From the NCBI GenBank assembly GCA_947448955.1, contig CANFPU010000002.1, forward strand, positions 1-64,000: a DNA stretch of 64,000 nucleotides. Direction: 5' to 3'. Every line of letters begins with the position of its first letter. Position 1 is the stretch's first letter. The notes beneath the pieces were generated by a model, which worked only from the letters and a program-made list of their open reading frames with translations, searched no databases and was not told where the DNA came from. This DNA is from Burkholderiales bacterium (GTDB taxonomy: Bacteria > Pseudomonadota > Gammaproteobacteria > Burkholderiales > Burkholderiaceae_C). This document shows, in pieces, positions 1-64,000 of the stretch. The position numbers were made by a program, and so were the translations under genes.

Positions 1-879
1 CTGGATGGCCTGTACCGGCACTGCGCCGCCGCCGAGCGCGGCGGGCCATGAAGCGCCCTGCAGCCGGATCGCCACCGCGTCGAGAAAACCGAACAGCAAA
101 CAAGCCCAGAGCGCGCCGACCGGGCGCCATTTGCCGAAGATCATCGCCGCCAGCGCCATGTACCCGCGCCCGGCCGTCATGTTGGGCACAAAGTTCGCGC
201 CCTGGGCCAGCACAAGGTAGCTGCCGGCCAACGCGCACAGCAAGCCGTTGCCCGCCAGCGCGCCGTAGCGCAGGGCTTTGACCGACAGCCCTGCGGCGTC
301 GACCATCGCCGGGTTCTCGCCGGTGGCGCGCAGCCGCAGGCCCAGCCGGGTACGGTAGAGCAGAAACCAGGCCCCGGGTACCAGCGCCAGCGCGACGTAG
401 ACCAGCGCGTTGTGACCCAGCAGCCCCGCGCCCAGCAAAGTACCCACGAGTGGCCAGCTCTGCAACGAGTGCCCCAGATCGCCCAGCCAAGGCGACAACC
501 GCACCGCATCGGGCAGCGGCGGCGTCTGCCCGCCCTGCTTGAACCAGGCGATGCCCAGCACGATCGAGAGGCCGCTGGCCACCATCGTCAACGCCATGCC
601 GAGCACGACCTGATCCCCGCCGTGGCTGACGCAGGCATAGCCATGCAGCATCGACAAGGCCAAGCCGACCGCCAACGCGGCAGCCAGCGCCAACGCGAGC
701 GAGCCGGTCGAAGCGCCAGTCGCACCGGCCGCAAACGCCGTCAACAGCATCTTGCCTTCGAGCCCGAGGTCAATCACACCCGAACGCTCGCTCAACAGCC
801 CGGCCAGCGCGCACAAGATCAGCGGCGTCGAAACCCGCAACGTCGACGCCAGCAAGCCGCCGATCAGCGCCTCATCCAT
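1..879 (-). CDS. ABC transporter permease (BMP/nucleoside-type), 3' end beyond window
   Basis: Hand translation of minus strand from ATG at 879 gives MDEALIGGLLASTLRVSTPLILCALAGLLSERSGVIDLGLEGKMLL..., typical of the second permease of BMP-type importers; overlaps the upstream gene's stop. Confidence 0.85.
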   Translation of the reverse strand, partial: MDEALIGGLLASTLRVSTPLILCALAGLLSERSGVIDLGLEGKMLLTAFAAGATGASTGSLALALAAALAVGLALSMLHGYACVSHGGDQVVLGMALTMVASGLSIVLGIAWFKQGGQTPPLPDAVRLSPWLGDLGHSLQSWPLVGTLLGAGLLGHNALVYVALALVPGAWFLLYRTRLGLRLRATGENPAMVDAAGLSVKALRYGALAGNGLLCALAGSYLVLAQGANFVPNMTAGRGYMALAAMIFGKWRPVGALWACLLFGFLDAVAIRLQGASWPAALGGGAVPVQAIQ

Positions 880-2002
880 GGTCGGCTCCAGCCCCCAGGG
901 CCGACCTGGGACGCAGCAACGCATGGACCCGTGCCAGCGCTGGGGCAGCGACCTGGGCCATCGCGCCCGAGAACAACACGATCAGGCCTTGCAGCGTGGT
1001 CACCATGTCACGCGAGAAGCCCGGCATCTCGAACGCCAGCTCGGCCCCGCCCTGGTAGAGCGCGCCAAACAACAACGAGGCCAGCACGATGCCCAGCGGG
1101 TGGTTGCGGCCGATCAGCGAGACCGCGATGCCGGTGAAGCCCGCACCCATCACGTAGTCGAGCAGCAGGCGGTGCTGCACGCCCGCGAGCTCGTTGATAC
1201 CGACCAACCCGGCCAACGCGCCCGACACCAACATCGCCAGCATCACCTGGCGGCGCGGCCGCACGCCGGCGTAATGCGCGGCATCGGCTGAAAAACCCAC
1301 CGCGCGCAACTCGTAGCCGGCGCGCGAGCGCCACAGCAACAGCGCCACCGCCACAGCGGCGACCAAGGCCAGCAACACGCTCAAGTTCAGCGGCGTGCGC
1401 GGCCAGGCGATGCCCAGCCAGCCCAAGGCCTGGTGCAGCCCGGGCATCTGCGCCGCTTCGGCAAACGGCAAGGTCTCGATCGACATGCTGCCCGGTGCCT
1501 TGAGCGGGCCGACCAGCAGCCAGGCCAATCCCGCCGCGGCGATGAAGTTGAACATGATCGTCGTGATCACGACGTGGCTGCCGCGCCAAGCCTGCAGCGC
1601 CGCGGGCACCGCGGCCCACAACGCGCCACCCACCATTGCCGCCACCACCATCAACGGCAACAGCCAGGCGGACGGCAAACGATCACCGAGCGCCAGCGCA
1701 ACCAGGCTGCAGCCCAGACCGCCGATCATGGCCTGGCCCTCGCCGCCGATATTGAACAGTCCGCCGTGGAAAGCCACCGCCACCGCCAGCCCGGTGAAGA
1801 CAAAAGTGGTCGCGTAGTACAGCGTGTAGCTGAGGCCGGATGCACTGCCAAAAGCGCCCTTGACCAGCAGTGCGAGCACCTGCCACGGCGCCAGTCCGAC
1901 AGCGGCCAACACCAGGGCGCAAACCGCCAGCGCCAGCGCAAGATTGACCAGCGGCAGCAAGCCGATGTCCATCCAGCGCGGCAGTTCGACGGGGCGACTC
2001 AT
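872..2002 (-). CDS. ABC transporter permease (BMP/nucleoside-type)
   Basis: ORF 376 aa; hydrophobic; FHGGLFNIGGEGQAMIGG motif typical of this permease family. Confidence 0.9.
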   Translation of the reverse strand: MSRPVELPRWMDIGLLPLVNLALALAVCALVLAAVGLAPWQVLALLVKGAFGSASGLSYTLYYATTFVFTGLAVAVAFHGGLFNIGGEGQAMIGGLGCSLVALALGDRLPSAWLLPLMVVAAMVGGALWAAVPAALQAWRGSHVVITTIMFNFIAAAGLAWLLVGPLKAPGSMSIETLPFAEAAQMPGLHQALGWLGIAWPRTPLNLSVLLALVAAVAVALLLWRSRAGYELRAVGFSADAAHYAGVRPRRQVMLAMLVSGALAGLVGINELAGVQHRLLLDYVMGAGFTGIAVSLIGRNHPLGIVLASLLFGALYQGGAELAFEMPGFSRDMVTTLQGLIVLFSGAMAQVAAPALARVHALLRPRSALGAGADHG

Positions 2003-3555
2003 GCCTGCCCCTCAGAGACGCCAGCCATCAGTCGCCCGAGCGCGGCCTCGCTGCAGTCGGCGATCGCCAATTCGCCGGCGATCCGTCCCCGGTCCATCAC
2101 CAGCACCCGGTCGGACAGCGCCAGGATTTCGTCAAGCTCGCTGGAGACCAGCAAGACCGCGCCGCCGGCATCGCGCATCGCGCGCAGCCGGCCGTGGATG
2201 AACTCGATCGCACCGATGTCCACCCCGCGCGTGGGCTGGCCGACCAGCAGCAAGCGCGGCGGCGACTCGGGGGCCAGCGCCTCGCGGGCGAGCACCAGTT
2301 TCTGCTGGTTGCCTCCGGAAAACTTGGACGCCCGCAGATCGACGTCGCGCGGCCTGACGTCGTACGCCGCCATCATCTGCGCGGTGGCCGCACGCATCGC
2401 CTGGCGCTTCATCCAGCCCCAGGCACTGGCAAAACGCGCGCTGCGCTGGTAGCCCAGCACCGCCGTTTCCCAGGCCGCGAACGACAGCACCATGCCTCGG
2501 CGGTGGCGGTCTTCGGGCACATGGGCCAAGCCCAGGCGACGCGCGGTCGAGGGGTCAAGCCAGCGCCCGGCTTGGAACGATTCATCCCCCAGCGTCAGCG
2601 TGCCGATCTGCGCCTCGGCCAAACCCGACAGCAACGCCAGCAGCTCGCTCTGGCCATTGCCCGACACGCCAGCGATGCCGACGATCTCGCCCCCGCGCAG
2701 CGCCAGTGACACGCCGGCCAGGCGCTGCACGCCGGCAGCGTCACGCCAACCCAGGTCTCGCGCGGCCAGCAGCGTCGCGCCGGGCCGGGCTGGCGCCGCG
2801 CTCGCGTCGCGGTCGAGCTTGACGCGCCGGCCCACCATCGCCTCGGCGAGTTGGTCGAGGCTGCAGTCGGCGATCGCGCCATCGAACACCACGGCACCGC
2901 CTCGCATCACCGTGACCGCGTCGCACAAGGCCATGATCTCCTTAAGCTTGTGGCTGATCAGCAGCAAGGTGGTGCCCGCATCGCGCAGCCGGCGCAAGGT
3001 GACGAAGAGCTGCTCGGTCTCCTGGGGCGTCAGCACCGCGGTAGGCTCGTCGAGAATCAGGATGCGCGCGCCGCGGTACAAGGCCTTGAGGATCTCCAAG
3101 CGCTGGCGTTCGCCCACCGGCAGGTCCTCGACCGCAGCGTCGAGACGCACCTGCAATCCAGTCTCGTCCATCAGCGCCTGCAACTCGCCGCGCACCCGCG
3201 CTCGGGCCTGGGTCAGCCGCCAATGGCCTTCGGCGCCGAGCATGATGTTGTCCAGCGCCGACAGCGGCTCGACCAGCATGAAGTGTTGGTGGACCATGCC
3301 GATGCCCAGCGCCATCGCCTCACTCGAGCCGCCGATGCGCACCGGCCGGCCGGCGATCGCGATCGAACCGCTGTCGGCCTGGTAAAAACCGTACAGGATC
3401 GCCATCAGCGTGCTCTTGCCCGCACCGTTTTCGCCAACGATGCCATGTGCCGAGCCGGCGGCCACGGTCAGCGTGACCTCGCGGTTGGCCTGCACCGCGC
3501 CAAAGCGCTTGCTGATCGCCGTCATGCGCACGGCGGGGGATGCGAGAGCGTTCAT
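1999..3555 (-). CDS. ABC transporter ATP-binding protein, duplicated ATPase domains
   Basis: ORF 518 aa; Walker [24 protein letters not shown], second domain SGGNQQKLVLARE. Confidence 0.92.
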   Translation of the reverse strand: MNALASPAVRMTAISKRFGAVQANREVTLTVAAGSAHGIVGENGAGKSTLMAILYGFYQADSGSIAIAGRPVRIGGSSEAMALGIGMVHQHFMLVEPLSALDNIMLGAEGHWRLTQARARVRGELQALMDETGLQVRLDAAVEDLPVGERQRLEILKALYRGARILILDEPTAVLTPQETEQLFVTLRRLRDAGTTLLLISHKLKEIMALCDAVTVMRGGAVVFDGAIADCSLDQLAEAMVGRRVKLDRDASAAPARPGATLLAARDLGWRDAAGVQRLAGVSLALRGGEIVGIAGVSGNGQSELLALLSGLAEAQIGTLTLGDESFQAGRWLDPSTARRLGLAHVPEDRHRRGMVLSFAAWETAVLGYQRSARFASAWGWMKRQAMRAATAQMMAAYDVRPRDVDLRASKFSGGNQQKLVLAREALAPESPPRLLLVGQPTRGVDIGAIEFIHGRLRAMRDAGGAVLLVSSELDEILALSDRVLVMDRGRIAGELAIADCSEAALGRLMAGVSEGQA

Positions 3556-3638
3556 TCAATGCCGGTGCTGTGCAGCGCCGCAGCACTGCGATGGCCATCG
3601 CGCCGCGACACCTGTCGGTACTGGCTTCCGTGCTTGTG

Positions 3639-4607
3639 TCAATACTTGCAGGCGTTGTCCGCCATGTAGTCGGCAACCTTGATCTTGCCGGCGATGATGT
3701 CGGCCTTGGCGGCATCGACCTTCTTCTTCATCTCGGGGCTGACGAGTTTGGCGTTGTGCTGATCGAGCGCGTAGTCGACGCCGCCCTCTTTCAAGCCCAG
3801 CACCGTGACGCCAGGGCTGGTCTTCTTGGAGAGCCGGTACACCGCCTCGTCGACCCGCTTGACCATCGAGGTCAGCATCGTGCCGGGGTGCAGATGGTTC
3901 TGGTTGCTGTCGACACCGATCGCCAGTTTGCCGGCGTCCTTGCTGGCCTGGTAGACGCCCACGCCGGTGCCGCCGGCCGCAGCGAACACCACGTCGACGC
4001 CTTTGGCAAACTGGGCCTTGGCCAGCTCGCTGCCCCGCGTGGGGTCATTCCAAGCCGCCGGCGTGGTGCCGGTCATGTTGGACGCGACCTCGGTTTTGGG
4101 ATTGGCGTACTTCGCGCCCTGCTCGTAACCGCACGCAAACTTGCGGATCAGCGGGATGTCCATGCCGCCAATGAAGCCGACCTTGCCGGATTTGCTCGCG
4201 AGCGCGGCCATCATGCCCACCAGGAAGCTGCCCTCCTGCTCCTTGAACACGACGGACTCGACGTTGGGCAGCTTGACCACCGAGTCGATGATCGCGAACT
4301 GCAGCTTCGGAAAGTCCTTGGCCACCTTTTCCATCGTCGAGCCCTGGCCGAAGCCCACACCGATGATCGGCGAGGCACTCTTGTCAGCCATTCGGCGCAT
4401 CGCCTGCTCTCGCTGGGCCTCGTTGGCGATTTCGAACTCGAGGTAAGGCTTGCCGGTCTCCTTCTTCCAGCGCTCGGCGCCGACATAGGCCGCCTCGTTG
4501 AAAGACTTGTCAAACTTGCCGCCCATGTCGTAGATCACGGCGGGTTGAGCCTGGGCCTGGGCGGCCCCCAATGACAGGGCCAGCGCGGCCAGCACAGCGT
4601 ATTTCAT
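3639..4607 (-). CDS. BMP family ABC transporter substrate-binding protein
   Basis: ORF 322 aa; signal peptide; VIYDMGGKFDKSFNEAAYVGAERWKKETG typical of PnrA/BMP family. Confidence 0.92.
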   Translation of the reverse strand: MKYAVLAALALSLGAAQAQAQPAVIYDMGGKFDKSFNEAAYVGAERWKKETGKPYLEFEIANEAQREQAMRRMADKSASPIIGVGFGQGSTMEKVAKDFPKLQFAIIDSVVKLPNVESVVFKEQEGSFLVGMMAALASKSGKVGFIGGMDIPLIRKFACGYEQGAKYANPKTEVASNMTGTTPAAWNDPTRGSELAKAQFAKGVDVVFAAAGGTGVGVYQASKDAGKLAIGVDSNQNHLHPGTMLTSMVKRVDEAVYRLSKKTSPGVTVLGLKEGGVDYALDQHNAKLVSPEMKKKVDAAKADIIAGKIKVADYMADNACKY

Positions 4608-4721
4608 GGTCTTTTAGGCCGCTCGGGCTTGGGTGGTGGGGGTCTTCAGGATAGCAAGAGTCGGGTCGCCGCCGGCTCGGGACTTGCCAGGCCTCGGCGC
4701 GCCATCGCCCGCTGCGCCTGA

Positions 4722-4886
4722 CTTGCCCACCGCTCTTGCACCGCTCTTGCACCGCTTTTGCACCGCCTGTGCACCGCCTGTGCACCGTTTGTCCCTCACT
4801 TCTCTCCCACTTGTCCACCGGTTACCCAGCGCCTGCTCACCGTTTTTGCGGCGCTTTTGAAGCCCTTGTGCACAGCTTGTGCACCG
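4722..4886. repeat. Tandem array of 15 consecutive 11-bp units, consensus approx. CTTGTGCACCG
   Basis: Read directly: cttgcccaccg/ctcttgcaccg/ctcttgcaccg/cttttgcaccg/cctgtgcaccg/cctgtgcaccg/.../cttgtgcacag/cttgtgcaccg, constant 11-bp register. Confidence 0.9.
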
Positions 4887-4922
4887 GCACGGCAACGTCG
4901 GCCGCTCGGCTAGCATGGGTCC

Positions 4923-6095
4923 ATGACACACCCGTCGCCCACCCGTCTGCCGCCAGACCCGCCGCCAGACCCGCCGCCAGAACTGTCCGCGGACATCCTG
5001 CGCCGGGCCAGATGCTTGCCCAAGGTGCTGCTGCACGAACATCTGGACGGTGGCTTGCGCGTGGCCACGCTGCTGGCGCTGCTGCGCGAACGCGGCATCG
5101 CCGCCCCCGCCGACGACGAGGGGGCCTTGGCAGCCTGGTTCGACGCCCGCGCTCATGCGGGCTCGCTGACCGAGTACCTACGCGGTTTCGCGTTGACGGT
5201 CGCGGCCATGGCCACACCCGAGGCGATGGCCCGGGTGGCTTTCGAAGCCGCTGAGGACGCCCGCGCCGACGGCTGCGTGCTGGCCGAGTTCAGGATCGCA
5301 CCGCTGTTGTTTGAGCCCTACGGCGTCGCTGGTGAGGCCGCAGTGGACGCGCTGCTCGATGGCCTGTCGCGCAGCCCACTGCCCTGCGGGCTGATCATCT
5401 GCGCAATGCGCCACGACAGAGACGCGCAAATCGCGCGCGCCGCCGAGCTGGCGATGCACTACCACCGCCTGCCAGACAAGCCAGGTGTGGCTCGGGTGCT
5501 GGGCTTCGACCTGGCCGGCCCGGAAGCCGGTTGGCCAGCATCGCGTCACGCCGGCCTGTTGACGCGACTGCGCGAGGCCGGGCTGGGCCTGACGCTGCAT
5601 GCTGGCGAGGCCGACGCCGGTTGGCGGGTGCTAGAGGCCGCTAGGCTGGGCGCGCGTCGCATCGGACACGGCGTGCGGCTGGCAGACCTGATCACCGAGC
5701 CGGGCGCGGCCACATCGGCCTTGCTCGACGAACTGCGCCAGCGCGATGTCCACCTGGAGATCTGCCCGACCAGCAACCTGCACACCGGCGCGGCCGAATC
5801 GATGGCGCTGCACCCAATCCATGCGCTGTGGCGGGCCGGCGTGAGCCTGTCCTTTCACACCGACAACCGCTTGATCTCCTGCGTCGACCACAGCACCGAG
5901 GCGGCCCGGCTGGTGCAGGCTGGCTTTGGCTGGGGCGAGTTGCTGCGCATGGGCTTGGAGGCCGCGGCCGCTTCGTTCATGGCACCCGCTGCACGCGCCA
6001 CGGCCCGTGCGACGCTGCTCGAACAGGCCCGCGGCGAATGGCTGATGCCACACCGGCCGCACCCGCCGCACCGACCGCACCAGCCCTCGGACTAA
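4923..6095 (+). CDS. add: Adenosine deaminase family protein
   Basis: ORF 390 aa; LPKVLLHEHLDGGLR (HxH-like metal site), LTLHAGEAD, RIGHGVRL, EICPTSNLHTGA, SFHTDNR motifs. Confidence 0.9.
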   Translation: MTHPSPTRLPPDPPPDPPPELSADILRRARCLPKVLLHEHLDGGLRVATLLALLRERGIAAPADDEGALAAWFDARAHAGSLTEYLRGFALTVAAMATPEAMARVAFEAAEDARADGCVLAEFRIAPLLFEPYGVAGEAAVDALLDGLSRSPLPCGLIICAMRHDRDAQIARAAELAMHYHRLPDKPGVARVLGFDLAGPEAGWPASRHAGLLTRLREAGLGLTLHAGEADAGWRVLEAARLGARRIGHGVRLADLITEPGAATSALLDELRQRDVHLEICPTSNLHTGAAESMALHPIHALWRAGVSLSFHTDNRLISCVDHSTEAARLVQAGFGWGELLRMGLEAAAASFMAPAARATARATLLEQARGEWLMPHRPHPPHRPHQPSD

Positions 6096-6194
6096 AGGCC
6101 ATCGGCCTGAGCATTCGGCGCCCGACCCAGGGGCCAGGCCGGCCATCGGGTGGGCGAATAGACAACAGCCGCGGCTTTGGACATTTTCCTGTCA

Positions 6195-6222
6195 TTGAAA
6201 CTTCGCTAGCCTCAAGCAAAAT
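6195..6222 (+). promoter_or_regulatory. Possible sigma70-type promoter for the tonB/TBDR unit
   Basis: TTGAAA - 16 bp - CAAAAT in an AT-rich stretch upstream of 6602; weak -10. Confidence 0.3.
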
Positions 6223-6350
6223 ACAACCTTTACCAAGATTTGAAGTCGATTCACGGATCGGTCAGTTTTCTAGGCACTGGCCGGGCATGGGCGGCTCAAT
6301 TCGGGATGCCAGCGCGAAGAACTTGCTGGCCGCCAACCTTTTAGGCAATG

Positions 6351-6369
6351 CTCAAGACCCGGTCTTGAG
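6351..6369. promoter_or_regulatory. 19-bp perfect palindrome CTCAAGACC-C-GGTCTTGAG in the tonB leader region
   Basis: Direct reading; 9-bp arms around one base. Confidence 0.6.
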
Positions 6370-6601
6370 GCATCTTTCGTGCGCTGCTGGCGCTGCAATG
6401 CTTTGAGTACAACCGCTGTTCCCACCATGGCCGGATCCTTAGGCAAGTCCTTGAGCCAACCCTCAAGCCCGAGCGGCAGGGTTGAGGCGGTGGCCTGCCC
6501 GGGATGTGGCTGGCGGATACGTGGCCGGCAAACCCGCGACCGGCACACCCGCGACCGGCAAATGGCAACTTGGCTGACGGTGCGCTGAGCGGAGACACCG
6601 A

Positions 6602-7333
6602 TTGGCATTGGATTACGCACAGCGGCAGCGCGACCCGAGCAAGCACTTGTTGGGCTTCGGCATCGTGCTGGCCCTGCACTTGCTACTGGCCTGGGCGCTC
6701 GCCCATGGCCTGGGCAAGCGCATGGTCGAGGTGATGCGCGCCCCGATCGTCACCAAGATCATCGAGGAGTTGCGGCCGCCGCCAGAGCCCGAAAAACCTC
6801 TGCCGCCGCCCAAACTGGCGCCGCCTGTGCCCAACCTGATGCCACCGCCCGACGTCAGGCTGAGCCCGCCGCCCGATCCTCTGCCCTTGCCCAAACCGCC
6901 ACCGCCACCGCCACCGCCGCTACCCACCGCCCAGCCAATCCAGCCCGCGCCGACGATCACGCCCGAGTCGGTGCCGCAACCTCGCCCGCGACCCGCGCCC
7001 GTGACCGCCACGAATGCCGCACTGAGCGCCGAGGAGGGCTATATCAGCGAGTTGCGCGCCTACCTCATCAGCATCAAGCGTTACCCGACCAGCCGAGAAG
7101 CGCGGCAATTGCGACCGCAAGGCACGGTCAAGATCTGGATCGAAATCGACCGCACCGGTCACCTGCTGGGCGCGGGTGTTGAGGTCAGCGCCGGCACGCT
7201 GCTGCTTGACAACGAGGCTTTGCGCACCGTGCGCAATGGCCGCTACCCGGCTTTCCCGACCGAGGCTTTTGCCGGCCAGGCGTCGCGTCGCTTCGTGATT
7301 CCGATCGAGTATCAACACGCCGAAGGAGGTTGA
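6602..7333 (+). CDS. TonB-like energy transducer
   Basis: N-terminal TM helix, long Pro-rich linker, C-terminal SAEEGYISELRAYLISIKRYPTSREARQLRPQGTVKIWIEIDRTG TonB_C-like domain. Confidence 0.85.
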   Translation: MALDYAQRQRDPSKHLLGFGIVLALHLLLAWALAHGLGKRMVEVMRAPIVTKIIEELRPPPEPEKPLPPPKLAPPVPNLMPPPDVRLSPPPDPLPLPKPPPPPPPPLPTAQPIQPAPTITPESVPQPRPRPAPVTATNAALSAEEGYISELRAYLISIKRYPTSREARQLRPQGTVKIWIEIDRTGHLLGAGVEVSAGTLLLDNEALRTVRNGRYPAFPTEAFAGQASRRFVIPIEYQHAEGG

Positions 7334-7415
7334 TGCCTGTCACACGCCACACGCCACACGCCTTTCGCACCGATCACCCCCTAAACCGCCATCCCATCCA
7401 AAAAGGAAGAACCCC

Positions 7416-9770
7416 TTGAAAACTTTCCAACACACCGCCATTGCCCTGGCGCTGGCAACATTGGCTTGCGCCGCGTCGGCGCAGCAGAGCACCGAGGTCG
7501 GCAAGATCACCGTCACCGGCGAAGGCGACAAGCTCGGCACCGGGCTGTTGATTGACGAGGACACGCCCAAGGCCAAGAGCACGGTCACCAAGGCCCAGAT
7601 CGAGAAGACCCGGTCGTCGTCGAACCCGTTCCAAGCGCTGTCGCTGCTGCCGGGCGTCAACAGCTCAAGCTTCGATGCCACCGGCTTGTTTGGCGGCAAC
7701 CTGCGGGTGCGCGGCTTCAACAGCGACCAGATGGGCTTCACGATCAATGGCGCACCGGTCAATGACTCCGGCAACTTCGCGGTCTATCCGCAGGAGTACT
7801 CCGACAGCGAAAACCTGTGCGAAATGTTCATCACGCAAGGCGCGACCGACAGCGAAGCGCCGCACGTTGGCGCGTCGGGCGGCAACGTTGGCCTGACCAC
7901 CTGCGCGCCGCAGGACAAGCAACGCGTTCGGGTCGCCCTCTCGGCGGGCCAGCTCAATTACCGCCGCGTCTTCGTGCGGGGTGACACCGGCAAGATTGGT
8001 GACTTCAAAGGCTTCCTGTCGGTCTCGCAAAGCCAGGCCGACAAGTGGAAAGGCGCTGGCAAGGCGGACCGCAGCCATGTTGACGCCGCGGTCGAATACC
8101 AGCTCGGCAACACCAAGCTCTCAGCCGGCCTGCTGTACAACCGCGCGGTCAACAACAACCTCCGTGCATTGACATTGAGCCAGCTGGCCACCGAGGGCTA
8201 TTTCGCGGATTACTCAACCACCGTGCCGCAGCACCTGGTCGGCGTCAAAGGCACGGCTCAAAGCGAGAGCGCGATCGCTGGCGCCACCGCTTACTACGGC
8301 TACGCGCTCAACCCGTTCGAGAACTACCTGATCAACGGCAAAGCCAACATCCAGCTCAGCCCGGCGCTGCGGCTCGACATCGAGCCCTACTACTGGTACG
8401 GCTATGGCACGGGTGGCGTGCAACAGACCTCGCTGGCCGAGAGCACGGGGACGACCAAGCTCAAAGGCGGTATCGCTGACATCAATGGTGATGGCGACGC
8501 CCTCGACACGGTGATGGTCTACCGCGGCAGCGTCACCCAGACCCACCGGCCAGGTGTCAACGCCAAGCTCAGCTACACGGTCGGTAACCACCGCTTGCTC
8601 GGCGGCCTGTGGTTCGAGCGCGCCGAACACCGCCAAACGGCGCCGGCCACCACCGTCGACAACAACGGCAACATCGGCGACCTGTGGCTGAAAAACAGCG
8701 CCGTGTTGCTGAAGTACGCTGATGGCTCGCTGTACCAGAACCGTGATGTGCTGACGATCTCCACTGGCAAGAGCGCGTTCGTGCAAGACACGATCGAACT
8801 GGCTGACAGCAAGCTGCAATTGGTGCCCAGCCTGAGCTACCGCGAAATCAATCGCGACTTCAGCAACTACGCGGCCGGCCCAGGCACGCCTGCTGCCACC
8901 TTCAGCCCTGGCGCCGACTACAAGATCCTGAAGACCTATTCGCAGGTCCTGCCCAGCCTGAACGCCAGCTACCAGTTCACACCGGCGCTGCAAGGTTTTG
9001 TCGGCGTCTCCAAGAACTTCAAAGCCCCGGGCAACTTCGAGTACTTCGGCCTCGCCAACGGCGTGAGCTTTATCAACGGCATCGGCAGCTACACCTCGCT
9101 GGCACCGTTGACGGTGCAGCAAGAGACCTCGGTCAACATCGATGCCGGCGCGCGCTACAAGCACGAGCTGTTCAAGGCTTCGGTGACGGCTTACCAAGTG
9201 GCGTTCAAGAACCGCATCGCCTCGAGTTATGACCCGTCGACGGCCACCACGCATGACTGGAATGTCGGCAATTCGACCGTCAGTGGGCTGGAAGTCGAGC
9301 TCGGCACCGTGCCTTACCAAGGCTTCTCGGCCTACGCATCGGGCGGCTACACCAAGAGCACGCTCGACAGCAACATGTTGAAGTCCGCCACCGAGGTCTA
9401 CGCCACCGCCGGCAAGCAGTTCCCTGACACGCCCAAGGGCATGGCCGCGCTCGCGCTGCAGTATGCGCAAGGCCCGTTGATGCTCAACCTCTCCGGCAAA
9501 TACACCAGCGCACGCTTCCTCACGCTGGTCAACGACCTGAGCATCGGCGGCTTCACCACCCTCGACTTCAACGCGGCCTACCAGCTGCCCAACACCGGGC
9601 TGTTCAAGAGCCCGCTGATCCGACTCAACGTCAGCAACCTCGCTGACAAGCGCTACCTGCTGGCGAATTCGGGCAGCGGCTCGACCATCGCGATCAATGC
9701 GGCCGGCAACCCACAGCTCTACGGCGGCGCGCCTCGCTTCACCAGCTTGACCGTGCAGACCGATTTCTGA
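7416..9770 (+). CDS. TonB-dependent outer-membrane receptor
   Basis: 784 aa; signal peptide; plug domain (NPFQALSLLPGVNSSSFDATGLFGGNLRVRGF); terminal aromatic residue SLTVQTDF. Confidence 0.92.
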   Translation: MKTFQHTAIALALATLACAASAQQSTEVGKITVTGEGDKLGTGLLIDEDTPKAKSTVTKAQIEKTRSSSNPFQALSLLPGVNSSSFDATGLFGGNLRVRGFNSDQMGFTINGAPVNDSGNFAVYPQEYSDSENLCEMFITQGATDSEAPHVGASGGNVGLTTCAPQDKQRVRVALSAGQLNYRRVFVRGDTGKIGDFKGFLSVSQSQADKWKGAGKADRSHVDAAVEYQLGNTKLSAGLLYNRAVNNNLRALTLSQLATEGYFADYSTTVPQHLVGVKGTAQSESAIAGATAYYGYALNPFENYLINGKANIQLSPALRLDIEPYYWYGYGTGGVQQTSLAESTGTTKLKGGIADINGDGDALDTVMVYRGSVTQTHRPGVNAKLSYTVGNHRLLGGLWFERAEHRQTAPATTVDNNGNIGDLWLKNSAVLLKYADGSLYQNRDVLTISTGKSAFVQDTIELADSKLQLVPSLSYREINRDFSNYAAGPGTPAATFSPGADYKILKTYSQVLPSLNASYQFTPALQGFVGVSKNFKAPGNFEYFGLANGVSFINGIGSYTSLAPLTVQQETSVNIDAGARYKHELFKASVTAYQVAFKNRIASSYDPSTATTHDWNVGNSTVSGLEVELGTVPYQGFSAYASGGYTKSTLDSNMLKSATEVYATAGKQFPDTPKGMAALALQYAQGPLMLNLSGKYTSARFLTLVNDLSIGGFTTLDFNAAYQLPNTGLFKSPLIRLNVSNLADKRYLLANSGSGSTIAINAAGNPQLYGGAPRFTSLTVQTDF

Positions 9771-9814
9771 GGCTTCGAGCTCCGCAGGCGCGCTGTGATG
9801 GCGCCGCATCCATC

Positions 9815-9838
9815 AAAGGCGCTTCGGCGCCTTTTTTC
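9815..9838 (+). terminator. Rho-independent terminator
   Basis: AAAGGCGC-TTCG-GCGCCTTTTTT: 8-bp stem with TTCG loop and T tract after the TBDR gene. Confidence 0.85.
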
Positions 9839-9910
9839 ATGCGCAGCGTCCGTTCGGCATGCCTTGGCTTGGCAGCCAACCGCCACAGTGGGTAGAGTCG
9901 TTGAATCGCC

Positions 9911-11440
9911 TTGAACGACCTGGAACTGCTGATGCCACCGACTGCCAAAGAAATCCTCGCCGCGCTGGGGGTGCCCGAAGCCTTTCACACCGGCGGCAAG
10001 CTGGTCGCGCGATCGCCGATCGACGGTCTGACGCAGGGCGCTGTGCGGGGCGCCGCGGCCGGCGAAGTGCAGGAGGCCATCGGCCGCGGGCACGGCGCTT
10101 TCATCGCTTGGCGGCAGGTGCCAGCACCCCGCCGCGGCGAGCTGTTGCGGCTGTTTGGCGATGAACTGCGCGCGCACAAGACTGCGTTGGCCACACTCGT
10201 CACGCTCGAGGTCGGCAAGGTCACGAGCGAGGGCCTGGGCGAGGTGCAGGAGATGATCGACATCTGCGACTTCGCGGTGGGCGCCTCACGGCAGCTGCAC
10301 GGGCTGACGATCGCCACCGAGCGCCCGGGGCACCGGATGATGGAGGTTTGGCACCCGCTGGGCGTGGTCGGCGTGATCAGCGCGTTCAACTTCCCGGTCG
10401 CAGTCTGGTCCTGGAACGCGGCATTGGCGCTGGTCTGCGGCAACGCCTTGGTCTGGAAGCCGAGCGAGAAAACTCCGCTGACGGCTCTCGCCTGCCAGGC
10501 CTTGCTCGAGCGCGCGATGCAACGCTTTGGGCAGGATGCGCCGCGATACCTCTCGCAGGTGCTCAACGGCGGCGCGGCCGTCGCTGAGGCGCTGGTCGAC
10601 GACGCGCGCGTGGCGCTGGTCTCAGCCACCGGATCGACCCGGATGGGCCGAGCCGTCGGACCGCGTGTCGCGGCGCGTTTTGGGCGCAGCCTGCTTGAGC
10701 TAGGTGGCAACAATGCCATCATCGTCACGCCCAGCGCCGACCTAGACCTTGCCGTGCGCGGCATCCTGTTCGGCGCCTACGGCACCGCAGGCCAGCGCTG
10801 TACCAGCACGCGCCGGGTGATCGCTCACCAAAGCGTCCACCACGAGCTGGTGATGCGGCTAGAGCGCGCCCGCGCGAGCCTGAAGGTCGGCGACCCGCGC
10901 GAGCCCGGCGTACTGGTCGGGCCGTTGATCGACGAGATGGCCTGGCTGGCGATGCAGGCCTCGCTGGACCAGGCCGCCGACCAAGGCGGGCAAGTCAGCG
11001 GCGGCGAGCGGGTGATGGTCGGTGGGCACGCGCAAGCCTTTTACGCTGCGCCGGCGCTGGTGCAGATGCCAGCCCAGACTGCGGTGGTCCGCCACGAGAC
11101 TTTCGCACCCATCCTCTATGTCTTGCGCTACGACGCGCTGAGCGAAGCCATCGCACTGCAGAACGATGTACCGCAAGGCTTGTCATCAGCCATCTTCACG
11201 AACGACTTGCGGGAGGCTGAGGCCTTTCTATCGGCCACCGGCTCAGACTGCGGCATCGCCAACGTGAACATCGGCACCTCTGGGGCAGAGATCGGCGGCG
11301 CGTTCGGCGGTGAAAAAGAGACCGGCGGCGGCCGAGAATCGGGGTCGGACGCCTGGAAAAACTACATGCGCCGGGCCACCAACACGATCAACTACTCCAA
11401 CGCCTTGCCGCTGGCCCAAGGCGTTAGATTCGACCTCTGA
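9911..11440 (+). CDS. Aldehyde dehydrogenase, ALDH7 / aminoadipate-semialdehyde dehydrogenase-like
   Basis: ORF 509 aa (TTG at 9911 or ATG at 9932); [19 protein letters not shown]-terminal GGAFGGEKETGGGRESGSDAWKNYMRR typical of ALDH7/AmaB. Confidence 0.9.
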   Translation: MNDLELLMPPTAKEILAALGVPEAFHTGGKLVARSPIDGLTQGAVRGAAAGEVQEAIGRGHGAFIAWRQVPAPRRGELLRLFGDELRAHKTALATLVTLEVGKVTSEGLGEVQEMIDICDFAVGASRQLHGLTIATERPGHRMMEVWHPLGVVGVISAFNFPVAVWSWNAALALVCGNALVWKPSEKTPLTALACQALLERAMQRFGQDAPRYLSQVLNGGAAVAEALVDDARVALVSATGSTRMGRAVGPRVAARFGRSLLELGGNNAIIVTPSADLDLAVRGILFGAYGTAGQRCTSTRRVIAHQSVHHELVMRLERARASLKVGDPREPGVLVGPLIDEMAWLAMQASLDQAADQGGQVSGGERVMVGGHAQAFYAAPALVQMPAQTAVVRHETFAPILYVLRYDALSEAIALQNDVPQGLSSAIFTNDLREAEAFLSATGSDCGIANVNIGTSGAEIGGAFGGEKETGGGRESGSDAWKNYMRRATNTINYSNALPLAQGVRFDL

Positions 11441-11541
11441 ACTTCGGCGGCGTGATGCTCCGCGCTGAGCCCTGAACCCCGAGCGAAAACGCCAACGGCG
11501 CTGTCTTTGAGCCGGCGCGGCGGGCGCCGCACCGACGCTCA

Positions 11542-12315
11542 TCAATACCAATACTCCAGATGCGGGAACGGATTTCTATTGGTATGTTTTCTATAATTAA
11601 AATGCACCACGAATGAAATCCTTCTGTCAGCTTTTTTCTTGACGTCGAACGGTAACACGACGTGCGGCATGAAGCTGTCGAAGAGTATCATGTTACCAGC
11701 ATCGTATGGGATTTTTTGACGATTTTTGACCGACTTCGCTGTATAGCCGTCAGCTTTGTAAAAATTATCCAGCTGGTCTGCCAAGTAGCGCTCTTGCCAG
11801 ATGTCGAGATCGCCGCCACGGTTTTTTTCAAACTGCGCTGTACGTTTGATTGAAATGACGCAGGAATAAGCCCTGGTTCGATCGTTAAAAATACTTTCAG
11901 GATATTGCAGAAGACCTTCGGTGTCAGTATGTATGTTATACAGTCGCCAACTTTGAAGCTGCAGGTTGAATCCGGCCATCAAAAAGTATTTCTTGTCACG
12001 CGGCACCACCGGCAGTGCGCCGGACTTGAGGCCGGAAAGATCCAGAATGAGACTGGCAGCCGCCTCGATGATCTCCTTGATCTCAGGAAACTCTTTGAGC
12101 AAATACTTGTTGTGCTTGTCGGCAAACCGATAATAGCTCTCATTCAAGCCGGCCTCGATCATTCCATAATAGGCCGCCAACTGGCCATATTGTGGCTCGA
12201 CATCTGAGCCGAAGATCTCCAGATTGTCGAAGATCTTTTTTTCCCAGCGCCGGCAAAGCGCAGCGCTTAGAAATTCTTTTTTAACCAAATACTGATTCGT
12301 GAATAATTTTTTCAT
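11542..12315 (-). CDS. Putative 2-oxoglutarate/Fe(II)-dependent oxygenase
   Basis: 257 aa; NIHTDTEG (HxD), DSFMPHVVLPF distal His, followed by RRISFVVHFNYR; AT-richer than flanks. Confidence 0.65.
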   Translation of the reverse strand: MKKLFTNQYLVKKEFLSAALCRRWEKKIFDNLEIFGSDVEPQYGQLAAYYGMIEAGLNESYYRFADKHNKYLLKEFPEIKEIIEAAASLILDLSGLKSGALPVVPRDKKYFLMAGFNLQLQSWRLYNIHTDTEGLLQYPESIFNDRTRAYSCVISIKRTAQFEKNRGGDLDIWQERYLADQLDNFYKADGYTAKSVKNRQKIPYDAGNMILFDSFMPHVVLPFDVKKKADRRISFVVHFNYRKHTNRNPFPHLEYWY

Positions 12316-12611
12316 CTGAGTTGCCGGTGAAATTCACAGCCACACATCACGCCTGAATGACGGGGCGGATCCAACCCACCACACCGCTTCGATCCATCTG
12401 CACCTGACCGCCAACAGTGCGCCATGTCAAGCCGACTTTGGATCGTCGCACAAGCAGTCAGTCAAGGGAAGACCCTCGGTCAAAGGCCAAAGCTTTGCAG
12501 CAGGTGGGACGGCCAGCAAAAAGGTGTAATATCATGCAGCGTCAAACCATTTTGGCCATGGCGCCCAGCCGCCGCCTCAGAATTTCATCAGCACCTTAAA
12601 GTTTTAGTCCC

Positions 12612-13034
12612 ATGCCGAATGCCAAACAAAAATTATTAGCGCACTTGAGTCAAGACGTTTACTGCCGTCTCGGGGTGTCGCCAGTGCATGGTATCGGGGT
12701 TTTTGCAATTCGCGCAATTGCTAAAGGCGTCAACCCGCTGAGATCACGCTTGAAGTTTGACGAAGTCAGTTTTTCGCACAAAGAAATCAAAACCTTGCCG
12801 CGCAGCGTGCGCAAGGAAATAGAGATTTTCTGCTACTACGACGATGACCGCGTGCTGGTCCCTTCGATCGGACTCAATTCAATGCATATGGCGGTGTATC
12901 TCAATCATTCAAAAACCCCTTCCGTTCAGTATCAGAAGAACGGCCAACTGATCACGCTACGCGCCATCAAATCAGGCGAGGAATTGATGATGGATTACGA
13001 CGTCAACTTCGGCGCCACCCATATTTTCGACTGA
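12612..13034 (+). CDS. Small SET-domain protein (putative protein-lysine methyltransferase)
   Basis: 140 aa; GIGVFAIRAIAKG, YLNHSKTPSV (NHS), SGEELMMDYD motifs of the SET fold. Confidence 0.75.
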   Translation: MPNAKQKLLAHLSQDVYCRLGVSPVHGIGVFAIRAIAKGVNPLRSRLKFDEVSFSHKEIKTLPRSVRKEIEIFCYYDDDRVLVPSIGLNSMHMAVYLNHSKTPSVQYQKNGQLITLRAIKSGEELMMDYDVNFGATHIFD

Positions 13035-13047
13035 AACCGGCACCTCG

Positions 13048-13926
13048 TCAGTCGATTGATGGGCGGGAAATCTGGTTCCACTGCGATGGCTCGAAGTCAG
13101 TATGCAGTGGCGAACTGGGGTCGCGCGCCAAAGGATGCTCAGGGTCGGTCATCGCGATGCCATAGATCGGCTCCAGGTCTGTCACCAACAATGACTTGTA
13201 ACCATAGTCACCGACCGGGCCAAGATTGTAATATTTGTAGCCATGGCGCGCCGCCCAGCGCGCGGCCAGCACACAGGCATAGATGCCCGGCGAGCGCTTC
13301 TTGTAGTCGATATTCCATTGACAGAAACTGCCGTAAACCTGGTCGCGCTCGGGCAACAACATCGAGACATCGGTGAGGATCAAATCACCGTTGGCGGCAT
13401 GCACTTGAAGGATCAGAACGTCGAGCTTTCGAATATAGTCGACAAATCCATCGACTTCCATGGCATGGATGTCGTAGGCATTGAAGTGTTCAGCGCCAAT
13501 TTGTAAAATGTATTCGACCGTGATTTCCCTGCCCGGCACGACTTTCTCTGAAACCTCGAAAGACCGGAACAGCTTGTCAAGTTCGCGAATTTTTCGCGCC
13601 CGCCACGGATCGGTCCAGAAATCCTCGCCAGCCACATTGGCCAGCCCGTAGTGGTCATTGATCGGCACCCCGAAATTTCCATCCGGTGGCAGCGCATAAA
13701 CAATAAAGGGTTTGCGCGCAGATGCCAGCATATCTGGTGTCACGTCAATATAAGGACAGAGCGCGTCCCAGCGGCTGGTGTAGTACCTGATCTCCTCGTG
13801 AAAGCTCTCAACACAAAGATTTTCATCAGTCCAACTCTGGTGGGCCAACGCCCGTTTCACGGGCTCATTCGACGCGCAGACCGCCGGTTCGAAAAAATCT
13901 GACGGCAAAGCTGCATCGGTTCTCAT
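13048..13926 (-). CDS. Putative ATE-C/GNAT-like acyl- or aminoacyl-transferase
   Basis: 292 aa; QWNIDYKKRSPGIYACVLAARWAARHGYKYYNLGPVGDYGYKSLLVTDLEPIYG resembles the C-terminal motif of arginyl/leucyl-tRNA-protein transferases (GxYxxx...GxxYxYLG...YK...EPxY). Confidence 0.5.
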   Translation of the reverse strand: MRTDAALPSDFFEPAVCASNEPVKRALAHQSWTDENLCVESFHEEIRYYTSRWDALCPYIDVTPDMLASARKPFIVYALPPDGNFGVPINDHYGLANVAGEDFWTDPWRARKIRELDKLFRSFEVSEKVVPGREITVEYILQIGAEHFNAYDIHAMEVDGFVDYIRKLDVLILQVHAANGDLILTDVSMLLPERDQVYGSFCQWNIDYKKRSPGIYACVLAARWAARHGYKYYNLGPVGDYGYKSLLVTDLEPIYGIAMTDPEHPLARDPSSPLHTDFEPSQWNQISRPSID

Positions 13927-14474
13927 GTCGATTTGCCTTCCGGCCCAGCCGCGAGTTGGAGTGGTTGCAGATCGAAGTAGTACTCATCGACCTTGAAGTT
14001 CTTGCGCAAAAAGCTGGGGTCAACCCGCGCCAGTCGTTTCAGTTCGGCCGCCATCAGACCGAAATGCGCCGACGCTTCGCTGGCTTCATGCTGCAACTGG
14101 CGCTGGTATTCCGGCATCAACGGGCAATCCACGTCGAACAGAAAACCGCCGGTTTTCGGATTGAAAGATAGCGGATACAACTGGCAGCTGAACGGCTTGT
14201 CGTCGCCCAAACGACAACCCGCATCGCCAAGGTTTTGACAACGGCTCTCAATGCACAAACTGCCGTGCTTTTTCTTCTCCGCCGCGGTCAAGGTGATTTC
14301 GAGCGGGGGATAGCCCGCATCGACATGACAGCATCCTCGGCATTCGGCGCAGTGATCAAAAAGCACTGGATGCTCCTGCGCTTGCATCGCGGCAGACGAT
14401 GCCGGGAGAGGCGCGATATGAGGGCAAACAGTGCTGATGTCTGCCTGGTGTTTGCCTGTCCAGCATGCGAGCAA
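13923..14474 (-). CDS. YkgJ-type cysteine-cluster protein (putative Zn/Fe-S binding)
   Basis: HCAECRGCCH...CIESRCQNLGDAGCRLGDDKPFSCQLYPLSF...DVDCPL; alternative start near 14387; ATGA overlap with the 13048-13926 gene. Confidence 0.7.
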   Translation of the reverse strand: MLACWTGKHQADISTVCPHIAPLPASSAAMQAQEHPVLFDHCAECRGCCHVDAGYPPLEITLTAAEKKKHGSLCIESRCQNLGDAGCRLGDDKPFSCQLYPLSFNPKTGGFLFDVDCPLMPEYQRQLQHEASEASAHFGLMAAELKRLARVDPSFLRKNFKVDEYYFDLQPLQLAAGPEGKST

Positions 14475-14611
14475 ATTTTCTTGGGCTTCGATGGGTCGAT
14501 TTCGCCGAGAACCCGCGAAGTTTACTCATTTTTCAACAATTTTCGTGATTTTACCCAATGAGTAGGCGGCAAACAGTCACCGCGTGAATGGACAAATGAC
14601 CGCCTGCCTGA

Positions 14612-14827
14612 GCGCGTTGTCGCCAGGCACCAGACAGTCCGCGTTTGCTTGGCTGGCGGGCTCAAGTGCTTGCCCGCAAGCATGCGGGCAGATCCTTGGC
14701 TTCGCCGCAGCGCGCCAAGGCGCGTTGTCGCCAGGCACCAGACAGTCCGCGTTTGCTTGGCTGGCGGGCTCAAGTGCTTGCCCGCAAGCATGCGGGCAGA
14801 TCCTTCGCCAGGCACCAGACAGTCCGC
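14612..14827. repeat. 86-bp direct repeat (two identical copies, 108-bp period) plus a third partial copy
   Basis: 14612-14697 and 14720-14805 read as identical; 14806-14827 repeats cgccaggcaccagacagtccgc; each full copy contains hairpin TGCCCGC-aagcat-GCGGGCA. Confidence 0.9.
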
Positions 14828-14842
14828 AGGGACTGTCTGGTG
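14813..14842. terminator. Strong hairpin at the 3' end of the minus-strand permease operon
   Basis: CACCAGACAGTCC-gcag-GGACTGTCTGGTG, perfect 13-bp stem, 7 bp past the stop codon at 14850; no obvious U tract. Confidence 0.45.
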
Positions 14843-14849
14843 TCCGGGC

Positions 14850-15803
14850 TCAGCGCTCGCCTTGGCGGTAGGGTTTCATCAGGGCTTGCGGGTAGGCGGC
14901 GCGGCGCGCCACCAGCACCAACGCGACGATCGCCATCGCGTACGGCAGCGCCAGGTAGAGCTGGTATGGCGGCACGAAACCCAACCAAGCCTGCGCCGCT
15001 TCAGCCGCACCGCTGGCTTGCTGCAGGCGCAACTGCAGCGCGTCAAAGAAGGCGAACAACAGTGCGCCCAACAGCGCTTTGCCGGGCCGCCAAGACGCGA
15101 ACACCACCAGCGCCACACAAACCCAACCGCGGCCGTTGACCATGTTGAAAAAGAACGCGTTGAAGGCCGACAGCGTCAGAAAGGCGCCTGCCACGCCCAT
15201 CAGCGCCGATCCTGCGATCACCGCACCAGCGCGCAAACGCAGCACATTCAGGCCTTGGCCCTCGGCGGCAGCGGGGTTCTCGCCCACCATGCGCAGCGCC
15301 AATCCGAGCGGCGTTCGGTAGAGCCCCCAGGCCAATGCGGGGACCATCAACAGGGCCATCAAGGTCATCGGCGTCTGCGCGCCAATGACCGGTATCGGCA
15401 ACCAGTCCATCGGCGCAAAGGGCTGGATCTTCGGCGGGCTGTCGACCTTGGGAAAACTGACCCGGTAGGCATAGCTTGCCAGGCTGGTGGCCAGCAGCGT
15501 GATGCCCAGACCCGAGACATGCTGCGACAAGGTCAGCGTGACCGTGAGCAGCGCATGCAGCGCACCAAAAGCCGCCCCGGCTGCAGCCGCTGCCAGTACC
15601 CCGCCCCATAACCCAGCGCCGTGGTAGGCGGCGAACCAGCCGGCAAAAGCACCTGCCACCATGATGCCCTCGATGCCCAGGTTGAGCACCCCGGCGCGCT
15701 CACACAGCAACACGCCCAGCGTGCCCAGGATCAGCGGCGTCGCAGTGCGCAGCACCGAAACCCAGAACGGCGCGGCCAGCAACAGATCGAGCACCTCGCC
15801 CAT
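14850..15803 (-). CDS. ABC transporter permease (BMP/nucleoside-type)
   Basis: 317 aa; TPLILGTLGVLLCERAGVLNLGIEGIMVAGAFAG. Confidence 0.92.
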   Translation of the reverse strand: MGEVLDLLLAAPFWVSVLRTATPLILGTLGVLLCERAGVLNLGIEGIMVAGAFAGWFAAYHGAGLWGGVLAAAAAGAAFGALHALLTVTLTLSQHVSGLGITLLATSLASYAYRVSFPKVDSPPKIQPFAPMDWLPIPVIGAQTPMTLMALLMVPALAWGLYRTPLGLALRMVGENPAAAEGQGLNVLRLRAGAVIAGSALMGVAGAFLTLSAFNAFFFNMVNGRGWVCVALVVFASWRPGKALLGALLFAFFDALQLRLQQASGAAEAAQAWLGFVPPYQLYLALPYAMAIVALVLVARRAAYPQALMKPYRQGER

Positions 15804-15805
15804 CG

Positions 15806-16873
15806 TCAGGACCTGCCGAAGCGGATGCGGTACTGCGTCAGCAGCGTGGCGATCAACATCGTGACCAGGCTGACCGCGACGATCACGTCGGCGATGTACG
15901 TGGGCACACCCACCGAACGGCTCATGCTGTCGGCGCCGACCAGAATACCGGCCACAAAGATCGCTGCTGCGACCACGCCCAGCGGGTTGAGCGCGGCCAG
16001 CATCGCAATCACCACGCCGCTGCTGCCATAGCCTGGCGACATGTCCAGCGTCACATAGCCGGCACGGCCCGCCACCTCGATTGCGCCCGCCAGCCCGGCC
16101 AATGCGCCTGACAGCAGCGCCACCTTGACCGTCACCCAGGCCACCGGCATGCCGGCGAAACCGGCGGCGCGTGCATTGGCGCCGACCGCCCGAATCTCAA
16201 AGCCGGTGGTGGTGAACGCCAGCAGCGCCCACAGTGCCGGCGCCAGGGCCAACGCCCAGAGCAGTCCGGTGTGAACCCGACCGCGCTCGACCAGTTGGCT
16301 GAGCTGCAACCGGTCGGCAATCGCCACGCTCTGCGGCCAGCCCATCGCGCTGGCGTCCTTCATCGGCCCGTCGAGCAGCGCCGACACCACCAGCAGCACG
16401 ATGAAGTTCAGCAGCAGCGTGGTCACCACCTCGTCAACGCCGAGCCGACATTTGAGCAACGCCGGACCCAACAACAGCATTGCGCCCGCCGTGGCGGCGG
16501 CCAGCATCATCAGCGGAAACAAAACCCAGGTCGGCGCACTGAATCCGGCGCCGCCGTGCAAACCGCCCACGGCCACGGCTGCGATCGCGCCGGCATAGAG
16601 CTGACCCTCGCCGCCGATGTTGTACAGCCTGGCCTTGAACGCCACCGCCACCGCCAGGCCGGTGAGGATCAACGGTGTGGCGCGGGTCAGCGTCTCGGTC
16701 CAGGCGAAGCGCGAGCCGAACCCGCCTTCGAGCAACAACGCGTAGGCCTGGCCCACCGGCGCGCCGGCCCAGGCGACCAACAGCGAGGTGATCAACAACG
16801 TCGCGACCACCGCCAAAAAAGGCGCGCCGAGCAGCATGGCTGGCGAGGTCTGGGTGCGGCGTTCAAGCTGCAT
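15806..16873 (-). CDS. ABC transporter permease (BMP/nucleoside-type)
   Basis: ORF 15806-16900; start placed at MQLERRT; AFKARLYNIGGEGQLYAGAIAA. Confidence 0.9.
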   Translation of the reverse strand: MQLERRTQTSPAMLLGAPFLAVVATLLITSLLVAWAGAPVGQAYALLLEGGFGSRFAWTETLTRATPLILTGLAVAVAFKARLYNIGGEGQLYAGAIAAVAVGGLHGGAGFSAPTWVLFPLMMLAAATAGAMLLLGPALLKCRLGVDEVVTTLLLNFIVLLVVSALLDGPMKDASAMGWPQSVAIADRLQLSQLVERGRVHTGLLWALALAPALWALLAFTTTGFEIRAVGANARAAGFAGMPVAWVTVKVALLSGALAGLAGAIEVAGRAGYVTLDMSPGYGSSGVVIAMLAALNPLGVVAAAIFVAGILVGADSMSRSVGVPTYIADVIVAVSLVTMLIATLLTQYRIRFGRS

Positions 16874-18494
16874 CGGCAAGCTCAGGACTGGCGGATGCAC
16901 CGGACATTGCCAGGCCGATCGCCGCCAAGGTCCAATCCGCCACCGGCCGGGCTGGTGTCAGCCGGCCATGGTGCATCACCGCAACACGGTCGGCAAGCGC
17001 GAAAACCTCGTCGAGGTCCTCGCTGATCAGCAACAGCGCGGCGCCGGCGGCACAGGCCGCCAGCAGCTGACCGTGCACATAGGCCACCGCGCCGACATCC
17101 AAGCCCCAAGTCGGCTGGTTGGCGACGATCAGCAGCGGCGCCACGGGCGCGTCGGGGTCGCCCGCCTCGGTGACCTCCTCGGCGCGTCCAGGCGCAGAAC
17201 GGGGCATCAACACCCGGCCCAGGATCAGCTTTTGCATGTTGCCGCCCGACAAGGCACGGGTCGGCGTCGCCAGGCCGGCAGTCTGCGTGCCGCGGACGTC
17301 GTAGCGCTCGACCAGCCGCTGGGCGAATGCCGTCGCAGCGCCGCGTTTGATCACGCCGCCACGCGCGAATGCCGGGCTGGCATAGCGCTCGAGCACCGCG
17401 TTCTCCCACAGCGGCAAATCGCCCACCACGCCCACCGCGTGGCGATCTTCTGGAATTCTGGCCGCGCCAGCAGCGATCCAGGCGCGCGGCGTGGCGGGCA
17501 TCGCCCGGCCCGCCAGCGTGACGCTGCCTGCATCGGCAGCGATCAGCCCGTGCAGCAGGTCGGCCAGCGCCTGTTGGCCATTGCCAGCCACACCGGCAAT
17601 CGCCACCACCTCGCCAGGCCGCAGCGCCAGGTTGACGCCGTCGAGCTGCGGCCAAGGGCCGACACCCCGCACCCGGAGATCGCGCAATTCACAGACTGGA
17701 GGCTGGGCCAGCGCGGCAGCGCCTGATGGCGTCGGCCCCCGCGTCACGCGAGGCACCTCGCGCCCGACCATCGCCTGCGCCAGCATCGCCTGGCTCGCCC
17801 CGGCCGCCGGCATCTCGGCCACCAGCTTGCCGGCGCGCAACACGGCGATGCGGTGCGAAACCCGCAGTACCTCGTCGAGCTTGTGGCTGATGAAGATCAC
17901 GCTCAATCCCTGCGCCACCAACTGCGACAAGGTCGCGAACAGCGATTCGCTTTCCTGCGGCGTCAGCACCGCCGTGGGCTCGTCGAGGATCAGCACCCGG
18001 GCACCGCGTCGCCGACCGAAAGGCAGCAGGGCTTTCAGGATCTCGACGCGCTGACGTTCGCCAACCGACAAGTCCTTGATGCGGGATGCGGCGTTGACCT
18101 GCAGGCCGAAACGCTGCGCCGTGTCTTGCAGCGCCACCAGCGCAGCGGCTCGACGCGAGAAAGGCTGCCACAGCGGCTCGGTGCCCAGCATCACGTTGTC
18201 TAGCACGCTGAGGTTGTCGGCCAAGCTGAAGTGCTGGTGCACCATGCCGATACCGGCCGACAACGCGGCACCGGGTTTGCCGGGCGGTAGCAGCCGACCG
18301 TCCACCATGATCGTGCCAGCATCCGCGCGGTAATGGCCGAACAGGATGGACACCAGCGTGCTCTTGCCGGCGCCGTTCTCACCCAACAACGCCAACACCT
18401 CGCCGCGGGCCAGCGTCAACGAAATCGCATCGTTGGCCACCAGCGCGCCGAAACGCTTGGTGATGCCCGACAGTTGCAGGACCGGTTCGTTCAT
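16863..18494 (-). CDS. ABC transporter ATP-binding protein, duplicated ATPase domains
   Basis: 543 aa; [37 protein letters not shown]. Confidence 0.92.
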   Translation of the reverse strand: MNEPVLQLSGITKRFGALVANDAISLTLARGEVLALLGENGAGKSTLVSILFGHYRADAGTIMVDGRLLPPGKPGAALSAGIGMVHQHFSLADNLSVLDNVMLGTEPLWQPFSRRAAALVALQDTAQRFGLQVNAASRIKDLSVGERQRVEILKALLPFGRRRGARVLILDEPTAVLTPQESESLFATLSQLVAQGLSVIFISHKLDEVLRVSHRIAVLRAGKLVAEMPAAGASQAMLAQAMVGREVPRVTRGPTPSGAAALAQPPVCELRDLRVRGVGPWPQLDGVNLALRPGEVVAIAGVAGNGQQALADLLHGLIAADAGSVTLAGRAMPATPRAWIAAGAARIPEDRHAVGVVGDLPLWENAVLERYASPAFARGGVIKRGAATAFAQRLVERYDVRGTQTAGLATPTRALSGGNMQKLILGRVLMPRSAPGRAEEVTEAGDPDAPVAPLLIVANQPTWGLDVGAVAYVHGQLLAACAAGAALLLISEDLDEVFALADRVAVMHHGRLTPARPVADWTLAAIGLAMSGASASPELADAA

Positions 18495-18531
18495 CGAGTC
18501 AGCCGCTGGCCGGGCGCCCTGACCCTGTAGA

Positions 18532-19515
18532 TCACTTGCCTTTGGGCACTGTCTCGTCGATCACGACCTTGAAGCTGCCGTCGAGAATGGCCTTTTCCTT
18601 GGCCTTGACCTTGGTCACCAACGCCGCCGGCACCTTCTTCTCGAACGTGCCCAAGGGGCTGAGCTCGCTGCCCTTGGCTTTCATGAAGCTCAGGTGGCCG
18701 TAATCCTCAGCCTTGAACTTGCCAGCCTTGACGGCCGCCAAAGCCGCGTTGACGCTGGGCTCCATGTTCCAGATCGCCGAAACCACGACGGTGTCGGGAT
18801 AGTCTTTCTGGGTGTTGATCACGTTGCCGATGGCCAGCACCTTGCGCTCCTTGGCCGCGTCGCTGACGCCGAAGCGCTCGGCATACATCACGTCGGCGCC
18901 CTTGTCGATCATCGCGAAAGCGGCTTCCTTGGCCTTGGGCGGGTCAAACCAGCTGCTGATGAAGCTGACGCTGAATTCGACCTTGGGGTTCACTTCCTTG
19001 GCGCCCGCCATGAAGGCGTTCATCAGGCGGTTGACCTCGGGGACTGCGAAGCCCCCGACCATGCCGATCTTGTTCGACTTGGTCATGCCACCCGCCACCA
19101 TGCCCGACAGATAGGCCGGCTCGTGGATGTAGTTGTCGAAGACCGAGAAGTTGGGCTCCTGCGGCTTGCCAGAGCTGCCGAGCAGGAAGCTGACCTTGGG
19201 GTAGTCCTTGGCCACCTTGCGCGCACCGACCTCGACCGCAAAAGCCTCACCGACGATCAAGGTGATGCCCTTTTCGGCGTACTGACGCAACACACGCTCA
19301 TAGTCGGCCACGGTCACGTTCTCGCTGAAAACGTACTCGATCTCGCCTCGCGCCGCCGCGGCTTTGAGCGCCTTGTCGATGCGGCTGACCCATTGCTGTT
19401 CCACCGGCACGGTGTAGATCCCGGCGACCTTGATCTTGTTTTGGGCCAGCGCCGGGGCGCTCAGGCTGGCCAGGGCCAGGGTGGTGGCCAGGATGTGGCG
19501 ACGGGACAGGGACAT
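18532..19515 (-). CDS. BMP family ABC transporter substrate-binding protein
   Basis: ORF to 19590; start placed at MSLSRRHILATTLALASLSAPALAQ signal peptide; KIKVAGIYTVPVEQQWVSRI. Confidence 0.9.
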   Translation of the reverse strand: MSLSRRHILATTLALASLSAPALAQNKIKVAGIYTVPVEQQWVSRIDKALKAAAARGEIEYVFSENVTVADYERVLRQYAEKGITLIVGEAFAVEVGARKVAKDYPKVSFLLGSSGKPQEPNFSVFDNYIHEPAYLSGMVAGGMTKSNKIGMVGGFAVPEVNRLMNAFMAGAKEVNPKVEFSVSFISSWFDPPKAKEAAFAMIDKGADVMYAERFGVSDAAKERKVLAIGNVINTQKDYPDTVVVSAIWNMEPSVNAALAAVKAGKFKAEDYGHLSFMKAKGSELSPLGTFEKKVPAALVTKVKAKEKAILDGSFKVVIDETVPKGK

Positions 19516-19729
19516 GCGAGCTCCTCGGTTTGATTTCAATGTGGACGGCGGTTTGCCAAGTGACGTTCCTGCCACGCCATCGGATACCAACGTCGGTCAG
19601 GGTAGCGATGCGGCGCTTCAAAGCCGGGGCACCGCTGTGAACGTCAAAGGCGCCGATGGTAAACGCACCCGCATGACAGCCGGCTGGCGTCGGCCGCCAA
19701 GCGCCGGTAGATCCGCGGCGCCGCTCGAA

Positions 19730-20455
19730 TCAGGCGCTGCGCCGCGCCCGGTACAACATGTCGAGCGTGATGTGGCGTACCTCGAGCTTGCTTTGCTCGA
19801 CATGGGCCCGCAGCAGCCGCTGGGCCTCATCGTCACGGCGCTGCAGGATCGCGCGCAGGATCTGCGCGTGCTCTTCATAGGTGGCATGCACCCGAGCGCC
19901 CTTGGTGAAATCGAGCCGCCGGATGATGCGGATGCGCTCGGTGATCTCGCGGTGCACGCGCGCCATCTCGCGGTTGCCGCTGCTCAGCACCAGCTCACTG
20001 TGAAAAACTTCGTCGGCCTGGCCTACCGCGGCACCGTCGGTCAGCCGCTCGCCAGGGGGCACCAACCAGAACGCGGCCAATCCCGGTAGCGCGGGCCGCT
20101 CGTCGGCGATCGCCAGTTGCTGTGCGGCATGGCATTCGATCAGCACGCGCAGATCGTAGAGCTCGTCGAAAACGTCGAAGTCCAGCGGCGCCACCTGCCA
20201 GCCGACCCGCGGCACCACTTGCAGAAAACCCTCGCGCTCCAATCGCTGAAGCGCCTGGCGCAACGGCGTGCGGCTGATCGCCAGGCGCTGCGCCAGTTCG
20301 CTCTCGCTGCAGCGCTCACCGGGCATCAGCACAAAATCGAAAATCAGGCGTTTAAGCTGTGCGTAGGCCAAATCGGCCAAAGTGGGGGTCTCGAGCAAGG
20401 GCGTGGCGCCGACCGCGCGCTGAACGTGCTGGCTGGCGTCGTGGATTGGCGACAT
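19730..20455 (-). CDS. GntR family transcriptional regulator (FadR/FCD subfamily)
   Basis: wHTH LAQRLAISRTPLRQALQRLEREGFLQVVPRVGWQV; FCD-like C-terminal helices. Confidence 0.9.
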   Translation of the reverse strand: MSPIHDASQHVQRAVGATPLLETPTLADLAYAQLKRLIFDFVLMPGERCSESELAQRLAISRTPLRQALQRLEREGFLQVVPRVGWQVAPLDFDVFDELYDLRVLIECHAAQQLAIADERPALPGLAAFWLVPPGERLTDGAAVGQADEVFHSELVLSSGNREMARVHREITERIRIIRRLDFTKGARVHATYEEHAQILRAILQRRDDEAQRLLRAHVEQSKLEVRHITLDMLYRARRSA

Positions 20456-20491
20456 GGCAAGGGCGATCTCAGGCAGCCGGCTGTCAGGCCA

Positions 20492-20896
20492 TCAGGCCGA
20501 TTTAAACGGGATCATGCTGACATGGGCGCTGACGATCCGCCAACCGGCGGGGCCTGGCGCCAGCCGCACCCAGGTCTGGCTCTGGAAGCCACGCAGCGTG
20601 GTGTCGCTGCGCTCGAATTCGACCTGTGCCACCGCCATGTCCGGTCCAAATCCGATGATGCGCAAGTGATGCAGCGTTCGGGTGAAATTGGGCGCTGGGG
20701 TGGCGGCGCGGAAGGCCACCAGCTCGTCGATGCCCCACTGCCGGTCGGCGATGCCGTACCGCGTGGTGCGTGCATCGGCCCAAAAGTAGGCGTTGAGCGC
20801 GGCCACATCGTTGGCCATCAGCGCCGCCTCGTAGGCATGGAACACTTCGGTGACCTCGGCCAGCACCACCGGATCGTCGATCAGTGCCGGGTTCAT
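20492..20896 (-). CDS. HpxZ/AtzH-like protein (NTF2-like fold)
   Basis: MNPALIDDPVVLAEVTEVFHAYEAALMANDVAALNAYFWADARTTRYGIAD...; 4-bp overlap with allophanate hydrolase gene. Confidence 0.8.
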   Translation of the reverse strand: MNPALIDDPVVLAEVTEVFHAYEAALMANDVAALNAYFWADARTTRYGIADRQWGIDELVAFRAATPAPNFTRTLHHLRIIGFGPDMAVAQVEFERSDTTLRGFQSQTWVRLAPGPAGWRIVSAHVSMIPFKSA

Positions 20897-22713
20897 CGTT
20901 GCGACGCCAAGTAAGCACGCCAGCCGCCAATGGCGCTGATGTCGGTGGCGCCGGCCAGGCCAGCGCCCTCGCAGATGAAGCCCTTGACCCAAGTCCCGTC
21001 GACCAGTTGCACCGAGCCCAGGCCCAGCGGCGGCGGGATCAGCGCCAAAAAACTGCCCAGCGCGGCGATCGGCATGTCGTAGACCTCAAGCTCGATCGCC
21101 TGGCCGGTCTCGCCCACCAGCACCCGGGCCAATCCGGGCTTGGGCGGCGAGGTGCCAGGCAGCGCGTAAAGCCGGTACTGCGCCGCCGTGCTGGTGGCTG
21201 AACGCAGCCGGCAGCCGCGCTCGACCAGCTGGCCGTGCAGCGGCATGCCCGCCAGATGCGCACCGACCACTGCCAGCGCCAGCGTGGCCGCTGCGGCCGG
21301 GCCGGCCTGCAGGGCCCGGTCGGCCGGCGTGGCCGGACGCAAGCGGCAACCCAGCGGCTGGGCCCGCGCCGCCTCCCAGCGCAAGCCCAGGTCGACCAGC
21401 GCGGCGTCGCTGCCGCCCGGCGCGATGAAGGTGACGCCAAAGGGCAGTCCGCTGGCGCTGGCGCCGCTGGGCAGCGCCAATGCGGCCTGGCCCAGCAGGT
21501 TGACGAAATTGGTGAAGCGGCCCAGCTCGGAATTGCGCAGCACCGGCTCGGCCGCCACCGCCGCACGGGTCGGGCAGGTGGGCGTGGTGGGCACCATCAG
21601 CACGTCGATCTGCTGCCATAGCGGCGCCAGCTGACGCCGCAGATCTTCCAGCAGGTAGCGGGCCCGGAAGGCCGAGGCCGCATCGAACTCACTGGCCCTG
21701 GCGATGACCCGCTGCACCGTGGCATCCAGCGCCTCGGGTTGATGGTCGAACAGCGCCTGCACCACCGCATAGCGCTCGGCGACCCAGGGGCCGTCGTAGA
21801 GCAGCCTGGCGACCTCGAACAAGGGGCTCATGTCAATTGGCTGCGGCGCCAGCCCCCATGCGCGCAGCTGCGCCACGGCCTCTTCGAAAGCCTGGTCATA
21901 GCCCAGCGCGGCGTCACAACCGGGAGCGCTGGGCACCCCCACGCGCAGCGCGGCGCCGGTGCGACCCAGCCACGGCGGCTGGAGCGGCCAGGACTGAAAG
22001 TCGGGTTCGTCCTCGGCGCCCTCGATCACCGCCATCACCTGGGCCGCGTCGGCCACCGTCAGCGCCAGCACCGACACCACATCCAGCGTACGGCAGGCCG
22101 GCAGCACCCCGGCCATCGGCACCCGGCCTGGCGTGGGCTTCAGGCCGACCAAGTTGTTCAATCCTGCCGGCACCCGGCCCGACCCTGCCGTGTCGGTGCC
22201 GAGCGCGAACGCCACCCACCCGCGCGCAACCACCGAGGCCGAGCCCGAGCTGCTGCCACCGCTGACGTACTGGCTGTCGAAGCTGTTGGGCACCTCGCCA
22301 TAGGGCGATCGGGTGCCCACCAAGCCGGTGGCGAACTGGTCCAGGTTGGTCTTGCCGACCAGCACCGCGCCGGCCGCCATCAAGCGCTGCACCACCGTCG
22401 CGCTGTGCGCGGCGACATGGGCAAACGCTGGACAGGCAGCGGTGGTGGGCAGGCCGGCGACATCGATGTTGTCCTTGACCGCGAACGGCACCCCGTAGAG
22501 GGGCAGCATGGCGCGGTCGCGCTCGGAGAGCTGCGCCAATTGCGCCAATTGAGCGGCAATGAAGTCCGGCGCGCAACGGTGGATCCAGGCCGGGTCGTCG
22601 GCGGCGGCCTGCCCGTGCAGGCGGGCCAGCAACGGGGCCAGCAGGTCGGTGGCTTGGGCGCCGGCAGCGTAAGCGGCGCGCCAATCAGCCAGGGTCAGCG
22701 GAGTGGTGGTCAT
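20893..22713 (-). CDS. atzF: Allophanate hydrolase
   Basis: 606 aa; amidase signature GGSSSGSASVVARGWVAFALGTDTAGSGRVPAGLNNLVGLKPT plus C-terminal allophanate hydrolase domain. Confidence 0.9.
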   Translation of the reverse strand: MTTTPLTLADWRAAYAAGAQATDLLAPLLARLHGQAAADDPAWIHRCAPDFIAAQLAQLAQLSERDRAMLPLYGVPFAVKDNIDVAGLPTTAACPAFAHVAAHSATVVQRLMAAGAVLVGKTNLDQFATGLVGTRSPYGEVPNSFDSQYVSGGSSSGSASVVARGWVAFALGTDTAGSGRVPAGLNNLVGLKPTPGRVPMAGVLPACRTLDVVSVLALTVADAAQVMAVIEGAEDEPDFQSWPLQPPWLGRTGAALRVGVPSAPGCDAALGYDQAFEEAVAQLRAWGLAPQPIDMSPLFEVARLLYDGPWVAERYAVVQALFDHQPEALDATVQRVIARASEFDAASAFRARYLLEDLRRQLAPLWQQIDVLMVPTTPTCPTRAAVAAEPVLRNSELGRFTNFVNLLGQAALALPSGASASGLPFGVTFIAPGGSDAALVDLGLRWEAARAQPLGCRLRPATPADRALQAGPAAAATLALAVVGAHLAGMPLHGQLVERGCRLRSATSTAAQYRLYALPGTSPPKPGLARVLVGETGQAIELEVYDMPIAALGSFLALIPPPLGLGSVQLVDGTWVKGFICEGAGLAGATDISAIGGWRAYLASQR

Positions 22714-22799
22714 CAGGTGCAGTCGGTCAGCGAGGCGTTCATAAGCTCAGCGTCAATTAGCATCAACAGGCGTCATCAGGGATCAGCGGACAGCCGCCG

Positions 22800-23528
22800 T
22801 CAACCAGGGATCTTCGCAACAGGCACTACGGCGGAATCCACCGGCGCGTCATGAATCTGCGCATCCTGCACCAGCGCATCCAGCACCGCAGCGGCCGGTG
22901 CTACCCAACCGACGATGCCGCCCTGGGCCGTGATCATCGCCAGCGTGGCGGTCTTGAATGCCGGGAAGTAGCTGTCGGTCGCGTCCTCGACCAACAGGCA
23001 GTCATAGCCCCGGTCGTTGGCTTCGCGCATCGTCGTCTGCACGCAGACCTCGGTGGTCACGCCCATCAGCACCAGTTGCCGGATGCCGCGCTGCTGCAGT
23101 TCCGCCTGCAACGGCGTGCCATAAAACGCACCTTTGCCAGGCTTGTCGATCACAAGTTCACCTGGCGCCGGCGCCAGCGCCGGCACGATGGCATGTCCGG
23201 GCTCACCGATCACCAGCACCCGACCCATCGGGCCCTGGTCGCCGATGCGCAGGCTGGGCTGGCCGCGTAACAATTTGGCAGGCGGGCAGTCCGACAGGTC
23301 AGGCCGATGGCCCTCGCGGGTGTGCACCACGCAGCCGCCGGCCGCTCGCCAGGTCGCCAACACAGCAGCGCAAGTGGGCACGATGGCTTGCAGCGGACTC
23401 ACGTCGTTGCCCAGCGACTCGCCAAAGCCGCCGGGTTCGACAAAATCTCGCTGCATGTCGATGATGACCAGCGCGCAGTGCGCCAGCTCAAAGGGAAAGT
23501 CAAAGGGCTGGGCGGGCAACGCGGTCAT
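22800..23528 (-). CDS. Cysteine hydrolase / isochorismatase-like amidohydrolase
   Basis: [56 protein letters not shown]. Confidence 0.88.
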
Positions 23529-25111
23529 GCGGCCTCCGGGATCAAGACAAGAGGATTCGGCGCTGCGGTCGGCGCCTTGCCGCCCATGAACGCCCCCAGC
23601 TCGCGCCGGTCGGCCTGGTGGGCGGGCACATCGAAGACGATCCGGCCTTCGCTCATCACGACGATGCGGTCAGCCAGCAGCAGCAACTCGTCCAAGTCCT
23701 CGCTGACCAGCAGCACCGCCGCACCCCGGTTGCGCGCGGCCATCAATCGGCCGTGGATCTCGGCCACCGCCGCAAAGTCCAGACCGAAAACCGGGTTGCT
23801 GACCAGCAGCAAAGCGGCCTCGCCAGCCAACTCGCGCGCCAGCACGGCACGCTGCACGTTGCCCCCCGACAGGCTGCGCATCGAGGCCCGCTCGCCCTGG
23901 GCCTTGACGCCGTACTCGGCGATCCAGTCCCGCGCGCGCTGGCGCAACCGACCCCAGCGCACCCAGCCGCCGGTGACGGCAGCACTGGCAAACGGTGTCT
24001 CGTCAAACTGGCGCAGCGCCATGTTCTGGGCCACGCTGAGCTCGGCAACGCAGGCGTTGAGCAGCGGCTCTTCGGGCAGCGCGCGCACCTTCAGTTCGCG
24101 GTTCTGGCGTCGGGTGGCTGCATAGGGCTGGCCGGCCACCCGAACACTGCCGGCCGCGCGCCGGCGCTGGCCGGTCAACGCTTGCATCAGCTCGCGCTGG
24201 CCGTTGCCCGAGACACCGGCCAGCCCGACGATTTCGCCGGACCGCACCGTCAGGTCCACGTCTTGCACCGCCAACTCGCCGCGATCGCCCATCACCTGCA
24301 GGCCGGCCACCGCCAACTGCACCGCACCAGGTTCACGTCCTTGCCGGGTCAACGGCAAGGTCACCGCCTGGCCCTCGCCCACCATCGCCTGTGCCAAGTG
24401 CTCCGGCGTGGTGGCAGCCACGGCCAAGCTCTCGACCAGCGCGCCGCGCCGCAACACCGACGCATCGTCGGCAAACGCCAGCACCTCGCGAAACTTGTGG
24501 GTGATCAGAATCACCGAGCAATCGCCGGCATGGGCCCGCTCGCGCAGCGCGCCCAACACCTCATCGGCCTCTTGCGGTGTCAGCACCGAGGTCGGCTCAT
24601 CGAGGATCAGCAGCCGGGGCTTCAGGAACAATTGTTTGAGGATCTCCAGCTTCTGCTTCTCGCCGGCGGACAGGTCGAGCGGCGTGGCGTCGAGGTCGAG
24701 TTGGAACGGCGCGGTCGCCAGAAAGGCGGACAGCTCGGCCCGCGCTGCCGCCCAGTCGATCACCGCCGGTATCCGGCCGCGCGCCAGCAGCAGGTTCTCA
24801 GCCACCGTCATGCCAGGCACCACGGTGAAATGCTGGTAAACCATGCCGATGCCCGTACCACGTGCCACGGTGGGGGAGTGGATGTCGCACTCACGGCCAT
24901 CGACCAACACTGCGCCGTCGTCGGGCCGGTAATAGCCGACCACGCATTTGACGAACGTGCTCTTGCCGGCGCCGTTTTCGCCCAGCAGCGCGTGCACCGT
25001 GCCAGGCCGCACCTTCAGCGACACGCCATCAAGCGCGGTGAGCGCGCCAAAGCGTTTGGTCAGCTGGTAGGTTTCCAAGGACAGTGCGTGCATGCTCATC
25101 TCATTTCCCAT
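23525..25111 (-). CDS. ABC transporter ATP-binding protein, duplicated ATPase domains (BMP-type)
   Basis: 528 aa; [38 protein letters not shown]. Confidence 0.9.
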
Positions 25112-25128
25112 GGCGCCGAACTCGACAA

Positions 25129-25208
25129 GCAGACGCCGCGGGACCGGCTTCGCCGGACCACTGGCGGCTCGCCCTCTGGGGGGAGCGCCGAAGGCGCTTC
25201 GGGGGGGA
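25129..25208. repeat. Dispersed intergenic element, copy 1
   Basis: GCAGACGCCGCGGGACCGGC...GGCGGCTCGCCCTCTGGGGGGAG...CGCTTCGGGG, directly 3' of the stop at 25211; related to 31828-31908. Confidence 0.7.
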
Positions 25209-25210
25209 TG

Positions 25211-26062
25211 TCATTTCATCTCGCGCCGAAAGACTTCCAAGGTGTGGGCCTTGGCCCGCACGAACGCCGGGTCAGCGACGGCCTCGGGCAGGCGCGGGCG
25301 CGGCAAGTCGAAAGGCACGATCTCGGCGATCCGGGTGGGCCGACGCGTCAGCAGCAGGATGCGGTCGGCCAGAAATACCGCATCCTCTAGGTCGTGCGAG
25401 ACGATGACCATCGTGGTGCCGGTGGCCAGGTGAGCCTCTTGCAACTTGGCACGGATGAACAAGGTCATCTCGAAATCCAGCGCCGAAAACGGTTCGTCGA
25501 GGAACAGCACTTCGGGCCGGGTGGCCATCGACCGCATGATGCACACGGTCTGCATCTGCCCCCCCGACAGCTCGTACGGGTAGCGCTGCAGGTCAAAGCG
25601 AATCTCGAACAGTGCCACCAGTTCCTCAACCCGCGCCTTCACTGCGGCAGGCTTCATCCCTTGACGCTTGAGCGGGTAGGCGATGTTGTCCCAAGCGGTG
25701 AGCCACGGGAACAACGCGTCGCGGTAGTTCTGGAACACGTAGCCAATCTGCGTGTCCTTGAGCGACTTGCCGTCGAACAGGATCTCACCGGTATCCGGCG
25801 GCAACAGCCCGGCGATCATGTTCATCAAGGTCGACTTGCCGCAGCCGTTGGGGCCAAAGATCGACACGATCTTGCTACGCGGCAGGTCGAGGCTGAAGTT
25901 GGTGTACAGCGGCGTACCGGCAAAGCTTTTGCTCAAGCCCCGCACGGTCACATGGGTCCCCGGCGCCGCCGGCAACGTGAGGACCGTGTCTGCCGCACCG
26001 GCGGCCAGCGCGGGCGCCGCGTGCAGACTCGGCATCGCGCCGGTCATGCTTTGCCGCTCCAA
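25211..26062 (-). CDS. ABC transporter ATP-binding protein (nitrate/sulfonate/taurine SsuB-like)
   Basis: FGPNGCGKSTLMN, ELSGGQMQTVCIMRSMATRPEVLFLDEPFSALD. Confidence 0.9.
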   Translation of the reverse strand: MERQSMTGAMPSLHAAPALAAGAADTVLTLPAAPGTHVTVRGLSKSFAGTPLYTNFSLDLPRSKIVSIFGPNGCGKSTLMNMIAGLLPPDTGEILFDGKSLKDTQIGYVFQNYRDALFPWLTAWDNIAYPLKRQGMKPAAVKARVEELVALFEIRFDLQRYPYELSGGQMQTVCIMRSMATRPEVLFLDEPFSALDFEMTLFIRAKLQEAHLATGTTMVIVSHDLEDAVFLADRILLLTRRPTRIAEIVPFDLPRPRLPEAVADPAFVRAKAHTLEVFRREMK

Positions 26063-26949
26063 TGGATCAACCGTTTTTCAGCCAACAGGAAAAGCAGGTT
26101 CAGGCCGTAGCCCAGCGCGCCGGTCACCAGGATGGAGCAATACATCTCCTTGACGTTGAAAACCTGCTGCGCGTCGATGATGCGGTGGCCCAGACCTGTC
26201 TCGCTGCCGATGAACATCTCGGCGACGATCACGATCACCAACGCCATGCTCACCGCGCTGCGCAGGCCGACGAAGGTCTGCGGCAGGCTCTCCATCAGCA
26301 TCACGTCCTTGAAGACATGCCACTTCGACACGCCCATGATCTGTGCGGCCATCACCCGGGTCTTCTTCGCATTCATCACACCGTAAGCGCTGTTGAACAG
26401 CACGATCAGCATCGAGCCGAAGCTGGCGATCGCGATCTTGTTGATGTCGGTAATGCCGAAGATCAGTAGGAACAGCGGGATCAACGCTGAACTCGGCGTC
26501 GAGCGGAAGAAGTCGATCAAGAACTCAACGCTTCGGTAGGCGCCTTCGGCGCTGCCCAGCATCACGCCCAGCGGCACACCGACGGCCACGGCGATCGCGA
26601 ACGAGGCCAGCGTGCGGTAGACCGTGGATCCCAGGTCGGCAAAGATGGCGCCGCTGGAAAACACGTCCACCAGATGCAGTAGCGTGGCGCCAGGCGGCGG
26701 CAGCAGCACCGCCTTGACCCAATGGGCCGAGATCATCAACTGCCATAGCGCGATCAGCAGCACCGGGCCGATCAGCGGCAGCCATCGCTTGTCGAGGTAG
26801 CGAGACATGTCAGCGGCCCATCGCGCCGCAGCGCTCGCCATGGCAGCGGCGCGGGCCTCGGCCCCTGACGGCTGCGGCTGGACCGGGCCGCTGGGGTCGG
26901 CCCTGCAAAGGGTCAGTGGCGAAGATGCTGCAAGCGTGGGCCATGTCAA
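26044..26949 (-). CDS. ABC transporter permease (SsuC/TauC-like)
   Basis: 301 aa; GVPLGVMLGSAEGAYRSVEFLIDFFRSTPSSALIPLFLLIFGI. Confidence 0.9.
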   Translation of the reverse strand: MTWPTLAASSPLTLCRADPSGPVQPQPSGAEARAAAMASAAARWAADMSRYLDKRWLPLIGPVLLIALWQLMISAHWVKAVLLPPPGATLLHLVDVFSSGAIFADLGSTVYRTLASFAIAVAVGVPLGVMLGSAEGAYRSVEFLIDFFRSTPSSALIPLFLLIFGITDINKIAIASFGSMLIVLFNSAYGVMNAKKTRVMAAQIMGVSKWHVFKDVMLMESLPQTFVGLRSAVSMALVIVIVAEMFIGSETGLGHRIIDAQQVFNVKEMYCSILVTGALGYGLNLLFLLAEKRLIHWSGKA

Positions 26950-27935
26950 CCCGTGTACAGCAAGGACTTCACGTCGACCTTTTTGGGGAAGATCTTGCGG
27001 TCGGTGAAGATGTCGAAGAACTTCTGAAAATGCTCGATGTCGTCTGGCTTGAACTCGTTGTACAGCGTGAAACCGGGCAGCGGCACCTCTTTGACCAGCG
27101 ACTCGTCGATCGCGGTGAAACCATCGAGGTGGGTGCGCGATTCGGCAGGGTACTTGCGCACCCAGTCGACCGACTTGGCGTAGGCGGCGATGTAGCGCTT
27201 CGCCAGCTCAGGCTTGTCCTTCAGGAAAGCGGTGGTCACGCTGGCCGTGCCACCGAACCAAGGTGCGTCGGGATTGCCCAGCACGTATTTCGAGATCACG
27301 CCGACCTCCAGCACGCGGGTCAGACCTTTCAGCCGGCCAGCCGTGCCGGTGGGCTCCAGCGTGTAGACCGCATCGACCTGACCTGCCGCCAGCGCGGGCA
27401 CATGCTGGCCAACTGGCAACTCGGTCACCGTTGGGTTGGCAATGCCGTTCTTCTCCAGAATGATCTTGGCCAGTGTCACGTTTTGAATGCCAGGACCGCA
27501 GGCCACCTTCTTGCCCGCCAGTTCGGCGATGGCCTTGACCGTCGACTCCTTGGGCACCAGGATCTGGTCGAGCACCAGCTTGCGGTTGCTCGGGTTGCTG
27601 CAGATGATCTTGAACAGGTTGGGGCTGGTGAGCTCAGCCAGCGCCAACGCCGCTGATGCGGTGCCATTGCCTGACCCGTGGATTCGACCGGCGATCATCG
27701 CCTCGGCCACCTGTTGCGCGCTGGCGAACTTGGCGCCCTCCACAGTCAGGCCAGCCTCCTTGAAGATGCCGCGCTCGAGCCCGACGTACAGCGGCAGGCC
27801 GGCCGCGATCGGCCAGTAGCCGATCAGGATCTTGTCGTCTGCCGCGAGCGACTTGCGCGACAGGCCGATCAGCGCGGCTGAGCCCAGGCTGGCTTGCAGC
27901 AGGCGGCGGCGGGCACGGAAGTTCAAGGTGGTCAT
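26946..27935 (-). CDS. ABC transporter substrate-binding protein (SsuA/ThiY-like)
   Basis: 329 aa; RARRRLLQASLGSAALIG signal; DDKILIGYWPIAAGLPLYVGLERGIFKEAGLTVEGAKFASAQQ. Confidence 0.88.
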   Translation of the reverse strand: MTTLNFRARRRLLQASLGSAALIGLSRKSLAADDKILIGYWPIAAGLPLYVGLERGIFKEAGLTVEGAKFASAQQVAEAMIAGRIHGSGNGTASAALALAELTSPNLFKIICSNPSNRKLVLDQILVPKESTVKAIAELAGKKVACGPGIQNVTLAKIILEKNGIANPTVTELPVGQHVPALAAGQVDAVYTLEPTGTAGRLKGLTRVLEVGVISKYVLGNPDAPWFGGTASVTTAFLKDKPELAKRYIAAYAKSVDWVRKYPAESRTHLDGFTAIDESLVKEVPLPGFTLYNEFKPDDIEHFQKFFDIFTDRKIFPKKVDVKSLLYTG

Positions 27936-27995
27936 GGCGGCTTTCTAGAGGAGATCAATGGGTAGGCTGGCTTGGGGAAACTTGGCCTTGCGGCA

Positions 27996-28688
27996 TCAGA
28001 GCGCCTGCAAGGCGCTGACCACAGCGGCTGACTCAGCCACGGCACCGAAGACACCGCCTTGCATCTGGATCATCTTCAGTGCGGCCGCATGGTTGCCGGC
28101 ATCGGTGGCACCGGTGCAATCGGCAAGCAGCACGCACTCATAGCCACGGTCATTGGCGTCGCGCATCGTCGTGTGGACGCACACATCGGTCGTGATGCCG
28201 GTGAGGATCAGGTTTCGCACGCCCCGGGTGCGCAACACCAGGTCCAGGTCGGTGGCGTAGAAGCTGCCCTTGCCGGGCTTGTCGATGATGGTCTCGCCGG
28301 CGATCGGGTAGAGCTCAGGAATGATGTCCCAGCCCGACTCACCGCGCACCAGGATGCGGCCGCAGGGACCGACGTCGCCGATGCCGATGCCGGCCTCACC
28401 GATCTGCCTAGAACGCCAACGCTTGTTGGCCGGCAGGTCCGACAGGTCGGGCCGATGCCCTTCACGGGTGTGGATCACGTGCAGGCCAACGCGACGGGCT
28501 TCGGCCAGCAAACGCTGCAGCGGCGCAATCGGGGCGCGGGTCATCGACAGGTCGTAGCCCATCTTGTCGACATAACCGCCGACGCCGCAGAAATCGGTCT
28601 GCATGTCGATGATCAGCAGCGCGGTGTTGGCCGGCGTGAACTGGCCGTCGTAGGGCCAGGCGTAAGGAACGGAGGCAATCGTCGTCAT
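27996..28688 (-). CDS. biuH: Biuret amidohydrolase-like cysteine hydrolase
   Basis: [104 protein letters not shown] resembles BiuH as I recall it. Confidence 0.75.
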
Positions 28689-28720
28689 GGTCTGCTCACT
28701 TTCTTCAGCACGGAGCGGGC

Positions 28721-29749
28721 TCAGGCACCAGGGTCAGGCACCACCGGATTGGGCTCGGCGCCGACATACTCGCGGGTGGGGGGCGCGAAGCCGCAGGGGC
28801 TGCCGTCGGTCACCTGCACCTGGTCCTCCCAGGGCCAGCGCAAGCTGCCGGCCACCATGTCGTGCATGAAGGTGTACGGGCAGTCCATCGCGCCGCCGGC
28901 CACTGCCACATAGCCGCGATGGCCAAGCTGGTAGGGGTTGTTCTCGACGCCCCAGCCGACGCGCGCCTCGCGCACCAGATCGGGCCGAAGCTCGGCGCTG
29001 ATGATCTCGTCAATGCGGCCGCCGCCCTGGGCGATGATGGTGCCGTCAAAGTTGCAAAACATCGCTTCGCCCATCGAGTCGACACTGCCGTCTGACCCGC
29101 ACATGCAGACGCTGGCGGTGATCGCAAGATTCTGAAACGCATTCGCCTGGTTGGTGATCTGCCAGGCATGACGGATTGGCGCGGTGTAGCCGGCCGTGCG
29201 CAAGATGATCTCGGCGCCCCGGTAAGCGGCCTCGCGCGCCATCTCGGGGAACATGCCGTCATGACAGATGATCAGCCCCAGCTTGACGCCACGCGGTCCG
29301 ACGCACACCGGCACGCCCAGGTTGCCCGGCTCCCAAGGTTCGACCGGCACCCAAGGGTGCAACTTGCGGTAATAGAGCGCGATCTCGCCCTGGTCGTCGA
29401 TGATCAGGCCGCTGTTGTAAGGGTTGCCGCCTGGGTTCGTCTCCATGATCGAGAAACAGCCCCAGATGCGGTGCTGCACGCAGGCGGCCTTGAACGCCGC
29501 CACCTCGGGGCCGTCCAGCGTGACCATCAGCTCCGGCGCCGTGCGCATGCTCAAGCCGTGCAACGCATATTCGGGGAACACCACCAAGTCCATCGTGGAC
29601 AGATTGCGTCGCGCCTTGCCGACCATCTGGCAAATTCGCTGCGTCTGCGCCGCCAGTTGTGACGGCGTCTCGACCAGCGGCAGTTGCATCTGCACCAGGC
29701 CCACCACCACACCGTTCGGCGACTTGTTCAAACCACCCAATCCGCTCAT
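28721..29749 (-). CDS. Formamidase/aliphatic-amidase-like nitrilase-superfamily hydrolase
   Basis: [10 protein letters not shown] (Glu), [17 protein letters not shown] (Lys), [24 protein letters not shown] (Cys); AmiF-like. Confidence 0.85.
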
Positions 29750-30666
29750 GTCGAAACTCCCAATTCCATAGGTGCGCCTTTGATGGCGCGCTGAGGTGAG
29801 CAAGTGGCCACCAAGATGGCCAGCGTCAGTGCGTAAGGCACTGCATTGAACAGGTAATAGCCCCCGCTGATGCCCACCGATTGCAGGGCCGGACCGATCG
29901 CACCGGCACCACCGAACAGCAGCGCCGCGCCCAGGCAGCGCCAGGGACTCCAGCGCGCGAAGATCACCAGTGCGACCGCGATCAGTCCCTGGCCACTGGA
30001 CAAGCCTTCGTTCCAGCTTCCAGGGTAGTAGAGCGACAGTGATGCGCCGCCCAGTCCCGCGATGAAGCCCCCAGCGGTGGTGGCGGCAATGCGGACGCCG
30101 TTGACCGAGTAACCCAGCGCACGGGCGGCATCGCTGCTGTCACCCGCCATGCGCACCACCAAGCCCCAACGGGTGTTGGCCAGGCCCCAAGCCAACAAAC
30201 CCGCCAGCGCGACACCGACCGGGAACAGCGCGTTGATCGCGAGCGCGCTCTGCACGCCGGGTGAAGCAGCCCAGGCCCCCAGTGCGATCGACGGGATCTG
30301 TGGCGCCTGCGGCTGGATCAGCGGCTTGCCAAGGTAGAAGGCCAGGCCGGCGCCGAGCAGCATCAACGCAATGCCGGTGGCGATGTCCGAGACCCGCTTC
30401 AGCGAGCACAGCAAGCCGTGCATCAGCGCCAACGCAGCGCCACTCAAACCCGCCAGCAGCACACCGACCCAGGGAGAGCCGCTGAGATAAGCACCACCGA
30501 AACCAGCCATCGCCGAGAACACCAGTACGCCCTCTAACCCCAGATTGATACGGCCGGATTTTTCGGTCAGGCATTCGCCCAGGCTGACAAACAGGAAAGG
30601 TGTGCCCACCCGCACCGCGCCGCCGACGATGGCCAACAACAGATCGAGCCACAGGTCGGCGTTCAC
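29746..30666 (-). CDS. ABC transporter permease (BMP/nucleoside-type)
   Basis: Longer ORF to 30882; GTG start at 30666 coupled to the upstream stop; LTEKSGRINLGLEGVLVFSAMAGF. Confidence 0.88.
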   Translation of the reverse strand: MNADLWLDLLLAIVGGAVRVGTPFLFVSLGECLTEKSGRINLGLEGVLVFSAMAGFGGAYLSGSPWVGVLLAGLSGAALALMHGLLCSLKRVSDIATGIALMLLGAGLAFYLGKPLIQPQAPQIPSIALGAWAASPGVQSALAINALFPVGVALAGLLAWGLANTRWGLVVRMAGDSSDAARALGYSVNGVRIAATTAGGFIAGLGGASLSLYYPGSWNEGLSSGQGLIAVALVIFARWSPWRCLGAALLFGGAGAIGPALQSVGISGGYYLFNAVPYALTLAILVATCSPQRAIKGAPMELGVST

Positions 30667-31772
30667 GCAGCAAGCTCTCTGGGCACCGGCCGCCACCGGG
30701 TCAGGTGCGGCAGCGGCCACTGAAAGAGCCGGCCGCGCAAGGCCTCGGCCGCCAGGATGAAGACGAACGCGAAACCCTGCAGCACCAGCACCGACGCATC
30801 GGGCAAGCCCATGCGCCGCTGCAGCAGGCTGCCGGCTGCGGCAAATCCGCCGAACAGCAGCGCCACCGGCGGGATCGCCCACGGGTTATGGCGTGCCACG
30901 AAGGACACCAAGATGCCCGTGTAGCCCAGCCCGACGATCACTGATGCGTTGGCCGCCTGGTGCACTGCCGCGACCTCCACCGCACCGGCCAGGCCCGAAC
31001 AAGCGCCGCCCAGCGCGCAGGCTAGCAGCACCAGGCGGTCGGTGGGCAGGCCCACCAGCCTGGCCGTCCGCGCATTGCCGCCGACGACCCTGAGCGCGAA
31101 GCCCGAAGCGGTGAAACTCAGCCACAGCCCAGCCGCCACGCACAGCACCAGACCGATGACCAGACCCCAGTGCACATCGCCGAGCAAGCTGTCACCGTTG
31201 GCGAAGATGGGCCCAATACGCAGGCTCTCGACCAGCGGTCGGGTGCTCGGTTTGTTCAAGCTGGACGGGTCGCGCAGCGAACCCTCAACCCAGTGCTTGA
31301 ACAGCGCGATCGCGATGTAGCCCAACAGCAAACTGGAAATGGTCTCATTGACACCGCGCCACTGACGCAGCGCGCCGGCCAGCGCGATCCAGCCTGCGCC
31401 CAGCAAGGCCCCAGCCGCCAACACGGCGACGCTGCCGCCCGTGCCACTCAAACCGGGCCACCAGTAGGGCAGTCCAGCGCAGCCCAAAGCGCCCAGCACC
31501 AGAGCGCCCTCCCCACCGATCACTGTCAACCCGGCGCGCGCCGGCAGCGCCACCGCCAAAGCGGTCAACATCAATGGCGCGGCGCGTTGCAACGAGTTCT
31601 GCCAGGAGAACGCATCGCCAAACGCACCCTGAAACAACAGCAGCCAGGCTTGAACAGGACTGTGCCCACCGCACCAGACGAAGCCACCAAACAGCACGAG
31701 CGCCGCAACCAACGCGCCGGCAGGCAACAGCAGGGCTTCGGCTGGGGCGTGCCATGGGCGAGGGAAGGCCAT
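30663..31772 (-). CDS. ABC transporter permease (BMP/nucleoside-type)
   Basis: 369 aa; LPARAGLTVIGGEGALVLGALG; hydrophobic. Confidence 0.88.
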   Translation of the reverse strand: MAFPRPWHAPAEALLLPAGALVAALVLFGGFVWCGGHSPVQAWLLLFQGAFGDAFSWQNSLQRAAPLMLTALAVALPARAGLTVIGGEGALVLGALGCAGLPYWWPGLSGTGGSVAVLAAGALLGAGWIALAGALRQWRGVNETISSLLLGYIAIALFKHWVEGSLRDPSSLNKPSTRPLVESLRIGPIFANGDSLLGDVHWGLVIGLVLCVAAGLWLSFTASGFALRVVGGNARTARLVGLPTDRLVLLACALGGACSGLAGAVEVAAVHQAANASVIVGLGYTGILVSFVARHNPWAIPPVALLFGGFAAAGSLLQRRMGLPDASVLVLQGFAFVFILAAEALRGRLFQWPLPHLTRWRPVPRELAA

Positions 31773-31827
31773 GTCGATGAGTCCCGATGAATTAACGAAC
31801 CGACTTGCGCAGGAGACCGGACCCCCA

Positions 31828-31908
31828 GCAGACGCCGCGGAACCGGCTGGGCCGGGCCGCTAGCGGCGCCCCCTGAGAAGGAGGCGACCGCGGTTCGCTG
31901 CGGGGATG
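31828..31908. repeat. Dispersed intergenic element, copy 2
   Basis: GCAGACGCCGCGGAACCGGC...GCTAGCGGCGCCCCCTGAGAAGGAG...CGCTGCGGGG, ends just before the stop of the BMP gene at 31911; related to 25129-25208. Confidence 0.7.
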
Positions 31909-31910
31909 GG

Positions 31911-33017
31911 TCACACTTTTCCGATCACGCCTTCCACCAGGTAGTTCATGCTTTCGAGTTCAAGGTCGGTCTGCTTGAACGACTTGCCCTTGGGGATCAC
32001 CACCTTGCCGGTGTTGTCCTTCAATTCGCCGGCGAAGATGTCGAAGCTGCCGGCGATCATCTTGGCGCGGATCCCGTCGGCGTTCTTGCGAGCGCCCTCG
32101 GCAACCATCGAACCATAGGGCGAGCTCTTGACGAAGCCTTCTTTCAAGCCGCCGCGCACGAAGTTGGGGTGCGGCTTGCCGGTCTGGGCAGCATCGATGA
32201 TCTGCTTGTACGCCGTCAGCCAGTTCCATTCAGCACCGGTCAGATAGGCGTTAGGCGCCAGCTTGGCCTGGGAGGCGTGATAACCGCAGACGAACTTGCC
32301 GCGCTTGGCAGCGGTCTCGACGATCACCTTGGGTCCGTCCACGTGCATCGTGAACACGTCGATGGCTTGGTCGGCCAGGCTGTTGGTGGCCTCGGCCTCC
32401 TTGACAGGCAGGCTCCAGTCGCCGGTGAAGATGACGGTCGTGGTGATGGTCGGGTCGACCGAGCGCGCACCGAGCGTGAAAGCGTTGATGTTGCGCAGTA
32501 CCTGCGGAATCGGCTTGGCGGCGATGAAGCCCAGTTTCTTGCTCTTGCTGGCATGACCAGCGATCACGCCGTTGAGGTACTGGGCTTCGTCGATATAACC
32601 AAAGAAACTGCCGGTGTTCTTCGGGTGCTTGGCCGCGTCCCACAACCCGCCGCAATGGGCAAAACGCACCGCCGGATTCTTGGCCGCCACCGCCAACAAG
32701 TGCGGGTCGAAATAGCCGTAAGACGTGGGGAACAGCAGCGTGGCGCCGTCCTGCGCGATCATGCCCTGCATCGCCTTTTGAACCGCATTGGTCTCCGGTA
32801 CGTTCTCCTCGTCGACCACCTTGATGCCTGGCATCTTCTTGACCATCGCCACGCTCTCGGCCTGGGCTTGGTTGTAGCCGTAGTCGTCGCGCGGGCCGAC
32901 ATAAATGAAGCCGACGGTCAAGGGTTTCTGCGCCATGGCGGCGGGGCCGATGCCCACCGCGGCCAGCGCGCCAGCGCTCTTGATCCAGTCACGACGATTC
33001 CAGATGGCTTGCGACAT
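31911..33017 (-). CDS. BMP family ABC transporter substrate-binding protein
   Basis: 368 aa; RRDWIKSAGALAAVGIGPAAMAQ signal; KPLTVGFIYVGPRDDYGYNQAQAE. Confidence 0.92.
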   Translation of the reverse strand: MSQAIWNRRDWIKSAGALAAVGIGPAAMAQKPLTVGFIYVGPRDDYGYNQAQAESVAMVKKMPGIKVVDEENVPETNAVQKAMQGMIAQDGATLLFPTSYGYFDPHLLAVAAKNPAVRFAHCGGLWDAAKHPKNTGSFFGYIDEAQYLNGVIAGHASKSKKLGFIAAKPIPQVLRNINAFTLGARSVDPTITTTVIFTGDWSLPVKEAEATNSLADQAIDVFTMHVDGPKVIVETAAKRGKFVCGYHASQAKLAPNAYLTGAEWNWLTAYKQIIDAAQTGKPHPNFVRGGLKEGFVKSSPYGSMVAEGARKNADGIRAKMIAGSFDIFAGELKDNTGKVVIPKGKSFKQTDLELESMNYLVEGVIGKV

Positions 33018-33295
33018 TGATGCTCACTCCTGAGGTTAGGCCGACTGAGGCCGGTTGAGGACCGACCCGACAGCCGGTGTTCTGCCCGGTATACAAGCAA
33101 CTTGCAGGCCAGGGTGATTGGCCGAGGGATCCGGGCTGAAATCAGACCAGGCACTGGTACAGCGCGCCGTCGGTCGACGCACCGAAGCTGTGCAAATGGG
33201 CCAGTCCGCGCGGGCTGGATCAGGCCCGGAAGCACCAAGGTGGCGCAGTCCTCTGGGTCAGAGCCGCACGCCTTCGCGCATCAGGGCATGCGCGC

Positions 33296-33372
33296 CCAAT
33301 CGCCGCCCAATCGCCGCCCAATCGCCACCCAATCGCCACCCAATCGCCGACCGCTTGCCGACCGCTCGACAT
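33296..33372. repeat. 11-bp tandem array, 5 clear plus 2 degenerate units, consensus CCAATCGCCRC
   Basis: ccaatcgccgc/ccaatcgccgc/ccaatcgccac/ccaatcgccac/ccaatcgccga/ccgcttgccga/ccgctcgacat read directly. Confidence 0.9.
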
Positions 33373-33420
33373 CCCGCAGCGCAAGGGCCGCAACGGCGGC
33401 CGCCTGTGGTCAGCGCCGGT

Positions 33421-34941
33421 TCAGAGCTTCGGTGCGGCCAATGGACCGAGCAAGGCTTCGATCGACATGCCGATGGCCAGCAGGTCCTGATCGCTGCCCA
33501 GGGGACCGTCGAGCTCCAGTCCGACCGGCAGGCCGTCGCGCGTCAAGCCAGCTGGAATGGACAGGCCTGGCAGCCCTGCGTTGCTGCAGGGGTCGGTGTT
33601 GCGTATCACGGTGGTGAAAGTGTCTGCCTCGTCGCCCCCATTGACCCGCAAGGTGGACGAGCCCTTCAACGCATCGATGGTTGGCGCGGTCAGGATCGTG
33701 GTCGGGAACAGCACCGCGTCGAGTTGGTTGGCCGCAAAGTACTTGGCATAGAGGTCCTGCATGGCCGGTCGGTGGACCTTGATGGCGGCGTCGTATTGAC
33801 CGATAAAAGCGTCGGCCAAGATGGCGCCGAATGCGCCCTTGACATCCGGGCTGCTCAAGCCGGCTTCGATCTCATTCAATCCAAGCGCCATGCCATTGGC
33901 CAGCAAGTAGCTCGGGATGTCGGTCTTGGGCTCGGTCAAAGCAATTTGGAAAGAGACCTGATCATTCAAGGCCATCAAGCCGATTAGGTCGACAGTCACC
34001 AGAACCACCCCGCTGTCGGCCAGCTTCCTGCAGGCCTCCTCGCAGACCGCCTGGACCTGACGATCCAGCCCGACCCAGAACGAGGCCGGAAGCCCCAGAC
34101 GCAACCCGTTCAGCGGCTTGGGCTTGGGGCTTGATGTGCCGGTGATGACCGCGTCGAGCAGCGCCAGATCGGCCACCGTTCTGGCCATCGGCCCGACCGT
34201 GTCCCGGGTCCGGCTGATCGGCACCACGGCGTTCTCGTCGTGGTACCGGCGCTGCGCGCCGCCATTGCCCACCGAGGGCCGAAATCCAGCGATACCGCAC
34301 AAGGCCGCAGGCACCCGGGTCGAGCCGCCGGTGTCTGTGCCCAGCCCAGCAGGCGAGAAGCGCGCGGCGATCGCCACCGCCGTGCCGCCCGATGAACCGC
34401 CGGGAATGCGGGTCCTGTCGTACGGGTTCCTGCAGGGATGGTTGCACGCGCCATCGTCGCCCGTTCCGAGGAAGAAGTTGGTGCTGGTGATGCCGAATGC
34501 CATCTCATGCAGATTGGACTTCCCCAACAGCACCGCACCCGCGTCCAGCAGTTTCTGCAATGACGGCGCATGGCGCGTGGGAACGAATCCCGCCAAGGCC
34601 TGGGTGCCGCCGGTGGTCTTCAAAGCTTGGCTGTGGATGTTGTCCTTGACGACGATGACCAACCCCGCCAACGCGCCCAAGGGCTTGCCGGCCAATCGGT
34701 CCGCATCGATGCGCTGCGCGGCCGACAGCGCGCCCGCCTCATCAAGCGTGATCATCGCGTTCAGATCACTCAAGGCCTTGGCACGGTCGACCATCGCAGC
34801 CAGGTAATCCTGTGCGCTGACGACGCCGTCTTTGATGGCGGCCACGGCCTCGATCGCAGTCCAGGCTTGCATCTGAGCGCCGGTGACGGCCATGGTCGAT
34901 TCGGGGGTCTCTGAGCGGCCTGATGGGTTCGGCGTTTGCAT
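33421..34941 (-). CDS. Amidase (amidase signature family)
   Basis: VVVKDNIHS (Lys), IPGGSSGGTAVAIAARFSPAGLGTDTGGSTRVPAALCGIAGFRPS Ser-Ser-Lys signature. Confidence 0.9.
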   Translation of the reverse strand: MQTPNPSGRSETPESTMAVTGAQMQAWTAIEAVAAIKDGVVSAQDYLAAMVDRAKALSDLNAMITLDEAGALSAAQRIDADRLAGKPLGALAGLVIVVKDNIHSQALKTTGGTQALAGFVPTRHAPSLQKLLDAGAVLLGKSNLHEMAFGITSTNFFLGTGDDGACNHPCRNPYDRTRIPGGSSGGTAVAIAARFSPAGLGTDTGGSTRVPAALCGIAGFRPSVGNGGAQRRYHDENAVVPISRTRDTVGPMARTVADLALLDAVITGTSSPKPKPLNGLRLGLPASFWVGLDRQVQAVCEEACRKLADSGVVLVTVDLIGLMALNDQVSFQIALTEPKTDIPSYLLANGMALGLNEIEAGLSSPDVKGAFGAILADAFIGQYDAAIKVHRPAMQDLYAKYFAANQLDAVLFPTTILTAPTIDALKGSSTLRVNGGDEADTFTTVIRNTDPCSNAGLPGLSIPAGLTRDGLPVGLELDGPLGSDQDLLAIGMSIEALLGPLAAPKL

Positions 34942-35282
34942 GCGCTTTCCTTGCCAATGGATCGAGTCAGACGCCATCATGCCAGCGGCCGGGCAGCCCC
35001 CGTGATCCAAGATGCCACGCCACAACTGCGAGTGATGTAGCGCGTCAGGCCGGCGTGGCCACGTTTCAGCTGTGTGCTCACCATCACGCGCGGGATGTCT
35101 CGGAGCGTCAGCACGCTGGCCGAGCTCCGAGGGTTAACACCCAAATTCAGACCCTGCCGTTTTGGCATCATCGAACCCGATGCGCAAGCCCGCTTCAGGT
35201 GCACTCAACGCGCCATCTCGGTGCGAAACCGTCGTCCAAACGACGATCGCAGCGGGTACATTGTTTGCTTAGGGTCTACGCC

Positions 35283-36140
35283 ATGGAAGACGCTGTCAGA
35301 CTTGCCTTCGACCTGCTGGGGTTCACCTCGGTGATCGTCTTGATCGTGCTCGGCTTGGGCGTGATCGCCAGCATGATGGGTATCTTCAATTTCGCGCACG
35401 GCGAGTTCGTGCTGTTGGGCGCCTACACGCTGTATCTGTTCCAGACGTTCCACCTGCCGCTGTGGGCCGGTCTGATTGCCGCACCCATTGTGGTGGCGCT
35501 GGTCGGCCTGTTGCTGGAGCGGCTCATCATCCGACGCTTCTACAGCGCGCCCATCATTGCCATGCTGGGCACGTTCGCGATCGGGTTGGTGATACGAGAG
35601 GTGGTGCGCGGCCTGCTGGGCGGGCACTACAAGACGATCGAAGAGCCGCTGGCCGGTGCGGTCACCATCGCCGGCCTGGAGTTCTCGATCTGGCGAGCCG
35701 TGATCATTGTCACGACCCTGGTGGTGATCGGCGCGAGCTGGGCGTTCCTGACCCGGACGACGATGGGTCTGCGCATCCGCGGCTCGCTAGAGAACCCCAT
35801 GCTGGCCCGTGCTTGCGGCATCTCCACCACCAGCCTCTATGCGCTGACCTTCGCCTTCGGTTCGGCGCTCGCCGGCTTGGCGGGTGCGCTGATCGTTCCT
35901 CTGTATCAATTGTCGGCCGACATCGGAATTCGCTTCCTGGTGCAGGCCTTTCTGTCGGTGATGCTCGGCGGCGTCGGCACTTTTGTCGGCCCGGTACTGG
36001 GCGCTTCCGTGGTGGGGGGCATGGCTTCAGGGTTGCCCTGGATCGTGCCGCCTGTGTTTGCTGATCCGTTCGTGTTCCTGATTGCGCTCGCAATCGTCAA
36101 ATTTAGGCCGCAAGGCTTTATTGCCCAAGGGAGACTCTGA
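35283..36140 (+). CDS. Branched-chain amino acid/urea-type ABC transporter permease (UrtB/LivH-like)
   Basis: ATG at 35283; LGLGVIASMMGIFNFAHGEFVLLGAY, VGGMASGLPWIV. Confidence 0.9.
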   Translation: MEDAVRLAFDLLGFTSVIVLIVLGLGVIASMMGIFNFAHGEFVLLGAYTLYLFQTFHLPLWAGLIAAPIVVALVGLLLERLIIRRFYSAPIIAMLGTFAIGLVIREVVRGLLGGHYKTIEEPLAGAVTIAGLEFSIWRAVIIVTTLVVIGASWAFLTRTTMGLRIRGSLENPMLARACGISTTSLYALTFAFGSALAGLAGALIVPLYQLSADIGIRFLVQAFLSVMLGGVGTFVGPVLGASVVGGMASGLPWIVPPVFADPFVFLIALAIVKFRPQGFIAQGRL

Positions 36141-36141
36141 C

Positions 36142-37416
36142 ATGTCTGATTCCAAGATCTTCAATCAAAACGCCGAGGCCACTCCTGGCGAACCGGTGGT
36201 AGACAGTCGTCGCCGACTGCTCACAGGCGCCGGTGCGCTGGCCGCCTCGGGCTGGATGGCGGGCGTCGCGGGGGGCTGGTTGCTCAAGCCCGAATTCGCG
36301 CATGCCGCAGGTCCGATCAAGATGGGCATCGCCACGGACATCACCGGCGCGATAGCGCCTTCAGGCAACGCCAATTGGCAGGTCGCGCAGTTCGCGGTCG
36401 AACAGATCAACAAAGGCGGCGGCATTCTCGGACGCCCAATTGAGTTGTTCCTGGAAGACACCGCGTCAGATCCGAAGATCGCCGTGGGCAATGTGCGCAA
36501 GCTGATACAGGACCGCAAAGTCGATGTGGTACTCGGCGGCATCACCAGCGCGATGCGACAGGCGATCAAGGACCCGATCGTCAACCGCGGCAAGACGCTC
36601 TACATCTACCCGCAGCTCTATGAAGGCCAGGAGTGCACCAAGGGCCTGTTCAACACCGGCCCGACCCCCGCGCAGCAATGCGACGAACTGATCCCGTACC
36701 TGATCAAAACACTGGGCAAGAAGCGCTTCGCACTGCCTTCGGCCAACTATGTCTGGCCGCAATTGCTGAACAAGTATGCGCGCAAAGTCATCGAAGCCAA
36801 TGGCGGCACGGTGGTCTTTGAGGAGTACTACCCGATGGATCAGGCCGAGTACTCGGCGACGATCGGAAAGATCCGCGACGGCAAGGTCGACTGCGTCTTC
36901 AACACCATCATCCCGCCGGGTCTGCAGCCCTTCGTCAAACAGCTCTACGAGAGCGGTTTCCAGAAAAACGGCGGCATCGTCAGCTGCGTGTACTACGACG
37001 AAAACCTGCTGAACTACCACCCAGCGGCTGAAATGGAAGGGCTGGTGAGTTGCCTAGACTACTTCCAAGCCGTCGACGACCCGTTCAGCAAGAAGCTGCA
37101 AGAAGACTACGCGAAAAAGTTTCCGGACACCAAGTACTTGTTCACTGCGGGCAGTGCGTCAACCGGCATGTACCGCGGGGTCAAGTTCTACGAGGCGGCG
37201 GTCAAAGCCACCAAGGGCGACCTGTCGCGCGATGCCGTCGCGGCCGCGCTGGACAAGGCCAAGCTCTCGGAAGGCCCTGGTGGCGGCGCCGAAATGGTCC
37301 CGGGCAAGATGCACTGCAAGATGAACATGTACATCGCGGTGTGCAAAGTCGTCGGCGGCAAGACACGCTACGAGATCGTCAAGAAATCGACGATGGTCGA
37401 TCCTAAGGAATGCTAG
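36142..37416 (+). CDS. ABC transporter substrate-binding protein (UrtA/AmiC-like, Tat-like signal)
   Basis: DSRRRLLTGAGALAASGWMAGVAGG; PIKMGIATDITGAIAPSGNANWQVAQFAVEQINKGGGILGRPIELFLEDTASDP. Confidence 0.9.
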   Translation: MSDSKIFNQNAEATPGEPVVDSRRRLLTGAGALAASGWMAGVAGGWLLKPEFAHAAGPIKMGIATDITGAIAPSGNANWQVAQFAVEQINKGGGILGRPIELFLEDTASDPKIAVGNVRKLIQDRKVDVVLGGITSAMRQAIKDPIVNRGKTLYIYPQLYEGQECTKGLFNTGPTPAQQCDELIPYLIKTLGKKRFALPSANYVWPQLLNKYARKVIEANGGTVVFEEYYPMDQAEYSATIGKIRDGKVDCVFNTIIPPGLQPFVKQLYESGFQKNGGIVSCVYYDENLLNYHPAAEMEGLVSCLDYFQAVDDPFSKKLQEDYAKKFPDTKYLFTAGSASTGMYRGVKFYEAAVKATKGDLSRDAVAAALDKAKLSEGPGGGAEMVPGKMHCKMNMYIAVCKVVGGKTRYEIVKKSTMVDPKEC

Positions 37417-37452
37417 CCAACCCGCCAGCCTGACGACGGTGTAAGGACCCGG

Positions 37453-38493
37453 ATGAACGCAAGCTCGACCCAAGGCCCGACAGGTGGCAGCACTGCATTG
37501 CGGGTGCTGCCCATTGTCGAGGCCGTGATGCTGGGAGCGCTGCTGATCGCACCGTTCGCGCTCAGTGCCTTCCCACAGCTGATCACGCTATTCACCAATA
37601 TCCTGATCCTGTCGATCCTCGCCCTGAGCTTCGACTTGTGCTGGGGTTACTCCGGCATCATGAGCTTCGGACAGGCCTTGTTCTTCGGCGTGCCAGCCTA
37701 TGTGATCGCGCTGGTCGGGCGTGATCTGGGTTTCAGTGAGATCTGGGGAACGCTGCCGCTGGCGATGTTGATCGGCCTGCTGCTGTCGTTTGCGTTTGCG
37801 ATGTTCTTGCTGCTCGGCCGCAAAACGCCGACCTCGATCTTCATTGCTCTCGGCACACTAACCGGTGCCTATGCCTCCGAGCGTCTGGTGTCGGGCTGGC
37901 AGTATGTGGGTGCTGGCAACGGGCTGTCATCGATCAAACTGCTCAAACTCGGGTCGTATGAGTTCGTCGAGGGTATTGAGTTCTACTTCCTGGCGTTTGG
38001 CTGCCTGCTGGCTGTCTACTGGGTCAGCCGTTACCTGATCCGTTCGCAGATGGGGCTGGTGCTGGCGGGTATGCGCCAGAACGAAGAGCGGCTGGCCTTC
38101 TTCGGTTACCGCGTGCAGTTGTACAAGGCGGTGGTGTTTTCGTTCGCCGGCATGATCGCCGGTCTCGCAGGTGCGCTGTACAGCTACCACCAGGGTTTCA
38201 TTGGGCCAGGCAACATGGGCCCGGGCTTGTCGACGATGGCGGTGATCTATTGTCTGTTCGGTGGCTCGGGCACGCTGATCGGCGCGGTCCTGGGCACCGT
38301 TTCGATCGAGGCCATCAGCTACGTGCTGGCCGACATCGACATCATCAAGCGCTTCTGGCCAGTGATCCTTGGACTGGTGCTGCTGCTGGTGGTGGCCTTC
38401 CAGCCCAGCGGCATCCTGGGCTTGTTCGTCACCAACCGCGAGCGCTTTTTCTCGTACGGTTGGCGGCCGGGCAAAGGTCGGGCGGAGCGCTGA
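37453..38493 (+). CDS. Branched-chain/urea-type ABC transporter permease (UrtC/LivM-like)
   Basis: LSFDLCWGYSGIMSFGQALFFGVPAY, FGGSGTLIGAVLGT. Confidence 0.9.
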   Translation: MNASSTQGPTGGSTALRVLPIVEAVMLGALLIAPFALSAFPQLITLFTNILILSILALSFDLCWGYSGIMSFGQALFFGVPAYVIALVGRDLGFSEIWGTLPLAMLIGLLLSFAFAMFLLLGRKTPTSIFIALGTLTGAYASERLVSGWQYVGAGNGLSSIKLLKLGSYEFVEGIEFYFLAFGCLLAVYWVSRYLIRSQMGLVLAGMRQNEERLAFFGYRVQLYKAVVFSFAGMIAGLAGALYSYHQGFIGPGNMGPGLSTMAVIYCLFGGSGTLIGAVLGTVSIEAISYVLADIDIIKRFWPVILGLVLLLVVAFQPSGILGLFVTNRERFFSYGWRPGKGRAER

Positions 38494-38497
38494 AGCC

Positions 38498-39232
38498 ATG
38501 GCACTGCTTGAAGTCAAAGGCGTGACCAAAGTATTCGGCGCGCTGCAAGCATTGGGCGGCGTTGACCTGTCGGTACAGGCGGGCACTTTTCATGGGCTGA
38601 TCGGACCGAACGGCTCGGGCAAGAGCACGCTGCTCAAAGCCATCGCGGGCGCCCACTTTCCAAGCACCGGGGCCATCACCTTTGACGGCGTCGACGTCAC
38701 CACCGCGCTGCCGTTCGAGCGCGCGCGCGTAGGCCTGAGCCTGAAGTTCCAGATCACCGCGGTCCTGCCCGAGCTCTCGGTCTACGACAACGTGCTGCTC
38801 GCACTGCAGGCAGGGCAGAGTCTGTGGTCGCTGATCCGATCGAAAACCCGGCGCGCGATGCACGACGACGTGCTCGGCTCGCTCGCCAGGTTCCGGCTGG
38901 ACGGGCGTGCTGACGACCTCGCGGGCGAGCTCAGCCACGGCGAGCAGCAATGGCTGGAGATCGCGATGGCGCTGGCGCCTAGACCGAAACTGCTGCTGCT
39001 CGACGAGCCGACCGGTGGCATGAGCCCGGAAGAGCGTCGCGTCACTGGCGAGTTACTGCTGCCGATCAAGTCCGAATGTGCGCTGGTGATCGTCGAGCAC
39101 GACCTGGACTTCATCAAGAACATCTGCGACCACCTGACCGTGCTCGACCAGGGCAAGGTGCTGGACAGCGGCACTGTCGACCAGATCGAACGATCGGCCA
39201 AAGTTCAAGAGGTCTACACCAGCCGTGTCTGA
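38498..39232 (+). CDS. Branched-chain/urea-type ABC transporter ATPase (UrtD/LivG-like)
   Basis: ATG at 38498; GPNGSGKSTLLKAIAG, LSHGEQQWLEIAMALAPRPKLLLLDEPTGGMSPEE. Confidence 0.9.
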   Translation: MALLEVKGVTKVFGALQALGGVDLSVQAGTFHGLIGPNGSGKSTLLKAIAGAHFPSTGAITFDGVDVTTALPFERARVGLSLKFQITAVLPELSVYDNVLLALQAGQSLWSLIRSKTRRAMHDDVLGSLARFRLDGRADDLAGELSHGEQQWLEIAMALAPRPKLLLLDEPTGGMSPEERRVTGELLLPIKSECALVIVEHDLDFIKNICDHLTVLDQGKVLDSGTVDQIERSAKVQEVYTSRV

Positions 39233-39929
39233 GTTCCCAAACATGTTGGAGGTCCACAAGCTCAATGCGGGCTACGGACGAAGCCAGGTGCTGTTCGACC
39301 TCGAGATCCGGGCTGCCGCCAAAGGGATGGTCGCCATCCTGGGCCGCAACGGTGCGGGCAAGACGACCTTGCTCAAAGCGCTGGCCGGCGAATTGCCAGT
39401 GATGTCGGGCGCGATCCGCTTCGACGGCCAGGAGACGGTCGGCGAACCAACCGAGCGGCGTGCGCGCCGTGGCATGGGCTATGTACCGCAGGAGCATGCA
39501 ATCTTCGGCAAGCTGACGGTGCGTGAAAACCTCGAACTCGGCGCGATCCGGCAAGGCCGGTCTGCGCGCATCGACGAGGTGCTGGACTTTTTCCCCAAGC
39601 TGTCGGTACGATTGGCCCAGACCGCCGCCACGCTGTCAGGCGGCGAACGCAAGATGCTCGCCATCGGCCGGGCCTTGCTCGGCAAACCCAAATTGCTGCT
39701 GCTAGACGAGCCCACCGAAGGCGTCTGGATTGGCGTGATCGAAGAAATTGCCGATCGCTTGATCCTGTTGTCGAAGGAAATCAGCCTGATCCTGGTCGAG
39801 CAGCATGTCGAACTCGCGCTGCGGGTGGCTGACCACGTCTATGTGATGGACCGTGGAGCGGTCGCGCTCGAAGGCACCGCCGCGCAGGTCAGAGACGACC
39901 CTCGGTTGCTGCGCTATTTAGCGCCGTGA
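39225..39929 (+). CDS. Branched-chain/urea-type ABC transporter ATPase (UrtE/LivF-like)
   Basis: GTG at 39225 (or ATG 39243); GRNGAGKTTLLKALAG, LSGGERKMLAIGRALLGKPKLLLLDEPTEGVW. Confidence 0.9.
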   Translation: MSEFPNMLEVHKLNAGYGRSQVLFDLEIRAAAKGMVAILGRNGAGKTTLLKALAGELPVMSGAIRFDGQETVGEPTERRARRGMGYVPQEHAIFGKLTVRENLELGAIRQGRSARIDEVLDFFPKLSVRLAQTAATLSGGERKMLAIGRALLGKPKLLLLDEPTEGVWIGVIEEIADRLILLSKEISLILVEQHVELALRVADHVYVMDRGAVALEGTAAQVRDDPRLLRYLAP

Positions 39930-40053
39930 GGGCGTCAAGGGCAGTGTCCATCGTTCGCTCGCTCGCCGCTGTTGTTCGTTAGAACCCTTCCAACGGTCTT
40001 GTTTCAACGGGGCGGTCAAATCTGTCCCGCAACCGTCTTCAAAGGACTCTGTC

Positions 40054-40254
40054 ATGTTGACACCACGTTGCCCCACTGATCCGGCCTTGCTCGAAGCCGC
40101 CGCCCGATTGGCCAACCTGCCTTTGACGCCAGCGCGTGCCGCCGAGCTGGTGCCGTCGATGGATGGCGTCTTTCAATTGCTCGACGCGCTGAATCAAGCC
40201 GCGTTGGGCGAGACGCCGCCTGCGTTTGCTTTCCGTGCCAACTGGGAGCGCTGA
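40054..40254 (+). CDS. AtzG/HpxX-like small subunit (GatC-like)
   Basis: 66 aa; LLEAAARLANLPLTPARAAELVPSMDGVFQLLDALNQAALGETPPAFAFRANWER directly upstream of an AtzE-type amidase. Confidence 0.8.
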   Translation: MLTPRCPTDPALLEAAARLANLPLTPARAAELVPSMDGVFQLLDALNQAALGETPPAFAFRANWER

Positions 40255-40256
40255 CA

Positions 40257-41665
40257 TGACCAGCAACGACATCGCTGCGCCCTTGAAGCTGAGCTTGCGC
40301 GGCGCCGCCGCGGCACTGCGCAAGCGAGAGGTCTCGCCGGTCGAGCTCACCCGCCTGGCACTGGCACAGATCGAAGCCGACGAGCCCAGGCTGAACGCCT
40401 ATGTTCGGCTGACCGCCGACCAGGCTTTGGCGTCTGCGCATCAAGCCGAGCGCGAAATGGCTGCCGGCATAGACCGCGGCGAACTGCACGGCGTGCCGGT
40501 GGCGGTCAAAGACCTCTACGACATGGCCGGCCTGCCGACGACCTGCAGCTCGCAGGTGCGCCATGACCACTTGGCCAGCGTGAACGCTGCTTGTGTCGAT
40601 CGGCTGTTGCAAGCCGGCGCGGTCATTGTCGGCAAAACGCACACCCACGAGTTCGCCTACGGCATCGTCACCCCGACGACCGCCAATCCTTGGAACATTG
40701 CCCATATCCCTGGCGGGTCCAGCGGTGGCTCGGGCGCAACGGTCGCCGCGCGAGGTTGCTTCATGGGGATGGGGACGGACACGGGGGGCTCGATCCGAAT
40801 TCCAGCCGCGGTCTGCGGCACCGTTGGCCTGAAGCCGACCTACGGACGTGTCAGCCGATTTGGTATTGCATCGCTCAGCTGGTCGCTTGATCATGCCGGC
40901 CCACTAACCCGCACTGTCGGCGACGCTGCGGTCACGCTAGGCGCTCTGGCCGGCTACGACCCAAGAGATCCCGGCAGCGCCGACGTGCCCGTGGGTGACT
41001 ACCTGGCCGAACTCGAGCTCGGCGTCAAAGGTTTACGGATTGGCGTGCCGCGCAACTATTTCTTCGACAACGTCGATCCCGAAGTTGCCCGCGACGTGCG
41101 CGACGCGATGGAGCGCTTGGCCCGCGAGGGCGCGGTGCTGGTCGACGTCGACATCCCGATGGCTGGGCAGATCATGCCGGTCGAGTTTGGACTGTGCATG
41201 CCGGAAGCTTCCGCCTACCACCAGAAGGCGCTACGCGAGCGCCGCGATCTGTACCAAGAGGACGTCCGCGCGATGCTCGAGACCGGCGAGATGATTCCCG
41301 CGGTCGATTACATCGCGGCGCTGCGCGTTCGCCATGACATGCAAACGGCATGGCGAAAGATGTTCGATGGCCTGGACGCGCTGATCGGGCCCTCGGTGCC
41401 TTGTGGTGCGACGCGCCGCGACCAGCTCACCGTGCGTTGGCCCGATGGCAGCGATGAGCCCGTTTCGTCGGTGTTTGTCCGCTTGTCGGCACCGGCCAAT
41501 GTCATGGGGCTGCCCTCGGTGGCCGTGCCTTGCGGCTTCACCGGCAGCGGTCTGCCGACGAGCTTCCAGGTCATCGGCAAGCCGTTCCAGGAGGCCCGGA
41601 TCCTGCGTATCGCGCGGGCCTACGAACGCACTGCCGACTGGTCGACCCGACGACCCCCCGGTTAA
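40257..41665 (+). CDS. atzE: AtzE/HpxY-like amidase
   Basis: ATG at 40257; AVKDLYDMAGLPTT, IPGGSSGGSGATVAARGCFMGMGTDTGGSIRIPAAVCGTVGLKPTYGRVS. Confidence 0.82.
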
Positions 41666-41691
41666 CCCGTTCAGGTCGCCCGCGTCAGGCG

Positions 41692-42846
41692 TTAAGCATC
41701 CGGCTCACACCAGTCGGTGATCAGGTCGCCGAACAAAGCTGTGGCCTCGTGAATGCGATCGACCTGGCAGTACTCGTCAGTCTGGTGCGCCATCTCGGGC
41801 TCGCCCGGCCCGAGGATCACCACGGGCGGTTCACCCAGAGGCCGGCGCAGCGCCGCCGCATCGGTGAAGTACGACACCGTGCGCGGCGCGATCACCTGGC
41901 CATTGCGCGCGCTGCAAATCCTGAAAACGCGCTGCATCCACGGGTCCTCGGGCGGGGTGTACACACTGCCCACATCGAGCAGCGCGCGCAGGCCGATCTG
42001 CGGCCCGAGCAAGCGGCAAAGGCATTGCAGCAAGGCCCCGTGGTCCTGGCCGGCGACGCTGCGAATGTCGATGCTCATCTCGGCGGCATCCGGCACCGAA
42101 TTGATGTTCAGGCCGCCTCGCACGGTGCCCACGTTGAGCGTGGGCATGCCCATCAGCGGGTGAGGGCCCGTCTCAAAGCTGAATTTCTCCAGCGCCGAAG
42201 CGGCCTTGGCGATCTTGTAAATCGCGTTGTCACCGCGCTCTGGCATCGCGCCGTGCGCCGTCACCCCTCGGGCCTCGGCCGCCAACCAGAACGCCCCCTT
42301 GTGGCCGAGCAGTGGCAGGTTGGCGGTGGGCTCGGCAACGACCAAGGCGCCGGCACTGCCCAGCAGCGCGGCACCATCCGGTGAGGCGGCCATCGCGAAC
42401 GCGCCTTCGCAGCCGGTCTCTTCGCCCGCTGTGATGATCAGATTCAGGCCGGGGCCCTGACGCAAACGCGCAGCCTGGTCGATTGCAGCACAGACGAAGG
42501 CGGCAATGCCGCTCTTCATGTCGCTGGCGCCGCGGCCGTAGAGTCTGCCGTCGACGATCTCAGCACCAAAAGGGTCGTGCTGCCACTTGGCCTGGCCCAG
42601 CGGCACCACATCGACATGGCCGGTGAAGGCCAATGGCGCCCGGCCAACACCGGGCTCGGCATGACCGCCGATACGCGCCACCAGACTGGTGCGGCGCGGT
42701 GCGAATTCATGCGTCCGGCAAGCAAACCCGGCGGCCGACAGCAGGTCGGCCAGCAGCTCCACGCATCGGTCTTCGTTGCCTGGCGGGTTGACGGTGTTGA
42801 TGCGCAACAGGGCTTGGGTCAGCGCGACGGGATCGGTAGCGGGCAT
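41692..42846 (-). CDS. M20 family metallohydrolase (ArgE/DapE-like)
   Basis: Start at MPATDPVALT; FTGHVDVVPLG, GRGASDMKSGIAAF, TAGEETGCEGA. Confidence 0.88.
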   Translation of the reverse strand: MPATDPVALTQALLRINTVNPPGNEDRCVELLADLLSAAGFACRTHEFAPRRTSLVARIGGHAEPGVGRAPLAFTGHVDVVPLGQAKWQHDPFGAEIVDGRLYGRGASDMKSGIAAFVCAAIDQAARLRQGPGLNLIITAGEETGCEGAFAMAASPDGAALLGSAGALVVAEPTANLPLLGHKGAFWLAAEARGVTAHGAMPERGDNAIYKIAKAASALEKFSFETGPHPLMGMPTLNVGTVRGGLNINSVPDAAEMSIDIRSVAGQDHGALLQCLCRLLGPQIGLRALLDVGSVYTPPEDPWMQRVFRICSARNGQVIAPRTVSYFTDAAALRRPLGEPPVVILGPGEPEMAHQTDEYCQVDRIHEATALFGDLITDWCEPDA

Positions 42847-42868
42847 GGGCGCCTCGGTTGGGTCAGGT

Positions 42869-43744
42869 TCAAGCGCGGTCGTTGCGGTCTTGCACGTAAG
42901 CCTCAGGGCGACGGTCACGCAGCACCTGGTTGAAATCGTTCCAGCGCCGGGCCCGTCGAGCCAAGGCCAGATCCAGATCTGCGTAGATGATCTGCTCTTC
43001 GGTGGCCGACGCCGGCCCGCCCAATGGCCAGCCGGCATAGCTGGTGATCAGGCTTTGGCCGACAAAGGGCTGGCCACGCTCGGTCCCTACGCGGTCGGCT
43101 GCGGCAATGTAGATCGAATTGGTGTGCGCCGCGGCCATCGTCAGGATGTTGGCCATCGCTTCACGGGTCGGGTCCTGGCCGGGAATCGGCACCCAGTTGG
43201 TCGGCACGCAAACCAATTCAGCGCCCTGGAGCGCGCAGCTGCGGTAGAACTCCGGAAACCAACCGTCGTAGCAGATGCCCACGCCCAAGGTTCCATGCTC
43301 GGTCGCGAACACCGGGAAGCCCAGGTTGCCCGGCGCGAAGAACAGGTTCTCGTCCGACCACAGGTGCACTTTGCGGAACACGCCCAAGCGGCCGGCCGGA
43401 CCGATCACCGCCGCAGCGTTGTACAAGGTCGAACCCGCGCGCTCGGCAAAACCGGCAACGATGTGCAGGCCCAGGTCGCGCGCCAGGCCCGCCCACAGCG
43501 TGGTCGAAGCACCGTCATCGAACGCGTCCGCCAGCGAGAGCGCCTCGGATCTGCTGTCGAACACATACCCCGAACTGCACAGTTCAGGCAGCACGACGAT
43601 GCGCGCGCCGCCCTTGGCCGCGCGCTCGATGAAATCGGCCGTCTTGGCCAGATTGCTGGCCTTGTGGCCGACCTGGGGCTCGATCTGGCAGCAAGCGACG
43701 CGCACCGGCGCAATGCCTGGGACTGAGGAAGTGGGGCTCATCAA
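42869..43744 (-). CDS. Carbon-nitrogen hydrolase (nitrilase superfamily)
   Basis: VVLPELCSSGYVF, FRKVHLWSDENLFF, VGICYDGWFPEFYRS Glu-Lys-Cys triad. Confidence 0.88.
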   Translation of the reverse strand: MMSPTSSVPGIAPVRVACCQIEPQVGHKASNLAKTADFIERAAKGGARIVVLPELCSSGYVFDSRSEALSLADAFDDGASTTLWAGLARDLGLHIVAGFAERAGSTLYNAAAVIGPAGRLGVFRKVHLWSDENLFFAPGNLGFPVFATEHGTLGVGICYDGWFPEFYRSCALQGAELVCVPTNWVPIPGQDPTREAMANILTMAAAHTNSIYIAAADRVGTERGQPFVGQSLITSYAGWPLGGPASATEEQIIYADLDLALARRARRWNDFNQVLRDRRPEAYVQDRNDRA

Positions 43745-44002
43745 ATCACCTCGGTTGAGTTAAGCGATACCCTGAACAATAAACCAGTTTCGTGCGCTTG
43801 ACAGATCCATGAGACGCTGCACCAACGCGTTATCGACGAACGCCACGAGCAGACCCTGGCCGATGGAGGCCTTCCGCGGCCGATGGTCGGGCCCGTCGAC
43901 CTGGGTTGTCCTCGACCCGGCCACCTAAAATCAGCGTTTTCTTGTGGTGGGCCGGCGCTGGCGCGTCGAGGGCCGCCCTCTCCTTTGAAACGCCGCTGTC
44001 CG

Positions 44003-45379
44003 ATGCCTGATTCGACCCTGTCCGCCTTGTCCGCCCTGTCGCCGCTGGACGGTCGCTATGCCTCGCGCGTGGCCGCGCTACGCCCTTTGCTGAGCGAATT
44101 CGGCCTGATGCAGCGCAGGGTGCAGGTCGAGGTCGAGTGGTTCATCGCGCTGTCGGACGCTGGCTTTGCCGAGTTCAAGCCGCTGGCCTTAGCCTCGCGC
44201 AGCCATTTGCGCGCGCTGGTGGCGCAGTTTTCTGAAACCGATGCACAGGCCATCAAGAACATCGAGCGCAGAACCAACCACGATGTCAAAGCGGTCGAGT
44301 ACTGGATCAAGGACGCTTTCAAGGGCCATGCCGAACTCGAGGCAGCGGGCGAGTTTGTCCACTTCGCCTGCACCAGCGAGGACATCAACAACACCAGCCA
44401 CGCGCTGATGCTGCAGGCCGCGCGCGAACAGGTGCTGCTGCCGGCGATCGACCGCATCCTGGCCAAGCTGCGGGCGATGGCGCAAGCCATGGCCGAGCTG
44501 CCAATGCTGTCGCGCACCCACGGCCAGACCGCCAGCCCGACCACTGTTGGCAAGGAAGTGGCCAATGTGTTGGCACGGCTGGCCACCGCCCGCTCACGCA
44601 TCGCTGCGGTGCCGCTGCTCGCCAAGATGAACGGCGCAGTGGGCAACTACAACGCCCACCTCGCGGCCTACCCCGACCACGACTGGCAGGGCTTCAGCCG
44701 GCAGGTTGTCGAGCAGGGGCTGGGCCTGAACTTCAACCCGCACACGACCCAGATCGAGCCGCACGACTGCATGGCCGAGCTGTTCGACGCGGTCGTTCGC
44801 TGCGACACCATCCTGATCGACTGGTGCCGCGATGTCTGGGGCTATGTCTCGCTGGGTTACTTCAAGCAGCGGCTCAAGGACGGCGAAGTCGGGTCGTCGA
44901 CGATGCCGCACAAGGTCAACCCGATCGACTTCGAGAATGCCGAAGGCAACTTCGGTCTGGCCAACGCGCTGCTGACCTACTTGAGCCAGAAGCTGCCGAT
45001 CAGCCGCTGGCAGCGCGACCTGACCGACAGCACCGTGCTGCGCAACATGGGTGTGGCGCTGGGCTACGCAGTGCTGGCGCTGGATTCGCTGGCGCGTGGC
45101 CTCGAAAAGCTCGAGATCAACAGCGCTGCGCTGGCCGCCGACCTGGACGGCGCCTGGGAGGTGATGGCCGAAGCAGTGCAGACGGTCATGCGCCGCCACG
45201 GCTTGCCCGAACCCTACGAACAACTCAAGGCCTTCACCCGCGGCCAACCGATGACGCGCGAACTGATGCTCGGCTTCGTCCAAGCGCTAGCCCTGCCGGC
45301 CGATGACAAGGCGCGGCTGATGGCGATGACACCTGCGAGCTACACCGGTCTGGCGGCGGCACTGGCGCGCACGGCCTGA
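44003..45379 (+). CDS. purB: Adenylosuccinate lyase
   Basis: LSPLDGRYASRVAALRPLLSEFGLMQRRVQVEVEWF, TSEDINNTSHA, GSSTMPHKVNPIDFENAEGN. Confidence 0.95.
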   Translation: MPDSTLSALSALSPLDGRYASRVAALRPLLSEFGLMQRRVQVEVEWFIALSDAGFAEFKPLALASRSHLRALVAQFSETDAQAIKNIERRTNHDVKAVEYWIKDAFKGHAELEAAGEFVHFACTSEDINNTSHALMLQAAREQVLLPAIDRILAKLRAMAQAMAELPMLSRTHGQTASPTTVGKEVANVLARLATARSRIAAVPLLAKMNGAVGNYNAHLAAYPDHDWQGFSRQVVEQGLGLNFNPHTTQIEPHDCMAELFDAVVRCDTILIDWCRDVWGYVSLGYFKQRLKDGEVGSSTMPHKVNPIDFENAEGNFGLANALLTYLSQKLPISRWQRDLTDSTVLRNMGVALGYAVLALDSLARGLEKLEINSAALAADLDGAWEVMAEAVQTVMRRHGLPEPYEQLKAFTRGQPMTRELMLGFVQALALPADDKARLMAMTPASYTGLAAALARTA

Positions 45380-45391
45380 GCGGCAACCGCC

Positions 45392-46258
45392 ATGGAATTC
45401 ACCGAGCAACTGCGGGCCGCAGAAAAGCGCCACGACTCGATGCTGTGCGTCGGGCTCGACCCAGAGCCCAGCAAGTTCCCCGGCGACTGGGCCGGCGACG
45501 CCTCGCGCATCTTCGAATTCTGCGCAGCAATCGTCGACGCGACCCATGACCTGGCGATCGCGTTCAAACCGCAGATCGCCTATTTCGCCGCCCACCGCGC
45601 CGAGGACCAACTCGAGCGCCTGATGGCCCACATCCGCCAGGTTGCACCCGATGTGCCGGTGATCCTGGACGCCAAGCGCGGCGACATCGGCAGCACCGCC
45701 GAGCAGTACGCCCGCGAGGCTTTCGAGCGCTACCGGGCCGATGCGGTGACGCTGTCGCCCTTCATGGGCTTCGACTCGATCGAGCCTTACCTTCGTTGGC
45801 AAGGCAAAGGCCTGATCCTGCTGTGCCGCACCAGCAATCCCGGCGGCAGCGACCTGCAGGCCCAGACCTTGCGCAACGGCGACCTGCTCTACGAGCACAT
45901 CGCCAAACTCGCCGCAGGGCCGTGGAACCGCGGCGGCCAGCTCGGTCTGGTCGTGGGCGCCACCTTCCCGGCCGAGATCGAGCGGGTTCGCGCACTCGCG
46001 CCGACGCTGCCGCTGCTGATCCCGGGTGTGGGCGCGCAAGGCGGTGACACGCTGGCCACGGTTCGCGCAGGCTGGCGCGGTGCGGCGGGTGGCCCGGCAA
46101 ATGGCAAGAACGCCGGGCCGACCACGGGGCCGATCATCGTCAACAGCTCGCGCGCGGTGCTCTACGCCTCATCCGAACCCGACTTCGCCAGCGCGGCCAG
46201 GGCGGCGGCAGACGCCACGCGGCGCGCACTGAACGCCGCACGACCCGGCGGCGCTTGA
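45392..46258 (+). CDS. pyrF: Orotidine 5'-phosphate decarboxylase
   Basis: [41 protein letters not shown]. Confidence 0.95.
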
Positions 46259-46262
46259 GCGG

Positions 46263-47390
46263 CTAGGCGCGGCGTCCGCGTTGCACGCGCGAGACGAGAA
46301 AGTGGGTCACCACCTCACCGATGCCCTTGCAGTCAACAGTGCCGGCGGCCTCCATCACAAAACTGTCTTTCAGCGCGGCATGGGTGCTCGGCGAAACCTG
46401 GGCCCGGCCGTGCTGTGAGGTGGACTCCATGCGGCTGGCGGTGTTGACGGTGTTGCCCCAGAGGTCGTAAGAGAACTTCGTGAATCCGATCACACCGGCC
46501 ACCACCGGGCCAGAGTTGATGCCTATCCTCATGTTCAAGGACTTGCCGTTTTCCCGGTTGAAGTTGTCCAGGTCTTCAAACATGCCCAGCGCCATGTCGG
46601 CGCACAGGTCAGCATGGTCAGGCCGGGGAATGGGCAAACCACCGACCGCCATGTAGGCATCGCCGATCGTCTTGATCTTCTCCAAGCCCAGCGCTTCGGC
46701 CCGCTTGTCAAAGCGGGTGAACAAGTCGTTGAGAAGCTTCACCAGTTCGGTGGCATTGATCTGGGACGACATCTTGGTGAAACCGACCAGGTCGCTGAAC
46801 AAGATGCTCACGTCGGGGTAACTGCCCGAAATGTTTTTCTCGCCACGCTTCAATCGCTCGGCAATCGGCCGGGGCAAGATGTTAAGCATCAGCTTCTCGG
46901 TCTTCATCTGCTCGACTTCGAGCAGCTGCTTCTCCAGGTTCAAAGCCGCCAGGCGCTCGCGCTCCAGATCGCGCAAGCGCTTTTTCTCGAACGATGAAAA
47001 TATCCTGGCCTTGAGCAGCACCGGATTGAAGGGCTTGGGCAGGTAGTCCTCGGCGCCGATCTCTATGCATTTGACGGTCTTCTCTAGCGCGTCGGCACCC
47101 GAAATCACGATGACCGACAGCGACTGCAGACCATCCTCGGCCTTGAGCAACTCCAGCACCTCCAGGCCGTCGAGTTCGGGCATCTCCATATCGAGCAGCA
47201 TCAGGTCGATTTCGTTGCTCTTCAGAACTTCCAGCGCTTCGCCGCCATCGGCCGCCTGCACCACATTTTCTATGCCCAGCGACTTGAGCTCCTGCAACAA
47301 GATCCTGCGCAGCGTCCGGCTGTCGTCCACCACCAGCACCCGGAAATTGGAAAAATCGGTGGCCGAGGCCATCGTATTGAATAAGGTCAC
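46263..47390 (-). CDS. Response regulator with class III adenylate cyclase output domain
   Basis: REC domain (VLVVDDSRTLRR...LMLLDMEMPELDG...KPFNP); cyclase domain VSILFSDLVGFTKMSS, KIKTIGDAYMAVGGLP, YDLWGNTVNTASRMES. Confidence 0.92.
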   Translation of the reverse strand: MTLFNTMASATDFSNFRVLVVDDSRTLRRILLQELKSLGIENVVQAADGGEALEVLKSNEIDLMLLDMEMPELDGLEVLELLKAEDGLQSLSVIVISGADALEKTVKCIEIGAEDYLPKPFNPVLLKARIFSSFEKKRLRDLERERLAALNLEKQLLEVEQMKTEKLMLNILPRPIAERLKRGEKNISGSYPDVSILFSDLVGFTKMSSQINATELVKLLNDLFTRFDKRAEALGLEKIKTIGDAYMAVGGLPIPRPDHADLCADMALGMFEDLDNFNRENGKSLNMRIGINSGPVVAGVIGFTKFSYDLWGNTVNTASRMESTSQHGRAQVSPSTHAALKDSFVMEAAGTVDCKGIGEVVTHFLVSRVQRGRRA

Positions 47391-47412
47391 TTTGATGCCG
47401 CTTTATGGGAAG

Positions 47413-48228
47413 TCAGATTGGCGTGTAACATGAGATCTTTCCATGCTGTTCCAGCTTGTAGCTGGCGCTGCCGAGAATTGATTCGGTCGCGCCCAACACC
47501 AGTAAGCCGTCGGTCGGGCTGAGCTGCCTGTAAATATGCCCCAGGACTTTTTCCTTGGTCGCTGGCCCAAAATAGATCAGGACATTTCTCAGCAGGATCA
47601 GATCGAATTTCGGGTAAGCCGGCGATGGGTCCAGGAGATTGCCTCGCAAGAAGCTGACGCAATCCCTGATGACGGGGTTGATCTGGTATTTCCCGGCGCT
47701 GGTCAGGGTCAGATACTTGTTGATCAGGTAACTGTCGAGTCCGCGCTCGATTTCGGTTCTGGTGTAGAGGCCGGCCCGCGCCCTGTGCAGCGCGCGCTCG
47801 GACAAGTCGGTGGCCTGGATATAGACATCCCAGCTCTTGAGCTCAGGGAAGTTTTCTTTCAACGCGATCGCAATGCTATAGGCTTCCTGCCCGGTCGAGA
47901 CGGCGGCGCAAGAAATCCTGATCGCGCGCTCGCTTTTCCTCCGTACGATGATCTCCGGGATAATGCTCTGGACCAGCGCATCGAAAAACTGGCGGTCCCT
48001 GAAAAACATCGTCTCATTGGTTACCAAGGCCTCGAAGACCTGCCAATGCAGGTCGCCGACCGAGGTGCTGGTCAAGGCCTTGAGGAATTCGGTAATACTG
48101 GGTTGATCGTGCGCTTTGCAGATTTCTGCCAAACGCGATTCGATCAGGTAATTCTTGGTCGAATCCAGACTGATGCCGGTCTTTTGCTCGAGCAAGCGGT
48201 AGAATCTGGCAAATATTTCATCAGTCAT
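47413..48228 (-). CDS. cheR: Chemotaxis protein methyltransferase CheR
   Basis: Start at MTDEIFARFYRLLEQKTGI; ISCAAVSTGQEAYSIAI, LILLRNVLIYF. Confidence 0.92.
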   Translation of the reverse strand: MTDEIFARFYRLLEQKTGISLDSTKNYLIESRLAEICKAHDQPSITEFLKALTSTSVGDLHWQVFEALVTNETMFFRDRQFFDALVQSIIPEIIVRRKSERAIRISCAAVSTGQEAYSIAIALKENFPELKSWDVYIQATDLSERALHRARAGLYTRTEIERGLDSYLINKYLTLTSAGKYQINPVIRDCVSFLRGNLLDPSPAYPKFDLILLRNVLIYFGPATKEKVLGHIYRQLSPTDGLLVLGATESILGSASYKLEQHGKISCYTPI

Positions 48229-49363
48229 TGCCGGTGCGTTTGGACGCCATTGGGCGGGTGCGAAAAACCAGTTCATCCGCCATCTTGGCCAGCGGCAGCA
48301 CCATCTCTGCCAGATTGGCTTGGACGACAGCGCCCGGCATCCCCCAGATCACGCTGGACTCCTCATCCTGCGCCAGCACCGCGCCACCCTTGGCTTTGAC
48401 CTCGTGACTGCCCTTCAGGCCGTCGTAGCCCATGCCGGTGAGCATCACCGCCAACAGTGAACTGCCGTAGACCTCGGCCGCCGTTCGAAAAAGAACGTCT
48501 ACCGCCGGGCGACAAGAGTTCTCCGGCGGCTCCAGCGACAGCTGTATCGACAGCTTGCCGCCGACACGGGCCAGCGACATGTGCTGGCCACCGGGCGCCA
48601 GATAGGCGGTGCCGGCTTCAGGAATTTCACCGTGCTCGGGCTCCTTGAAGGTCGTGACGCTGGAGGCCGTCAGTCGGGCTGATAGCAGGGTCGTGAACGC
48701 CGCCGGCATGTGCTGCACGATGAACACCGGCACCGGAAGCGGCGACGAGAGATCGCTGAAGATCTGCTTCAAAGCCATCGGTCCGCCAGTCGACACACCG
48801 ATCACGACCGCTGCAGCAGAGCTTAGCCGGCGGCTCGCCGTCGCTGGTGCAGCCGGTGCCGCAGCGACAACAGGCTTGTGCTGGTCGGCCTGCGCTGGCT
48901 TGTGGTCGCTGGCAAGCTCGGTCTCGCGTCGGCGTATTCGCTGGGCCAGGCCAAAGATCTTGGGGATCAGTTCGGTCTCGAGGACCTTGAAGGCCTCGTC
49001 CATGCTGCCCGCCGATGCGGTGGGCTTGCCGACGTAATCCGTCGCGCCAGCGGTCAGCGCCATCACCGCAGCCTGTGCGCCGCGGTGCGTCATCGTGCTG
49101 AACATGATGATGGGCAGTCGCTTGTGCTCTTTCCGAATCTCGCGCAGCGCTGTCAGCCCGTCCATCTCGGGCATTTCGATGTCCAGCGTGACGATGTCGG
49201 GCTGCAACTGCCGCACCGCCTCGATGGCCTGCAGGCCATTGACGGCAAACCCCGCCACCTCGATCTGCGGGTGCTTGCCCAAGGCGGTCGCGATGATGCG
49301 CCGCATCACTGACGAGTCATCCACCACCAAGACCCGGATCGGCGCAGCTGCTGGGTTAGGCAT
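48221..49363 (-). CDS. cheB: Chemotaxis response regulator protein-glutamate methylesterase CheB
   Basis: REC domain (DIVTLDIEMPEMDGLTALR) plus VVIGVSTGGPMALKQIF, HMPAAFTTLLSARL, MLTGMGYDGLKGS. Confidence 0.95.
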   Translation of the reverse strand: MPNPAAAPIRVLVVDDSSVMRRIIATALGKHPQIEVAGFAVNGLQAIEAVRQLQPDIVTLDIEMPEMDGLTALREIRKEHKRLPIIMFSTMTHRGAQAAVMALTAGATDYVGKPTASAGSMDEAFKVLETELIPKIFGLAQRIRRRETELASDHKPAQADQHKPVVAAAPAAPATASRRLSSAAAVVIGVSTGGPMALKQIFSDLSSPLPVPVFIVQHMPAAFTTLLSARLTASSVTTFKEPEHGEIPEAGTAYLAPGGQHMSLARVGGKLSIQLSLEPPENSCRPAVDVLFRTAAEVYGSSLLAVMLTGMGYDGLKGSHEVKAKGGAVLAQDEESSVIWGMPGAVVQANLAEMVLPLAKMADELVFRTRPMASKRTGND

Positions 49364-49386
49364 GCTAGGTGCTCGCGTTGAAATTC

Positions 49387-49824
49387 TTATTCGGCAAGGC
49401 AGCCAGAGATCAGCTTGTCTGCATCCAGGATGAAGAGCAGCTTGCCGGCCAGCTTGTGGAAACCGATGATCAGTTCATAAGCGGTGGCGGGCATGTTGCT
49501 GGGCGGCGGTTCGAGGTCGGCATCTTCGAGCTCCAGGATATCGCTGACCTTGTCGGTCGACAGACCGAAGAGCACGCCGTTGTTGCGAATGAAGACGGTG
49601 ATGATGCTGTCCGCGCTCGGGTTGGGCGTGAATTTCAAGCGCTTGCGCATGTCGATTGCGGTGACGATCTGGCCGCGAAGGTTGATCAATCCCGAGACGG
49701 CATAAGGCGCCAACGGTACCGGCGTGACCTCGGTGCCTTTGGTGAGCTCGACGACATTCGAGGTCAGGATGCCGAAATACAAATCGTCGACATAAAACGT
49801 CGCATAAGACTGGGTCGAGCTCAC
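49387..49824 (-). CDS. cheW: Chemotaxis coupling protein CheW
   Basis: 145 aa; VELTKGTEVTPVPLAPYAVSGLINLRGQIVTAIDMRKRL. Confidence 0.92.
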   Translation of the reverse strand: MSSTQSYATFYVDDLYFGILTSNVVELTKGTEVTPVPLAPYAVSGLINLRGQIVTAIDMRKRLKFTPNPSADSIITVFIRNNGVLFGLSTDKVSDILELEDADLEPPPSNMPATAYELIIGFHKLAGKLLFILDADKLISGCLAE

Positions 49825-52151
49825 TTGGCAGTCTCCAGCATTCGAGCATCTTCGTAATCCAGCGCGGCTGAAGAGTTCAGCTTTTCCGCCGCCTGGCTCA
49901 GGTGGTTGAGCTGCAGGATTTCCTGGACATTCAGGATACTGACAACACTGTCGCCGAGGATCGAACTGCCCATGATCCCGGGCTGTGGCGGCGATATCAG
50001 GATGATTTCGGAGCTGATCGCGACAATGTCGTGGATCACTTTGACCACAAAACCCAGCGGCTGGCCATTGTGGTAATGCACGATCACGTTGATGGCGTCC
50101 GTCGGGTGGGCGTCGGCGCTGCCAGCCCCCTCGACGAAGTCCGACAACCAGATCAGCTTCATGATCTGGTCGCCATAGATGATCACGCTGTGGTTGCCGC
50201 GCCGCTCGACCCTGCTGATGGCGAACATTTCCAGGCGGTCAACGTAGTCCAGTGGGATCGCAATGCGCTTGACGCTGTGCAGGTCGAACAAGAGCATCGA
50301 CTGCGTCTTCGTGTCCTCGACCGGCGGCTCCGGGATATCGGCCTTGAAGTCCTTGTCGAGCAGCTTGGAGATCAGCCCTGAACGCACCGCGATGCCGCCG
50401 ATGTCGAAGATCATCGCTACCCGGCCGTCCCCGAGGATGGTCGCGCCGCTGTAGATGGTGGTGCCCTTGAGCAAGGTGCCGACAGACTTGACCACCACCT
50501 CCTGCATGAACAAGACCTTGTCGACGACCAGGCCGAAGCACAAGGCAGCGGCCTGGACCACGACGATGTTGAGCGAATCCTGTTCGACCTCGTCGGCATC
50601 GCCCAGACCCAATTCGTTTCGCAGGTAGATGATAGGAATCAGCTTGTTGCGCAGGCGGAAGACCGGCACGCCATAGAAATTTTCCAGCCCTTGATGGGTC
50701 CCGTTCTTCTCGTAACGGATCATCTCGAAGAGATTGCTTTGCGGAATCGCGAAGCGCTGGCCGCCGCACTGCACGAAGACTGCCGGCATGATGGCCAAGG
50801 TCAGCGGAATGCGCAGCCGCAGGTTCGTGCCCCGCTCCGATGTCGCGATGTCGACCGAGCCACCGATCTGCTGCACATTGGTTCGCACCACGTCCATCCC
50901 GACGCCGCGTCCGGACAAGGTGGTCACGGCCGCCTTGGTGGAGAAACCCGGCAGGTAGATGAAGTCGATGATTTCCCGGTCCGCCATCCTGGCGACACGC
51001 TCGGCCGTGACCAGGCCTTTTTGAACCGCCATCTTGGCCACCAGCGGGATGTCGATGCCACCGCCATCGTCGGCGATCTCGATCACGACCATGCCGCTTT
51101 CATGCATCGAGCGCAGCGTGATCGACCCGGTTTCCTTCTTGCCCTTGGCCCGCCGCACCTCGGGGGTCTCGATGCCATGGTCGACGCTGTTGCGGATGAT
51201 GTGGATCAGCGGGTCCCGGATGCCCTCCAGCAGCGTTCGATCGAGCTCGGTTTCGGCGCCGATCTGGATCAGTTCGACCTTCTTGCCGCATTCGTTCGAG
51301 ATGTCGCGCACCAGTCGTGGGAACTTGGCCCACACATTGCTAACGGGCTGCATGCGCGTCTCCATCATGCGCTCCTGCAGCTCCAGCGTGATGATGTCGA
51401 TCGTGTGCACCGTGCTGGTGAAATTGATGTCCCCGCTGTTGGTCGCAAAAGACACCAGCCGGTTGCGGGCCAGCACCATCTCGCTGACCAGGTTCATCAG
51501 CTTGTCAAGCAGTTCGACATTGATCTTGACCGGGGCGGTCAACTCGGTGTGCTTGACGCCCTCCCGTGCCGGGATGTCGGCAGTTGGTGCTGAATCCGCT
51601 GCCTGGACTTCGCTTGCCGCAACGATCGCGGCGCTCGACGGCTCGACGACGGCTACAGCTGCAGGTTCACGCGGCGGCGCTGCAGCGGGCTCGGCAGCGG
51701 CCGGTGGTGCGACCGGTGGTGCGACCGGTGCCGCTGTGGATTCGGTCGCTGGCGCCGGCGCGCTTTCACCCGCCGCAAGCGCCTTGAGGGTGGCGATCAA
51801 GCCTGAGTCATCGCCCGTCACCTCATGGCGCTGATCGGCGATGCCGCCGACGATGTCGCGCAGCCGGTCTAGCGAGGCGAGCAAGACGTTGGTCTTCTCC
51901 TCGTCGATGCGCAGCGTGCCCTCGCGAACCTTGGACAACAGCGATTCGCCCGCATGCGCGACCTTCTCGAGTCGGTGAAAGCCGAAGAATCCGCTGCTGC
52001 CCTTGAGCGTGTGCATCGCCCGGAAGATGCTGCCCAGCAGCTTCTTGTCCTCGGGCGTCTGCTCGAGCTGCACCAGGTCGAGGTCGAGCTGGTCAAAGAT
52101 CTCCTGAGCTTCCAGCAGGAATTCATCGAGGATCTGGTCGTTGTTTTCCAT
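49821..52151 (-). CDS. cheA: Chemotaxis histidine kinase CheA with two C-terminal CheW-like domains
   Basis: Hpt FRAMHTLKGSSGFFGF; HIIRNSVDHGIETPEVRRAKGK; GRGVGMDVVRTNVQQIGG; tandem CheW-like C-terminus. Confidence 0.95.
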   Translation of the reverse strand: MENNDQILDEFLLEAQEIFDQLDLDLVQLEQTPEDKKLLGSIFRAMHTLKGSSGFFGFHRLEKVAHAGESLLSKVREGTLRIDEEKTNVLLASLDRLRDIVGGIADQRHEVTGDDSGLIATLKALAAGESAPAPATESTAAPVAPPVAPPAAAEPAAAPPREPAAVAVVEPSSAAIVAASEVQAADSAPTADIPAREGVKHTELTAPVKINVELLDKLMNLVSEMVLARNRLVSFATNSGDINFTSTVHTIDIITLELQERMMETRMQPVSNVWAKFPRLVRDISNECGKKVELIQIGAETELDRTLLEGIRDPLIHIIRNSVDHGIETPEVRRAKGKKETGSITLRSMHESGMVVIEIADDGGGIDIPLVAKMAVQKGLVTAERVARMADREIIDFIYLPGFSTKAAVTTLSGRGVGMDVVRTNVQQIGGSVDIATSERGTNLRLRIPLTLAIMPAVFVQCGGQRFAIPQSNLFEMIRYEKNGTHQGLENFYGVPVFRLRNKLIPIIYLRNELGLGDADEVEQDSLNIVVVQAAALCFGLVVDKVLFMQEVVVKSVGTLLKGTTIYSGATILGDGRVAMIFDIGGIAVRSGLISKLLDKDFKADIPEPPVEDTKTQSMLLFDLHSVKRIAIPLDYVDRLEMFAISRVERRGNHSVIIYGDQIMKLIWLSDFVEGAGSADAHPTDAINVIVHYHNGQPLGFVVKVIHDIVAISSEIILISPPQPGIMGSSILGDSVVSILNVQEILQLNHLSQAAEKLNSSAALDYEDARMLETAK

Positions 52152-52205
52152 GGCTTGAGCCCAGCGTCGATCAGGCGTTGAATGAAGCGCAGCGGCGTCT
52201 GGTGA

Positions 52206-54008
52206 TCAGATCTTGAAGCGGCCGACCAGCGTCTGCAGTTCACCCGCCATCTTGGTGAGGTTGGCGGCGGCTTTTTGCGAGTTGTTCGCGCCCTGGGTGG
52301 TGTCCCTCGAAACCTTGGAGACCGAGTCGACATTGCGGGCGATCTCGACGCTGCCGCTGGCCGCATTGCCGACCGCTTTGCCGATCTCGTTGGCGGTCGC
52401 CGCCTGCTCCTCGACAGCGCTGGCGATCACGCTGGAGATGTCGTTGATCTTCTTGATGATCTCGGAAATCGTGCCGATCGACAGGATCGCGCCTTTGACG
52501 TCGGTCTGGATGTTCGAGATGTTCTGGCTGATTTCCTCGGTGGCACGCGAGGTCTGGCGCGCTAGTTCCTTGACCTCGTTGGCGACCACCGCGAAGCCCT
52601 TGCCGAGCTCACCGGCCCGCGCTGCTTCGATGGTGGCGTTCAAGGCCAGCAAGTTGGTCTGCTCGGCGATCGATGAGATGACCTTGAGCACGCTGCCGAT
52701 TTCCTGGCTGCTGACACCGAGCTTGGCCATCGTCGTGTTGGTGGCCTTGGCCTCGGCCACGGCATGGGTCGCCACCGAGGACGCCTCCATCGCATTGGCC
52801 GATATCTCGCGGATGCTCACGCTGAGTTGCTCCACACCGGTGGCCACACTCTGCATGCTGCCGCTGACCTGGGTCGCCGCAGCCGCTGCCGAGCCGGCCT
52901 GCGCGGTGGTTTCCTCAGCGTTCGAGCTCATCTGGATGCTGACCGCCGACAGGTCTTCGGCCGCGAAAGACAGGTTGCCGGCATTCGTCGAAATCGCCTT
53001 GAAGGCATGGCGCGAAGTTTCGATCAGCTTGTTGACCTGGCTGGAGATGTCCAGGAAGAAACCTTCCTTGCCTTCGAGCTTCACCGCCGCAGTGAAATCG
53101 CCGCCGGCCGCTGCAGAGATGATCTCGCCAATCTCCCGGGTGGTTTGCTGGGCGATCTTGTTGTTTTCCTGGTCGGCTTTCGCGAGCTTGTCGGCCGCTT
53201 GCAGGCTGAGCTTGAGCGTCGCCACCGCCCTGGCCATCTCGCCAATCTCATTGGGGTAGTCGGTGTTGTTGACCGGCGTGTCGAGTTTGGCGTCGGCCAG
53301 ATCGCGCAGCGACCGGTTCAGGTCGGCAATCGGCTCGCTCAGCGACTTGTTCACCAAATAGATGGTCAGCAGCGAAAAGACCGCCGTGCCAGCGAGCAAA
53401 GCGATGATCAGACGCAGCAGCGATGCGGCCTTTTCTTCTGCGGCGGCCATGTTCTTTGCTGCGCCTTCAGCCTTCATTTCCGAGACTTCCTTGACCAACG
53501 CGGTCAGCGTGCCAATCGCGGCCTGAAAGTCCTTCGAGCTGATCAGCTTGTAGGCCAGGTTGACGCCATCGGGCCCTTTGGCCACAGCGACGATCTTGTC
53601 CTCCTCGGCGAAGAAATCATCGAACATCTTGGCGAGTTGGTCGAGCTTGGCTTTGAGTTCGGGCTGAATGATCGTCGACTTCGACTTCTCGTAGTTCTGC
53701 AGCAGTGTTCTCTTGGCCTCGGCGATGGTTGCCGCGGCCTTGTCCACGCTTGCATCGTCGCCGGCATTGACCGCGAGCACCAAGCGGTTGGCGCTGCGGG
53801 CAATCAGGTTGACGTCGCGGTTGAACTGACGAACCAGCGAAATGCCGATCAAATCTTTTTCATACATAACCTTGGTGGCATCGCTCAGCGCGGTCATGCC
53901 CTGGTAGGCGGTCGCGCTGATGCCACCAGCGAGCAAGAAGACAAATGAGAAGCCGAGAACCAGTTTGGTCTTGACCTTCAACTTGGCAAACGCATTGAAC
54001 AGACTCAT
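52206..54008 (-). CDS. Methyl-accepting chemotaxis protein
   Basis: Start at [29 protein letters not shown]; two TM helices, [42 protein letters not shown] hairpin tip. Confidence 0.95.
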
Positions 54009-54375
54009 TTCTATTCCCCGTCTAAAGGTGTGGATGAGAGAAAGCAGAACAGTTGCTTGCCGGAATACAGCGACGGCGTGACTGGCCATCAAGAGCCAAC
54101 CTGCTTGCGGCGGTTTGACCGAGCGCTGCAGCGAAGCTATTGCGCGGCCGAATAAACCCAGCGCCAGCAAGAATCAAGCCGCCAGAAAGCGCTGCACTAC
54201 AAAGGTATAGACCCCAGCAGCACACGATATGATCTTTAGCACTTTAACAGGTATGACCATAAAATTGGGATGATTGCCCTTGGTCTTGCGGCGCAGGTAT
54301 TTGCGGTGGTGCGGACGGTGGTGCGGGGGCGGGTCGACGCCATCGGCAAGGGCTGAAACAGCAGGCAAACCTCAT

Positions 54376-54408
54376 CCGCTGTTGCACCGCTTTTTCCTGC
54401 AACAGCGG
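54376..54408. other. Inverted repeat/hairpin downstream of queA
   Basis: CCGCTGTTGCA-ccgctttttcc-TGCAACAGCGG, perfect 11-bp arms, ends 2 bp before the queA stop codon. Confidence 0.7.
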
Positions 54409-54410
54409 CG

Positions 54411-55484
54411 CTAATCGCCCCGCCTGTCGATCAGCATCGCATCGCCATAGCTGAAAAAGCGATATCCCGATTCGATCGCGTGTCGATATAGCGCGAGCAT
54501 GTGCTGGTGGCCAACGAAAGCCGATACCAACATCAACAGCGTGCTCTTGGGCAGGTGGAAGTTGGTGATCAACCGATCGACCACGCGAAACTCGAAACCC
54601 GGTGTGATGAAAATCTCGGTCTCTCGCGCGCCGGCGGCCAACAAGCCCCCGCTGTTGACGGCCGCATGCAGCGCTGCGGATTCGAGCGCACGCAGGCTGG
54701 TGGTGCCTGCCGCGACGATGCGCCCGCCGGCGGCGCGGGTGCGTTCGATCGCCGCCACCGTGTCGGGCCCGATGTCGTACCACTCGCTGTGCATTTTGTG
54801 GTCCGCCAGGTGCTGGGAGCGGACCGGCTGAAAGGTGCCGGCGCCCACATGCAGCGTCAAGCGCGCGCTGGCCACGCCGCGATCGGCAAGCGCGGCGAGC
54901 AGCGGCGGGTCGAAGTGCAGCGACGCGGTCGGTGCGGCCACCGCACCCGGCCGGCTGGCGAACACGGTCTGGTAACGGGTCTCGTCATCGGCAGCGTCGG
55001 CATGGGTGATGTAGGGCGGCAGCGGCACATGGCCAAAGGCCTCAAGCAGCGGCAGCGGATCGGCAGGCATCCGGTCGCGATAGAGACGCAGGTGGAACAG
55101 GCCGCCGTCAGGCCCGCCTCGGCCCAACACCTCGGCCTCGAAAGCGCCGTCGGCAAAACTGACCCGGGTGCCCGGGCGCGGCGACTTGCTGGCGCGCAGA
55201 TGCGCCAGCACCTCCTGGTTGGGCAGCACGCGCTCGACCAGCGCTTCGACCGCGCCACCGGTGGATTTTTCGCCGAACAGCCTGGCCTTGATCACGCGGG
55301 TGTCGTTGAAAACCAGCAGGTCGCCAGGTTCGAGCAATGCCGGCAGATCGCGAAACACCCGGTCGACCGGCGGGTCAGCGCGGCCGTCCAGCAAGCGAGA
55401 AGCGCTGCGCTCGGCCGCTGGATGCTGGGCGACCAGCGCCGGTGGCAGGTCGAAATCGAAATCGGCAAGGCTGTAATGGGACAT
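54411..55484 (-). CDS. queA: tRNA preQ1(34) S-adenosylmethionine ribosyltransferase-isomerase
   Basis: [66 protein letters not shown]. Confidence 0.96.
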
Positions 55485-55606
55485 GAGGTTCGGGCTGTAC
55501 CGGCCTGAAGCAGGGCACCGAGGGCTGGTGGCAGTGGCGGGCAGCGGCGGGGCCGGGGGGCGACCCCTCATTGTGCGCACGCCAGGCCTTGGCTAGCATC
55601 GCCACG

Positions 55607-56728
55607 ATGAACCTGACCGAACTCGACACCCCCGCGGCGCTGATCGACGCGGCGCAGATGGACCGCAACATCGCGCGGATGCAGTCGCGAATGAACGCGC
55701 TGGGCGTGCGCTTGCGCCCGCATGTCAAGACCAGCAAATGCCTGGCGGTGGCGCAGCGCCAACGCGAGGCGGGCGCTCAGGGCATCACGGTGTCGACGCT
55801 GAAAGAAGCCGCGCAATTTTTTGACGCCGGCTTCGACGACATCCTGTACGCGGTGGGGATCGCCGCGGCCAAACTGGGGCCCGTGCGCGCATTGCGGGAG
55901 CGGGGCTGCCAGCTGACCATCGTCGTCGACTCGATGGCCGCGGCGCAAGCGGTGGTGGCCGACGGCTACCACTTCGAGGTGATGATCGAGATCGACACCG
56001 ACGGCCACCGCGCCGGGGTGCGCCCTGACGAAGACCGGCTGATCACGATCGGCCGCACGCTGCACGATGGCGGCGCGGTGCTCAAAGGCGTGATGACGCA
56101 TGCTGGCGCGTCTTACGAACTGAACACAACCCAGGCGCTGGAGGCGATGGCCGAGCAGGAGCGCTCGCGCTGCGTGCATGCGGCCGAGCGGCTGCGCGCG
56201 GCCGGACTGCCTTGTCCGGAAGTCAGCGTGGGCTCGACGCCAACCGCTTTGTCAGCACGCCAACTCGACGGCGTGACCGAGGTGCGCGCCGGCGTCTACG
56301 TCTTCAACGACCTGGTGATGGCCAACGTCGGCGTCTGTGGCCTTGACGAGATTGCGCTGTCGGTGCTGGCCACCGTGATCGGTCACCAGACCGAGAAAGG
56401 CTGGGCACTGACCGACGCCGGCTGGATGGCGATGAGCCGAGACCGCGGCACCCAAGCGCAGGCGCTGGACTACGGCTATGGCGCCGTCTGCGATGCCAGC
56501 GGTGCGCCGATCGACGGCTTCATCGTCAGCAGCGCCAACCAGGAGCATGGCATCGTCTCCTGGCGCGATGGCGCCGTCTGCCCCGACATCGCACAGCGGC
56601 TGCCGATAGGATCGCAGCTGCGCATCCTGCCCAACCATGCCTGCGCGACGGCGGCGCAATTCCCCACCTACGCGGTGTTCGACGCCAACGGTGGCGTCAC
56701 ACCCTGGGAGCGCTTTTATGGCTGGTGA
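55607..56728 (+). CDS. DSD1-family PLP-dependent enzyme (D-threonine aldolase/D-serine dehydratase-like)
   Basis: ELDTPAALIDAAQMDRNIARMQSRMNALGVRLRPHVKTSK; C-terminal HGIVSWRD...ILPNHACATAAQFPTYAVFD. Confidence 0.9.
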   Translation: MNLTELDTPAALIDAAQMDRNIARMQSRMNALGVRLRPHVKTSKCLAVAQRQREAGAQGITVSTLKEAAQFFDAGFDDILYAVGIAAAKLGPVRALRERGCQLTIVVDSMAAAQAVVADGYHFEVMIEIDTDGHRAGVRPDEDRLITIGRTLHDGGAVLKGVMTHAGASYELNTTQALEAMAEQERSRCVHAAERLRAAGLPCPEVSVGSTPTALSARQLDGVTEVRAGVYVFNDLVMANVGVCGLDEIALSVLATVIGHQTEKGWALTDAGWMAMSRDRGTQAQALDYGYGAVCDASGAPIDGFIVSSANQEHGIVSWRDGAVCPDIAQRLPIGSQLRILPNHACATAAQFPTYAVFDANGGVTPWERFYGW

Positions 56729-56936
56729 TCGCTGCGAGCGCAGGCCAGAGACCATGGCCCGCCGCGGCGGGCATGACAGCCTCGCGGTGGTTGGCGGCGG
56801 TCTGCTGTTCGTCGCCGGGCAGCTGCCCATCGCACCCGACGTTCGCCGGCCCAACAATGCCTCGTTCGAGAGACGTCAGGTTGCTATGTCCGATGATTAC
56901 TTTTCAAGCGCTGTTCGCGAGAGGCCAACATGCTGA
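56718..56936 (+). pseudogene. Possible truncated RidA-family remnant
   Basis: ATG overlapping the DSD1 stop; LAVVGGGLLFVAGQLPIAPD resembles a RidA N-terminus, then similarity ends abruptly. Confidence 0.35.
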
Positions 56937-56997
56937 TGCGTGATCCGACGCCCTAGCGCAGTCATTCCCCGCGGCTGGCGCTGGTCTGAACGCCGGG

Positions 56998-59313
56998 TCA
57001 GCGCGCCGCGGCCGAGGCTGCGGCGGCAGGTAGCTCCGGCTCGATGCCGATGGTCAGCACCGACCCACCGTCGGCCCATTCGCTGTAAATCCAATCGCCA
57101 CCGCTGTGCACCAACCTTTCGGGCACCGGCGGTGGCGAGGCGACCGCCACCCCCTTGAGCGCCTGCGCCATGAAGTCGATCCAGATCGGCAACGCCAGAC
57201 CGCCACCCGATTCACGAACGCCCAGGCTGAGGGGCTGGTCATAGCCCATCCAGGCCACCGCCACCAGACCCGGCTGAAAGCCGGCGAACCATGCATCCAC
57301 GGCGTCGTTGGTCGTGCCCGTCTTGCCGTAGAGGTCGCTGCGCTGCAGTTGTTGCTGCGCCCGCGCCGCGGTACCGACCCGCGTGACGTCATTGAGCAAG
57401 CTGTTGGTGACGTAGACGTTGCGCGCCGGTAGCGCACGGCTGTCCTCCTCCTGCGGCGGCGCCGTCGGCGCCTCGAAAAGCAGCTTGCCAGCGGCATCGG
57501 TGATGCGTTCAATCACCACCGGTGTCACCGCCCAGCCACCGTTGGCCAGCACCGCATAGGCCTGGGCCAACCGCATTGGTGTGGTGCTGCCCGCGCCCAG
57601 CGCGAGCGTCAGGTTGTCGGGCTGCTTGTCGGGTTCGAAACCGTAGCGCGCCAACCAGTCTCGCGCGGCTGGCAACCCGATCTGGCGCAGCACCCGGATG
57701 CTGACCAGATTCCTGGAGCGCGCCAAGGCCTGACGCAGCGTCATCGGCCCCTCAAACTGGCCGTCGGCATTTTGCGGCGCCCAGCCATCGGCGGTCTCGA
57801 TCGCGGCGTCGTTGACGACCGTGGCCGGCATCACCCCGCCCTCAAGCGCCGCTGAATACAGAAAGGGCTTGATGCTCGATCCTGGTTGGCGCCAAGCCTG
57901 GGTGACATGGTTGAAAGGTTGGCGCGCGAAGTCGAAACCGCCGACCAGCGCACGCACGCGTCCGCTGACTGGGTCCAGCGCGACGAAGGCCGCTTGCACA
58001 TCGGGCCACTGCGTCACCGCCCAGGCGCCTGCCTCGCCACCCGGCTTGGCCGACTGCCAGACCCGCAGGATGTCGCCGCGCCCGATCGCCAGTTCAGCCG
58101 GCGCCTTGGGTACCAGCCCGGGCTGGGCCACCCGCAAACCCTCGCCGCTGATGCGCAGCGCCTCGCCCGAGGCCAGCTGCAGCCGCAGCTCGTTCGGGCT
58201 GGCCGACAGCACGATGGCCACCCGCAGTTGCTCGTCGTCGAGGTGGTCCTTGAGCGCCTGCGCGGCGGCACGCTCAATGTCGGGCGTGCCTGGGGGCGGC
58301 AGGTCTTCGTGGTCCTCGGGGCCACGCCAGGGTTGACGCGCATCGAATCCCAGCACGCTGCGCCGCAGCGCAGCCCAGGCGGCAAGCTGGTCAGCTGCCC
58401 GCAGCGTGGTGAAGACCTTGATGCCTTGCGAATAGGCCTCGGTGCCCAGGCGATCGACCACCGCCCGGCGCGCCATCTCGGCCACATGCTCGGCATGTAG
58501 CGGCACTTGCAGCACGCTGCGGATCGCCAGTTTCTCGGCGCTGGCCGCCTGTCGCTGAGCCTCGCTGATGACGCCGGCGGTCAGCATGCGCCGCAACACC
58601 AGTTGCTGACGTTGGGTCGCGCGAGCCAGGTTGGTCACCGGGTTGGCGTAGGCCGGGTTTTGCGGCAAGCCGGCCAGCATGGCGCATTCGGCGATCGACA
58701 GCGCCGACAGCGGCTTGCCGAAATAGGCTTCGGCCGCGGCCGCAAATCCGTAGGCTCGCTGGCCGAGGTAAATCTGGTTCATGTACAGCTCAAGGATCTG
58801 GTCCTTGCTGAGCTGGCGCTCGATCTTCAGCGCGAGCAACGCCTCTTTGAGCTTGCGCTCAGGGGTCAGGCGCGACGACAGGAAGAAGGTCCGGGCGACC
58901 TGCTGGGTGATCGTCGATGCACCCTGACGCATGCCACCGGTGACCACGGCCACCAGCGCCCGCAGCACACCTTTGGGGTCGATGCCGCTGTGCTCGCGGA
59001 AGCGCTTGTCCTCGACCGCGACGACCGCCTGCTGCAGCAGCAACGGGATCTGCGCGATCGGCACGAACTGCCGCCGCTCGGCGCCGAACTGTGCGATCTC
59101 GACGCCATCCGCGGTGTAGACCTGCAAAGGTTGGCGCGGTTGATAGGTGGTGACGCGGTCGAGCGGCGGCAGTTGCGGTGCAAACCAGGCCACCGCGCCG
59201 GCCAGCACGGCACAGGCCAGCAGCAGCGCTGCGAGCAAGGCCCACAGCGCCAAAACCCACGGACGCGGCAGGCGGCGAAAAAGGATGGCGGCAGCGCCGC
59301 TGAGATTCAACAT
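56998..59313 (-). CDS. mrcA: Penicillin-binding protein 1A (bifunctional glycosyltransferase/transpeptidase)
   Basis: ATG at 59313; VAVEDKRFREHSGIDPKGVLRA, GASTITQQVARTFFL, QPGSSIKPFLYSAALE, YGKTGTTNDAVDAWFAGF. Confidence 0.93.
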   Translation of the reverse strand: MLNLSGAAAILFRRLPRPWVLALWALLAALLLACAVLAGAVAWFAPQLPPLDRVTTYQPRQPLQVYTADGVEIAQFGAERRQFVPIAQIPLLLQQAVVAVEDKRFREHSGIDPKGVLRALVAVVTGGMRQGASTITQQVARTFFLSSRLTPERKLKEALLALKIERQLSKDQILELYMNQIYLGQRAYGFAAAAEAYFGKPLSALSIAECAMLAGLPQNPAYANPVTNLARATQRQQLVLRRMLTAGVISEAQRQAASAEKLAIRSVLQVPLHAEHVAEMARRAVVDRLGTEAYSQGIKVFTTLRAADQLAAWAALRRSVLGFDARQPWRGPEDHEDLPPPGTPDIERAAAQALKDHLDDEQLRVAIVLSASPNELRLQLASGEALRISGEGLRVAQPGLVPKAPAELAIGRGDILRVWQSAKPGGEAGAWAVTQWPDVQAAFVALDPVSGRVRALVGGFDFARQPFNHVTQAWRQPGSSIKPFLYSAALEGGVMPATVVNDAAIETADGWAPQNADGQFEGPMTLRQALARSRNLVSIRVLRQIGLPAARDWLARYGFEPDKQPDNLTLALGAGSTTPMRLAQAYAVLANGGWAVTPVVIERITDAAGKLLFEAPTAPPQEEDSRALPARNVYVTNSLLNDVTRVGTAARAQQQLQRSDLYGKTGTTNDAVDAWFAGFQPGLVAVAWMGYDQPLSLGVRESGGGLALPIWIDFMAQALKGVAVASPPPVPERLVHSGGDWIYSEWADGGSVLTIGIEPELPAAAASAAAR

Positions 59314-59423
59314 GAGGACTTCGGTTGCGCAGGCCGCAGCGAGCCCGCTGGCGGGCGCGATTATCGGCAGCTCGCGGGCACCCTCTCGCAGCGCCGCACC
59401 GCAGCACGGCAGAATCGACCACC

Positions 59424-61547
59424 ATGCCCGACGCGCCGCGCGAACCCAGCCCTGCTCGACGGGCCAAGACCGGCGAGAAGTCCGGCCCGCAGAGGGCCCT
59501 GGAAAAGCTTGGGCTTCGCCGCGACATCGACTTGGCGCTGCACCTGCCATTGCGCTACGAGGACGAGACCCGCGTCACCGCCATCGCCGATGCGCCCGAC
59601 GGCGAGCCGGTGCAGGTCGAAGGCATCGTGCGGGAGTGCCGCATCGAGCTGCGCAGTCGCCGACAACTGCTGGTGCGCATCGAGGACGACAGCGACGACT
59701 TGCTGCTGCGCTTTCTAAACTTCTACCCGAGTCACCAGAAGACCTTGGCCGTGGGCGCGCGGGTGCGGGTTCGCGGCGAGGCCCATGCCGGCTTCTTCGG
59801 CCGCGAGATGGTCCACCCGCAGTTCAAAGCGGTCGACGAGAACAGCCCCCTGGCCACGGCGCTGACCCCCGTCTACCCCACCAGTGCCCAACTGCCGCAG
59901 GCCTATTTGCGCAAGGTGGTGGCTGCGGCGCTGCGGCGCGCGGCGCTTGACGAGGTCCTGCCGCCGGGCACCGTGCCGACCGGACTGCCCAGCCTGCGCG
60001 AAGCACTGCACAGCCTGCACCACCCACCCGCCGGCGCAGCGATGAGCGTGCTGGAGGACCGCAGCCGACCGGCCTGGCAGCGGCTGAAGTTCGAAGAGCT
60101 GCTGGCCCAGCAGCTGTCGCAGCTGGCGTCCCAGCGCGAACGGGCGAGGCTGCGCGCGCCGCTGCTGCGCGCAGAAACAGGGGGCCTGCACGAGCGGCTG
60201 TTGGCGGCACTGCCGTTCCAGCTCACCGCCGCCCAGCGCCGCGTCGCCGAAGAGATCGCGAGCGACCTGATGCGTCCGCCCGAGGCCGGCGCTACCGGCG
60301 ACGGCGCAGTGCCAATGCACCGCTTGCTGCAGGGCGATGTGGGTTCGGGCAAGACCGTGGTCGCCGCGCTCGCTGCGACCGTGGCGATCGACTCGGGCTG
60401 GCAATGCGCGCTGATGGCACCGACCGAATTGCTGGCCGAGCAACATTTCCGCAAACTGGTGCAGTGGCTGGAGCCGCTGGGCGTGGGCATCGCCTGGCTC
60501 ACGGGCAGCCGAAAAGGCCGTGGCAGACGCCAGATGGTCGAACGCGTGGCCTCGGGTGAGGCCGGGCTGGTGGTCGGCACCCAGGCGGTGATCCAGGAAG
60601 ATGTGCACTTCGCCAAGCTGGGGCTGGCGATCATCGATGAGCAGCACCGCTTCGGCGTGGCGCAGCGGCTGGAGCTGCGACGCAAGCTGGCGCCCACCGA
60701 CACCACAAGCCTCAGGCCAGCACTGGAGCCGCACCTGCTGATGATGAGTGCCACGCCCATACCGCGAACGCTGGCGATGACTTACTTCGCCGACCTCGAC
60801 GTCAGCACCATCGACGAGTTGCCGCCAGGCCGCACGCCCATCGTGACCAAGGTGTTTGCCGACAACCGGCGCGACCAGGTCATCGCCCGCATCGCCGACG
60901 AGGTCGGGCGAGGCCGCCAGGTGTACTGGGTCTGTCCGTTGATCGACGAGAGCGAGACGCTGGATCTGCAAAACGCCACCGAAGCCCACGCACAGCTCAG
61001 CGCTGCGCTGCCAGGCCATGCCGTCGGGCTGCTGCACGGCAGGATGCGCCCAGCCGACAAAGCCACGGTGATGGCTCAGTTCATCAGTGGCGAGCTCAAG
61101 CTGCTGGTGGCCACGACCGTGATCGAGGTGGGCGTCGATGTGCCCAACGCCAGCCTGATGGTGATCGAACATGCCGAGCGTTTCGGGCTGAGCCAGTTGC
61201 ACCAACTGCGCGGCCGGGTCGGCCGAGGCGCGGTGGCCAGCGTCTGTGTGCTGCTCTACCAGGGACCGCTGTCGGCCACCGGCAAGGACAGGCTGCGGGC
61301 GATGGCCGAGACCAACGATGGCTTCGAGATCGCCCGGCGCGACCTCGAGATCCGCGGCCCTGGCGAATTCATGGGTGCGCGCCAGAGCGGCGATGCCCTG
61401 CTGCGGTTTGCCGATCTGGACGACGATGCGCCGTTGCTGCAACAAGCCCGAAGTCTGGCGCCCGAGCTGTTGTCCAAGCACGCGGTGGCGGCACGCGCGC
61501 ATGTGGCACGCTGGCTAGACACCCGAGCCGATTTCCTGAAAGCCTGA
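59424..61547 (+). CDS. recG: ATP-dependent DNA helicase RecG
   Basis: ATG at 59424; LLQGDVGSGKTVVAALAA, IIDEQHRFGVAQR, MSATPIPRTLAMTYFADLDVSTIDELPPGRTPI, EHAERFGLSQLHQLRGRVGRG. Confidence 0.96.
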   Translation: MPDAPREPSPARRAKTGEKSGPQRALEKLGLRRDIDLALHLPLRYEDETRVTAIADAPDGEPVQVEGIVRECRIELRSRRQLLVRIEDDSDDLLLRFLNFYPSHQKTLAVGARVRVRGEAHAGFFGREMVHPQFKAVDENSPLATALTPVYPTSAQLPQAYLRKVVAAALRRAALDEVLPPGTVPTGLPSLREALHSLHHPPAGAAMSVLEDRSRPAWQRLKFEELLAQQLSQLASQRERARLRAPLLRAETGGLHERLLAALPFQLTAAQRRVAEEIASDLMRPPEAGATGDGAVPMHRLLQGDVGSGKTVVAALAATVAIDSGWQCALMAPTELLAEQHFRKLVQWLEPLGVGIAWLTGSRKGRGRRQMVERVASGEAGLVVGTQAVIQEDVHFAKLGLAIIDEQHRFGVAQRLELRRKLAPTDTTSLRPALEPHLLMMSATPIPRTLAMTYFADLDVSTIDELPPGRTPIVTKVFADNRRDQVIARIADEVGRGRQVYWVCPLIDESETLDLQNATEAHAQLSAALPGHAVGLLHGRMRPADKATVMAQFISGELKLLVATTVIEVGVDVPNASLMVIEHAERFGLSQLHQLRGRVGRGAVASVCVLLYQGPLSATGKDRLRAMAETNDGFEIARRDLEIRGPGEFMGARQSGDALLRFADLDDDAPLLQQARSLAPELLSKHAVAARAHVARWLDTRADFLKA

Positions 61548-61750
61548 GCTGGACGTCAGGGCCTGCCTGCGCAGGGCCTGACGCCTGCGAAGGGGTGGTG
61601 CGTCTCGCGCCGCGCGGGCTGCAAGCCTGAGCTGGACGTCAGGGCCTGCCTGCGCAGGGCCTGACGCCTGCGAATGGGTGGTGCGTCTCGCGCCACGCGG
61701 GCTGCAAGCCTGAGCTGGACGTCAGGGCCTGCCTGCGCAGGGCCTGACGC
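61540..61750. repeat. 83-bp tandem repeat, two full copies plus a partial third, each with an imperfect hairpin
   Basis: AAGCCTGAGCTGGACGTCAGGGCCTGCCTGCGCAGGGCCTGACGC... begins at 61540, 61623 and 61706. Confidence 0.92.
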
Positions 61751-61772
61751 AGCACAACTCGATAATCCAAGG

Positions 61773-62705
61773 ATGACCCTCACCGAACTCCGCTACATCG
61801 TTGCCGTCGCCCGCGAGAAGCACTTCGGCCGGGCGGCTGAGGCCTGCTTTGTGTCACAGCCCACGCTGAGCGTGGCGATCAAGAAGCTCGAGGAAGAACT
61901 CGAGGTCAGGCTGTTCGAGCGCGGCACCACCGAGGTCAGCGTCACGCTGCTGGGCGAGGCCATCGTGCAGCAGGCGCAGACCGTGCTGGAACAAGCCGCC
62001 GGGATCAAAGAGATCGCCAAGCGCGGCAAAGACCCGCTGTCGGGGGCGCTTCGGCTCGGGCTGATCTACACCATCGGACCCTACCTGCTGCCCGAGTTGG
62101 TGCGCAACACGATCGAACGGACCCCGCAGATGCCGCTGATGCTGCAAGAGAACTTCACCGTGCGGCTGCTGGAAATGCTGCGCAGCGGTGAGCTCGACTG
62201 CGCGATCATGGCCGAGCCCTTTCCGGACACCGGGCTAGCGGTCGCGCCGCTTTACGACGAGCCCTTTCTGGTGGCTGTGCCGAGCGGCCACTCGCTGGCC
62301 AAACGCGATCGCATCACCGCCGAAGAGTTGAAGCAAGAAACCATGCTGCTGCTGGGCACCGGCCACTGCTTCCGTGACCATGTGCTCGAGGTCTGCCCCG
62401 AGTTCGCTCGCTTTGCGAGCGATGCCGAGGGCATCCAGAAGAGCTTCGAGGGCTCATCGCTCGAGACCATCCGGTACATGGTGGCCTCAGGCATGGGCAT
62501 CACCGTGGTGCCGCAGCTCAGCGTCCGCGCGTTCGAGCGTTCCAGCGGCAGCGACCATGTGCGCTACATCCCGTTCGAGACGCCAGTGCCGAGCCGGCGC
62601 GTGGTGCTGGCCTGGCGACGCAGCTTCACCCGCTACGAAGCGATCGCCGCGCTGCGCAATGCGGTCTATGCCTGCGAGCTCGAGGGGGTGGTGCGGCTGT
62701 CCTGA
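61773..62705 (+). CDS. oxyR: LysR-family hydrogen-peroxide sensor OxyR
   Basis: MTLTELRYIVAVAREKHFGRAAEACFVSQPTLSVAIKKLEEEL; LGTGHCFRDHVLEVCPEF contains both redox Cys. Confidence 0.94.
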   Translation: MTLTELRYIVAVAREKHFGRAAEACFVSQPTLSVAIKKLEEELEVRLFERGTTEVSVTLLGEAIVQQAQTVLEQAAGIKEIAKRGKDPLSGALRLGLIYTIGPYLLPELVRNTIERTPQMPLMLQENFTVRLLEMLRSGELDCAIMAEPFPDTGLAVAPLYDEPFLVAVPSGHSLAKRDRITAEELKQETMLLLGTGHCFRDHVLEVCPEFARFASDAEGIQKSFEGSSLETIRYMVASGMGITVVPQLSVRAFERSSGSDHVRYIPFETPVPSRRVVLAWRRSFTRYEAIAALRNAVYACELEGVVRLS

Positions 62706-62793
62706 GTAGATGGCGCCCGCGCTGCACAGGCGTGTAGGGACTTGCAGCAACGAGCATCCCGGTGGCAACGAATCCAGGCATAGTTTTGACCCG

Positions 62794-63588
62794 ATGCCCC
62801 AGACCCAAACCCCGCCGCTGATCTCGCTGCACCAGGTCGACAAGCGCTTTGCCGATGGTCTGCAGGCACTGGACCGTGTGTCGTTGAGCGTGAGCGCCGG
62901 CGAGTTCGTCGCACTGCTCGGGCCCTCGGGTTGCGGCAAGAGCACCGTGATGAGGCTGGCCGCCGGCCTCGAGACCGCCAGCGGCGGCGAGCTCAGCGCA
63001 CCCGCGCTGCTGCCAGGTCCTGATGGCCAGACCGCCTGCGTGTTCCAGGAGCCCACGCTGATGCCCTGGGCGAGCGTGTTCGACAACGTCTGGCTGCCGC
63101 TGAGGCTGCAGGGCCGATCGCGCGCCGACGCCGCACCCGAGGTGCGCCAGGTACTGGCCAGCGTCGGCCTGAGCGACTTCGCGCAAGCCTACCCTGCCGC
63201 ACTGTCGGGCGGCATGAAGATGCGGGCCTCGATCGCACGTGCGCTGGTAACCCGGCCACGCGTGCTGCTGATGGACGAGCCCTTCGCCGCACTCGATGAC
63301 ATCACGCGCCAGAAACTCAACGCCGACCTGCTGGCCTGGTGGCATGGTCGGGCGATGGCCGCGCTGTTCGTCACCCACAGTGTGGCGGAGGCGGTGTTCC
63401 TGAGCCAGCGCGTGCTGGTGATGGCAGCCCGTCCGGGCCGGGTCGTGTTCGAGCTGTCGATAGACCAGCCATACCCGCGCCAACCCGACTTTCGCCATTC
63501 GCCGAGCTTTGCTGAGGCCTGCCGCCAACTGGGCGCAGCGCTGGCCGATGCGCATGAATCGATTCGACCACCCGCCGGGGAGAAATGA
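62794..63588 (+). CDS. ABC transporter ATP-binding protein (nitrate/sulfonate/thiamine-precursor type)
   Basis: ATG at 62794; GPSGCGKSTVMRLAAGLE, LSGGMKMRASIARALVTRPRVLLMDEPFAALDDITR. Confidence 0.92.
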   Translation: MPQTQTPPLISLHQVDKRFADGLQALDRVSLSVSAGEFVALLGPSGCGKSTVMRLAAGLETASGGELSAPALLPGPDGQTACVFQEPTLMPWASVFDNVWLPLRLQGRSRADAAPEVRQVLASVGLSDFAQAYPAALSGGMKMRASIARALVTRPRVLLMDEPFAALDDITRQKLNADLLAWWHGRAMAALFVTHSVAEAVFLSQRVLVMAARPGRVVFELSIDQPYPRQPDFRHSPSFAEACRQLGAALADAHESIRPPAGEK

Positions 63589-64000
63589 TGAAACCGTCCT
63601 GGCGCGAAAACGGCTTGCCAATGGCGGTGATGCTCGGCCTGATCGCCGCCTGGGAGTTGCTGGTTCGCGCCGCCGACATCCCCGCCTACACGCTGCCCGC
63701 GCCGTCGCTGGTGGCCCAGACGCTGGTGGCGAATTTCGGCTCGCTGGCCAGCAGCTGGTGGGTCACGCTGAAGATCACTTTCGGCGCGCTGGCGCTGGCC
63801 TGCGCGGGTGGCGCGCTGATCGCCGCGGTGTTCGCGCTATCGCCCACGCTCGAGCGGGCACTGTTCCCGGTCGCGGTGGTGCTGCAGGTCACGCCGATCG
63901 TCGCGGTCGCGCCGCTGATCCTGATCTACGTCGAGAGCACCAACGCAGCACTGCTGCTGTGCGCCTGGATCGTCGCGTTCTTCCCGGTCCTGTCCAACAC
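63585..64000 (+). CDS. ABC transporter permease (SsuC-like), truncated by window end
   Basis: Hand translation: MMKPSWRENGLPMAVMLGLIAAWELLVRAADIPAYTLPAPSLVAQTLVANFGSLASSWWVTLKITFGALALACAGGALIAAVFALSP... Confidence 0.88.
   Translation, partial: MMKPSWRENGLPMAVMLGLIAAWELLVRAADIPAYTLPAPSLVAQTLVANFGSLASSWWVTLKITFGALALACAGGALIAAVFALSPTLERALFPVAVVLQVTPIVAVAPLILIYVESTNAALLLCAWIVAFFPVLSN

Follow-up and report, generated by a model that had tools for sequence, protein, structure and literature searches.

Four adjacent genes in a Burkholderiales genome appear to encode a 2-oxoglutarate/Fe(II) oxygenase (OXY), a SET-domain protein (SET), a GNAT-fold transferase (GNAT), and a cysteine-cluster protein (CYS). 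Do these genes work together, and if so, on what? They lie in a 64,000-nt stretch of DNA, which we refer to as the window, between an ALDH gene and a nucleoside-type ABC permease operon. The original prediction took them for a horizontally acquired set of modifying enzymes. Here, we delimit the set, follow it across genomes, and then weigh what its products may do.

Organization and boundaries of the cassette

All four open reading frames are real (Table 1), and OXY, SET, and GNAT proved to lie at the positions and on the strands originally assigned to them. For CYS, which had been placed at 13923-14474, the reading frame and strand stand but the start does not. Homology in every relative opens at [M/V/L]LFDHC, with products of 146-147 aa, so the start of the window CYS is most likely the GTG at 14366, replacing 14474. 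The ATGA overlap reported between the last two genes is genuine and is retained by most relatives, and the motifs cited for each of the four proteins are all present and invariant across relatives.

Table 1. Features of the cassette in the window
Feature	Position (nt)	Strand	Description
OXY	11542-12315	(-)	predicted 2-oxoglutarate/Fe(II) oxygenase, 257 aa; accessory gene, present in 8 of 11 cassettes
OXY/SET divergent intergenic region	12316-12611	.	probably contains both promoters; no conserved small ORF in an eight-locus alignment
SET	12612-13034	(+)	predicted minimal SET-domain methyltransferase, 140 aa
GNAT	13048-13926	(-)	predicted GNAT-fold transferase, C-terminal half FemAB/ATE-like, 292 aa
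CYS	13923-14366	(-)	predicted CxxCxxCC/YkgJ-like cysteine-cluster protein, 147 aa; 4-nt overlap with GNAT
Region upstream of the CYS-GNAT operon	14367-14556	(-)	conserved; probable outer limit of the cassette

The cassette is about 2.8 kb long. Between the window and two loci in unrelated contexts (L010 and L057), nucleotide homology is confined to the stretch from 11542 to 14542-14556. The internal spacing is altered in locus L008, in which the OXY/SET intergenic region is shortened to 125 bp and the gap between GNAT and SET is 361 bp (6142-6502), compared with 3-19 bp at the other loci measured. As had been noted, the cassette is richer in AT than its surroundings, with a GC content of 0.515 vs 0.66-0.67 in the flanks and a GC3 of 0.56-0.66 vs 0.81-0.87 in neighboring genes. 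Of nine loci measured, seven have a cassette GC content of 0.52-0.53, whereas L008 has 0.57 and the low-GC L009 has 0.42; the value is always below that of the flanks. No structured RNA or tRNA was detected near the cassette. A RiPP precursor was considered and rejected, as the intergenic regions lack a conserved small ORF.

Distribution, genomic contexts, and selection

A search with GNAT against 84,980 species genomes yielded seven loci, all in metagenome-assembled genomes of Burkholderiales/Betaproteobacteria. Three more (G889, locus L057; G941, L069; G1134, L070) came from genus and family searches in a second genome set, which also re-found two others. In all, the carriers are 11 genomes, the window and 10 further Burkholderiales; judging from isolate names, they appear to be freshwater bacteria. 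The cassette is rare: samples of 150 members of the family, 368 of the class, and 398 of the phylum contained none, and only four of 401 genomes in a larger family sample carry it. Within the genus, three of 21 species are carriers.

In all 11 genomes, the CYS-GNAT tandem is followed by a convergent SET, with constant order and orientation, while OXY adjoins SET, divergently oriented, in eight. A genome-wide search with an OXY profile matched six carriers, which served as positive controls, and was silent in three genomes of a single lineage. Because OXY is missing from these three genomes altogether, we regard it as an add-on: the cassette has a three-gene core, CYS-GNAT-SET, and OXY is optional. 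Homologues that never co-occur across genomes would have pointed to a chance juxtaposition of four unrelated genes; clearly, they do the opposite, with the three core genes together in 11 of 11 genomes. We found no point in support of chance, and an arrangement conserved in 11 genomes and at eight sites excludes it.

The eight sites comprise one shared by the window and L004, one shared by L005, L006, and L007, and one each for L057, L010, L008, L009, L069, and L070. The flanking pairs are ALDH and the ABC permease at the window site; TauD and a potassium transporter at L010; MmeI and TANGO2 at L008; YcaO and a solute-binding protein at L069; and, at the remaining sites, acyl-CoA dehydrogenase and a TRAP transporter or MmgE/PrpD, molybdopterin dehydrogenase and a hydrolase, CoA-transferase and a LON-domain protein, and PAP2 and HlyD/AcrB. 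These neighbors belong to metabolism, transport, or restriction and are unrelated from context to context. The same gene order at unrelated chromosomal sites shows that the four genes work as one unit. Purifying selection acts on each of the four, with dN/dS values of 0.05-0.17 wherever dS is unsaturated, and together with the scatter of sites this means that the cassette is useful to its hosts. The gene trees are largely congruent, with groups formed by the window and L004, L010 and L057, L005-L007, and L008 and L009.

Altogether, constant order, changing surroundings, purifying selection, and low GC bear out the proposal that these modifying enzymes were acquired horizontally as a set: the cassette is a functional unit of sparse distribution that has moved horizontally. 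At the site common to the window and L004, the cassette has diverged about as much as the adjoining genes, so acquisition there was not very recent. We found no mobility mechanism for the cassette, and a clean empty site was not obtained, since relatives with the permease operon do not have the ALDH of the window beside it. A larger operon with ALDH, the permease, TauD, or YcaO was rejected, as each occurs in one context only.

Two of the contexts contain further genes of note. In L069 (6196-8460), from the three-gene carrier G941, a YcaO-OsmC gene lies beyond SET and is not conserved elsewhere. In L008 (1509-4508), an MmeI-type restriction-modification enzyme and a DUF6236 gene adjoin the cassette.

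Predicted activities of the four proteins

The SET assignment in the original prediction is upheld: the window protein passes the Pfam SET cut-off (29.7 bits vs 22.4), and the motifs HGIGVFA, NHS, EEL, and DYD are invariant, including the NHS and EEL..DY pair on which the call was based. By sequence, SET is a predicted minimal SET-domain methyltransferase, under purifying selection (dN/dS 0.06-0.10). In a profile search of the PDB, the best match was the KMT2C SET domain (9.8e-6), and the matches include vSET (0.077) and BurB (0.98). The cassette protein resembles vSET and BurB in being a short, bare SET domain with NHS and EEL..DY; however, its PDB matches to them are weak. BurB methylates free methionine and thus provides a Burkholderiales precedent for a small-molecule substrate (PMC12542666), but no conserved neighbor of the cassette points to the synthesis of DMSP or malleicyprol. 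A small-molecule substrate for the cassette SET would lengthen the very short list, represented by BurB, of non-protein SET substrates.

OXY was called a 2-oxoglutarate oxygenase, and the family profiles agree across its members: Pfam WelO5 matches seven of seven (best 1.8e-5) and 2OG-FeII_Oxy_3 four of seven (best 4.6e-5). The window protein falls below the curated cut-offs (WelO5, 19.2 bits vs 27). In an alignment of seven members, H129-x-D131, H218, and R232 are invariant and correspond to the iron triad and distal arginine, a pattern shared with the WelO5 and 2OG-FeII_Oxy_3 groups. In WelO5-type halogenases, an HxG/A iron site leaves room for chloride. In contrast, all OXY members have HTD at 129-131, which excludes a WelO5-type halogenase site, and OXY is expected to be a hydroxylase or oxidase. 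The predicted structure is poor (pLDDT 47.5), and its best fold match is OkaE (E 0.014). With WelO5 and OkaE as relatives, OXY leans weakly toward small-molecule oxygenases over protein hydroxylases. Among PADLOC components, OXY matched only a generic CRISPR-associated 2OG model (1.3e-6) and, weakly, a type IIG model, so it was not placed in a known anti-phage system.

CYS contains CAxCxxCC and five further cysteines, and all nine are invariant in seven diverse members. Pfam CxxCxxCC (PF03692) matches all eight CYS members below an E-value of 0.1 (best 5.7e-4), with the window protein under the Pfam cut-off (17 bits vs 23). A PF03692-like cysteine motif in FliB holds a [4Fe-4S] cluster (PMC8598068), and by analogy CYS probably binds a metal or an Fe-S cluster. 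Like YkgJ and FliB, CYS has an N-terminal CxxCxxCC followed by conserved cysteines. It differs from them in its sub-threshold score, its translational coupling to GNAT, and the lack of a lysine-methylase context. In the arginyltransferase ATE1, the GNAT-fold transferase comes with a [4Fe-4S] domain that is sensitive to oxygen and bears CxxC and CC motifs (PMC9884297). The parallel to the CYS-GNAT pair is suggestive and not evidence of membership, as the defining ATE features are lacking.

GNAT had been described as an ATE/GNAT-like transferase. The GNAT fold stands: Acetyltransf_6 (PF13480) is the only Pfam family above its cut-off (24 bits vs 22) and matches seven of eight members; the motif SPGI...YNLGPV.DY.YK is invariant across relatives. 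The ATE-type, tRNA-dependent part is not established. ATE_C, seen in six of eight members, scores below its cut-off in the window (18.3 bits vs 25), the NCBIfam arginyltransferase model scores 11.9 against a cut-off of 170, ATE_N matched none of the eight members, and an hhalign comparison with the genome's own Bpt was not significant. That Bpt is a separate gene, at C67, and scores 143.9 by comparison; GNAT was thus rejected as the genome's N-degron transferase. Moreover, GNAT carries a net charge of -13 to -24 in all members, vs +6 for Bpt. Most tRNA-binding proteins are not so acidic, which counts against tRNA binding.

The structural comparison leans the other way. The GNAT model is poor (pLDDT 53, pTM 0.55), with values of about 65-92 in most blocks of residues 100-235. 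Its PDB fold matches at E<=0.001 number 14, every one of them an MprF/L-PGS domain or ATE1; next come FemX and the streptothricin aminoacyl-tRNA-dependent enzymes, and ordinary GNATs rank lower. GNAT shares the PF13480/ATE_C signature of the GNAT-fold aminoacyl-tRNA-dependent transferases (MprF/aaPGS, ATE1/Bpt, FemX, and the PacB/VlmA/Orf11 type), some of which act in natural-product pathways (PMC12945691), and the MprF/ATE1/FemX class supplies the best fold matches by E-value for its modeled core. It departs from these transferases in its ATE_C score, its missing ATE_N, its acidity, the separate canonical Bpt, and the lack of a linked biosynthetic cluster. From this low-confidence model, GNAT appears to be only remotely ATE-like, with its best matches among aminoacyl-tRNA-dependent transferases (MprF, ATE1, and FemX).

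Proposed pathway and alternatives

We favor a self-contained intracellular modification pathway. CYS and GNAT would cooperate, CYS being either the source of a cluster or a partner subunit. GNAT would attach an aminoacyl group, more likely than one derived from acyl-CoA, to an intracellular acceptor; SET may then methylate the same acceptor, and OXY, where present, may hydroxylate it. The product, made or decorated in the cell by such a short, dedicated pathway, would most likely be a small molecule derived from an amino acid or else a short peptide tag. We place it inside the cell, with a small product or tag, because no transporter or exporter, regulator, or precursor peptide gene is conserved with the cassette; nor is a synthetase. 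As a complete account, an autonomous unit in which CYS-GNAT aminoacylates an acceptor that SET and OXY turn into a small product or tag is put forward tentatively, and the arrangement of the cassette as three transcription units rather than one biosynthetic operon counts against it. We consider a narrower idea quite doubtful: that a tRNA-dependent GNAT works with an Fe-S protein encoded apart from it, the two forming a split version of ATE1 under redox control, and that a dedicated SET and, optionally, a 2OG hydroxylase modify the same acceptor. If GNAT/CYS does use aminoacyl-tRNA, bacteria would have in this pair a small-scale, split analogue of Fe-S-controlled ATE1.

The acceptor could instead be a host protein, with GNAT/CYS aminoacylating or acylating it, SET methylating a lysine, and OXY hydroxylating a side chain as a regulatory or protective modification. 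Protein lysines are the usual substrates of SET domains, and the SET profile favors KMT2 and vSET over BurB. The fusion of a GNAT fold and a [4Fe-4S] domain in ATE1, which CYS-GNAT might reproduce in split form, also fits this reading (PMC9884297), as does the lack of a conserved exporter or resistance gene. But no target protein is linked to or conserved with the cassette, the CYS-GNAT pair is without an ATE_N domain, and OXY is, weakly, closer to WelO5 and OkaE. We judge a host-protein acceptor somewhat unlikely; the small-molecule or tag reading is slightly ahead of it because of the small-molecule relatives of OXY and the BurB precedent, both weak indications. A serious rival concerns the donor: GNAT may be an acyl-CoA- or acyl-ACP-dependent N-acyltransferase of the PF13480 type, so that the product of the cassette would be a small N-acyl molecule, methylated and hydroxylated, whose synthesis needs no tRNA. 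The sole Pfam family above cut-off and the highly negative charge of GNAT argue for such an enzyme, which we nevertheless think unlikely to be the answer, given that the fold and sequence neighbors of GNAT are mostly tRNA-dependent transferases and that the cassette has no conserved association with an acyl-CoA ligase or ACP.

A selfish or defensive islet, anti-phage or built around a toxin-antitoxin-like GNAT and kept by addiction, would account for the patchy, mobile, AT-richer cassette and for the restriction enzyme beside it in L008. This seems very improbable, as SET, GNAT, and CYS match no PADLOC model and seven of the eight contexts are not defense-like. Known GNAT toxins are about 160-180 aa and come with a small DNA-binding antitoxin, a format absent here. 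A carnitine-type route, with SET producing trimethyllysine followed by a 2OG hydroxylase and ALDH, was dropped, since neither the ALDH of the window nor the TauD of L010 is conserved.

Iyer et al. 2010 (PMC2922099) describe compact bacterial neighborhoods that pair peptide ligation with 2OG oxygenases and methylases, as predicted tRNA-dependent or AAtRS-linked non-ribosomal peptide operons. Along with the GNAT-fold tRNA-dependent enzymes that serve natural-product pathways (PMC12945691), these are the nearest kind to the cassette; however, the cassette has no AAtRS paralogue, CDPS, or exporter, the term "SET domain" is absent from the text of Iyer et al., and no cysteine-cluster partner was seen in the sections considered. 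Searches of the open-access literature turned up nothing relevant on this gene combination. As far as our searches show, no single described system has these parts, and the cassette is real, sparse, and previously undescribed. Thus, the original view of an unrecognized unit of modifying enzymes holds, while its tRNA-dependent, ATE-type component has not been established. The cassette offers a well-bounded, tractable unit of protein- or peptide-modifying enzyme superfamilies not known to work together.

Viral and plasmid relatives, and repeats in the adjoining DNA

Relatives of GNAT and OXY were not found in viral contigs, OXY was not found in phage records, and GNAT, CYS, and OXY relatives were not found in plasmids. 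Viruses and plasmids do have SET relatives, but over the domain these share only about 27-37% identity. Many IMG/VR viral contigs (L011-L022) have genes for small SET-domain proteins, 27-33% identical to that of the cassette, with none of the other three cassette genes nearby. Phage or plasmid cargo was therefore rejected as an explanation of the cassette.

The DNA that separates the cassette from the ABC permease operon in the window contains an 89-bp direct repeat (14612-14808), with two 99% identical copies 108 bp apart. A third, partial copy of 23 bp (14805-14847) has an 18-bp inverted repeat at its end. No locus from another genome contained the 23-nt unit, and the close relative L004 has only a similar stretch of 43 bp. 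Within 31 kb of the same contig, there are three paralogous nucleoside/BMP-type ABC permease genes (40-876, 14853-15803, and 29806-30648).
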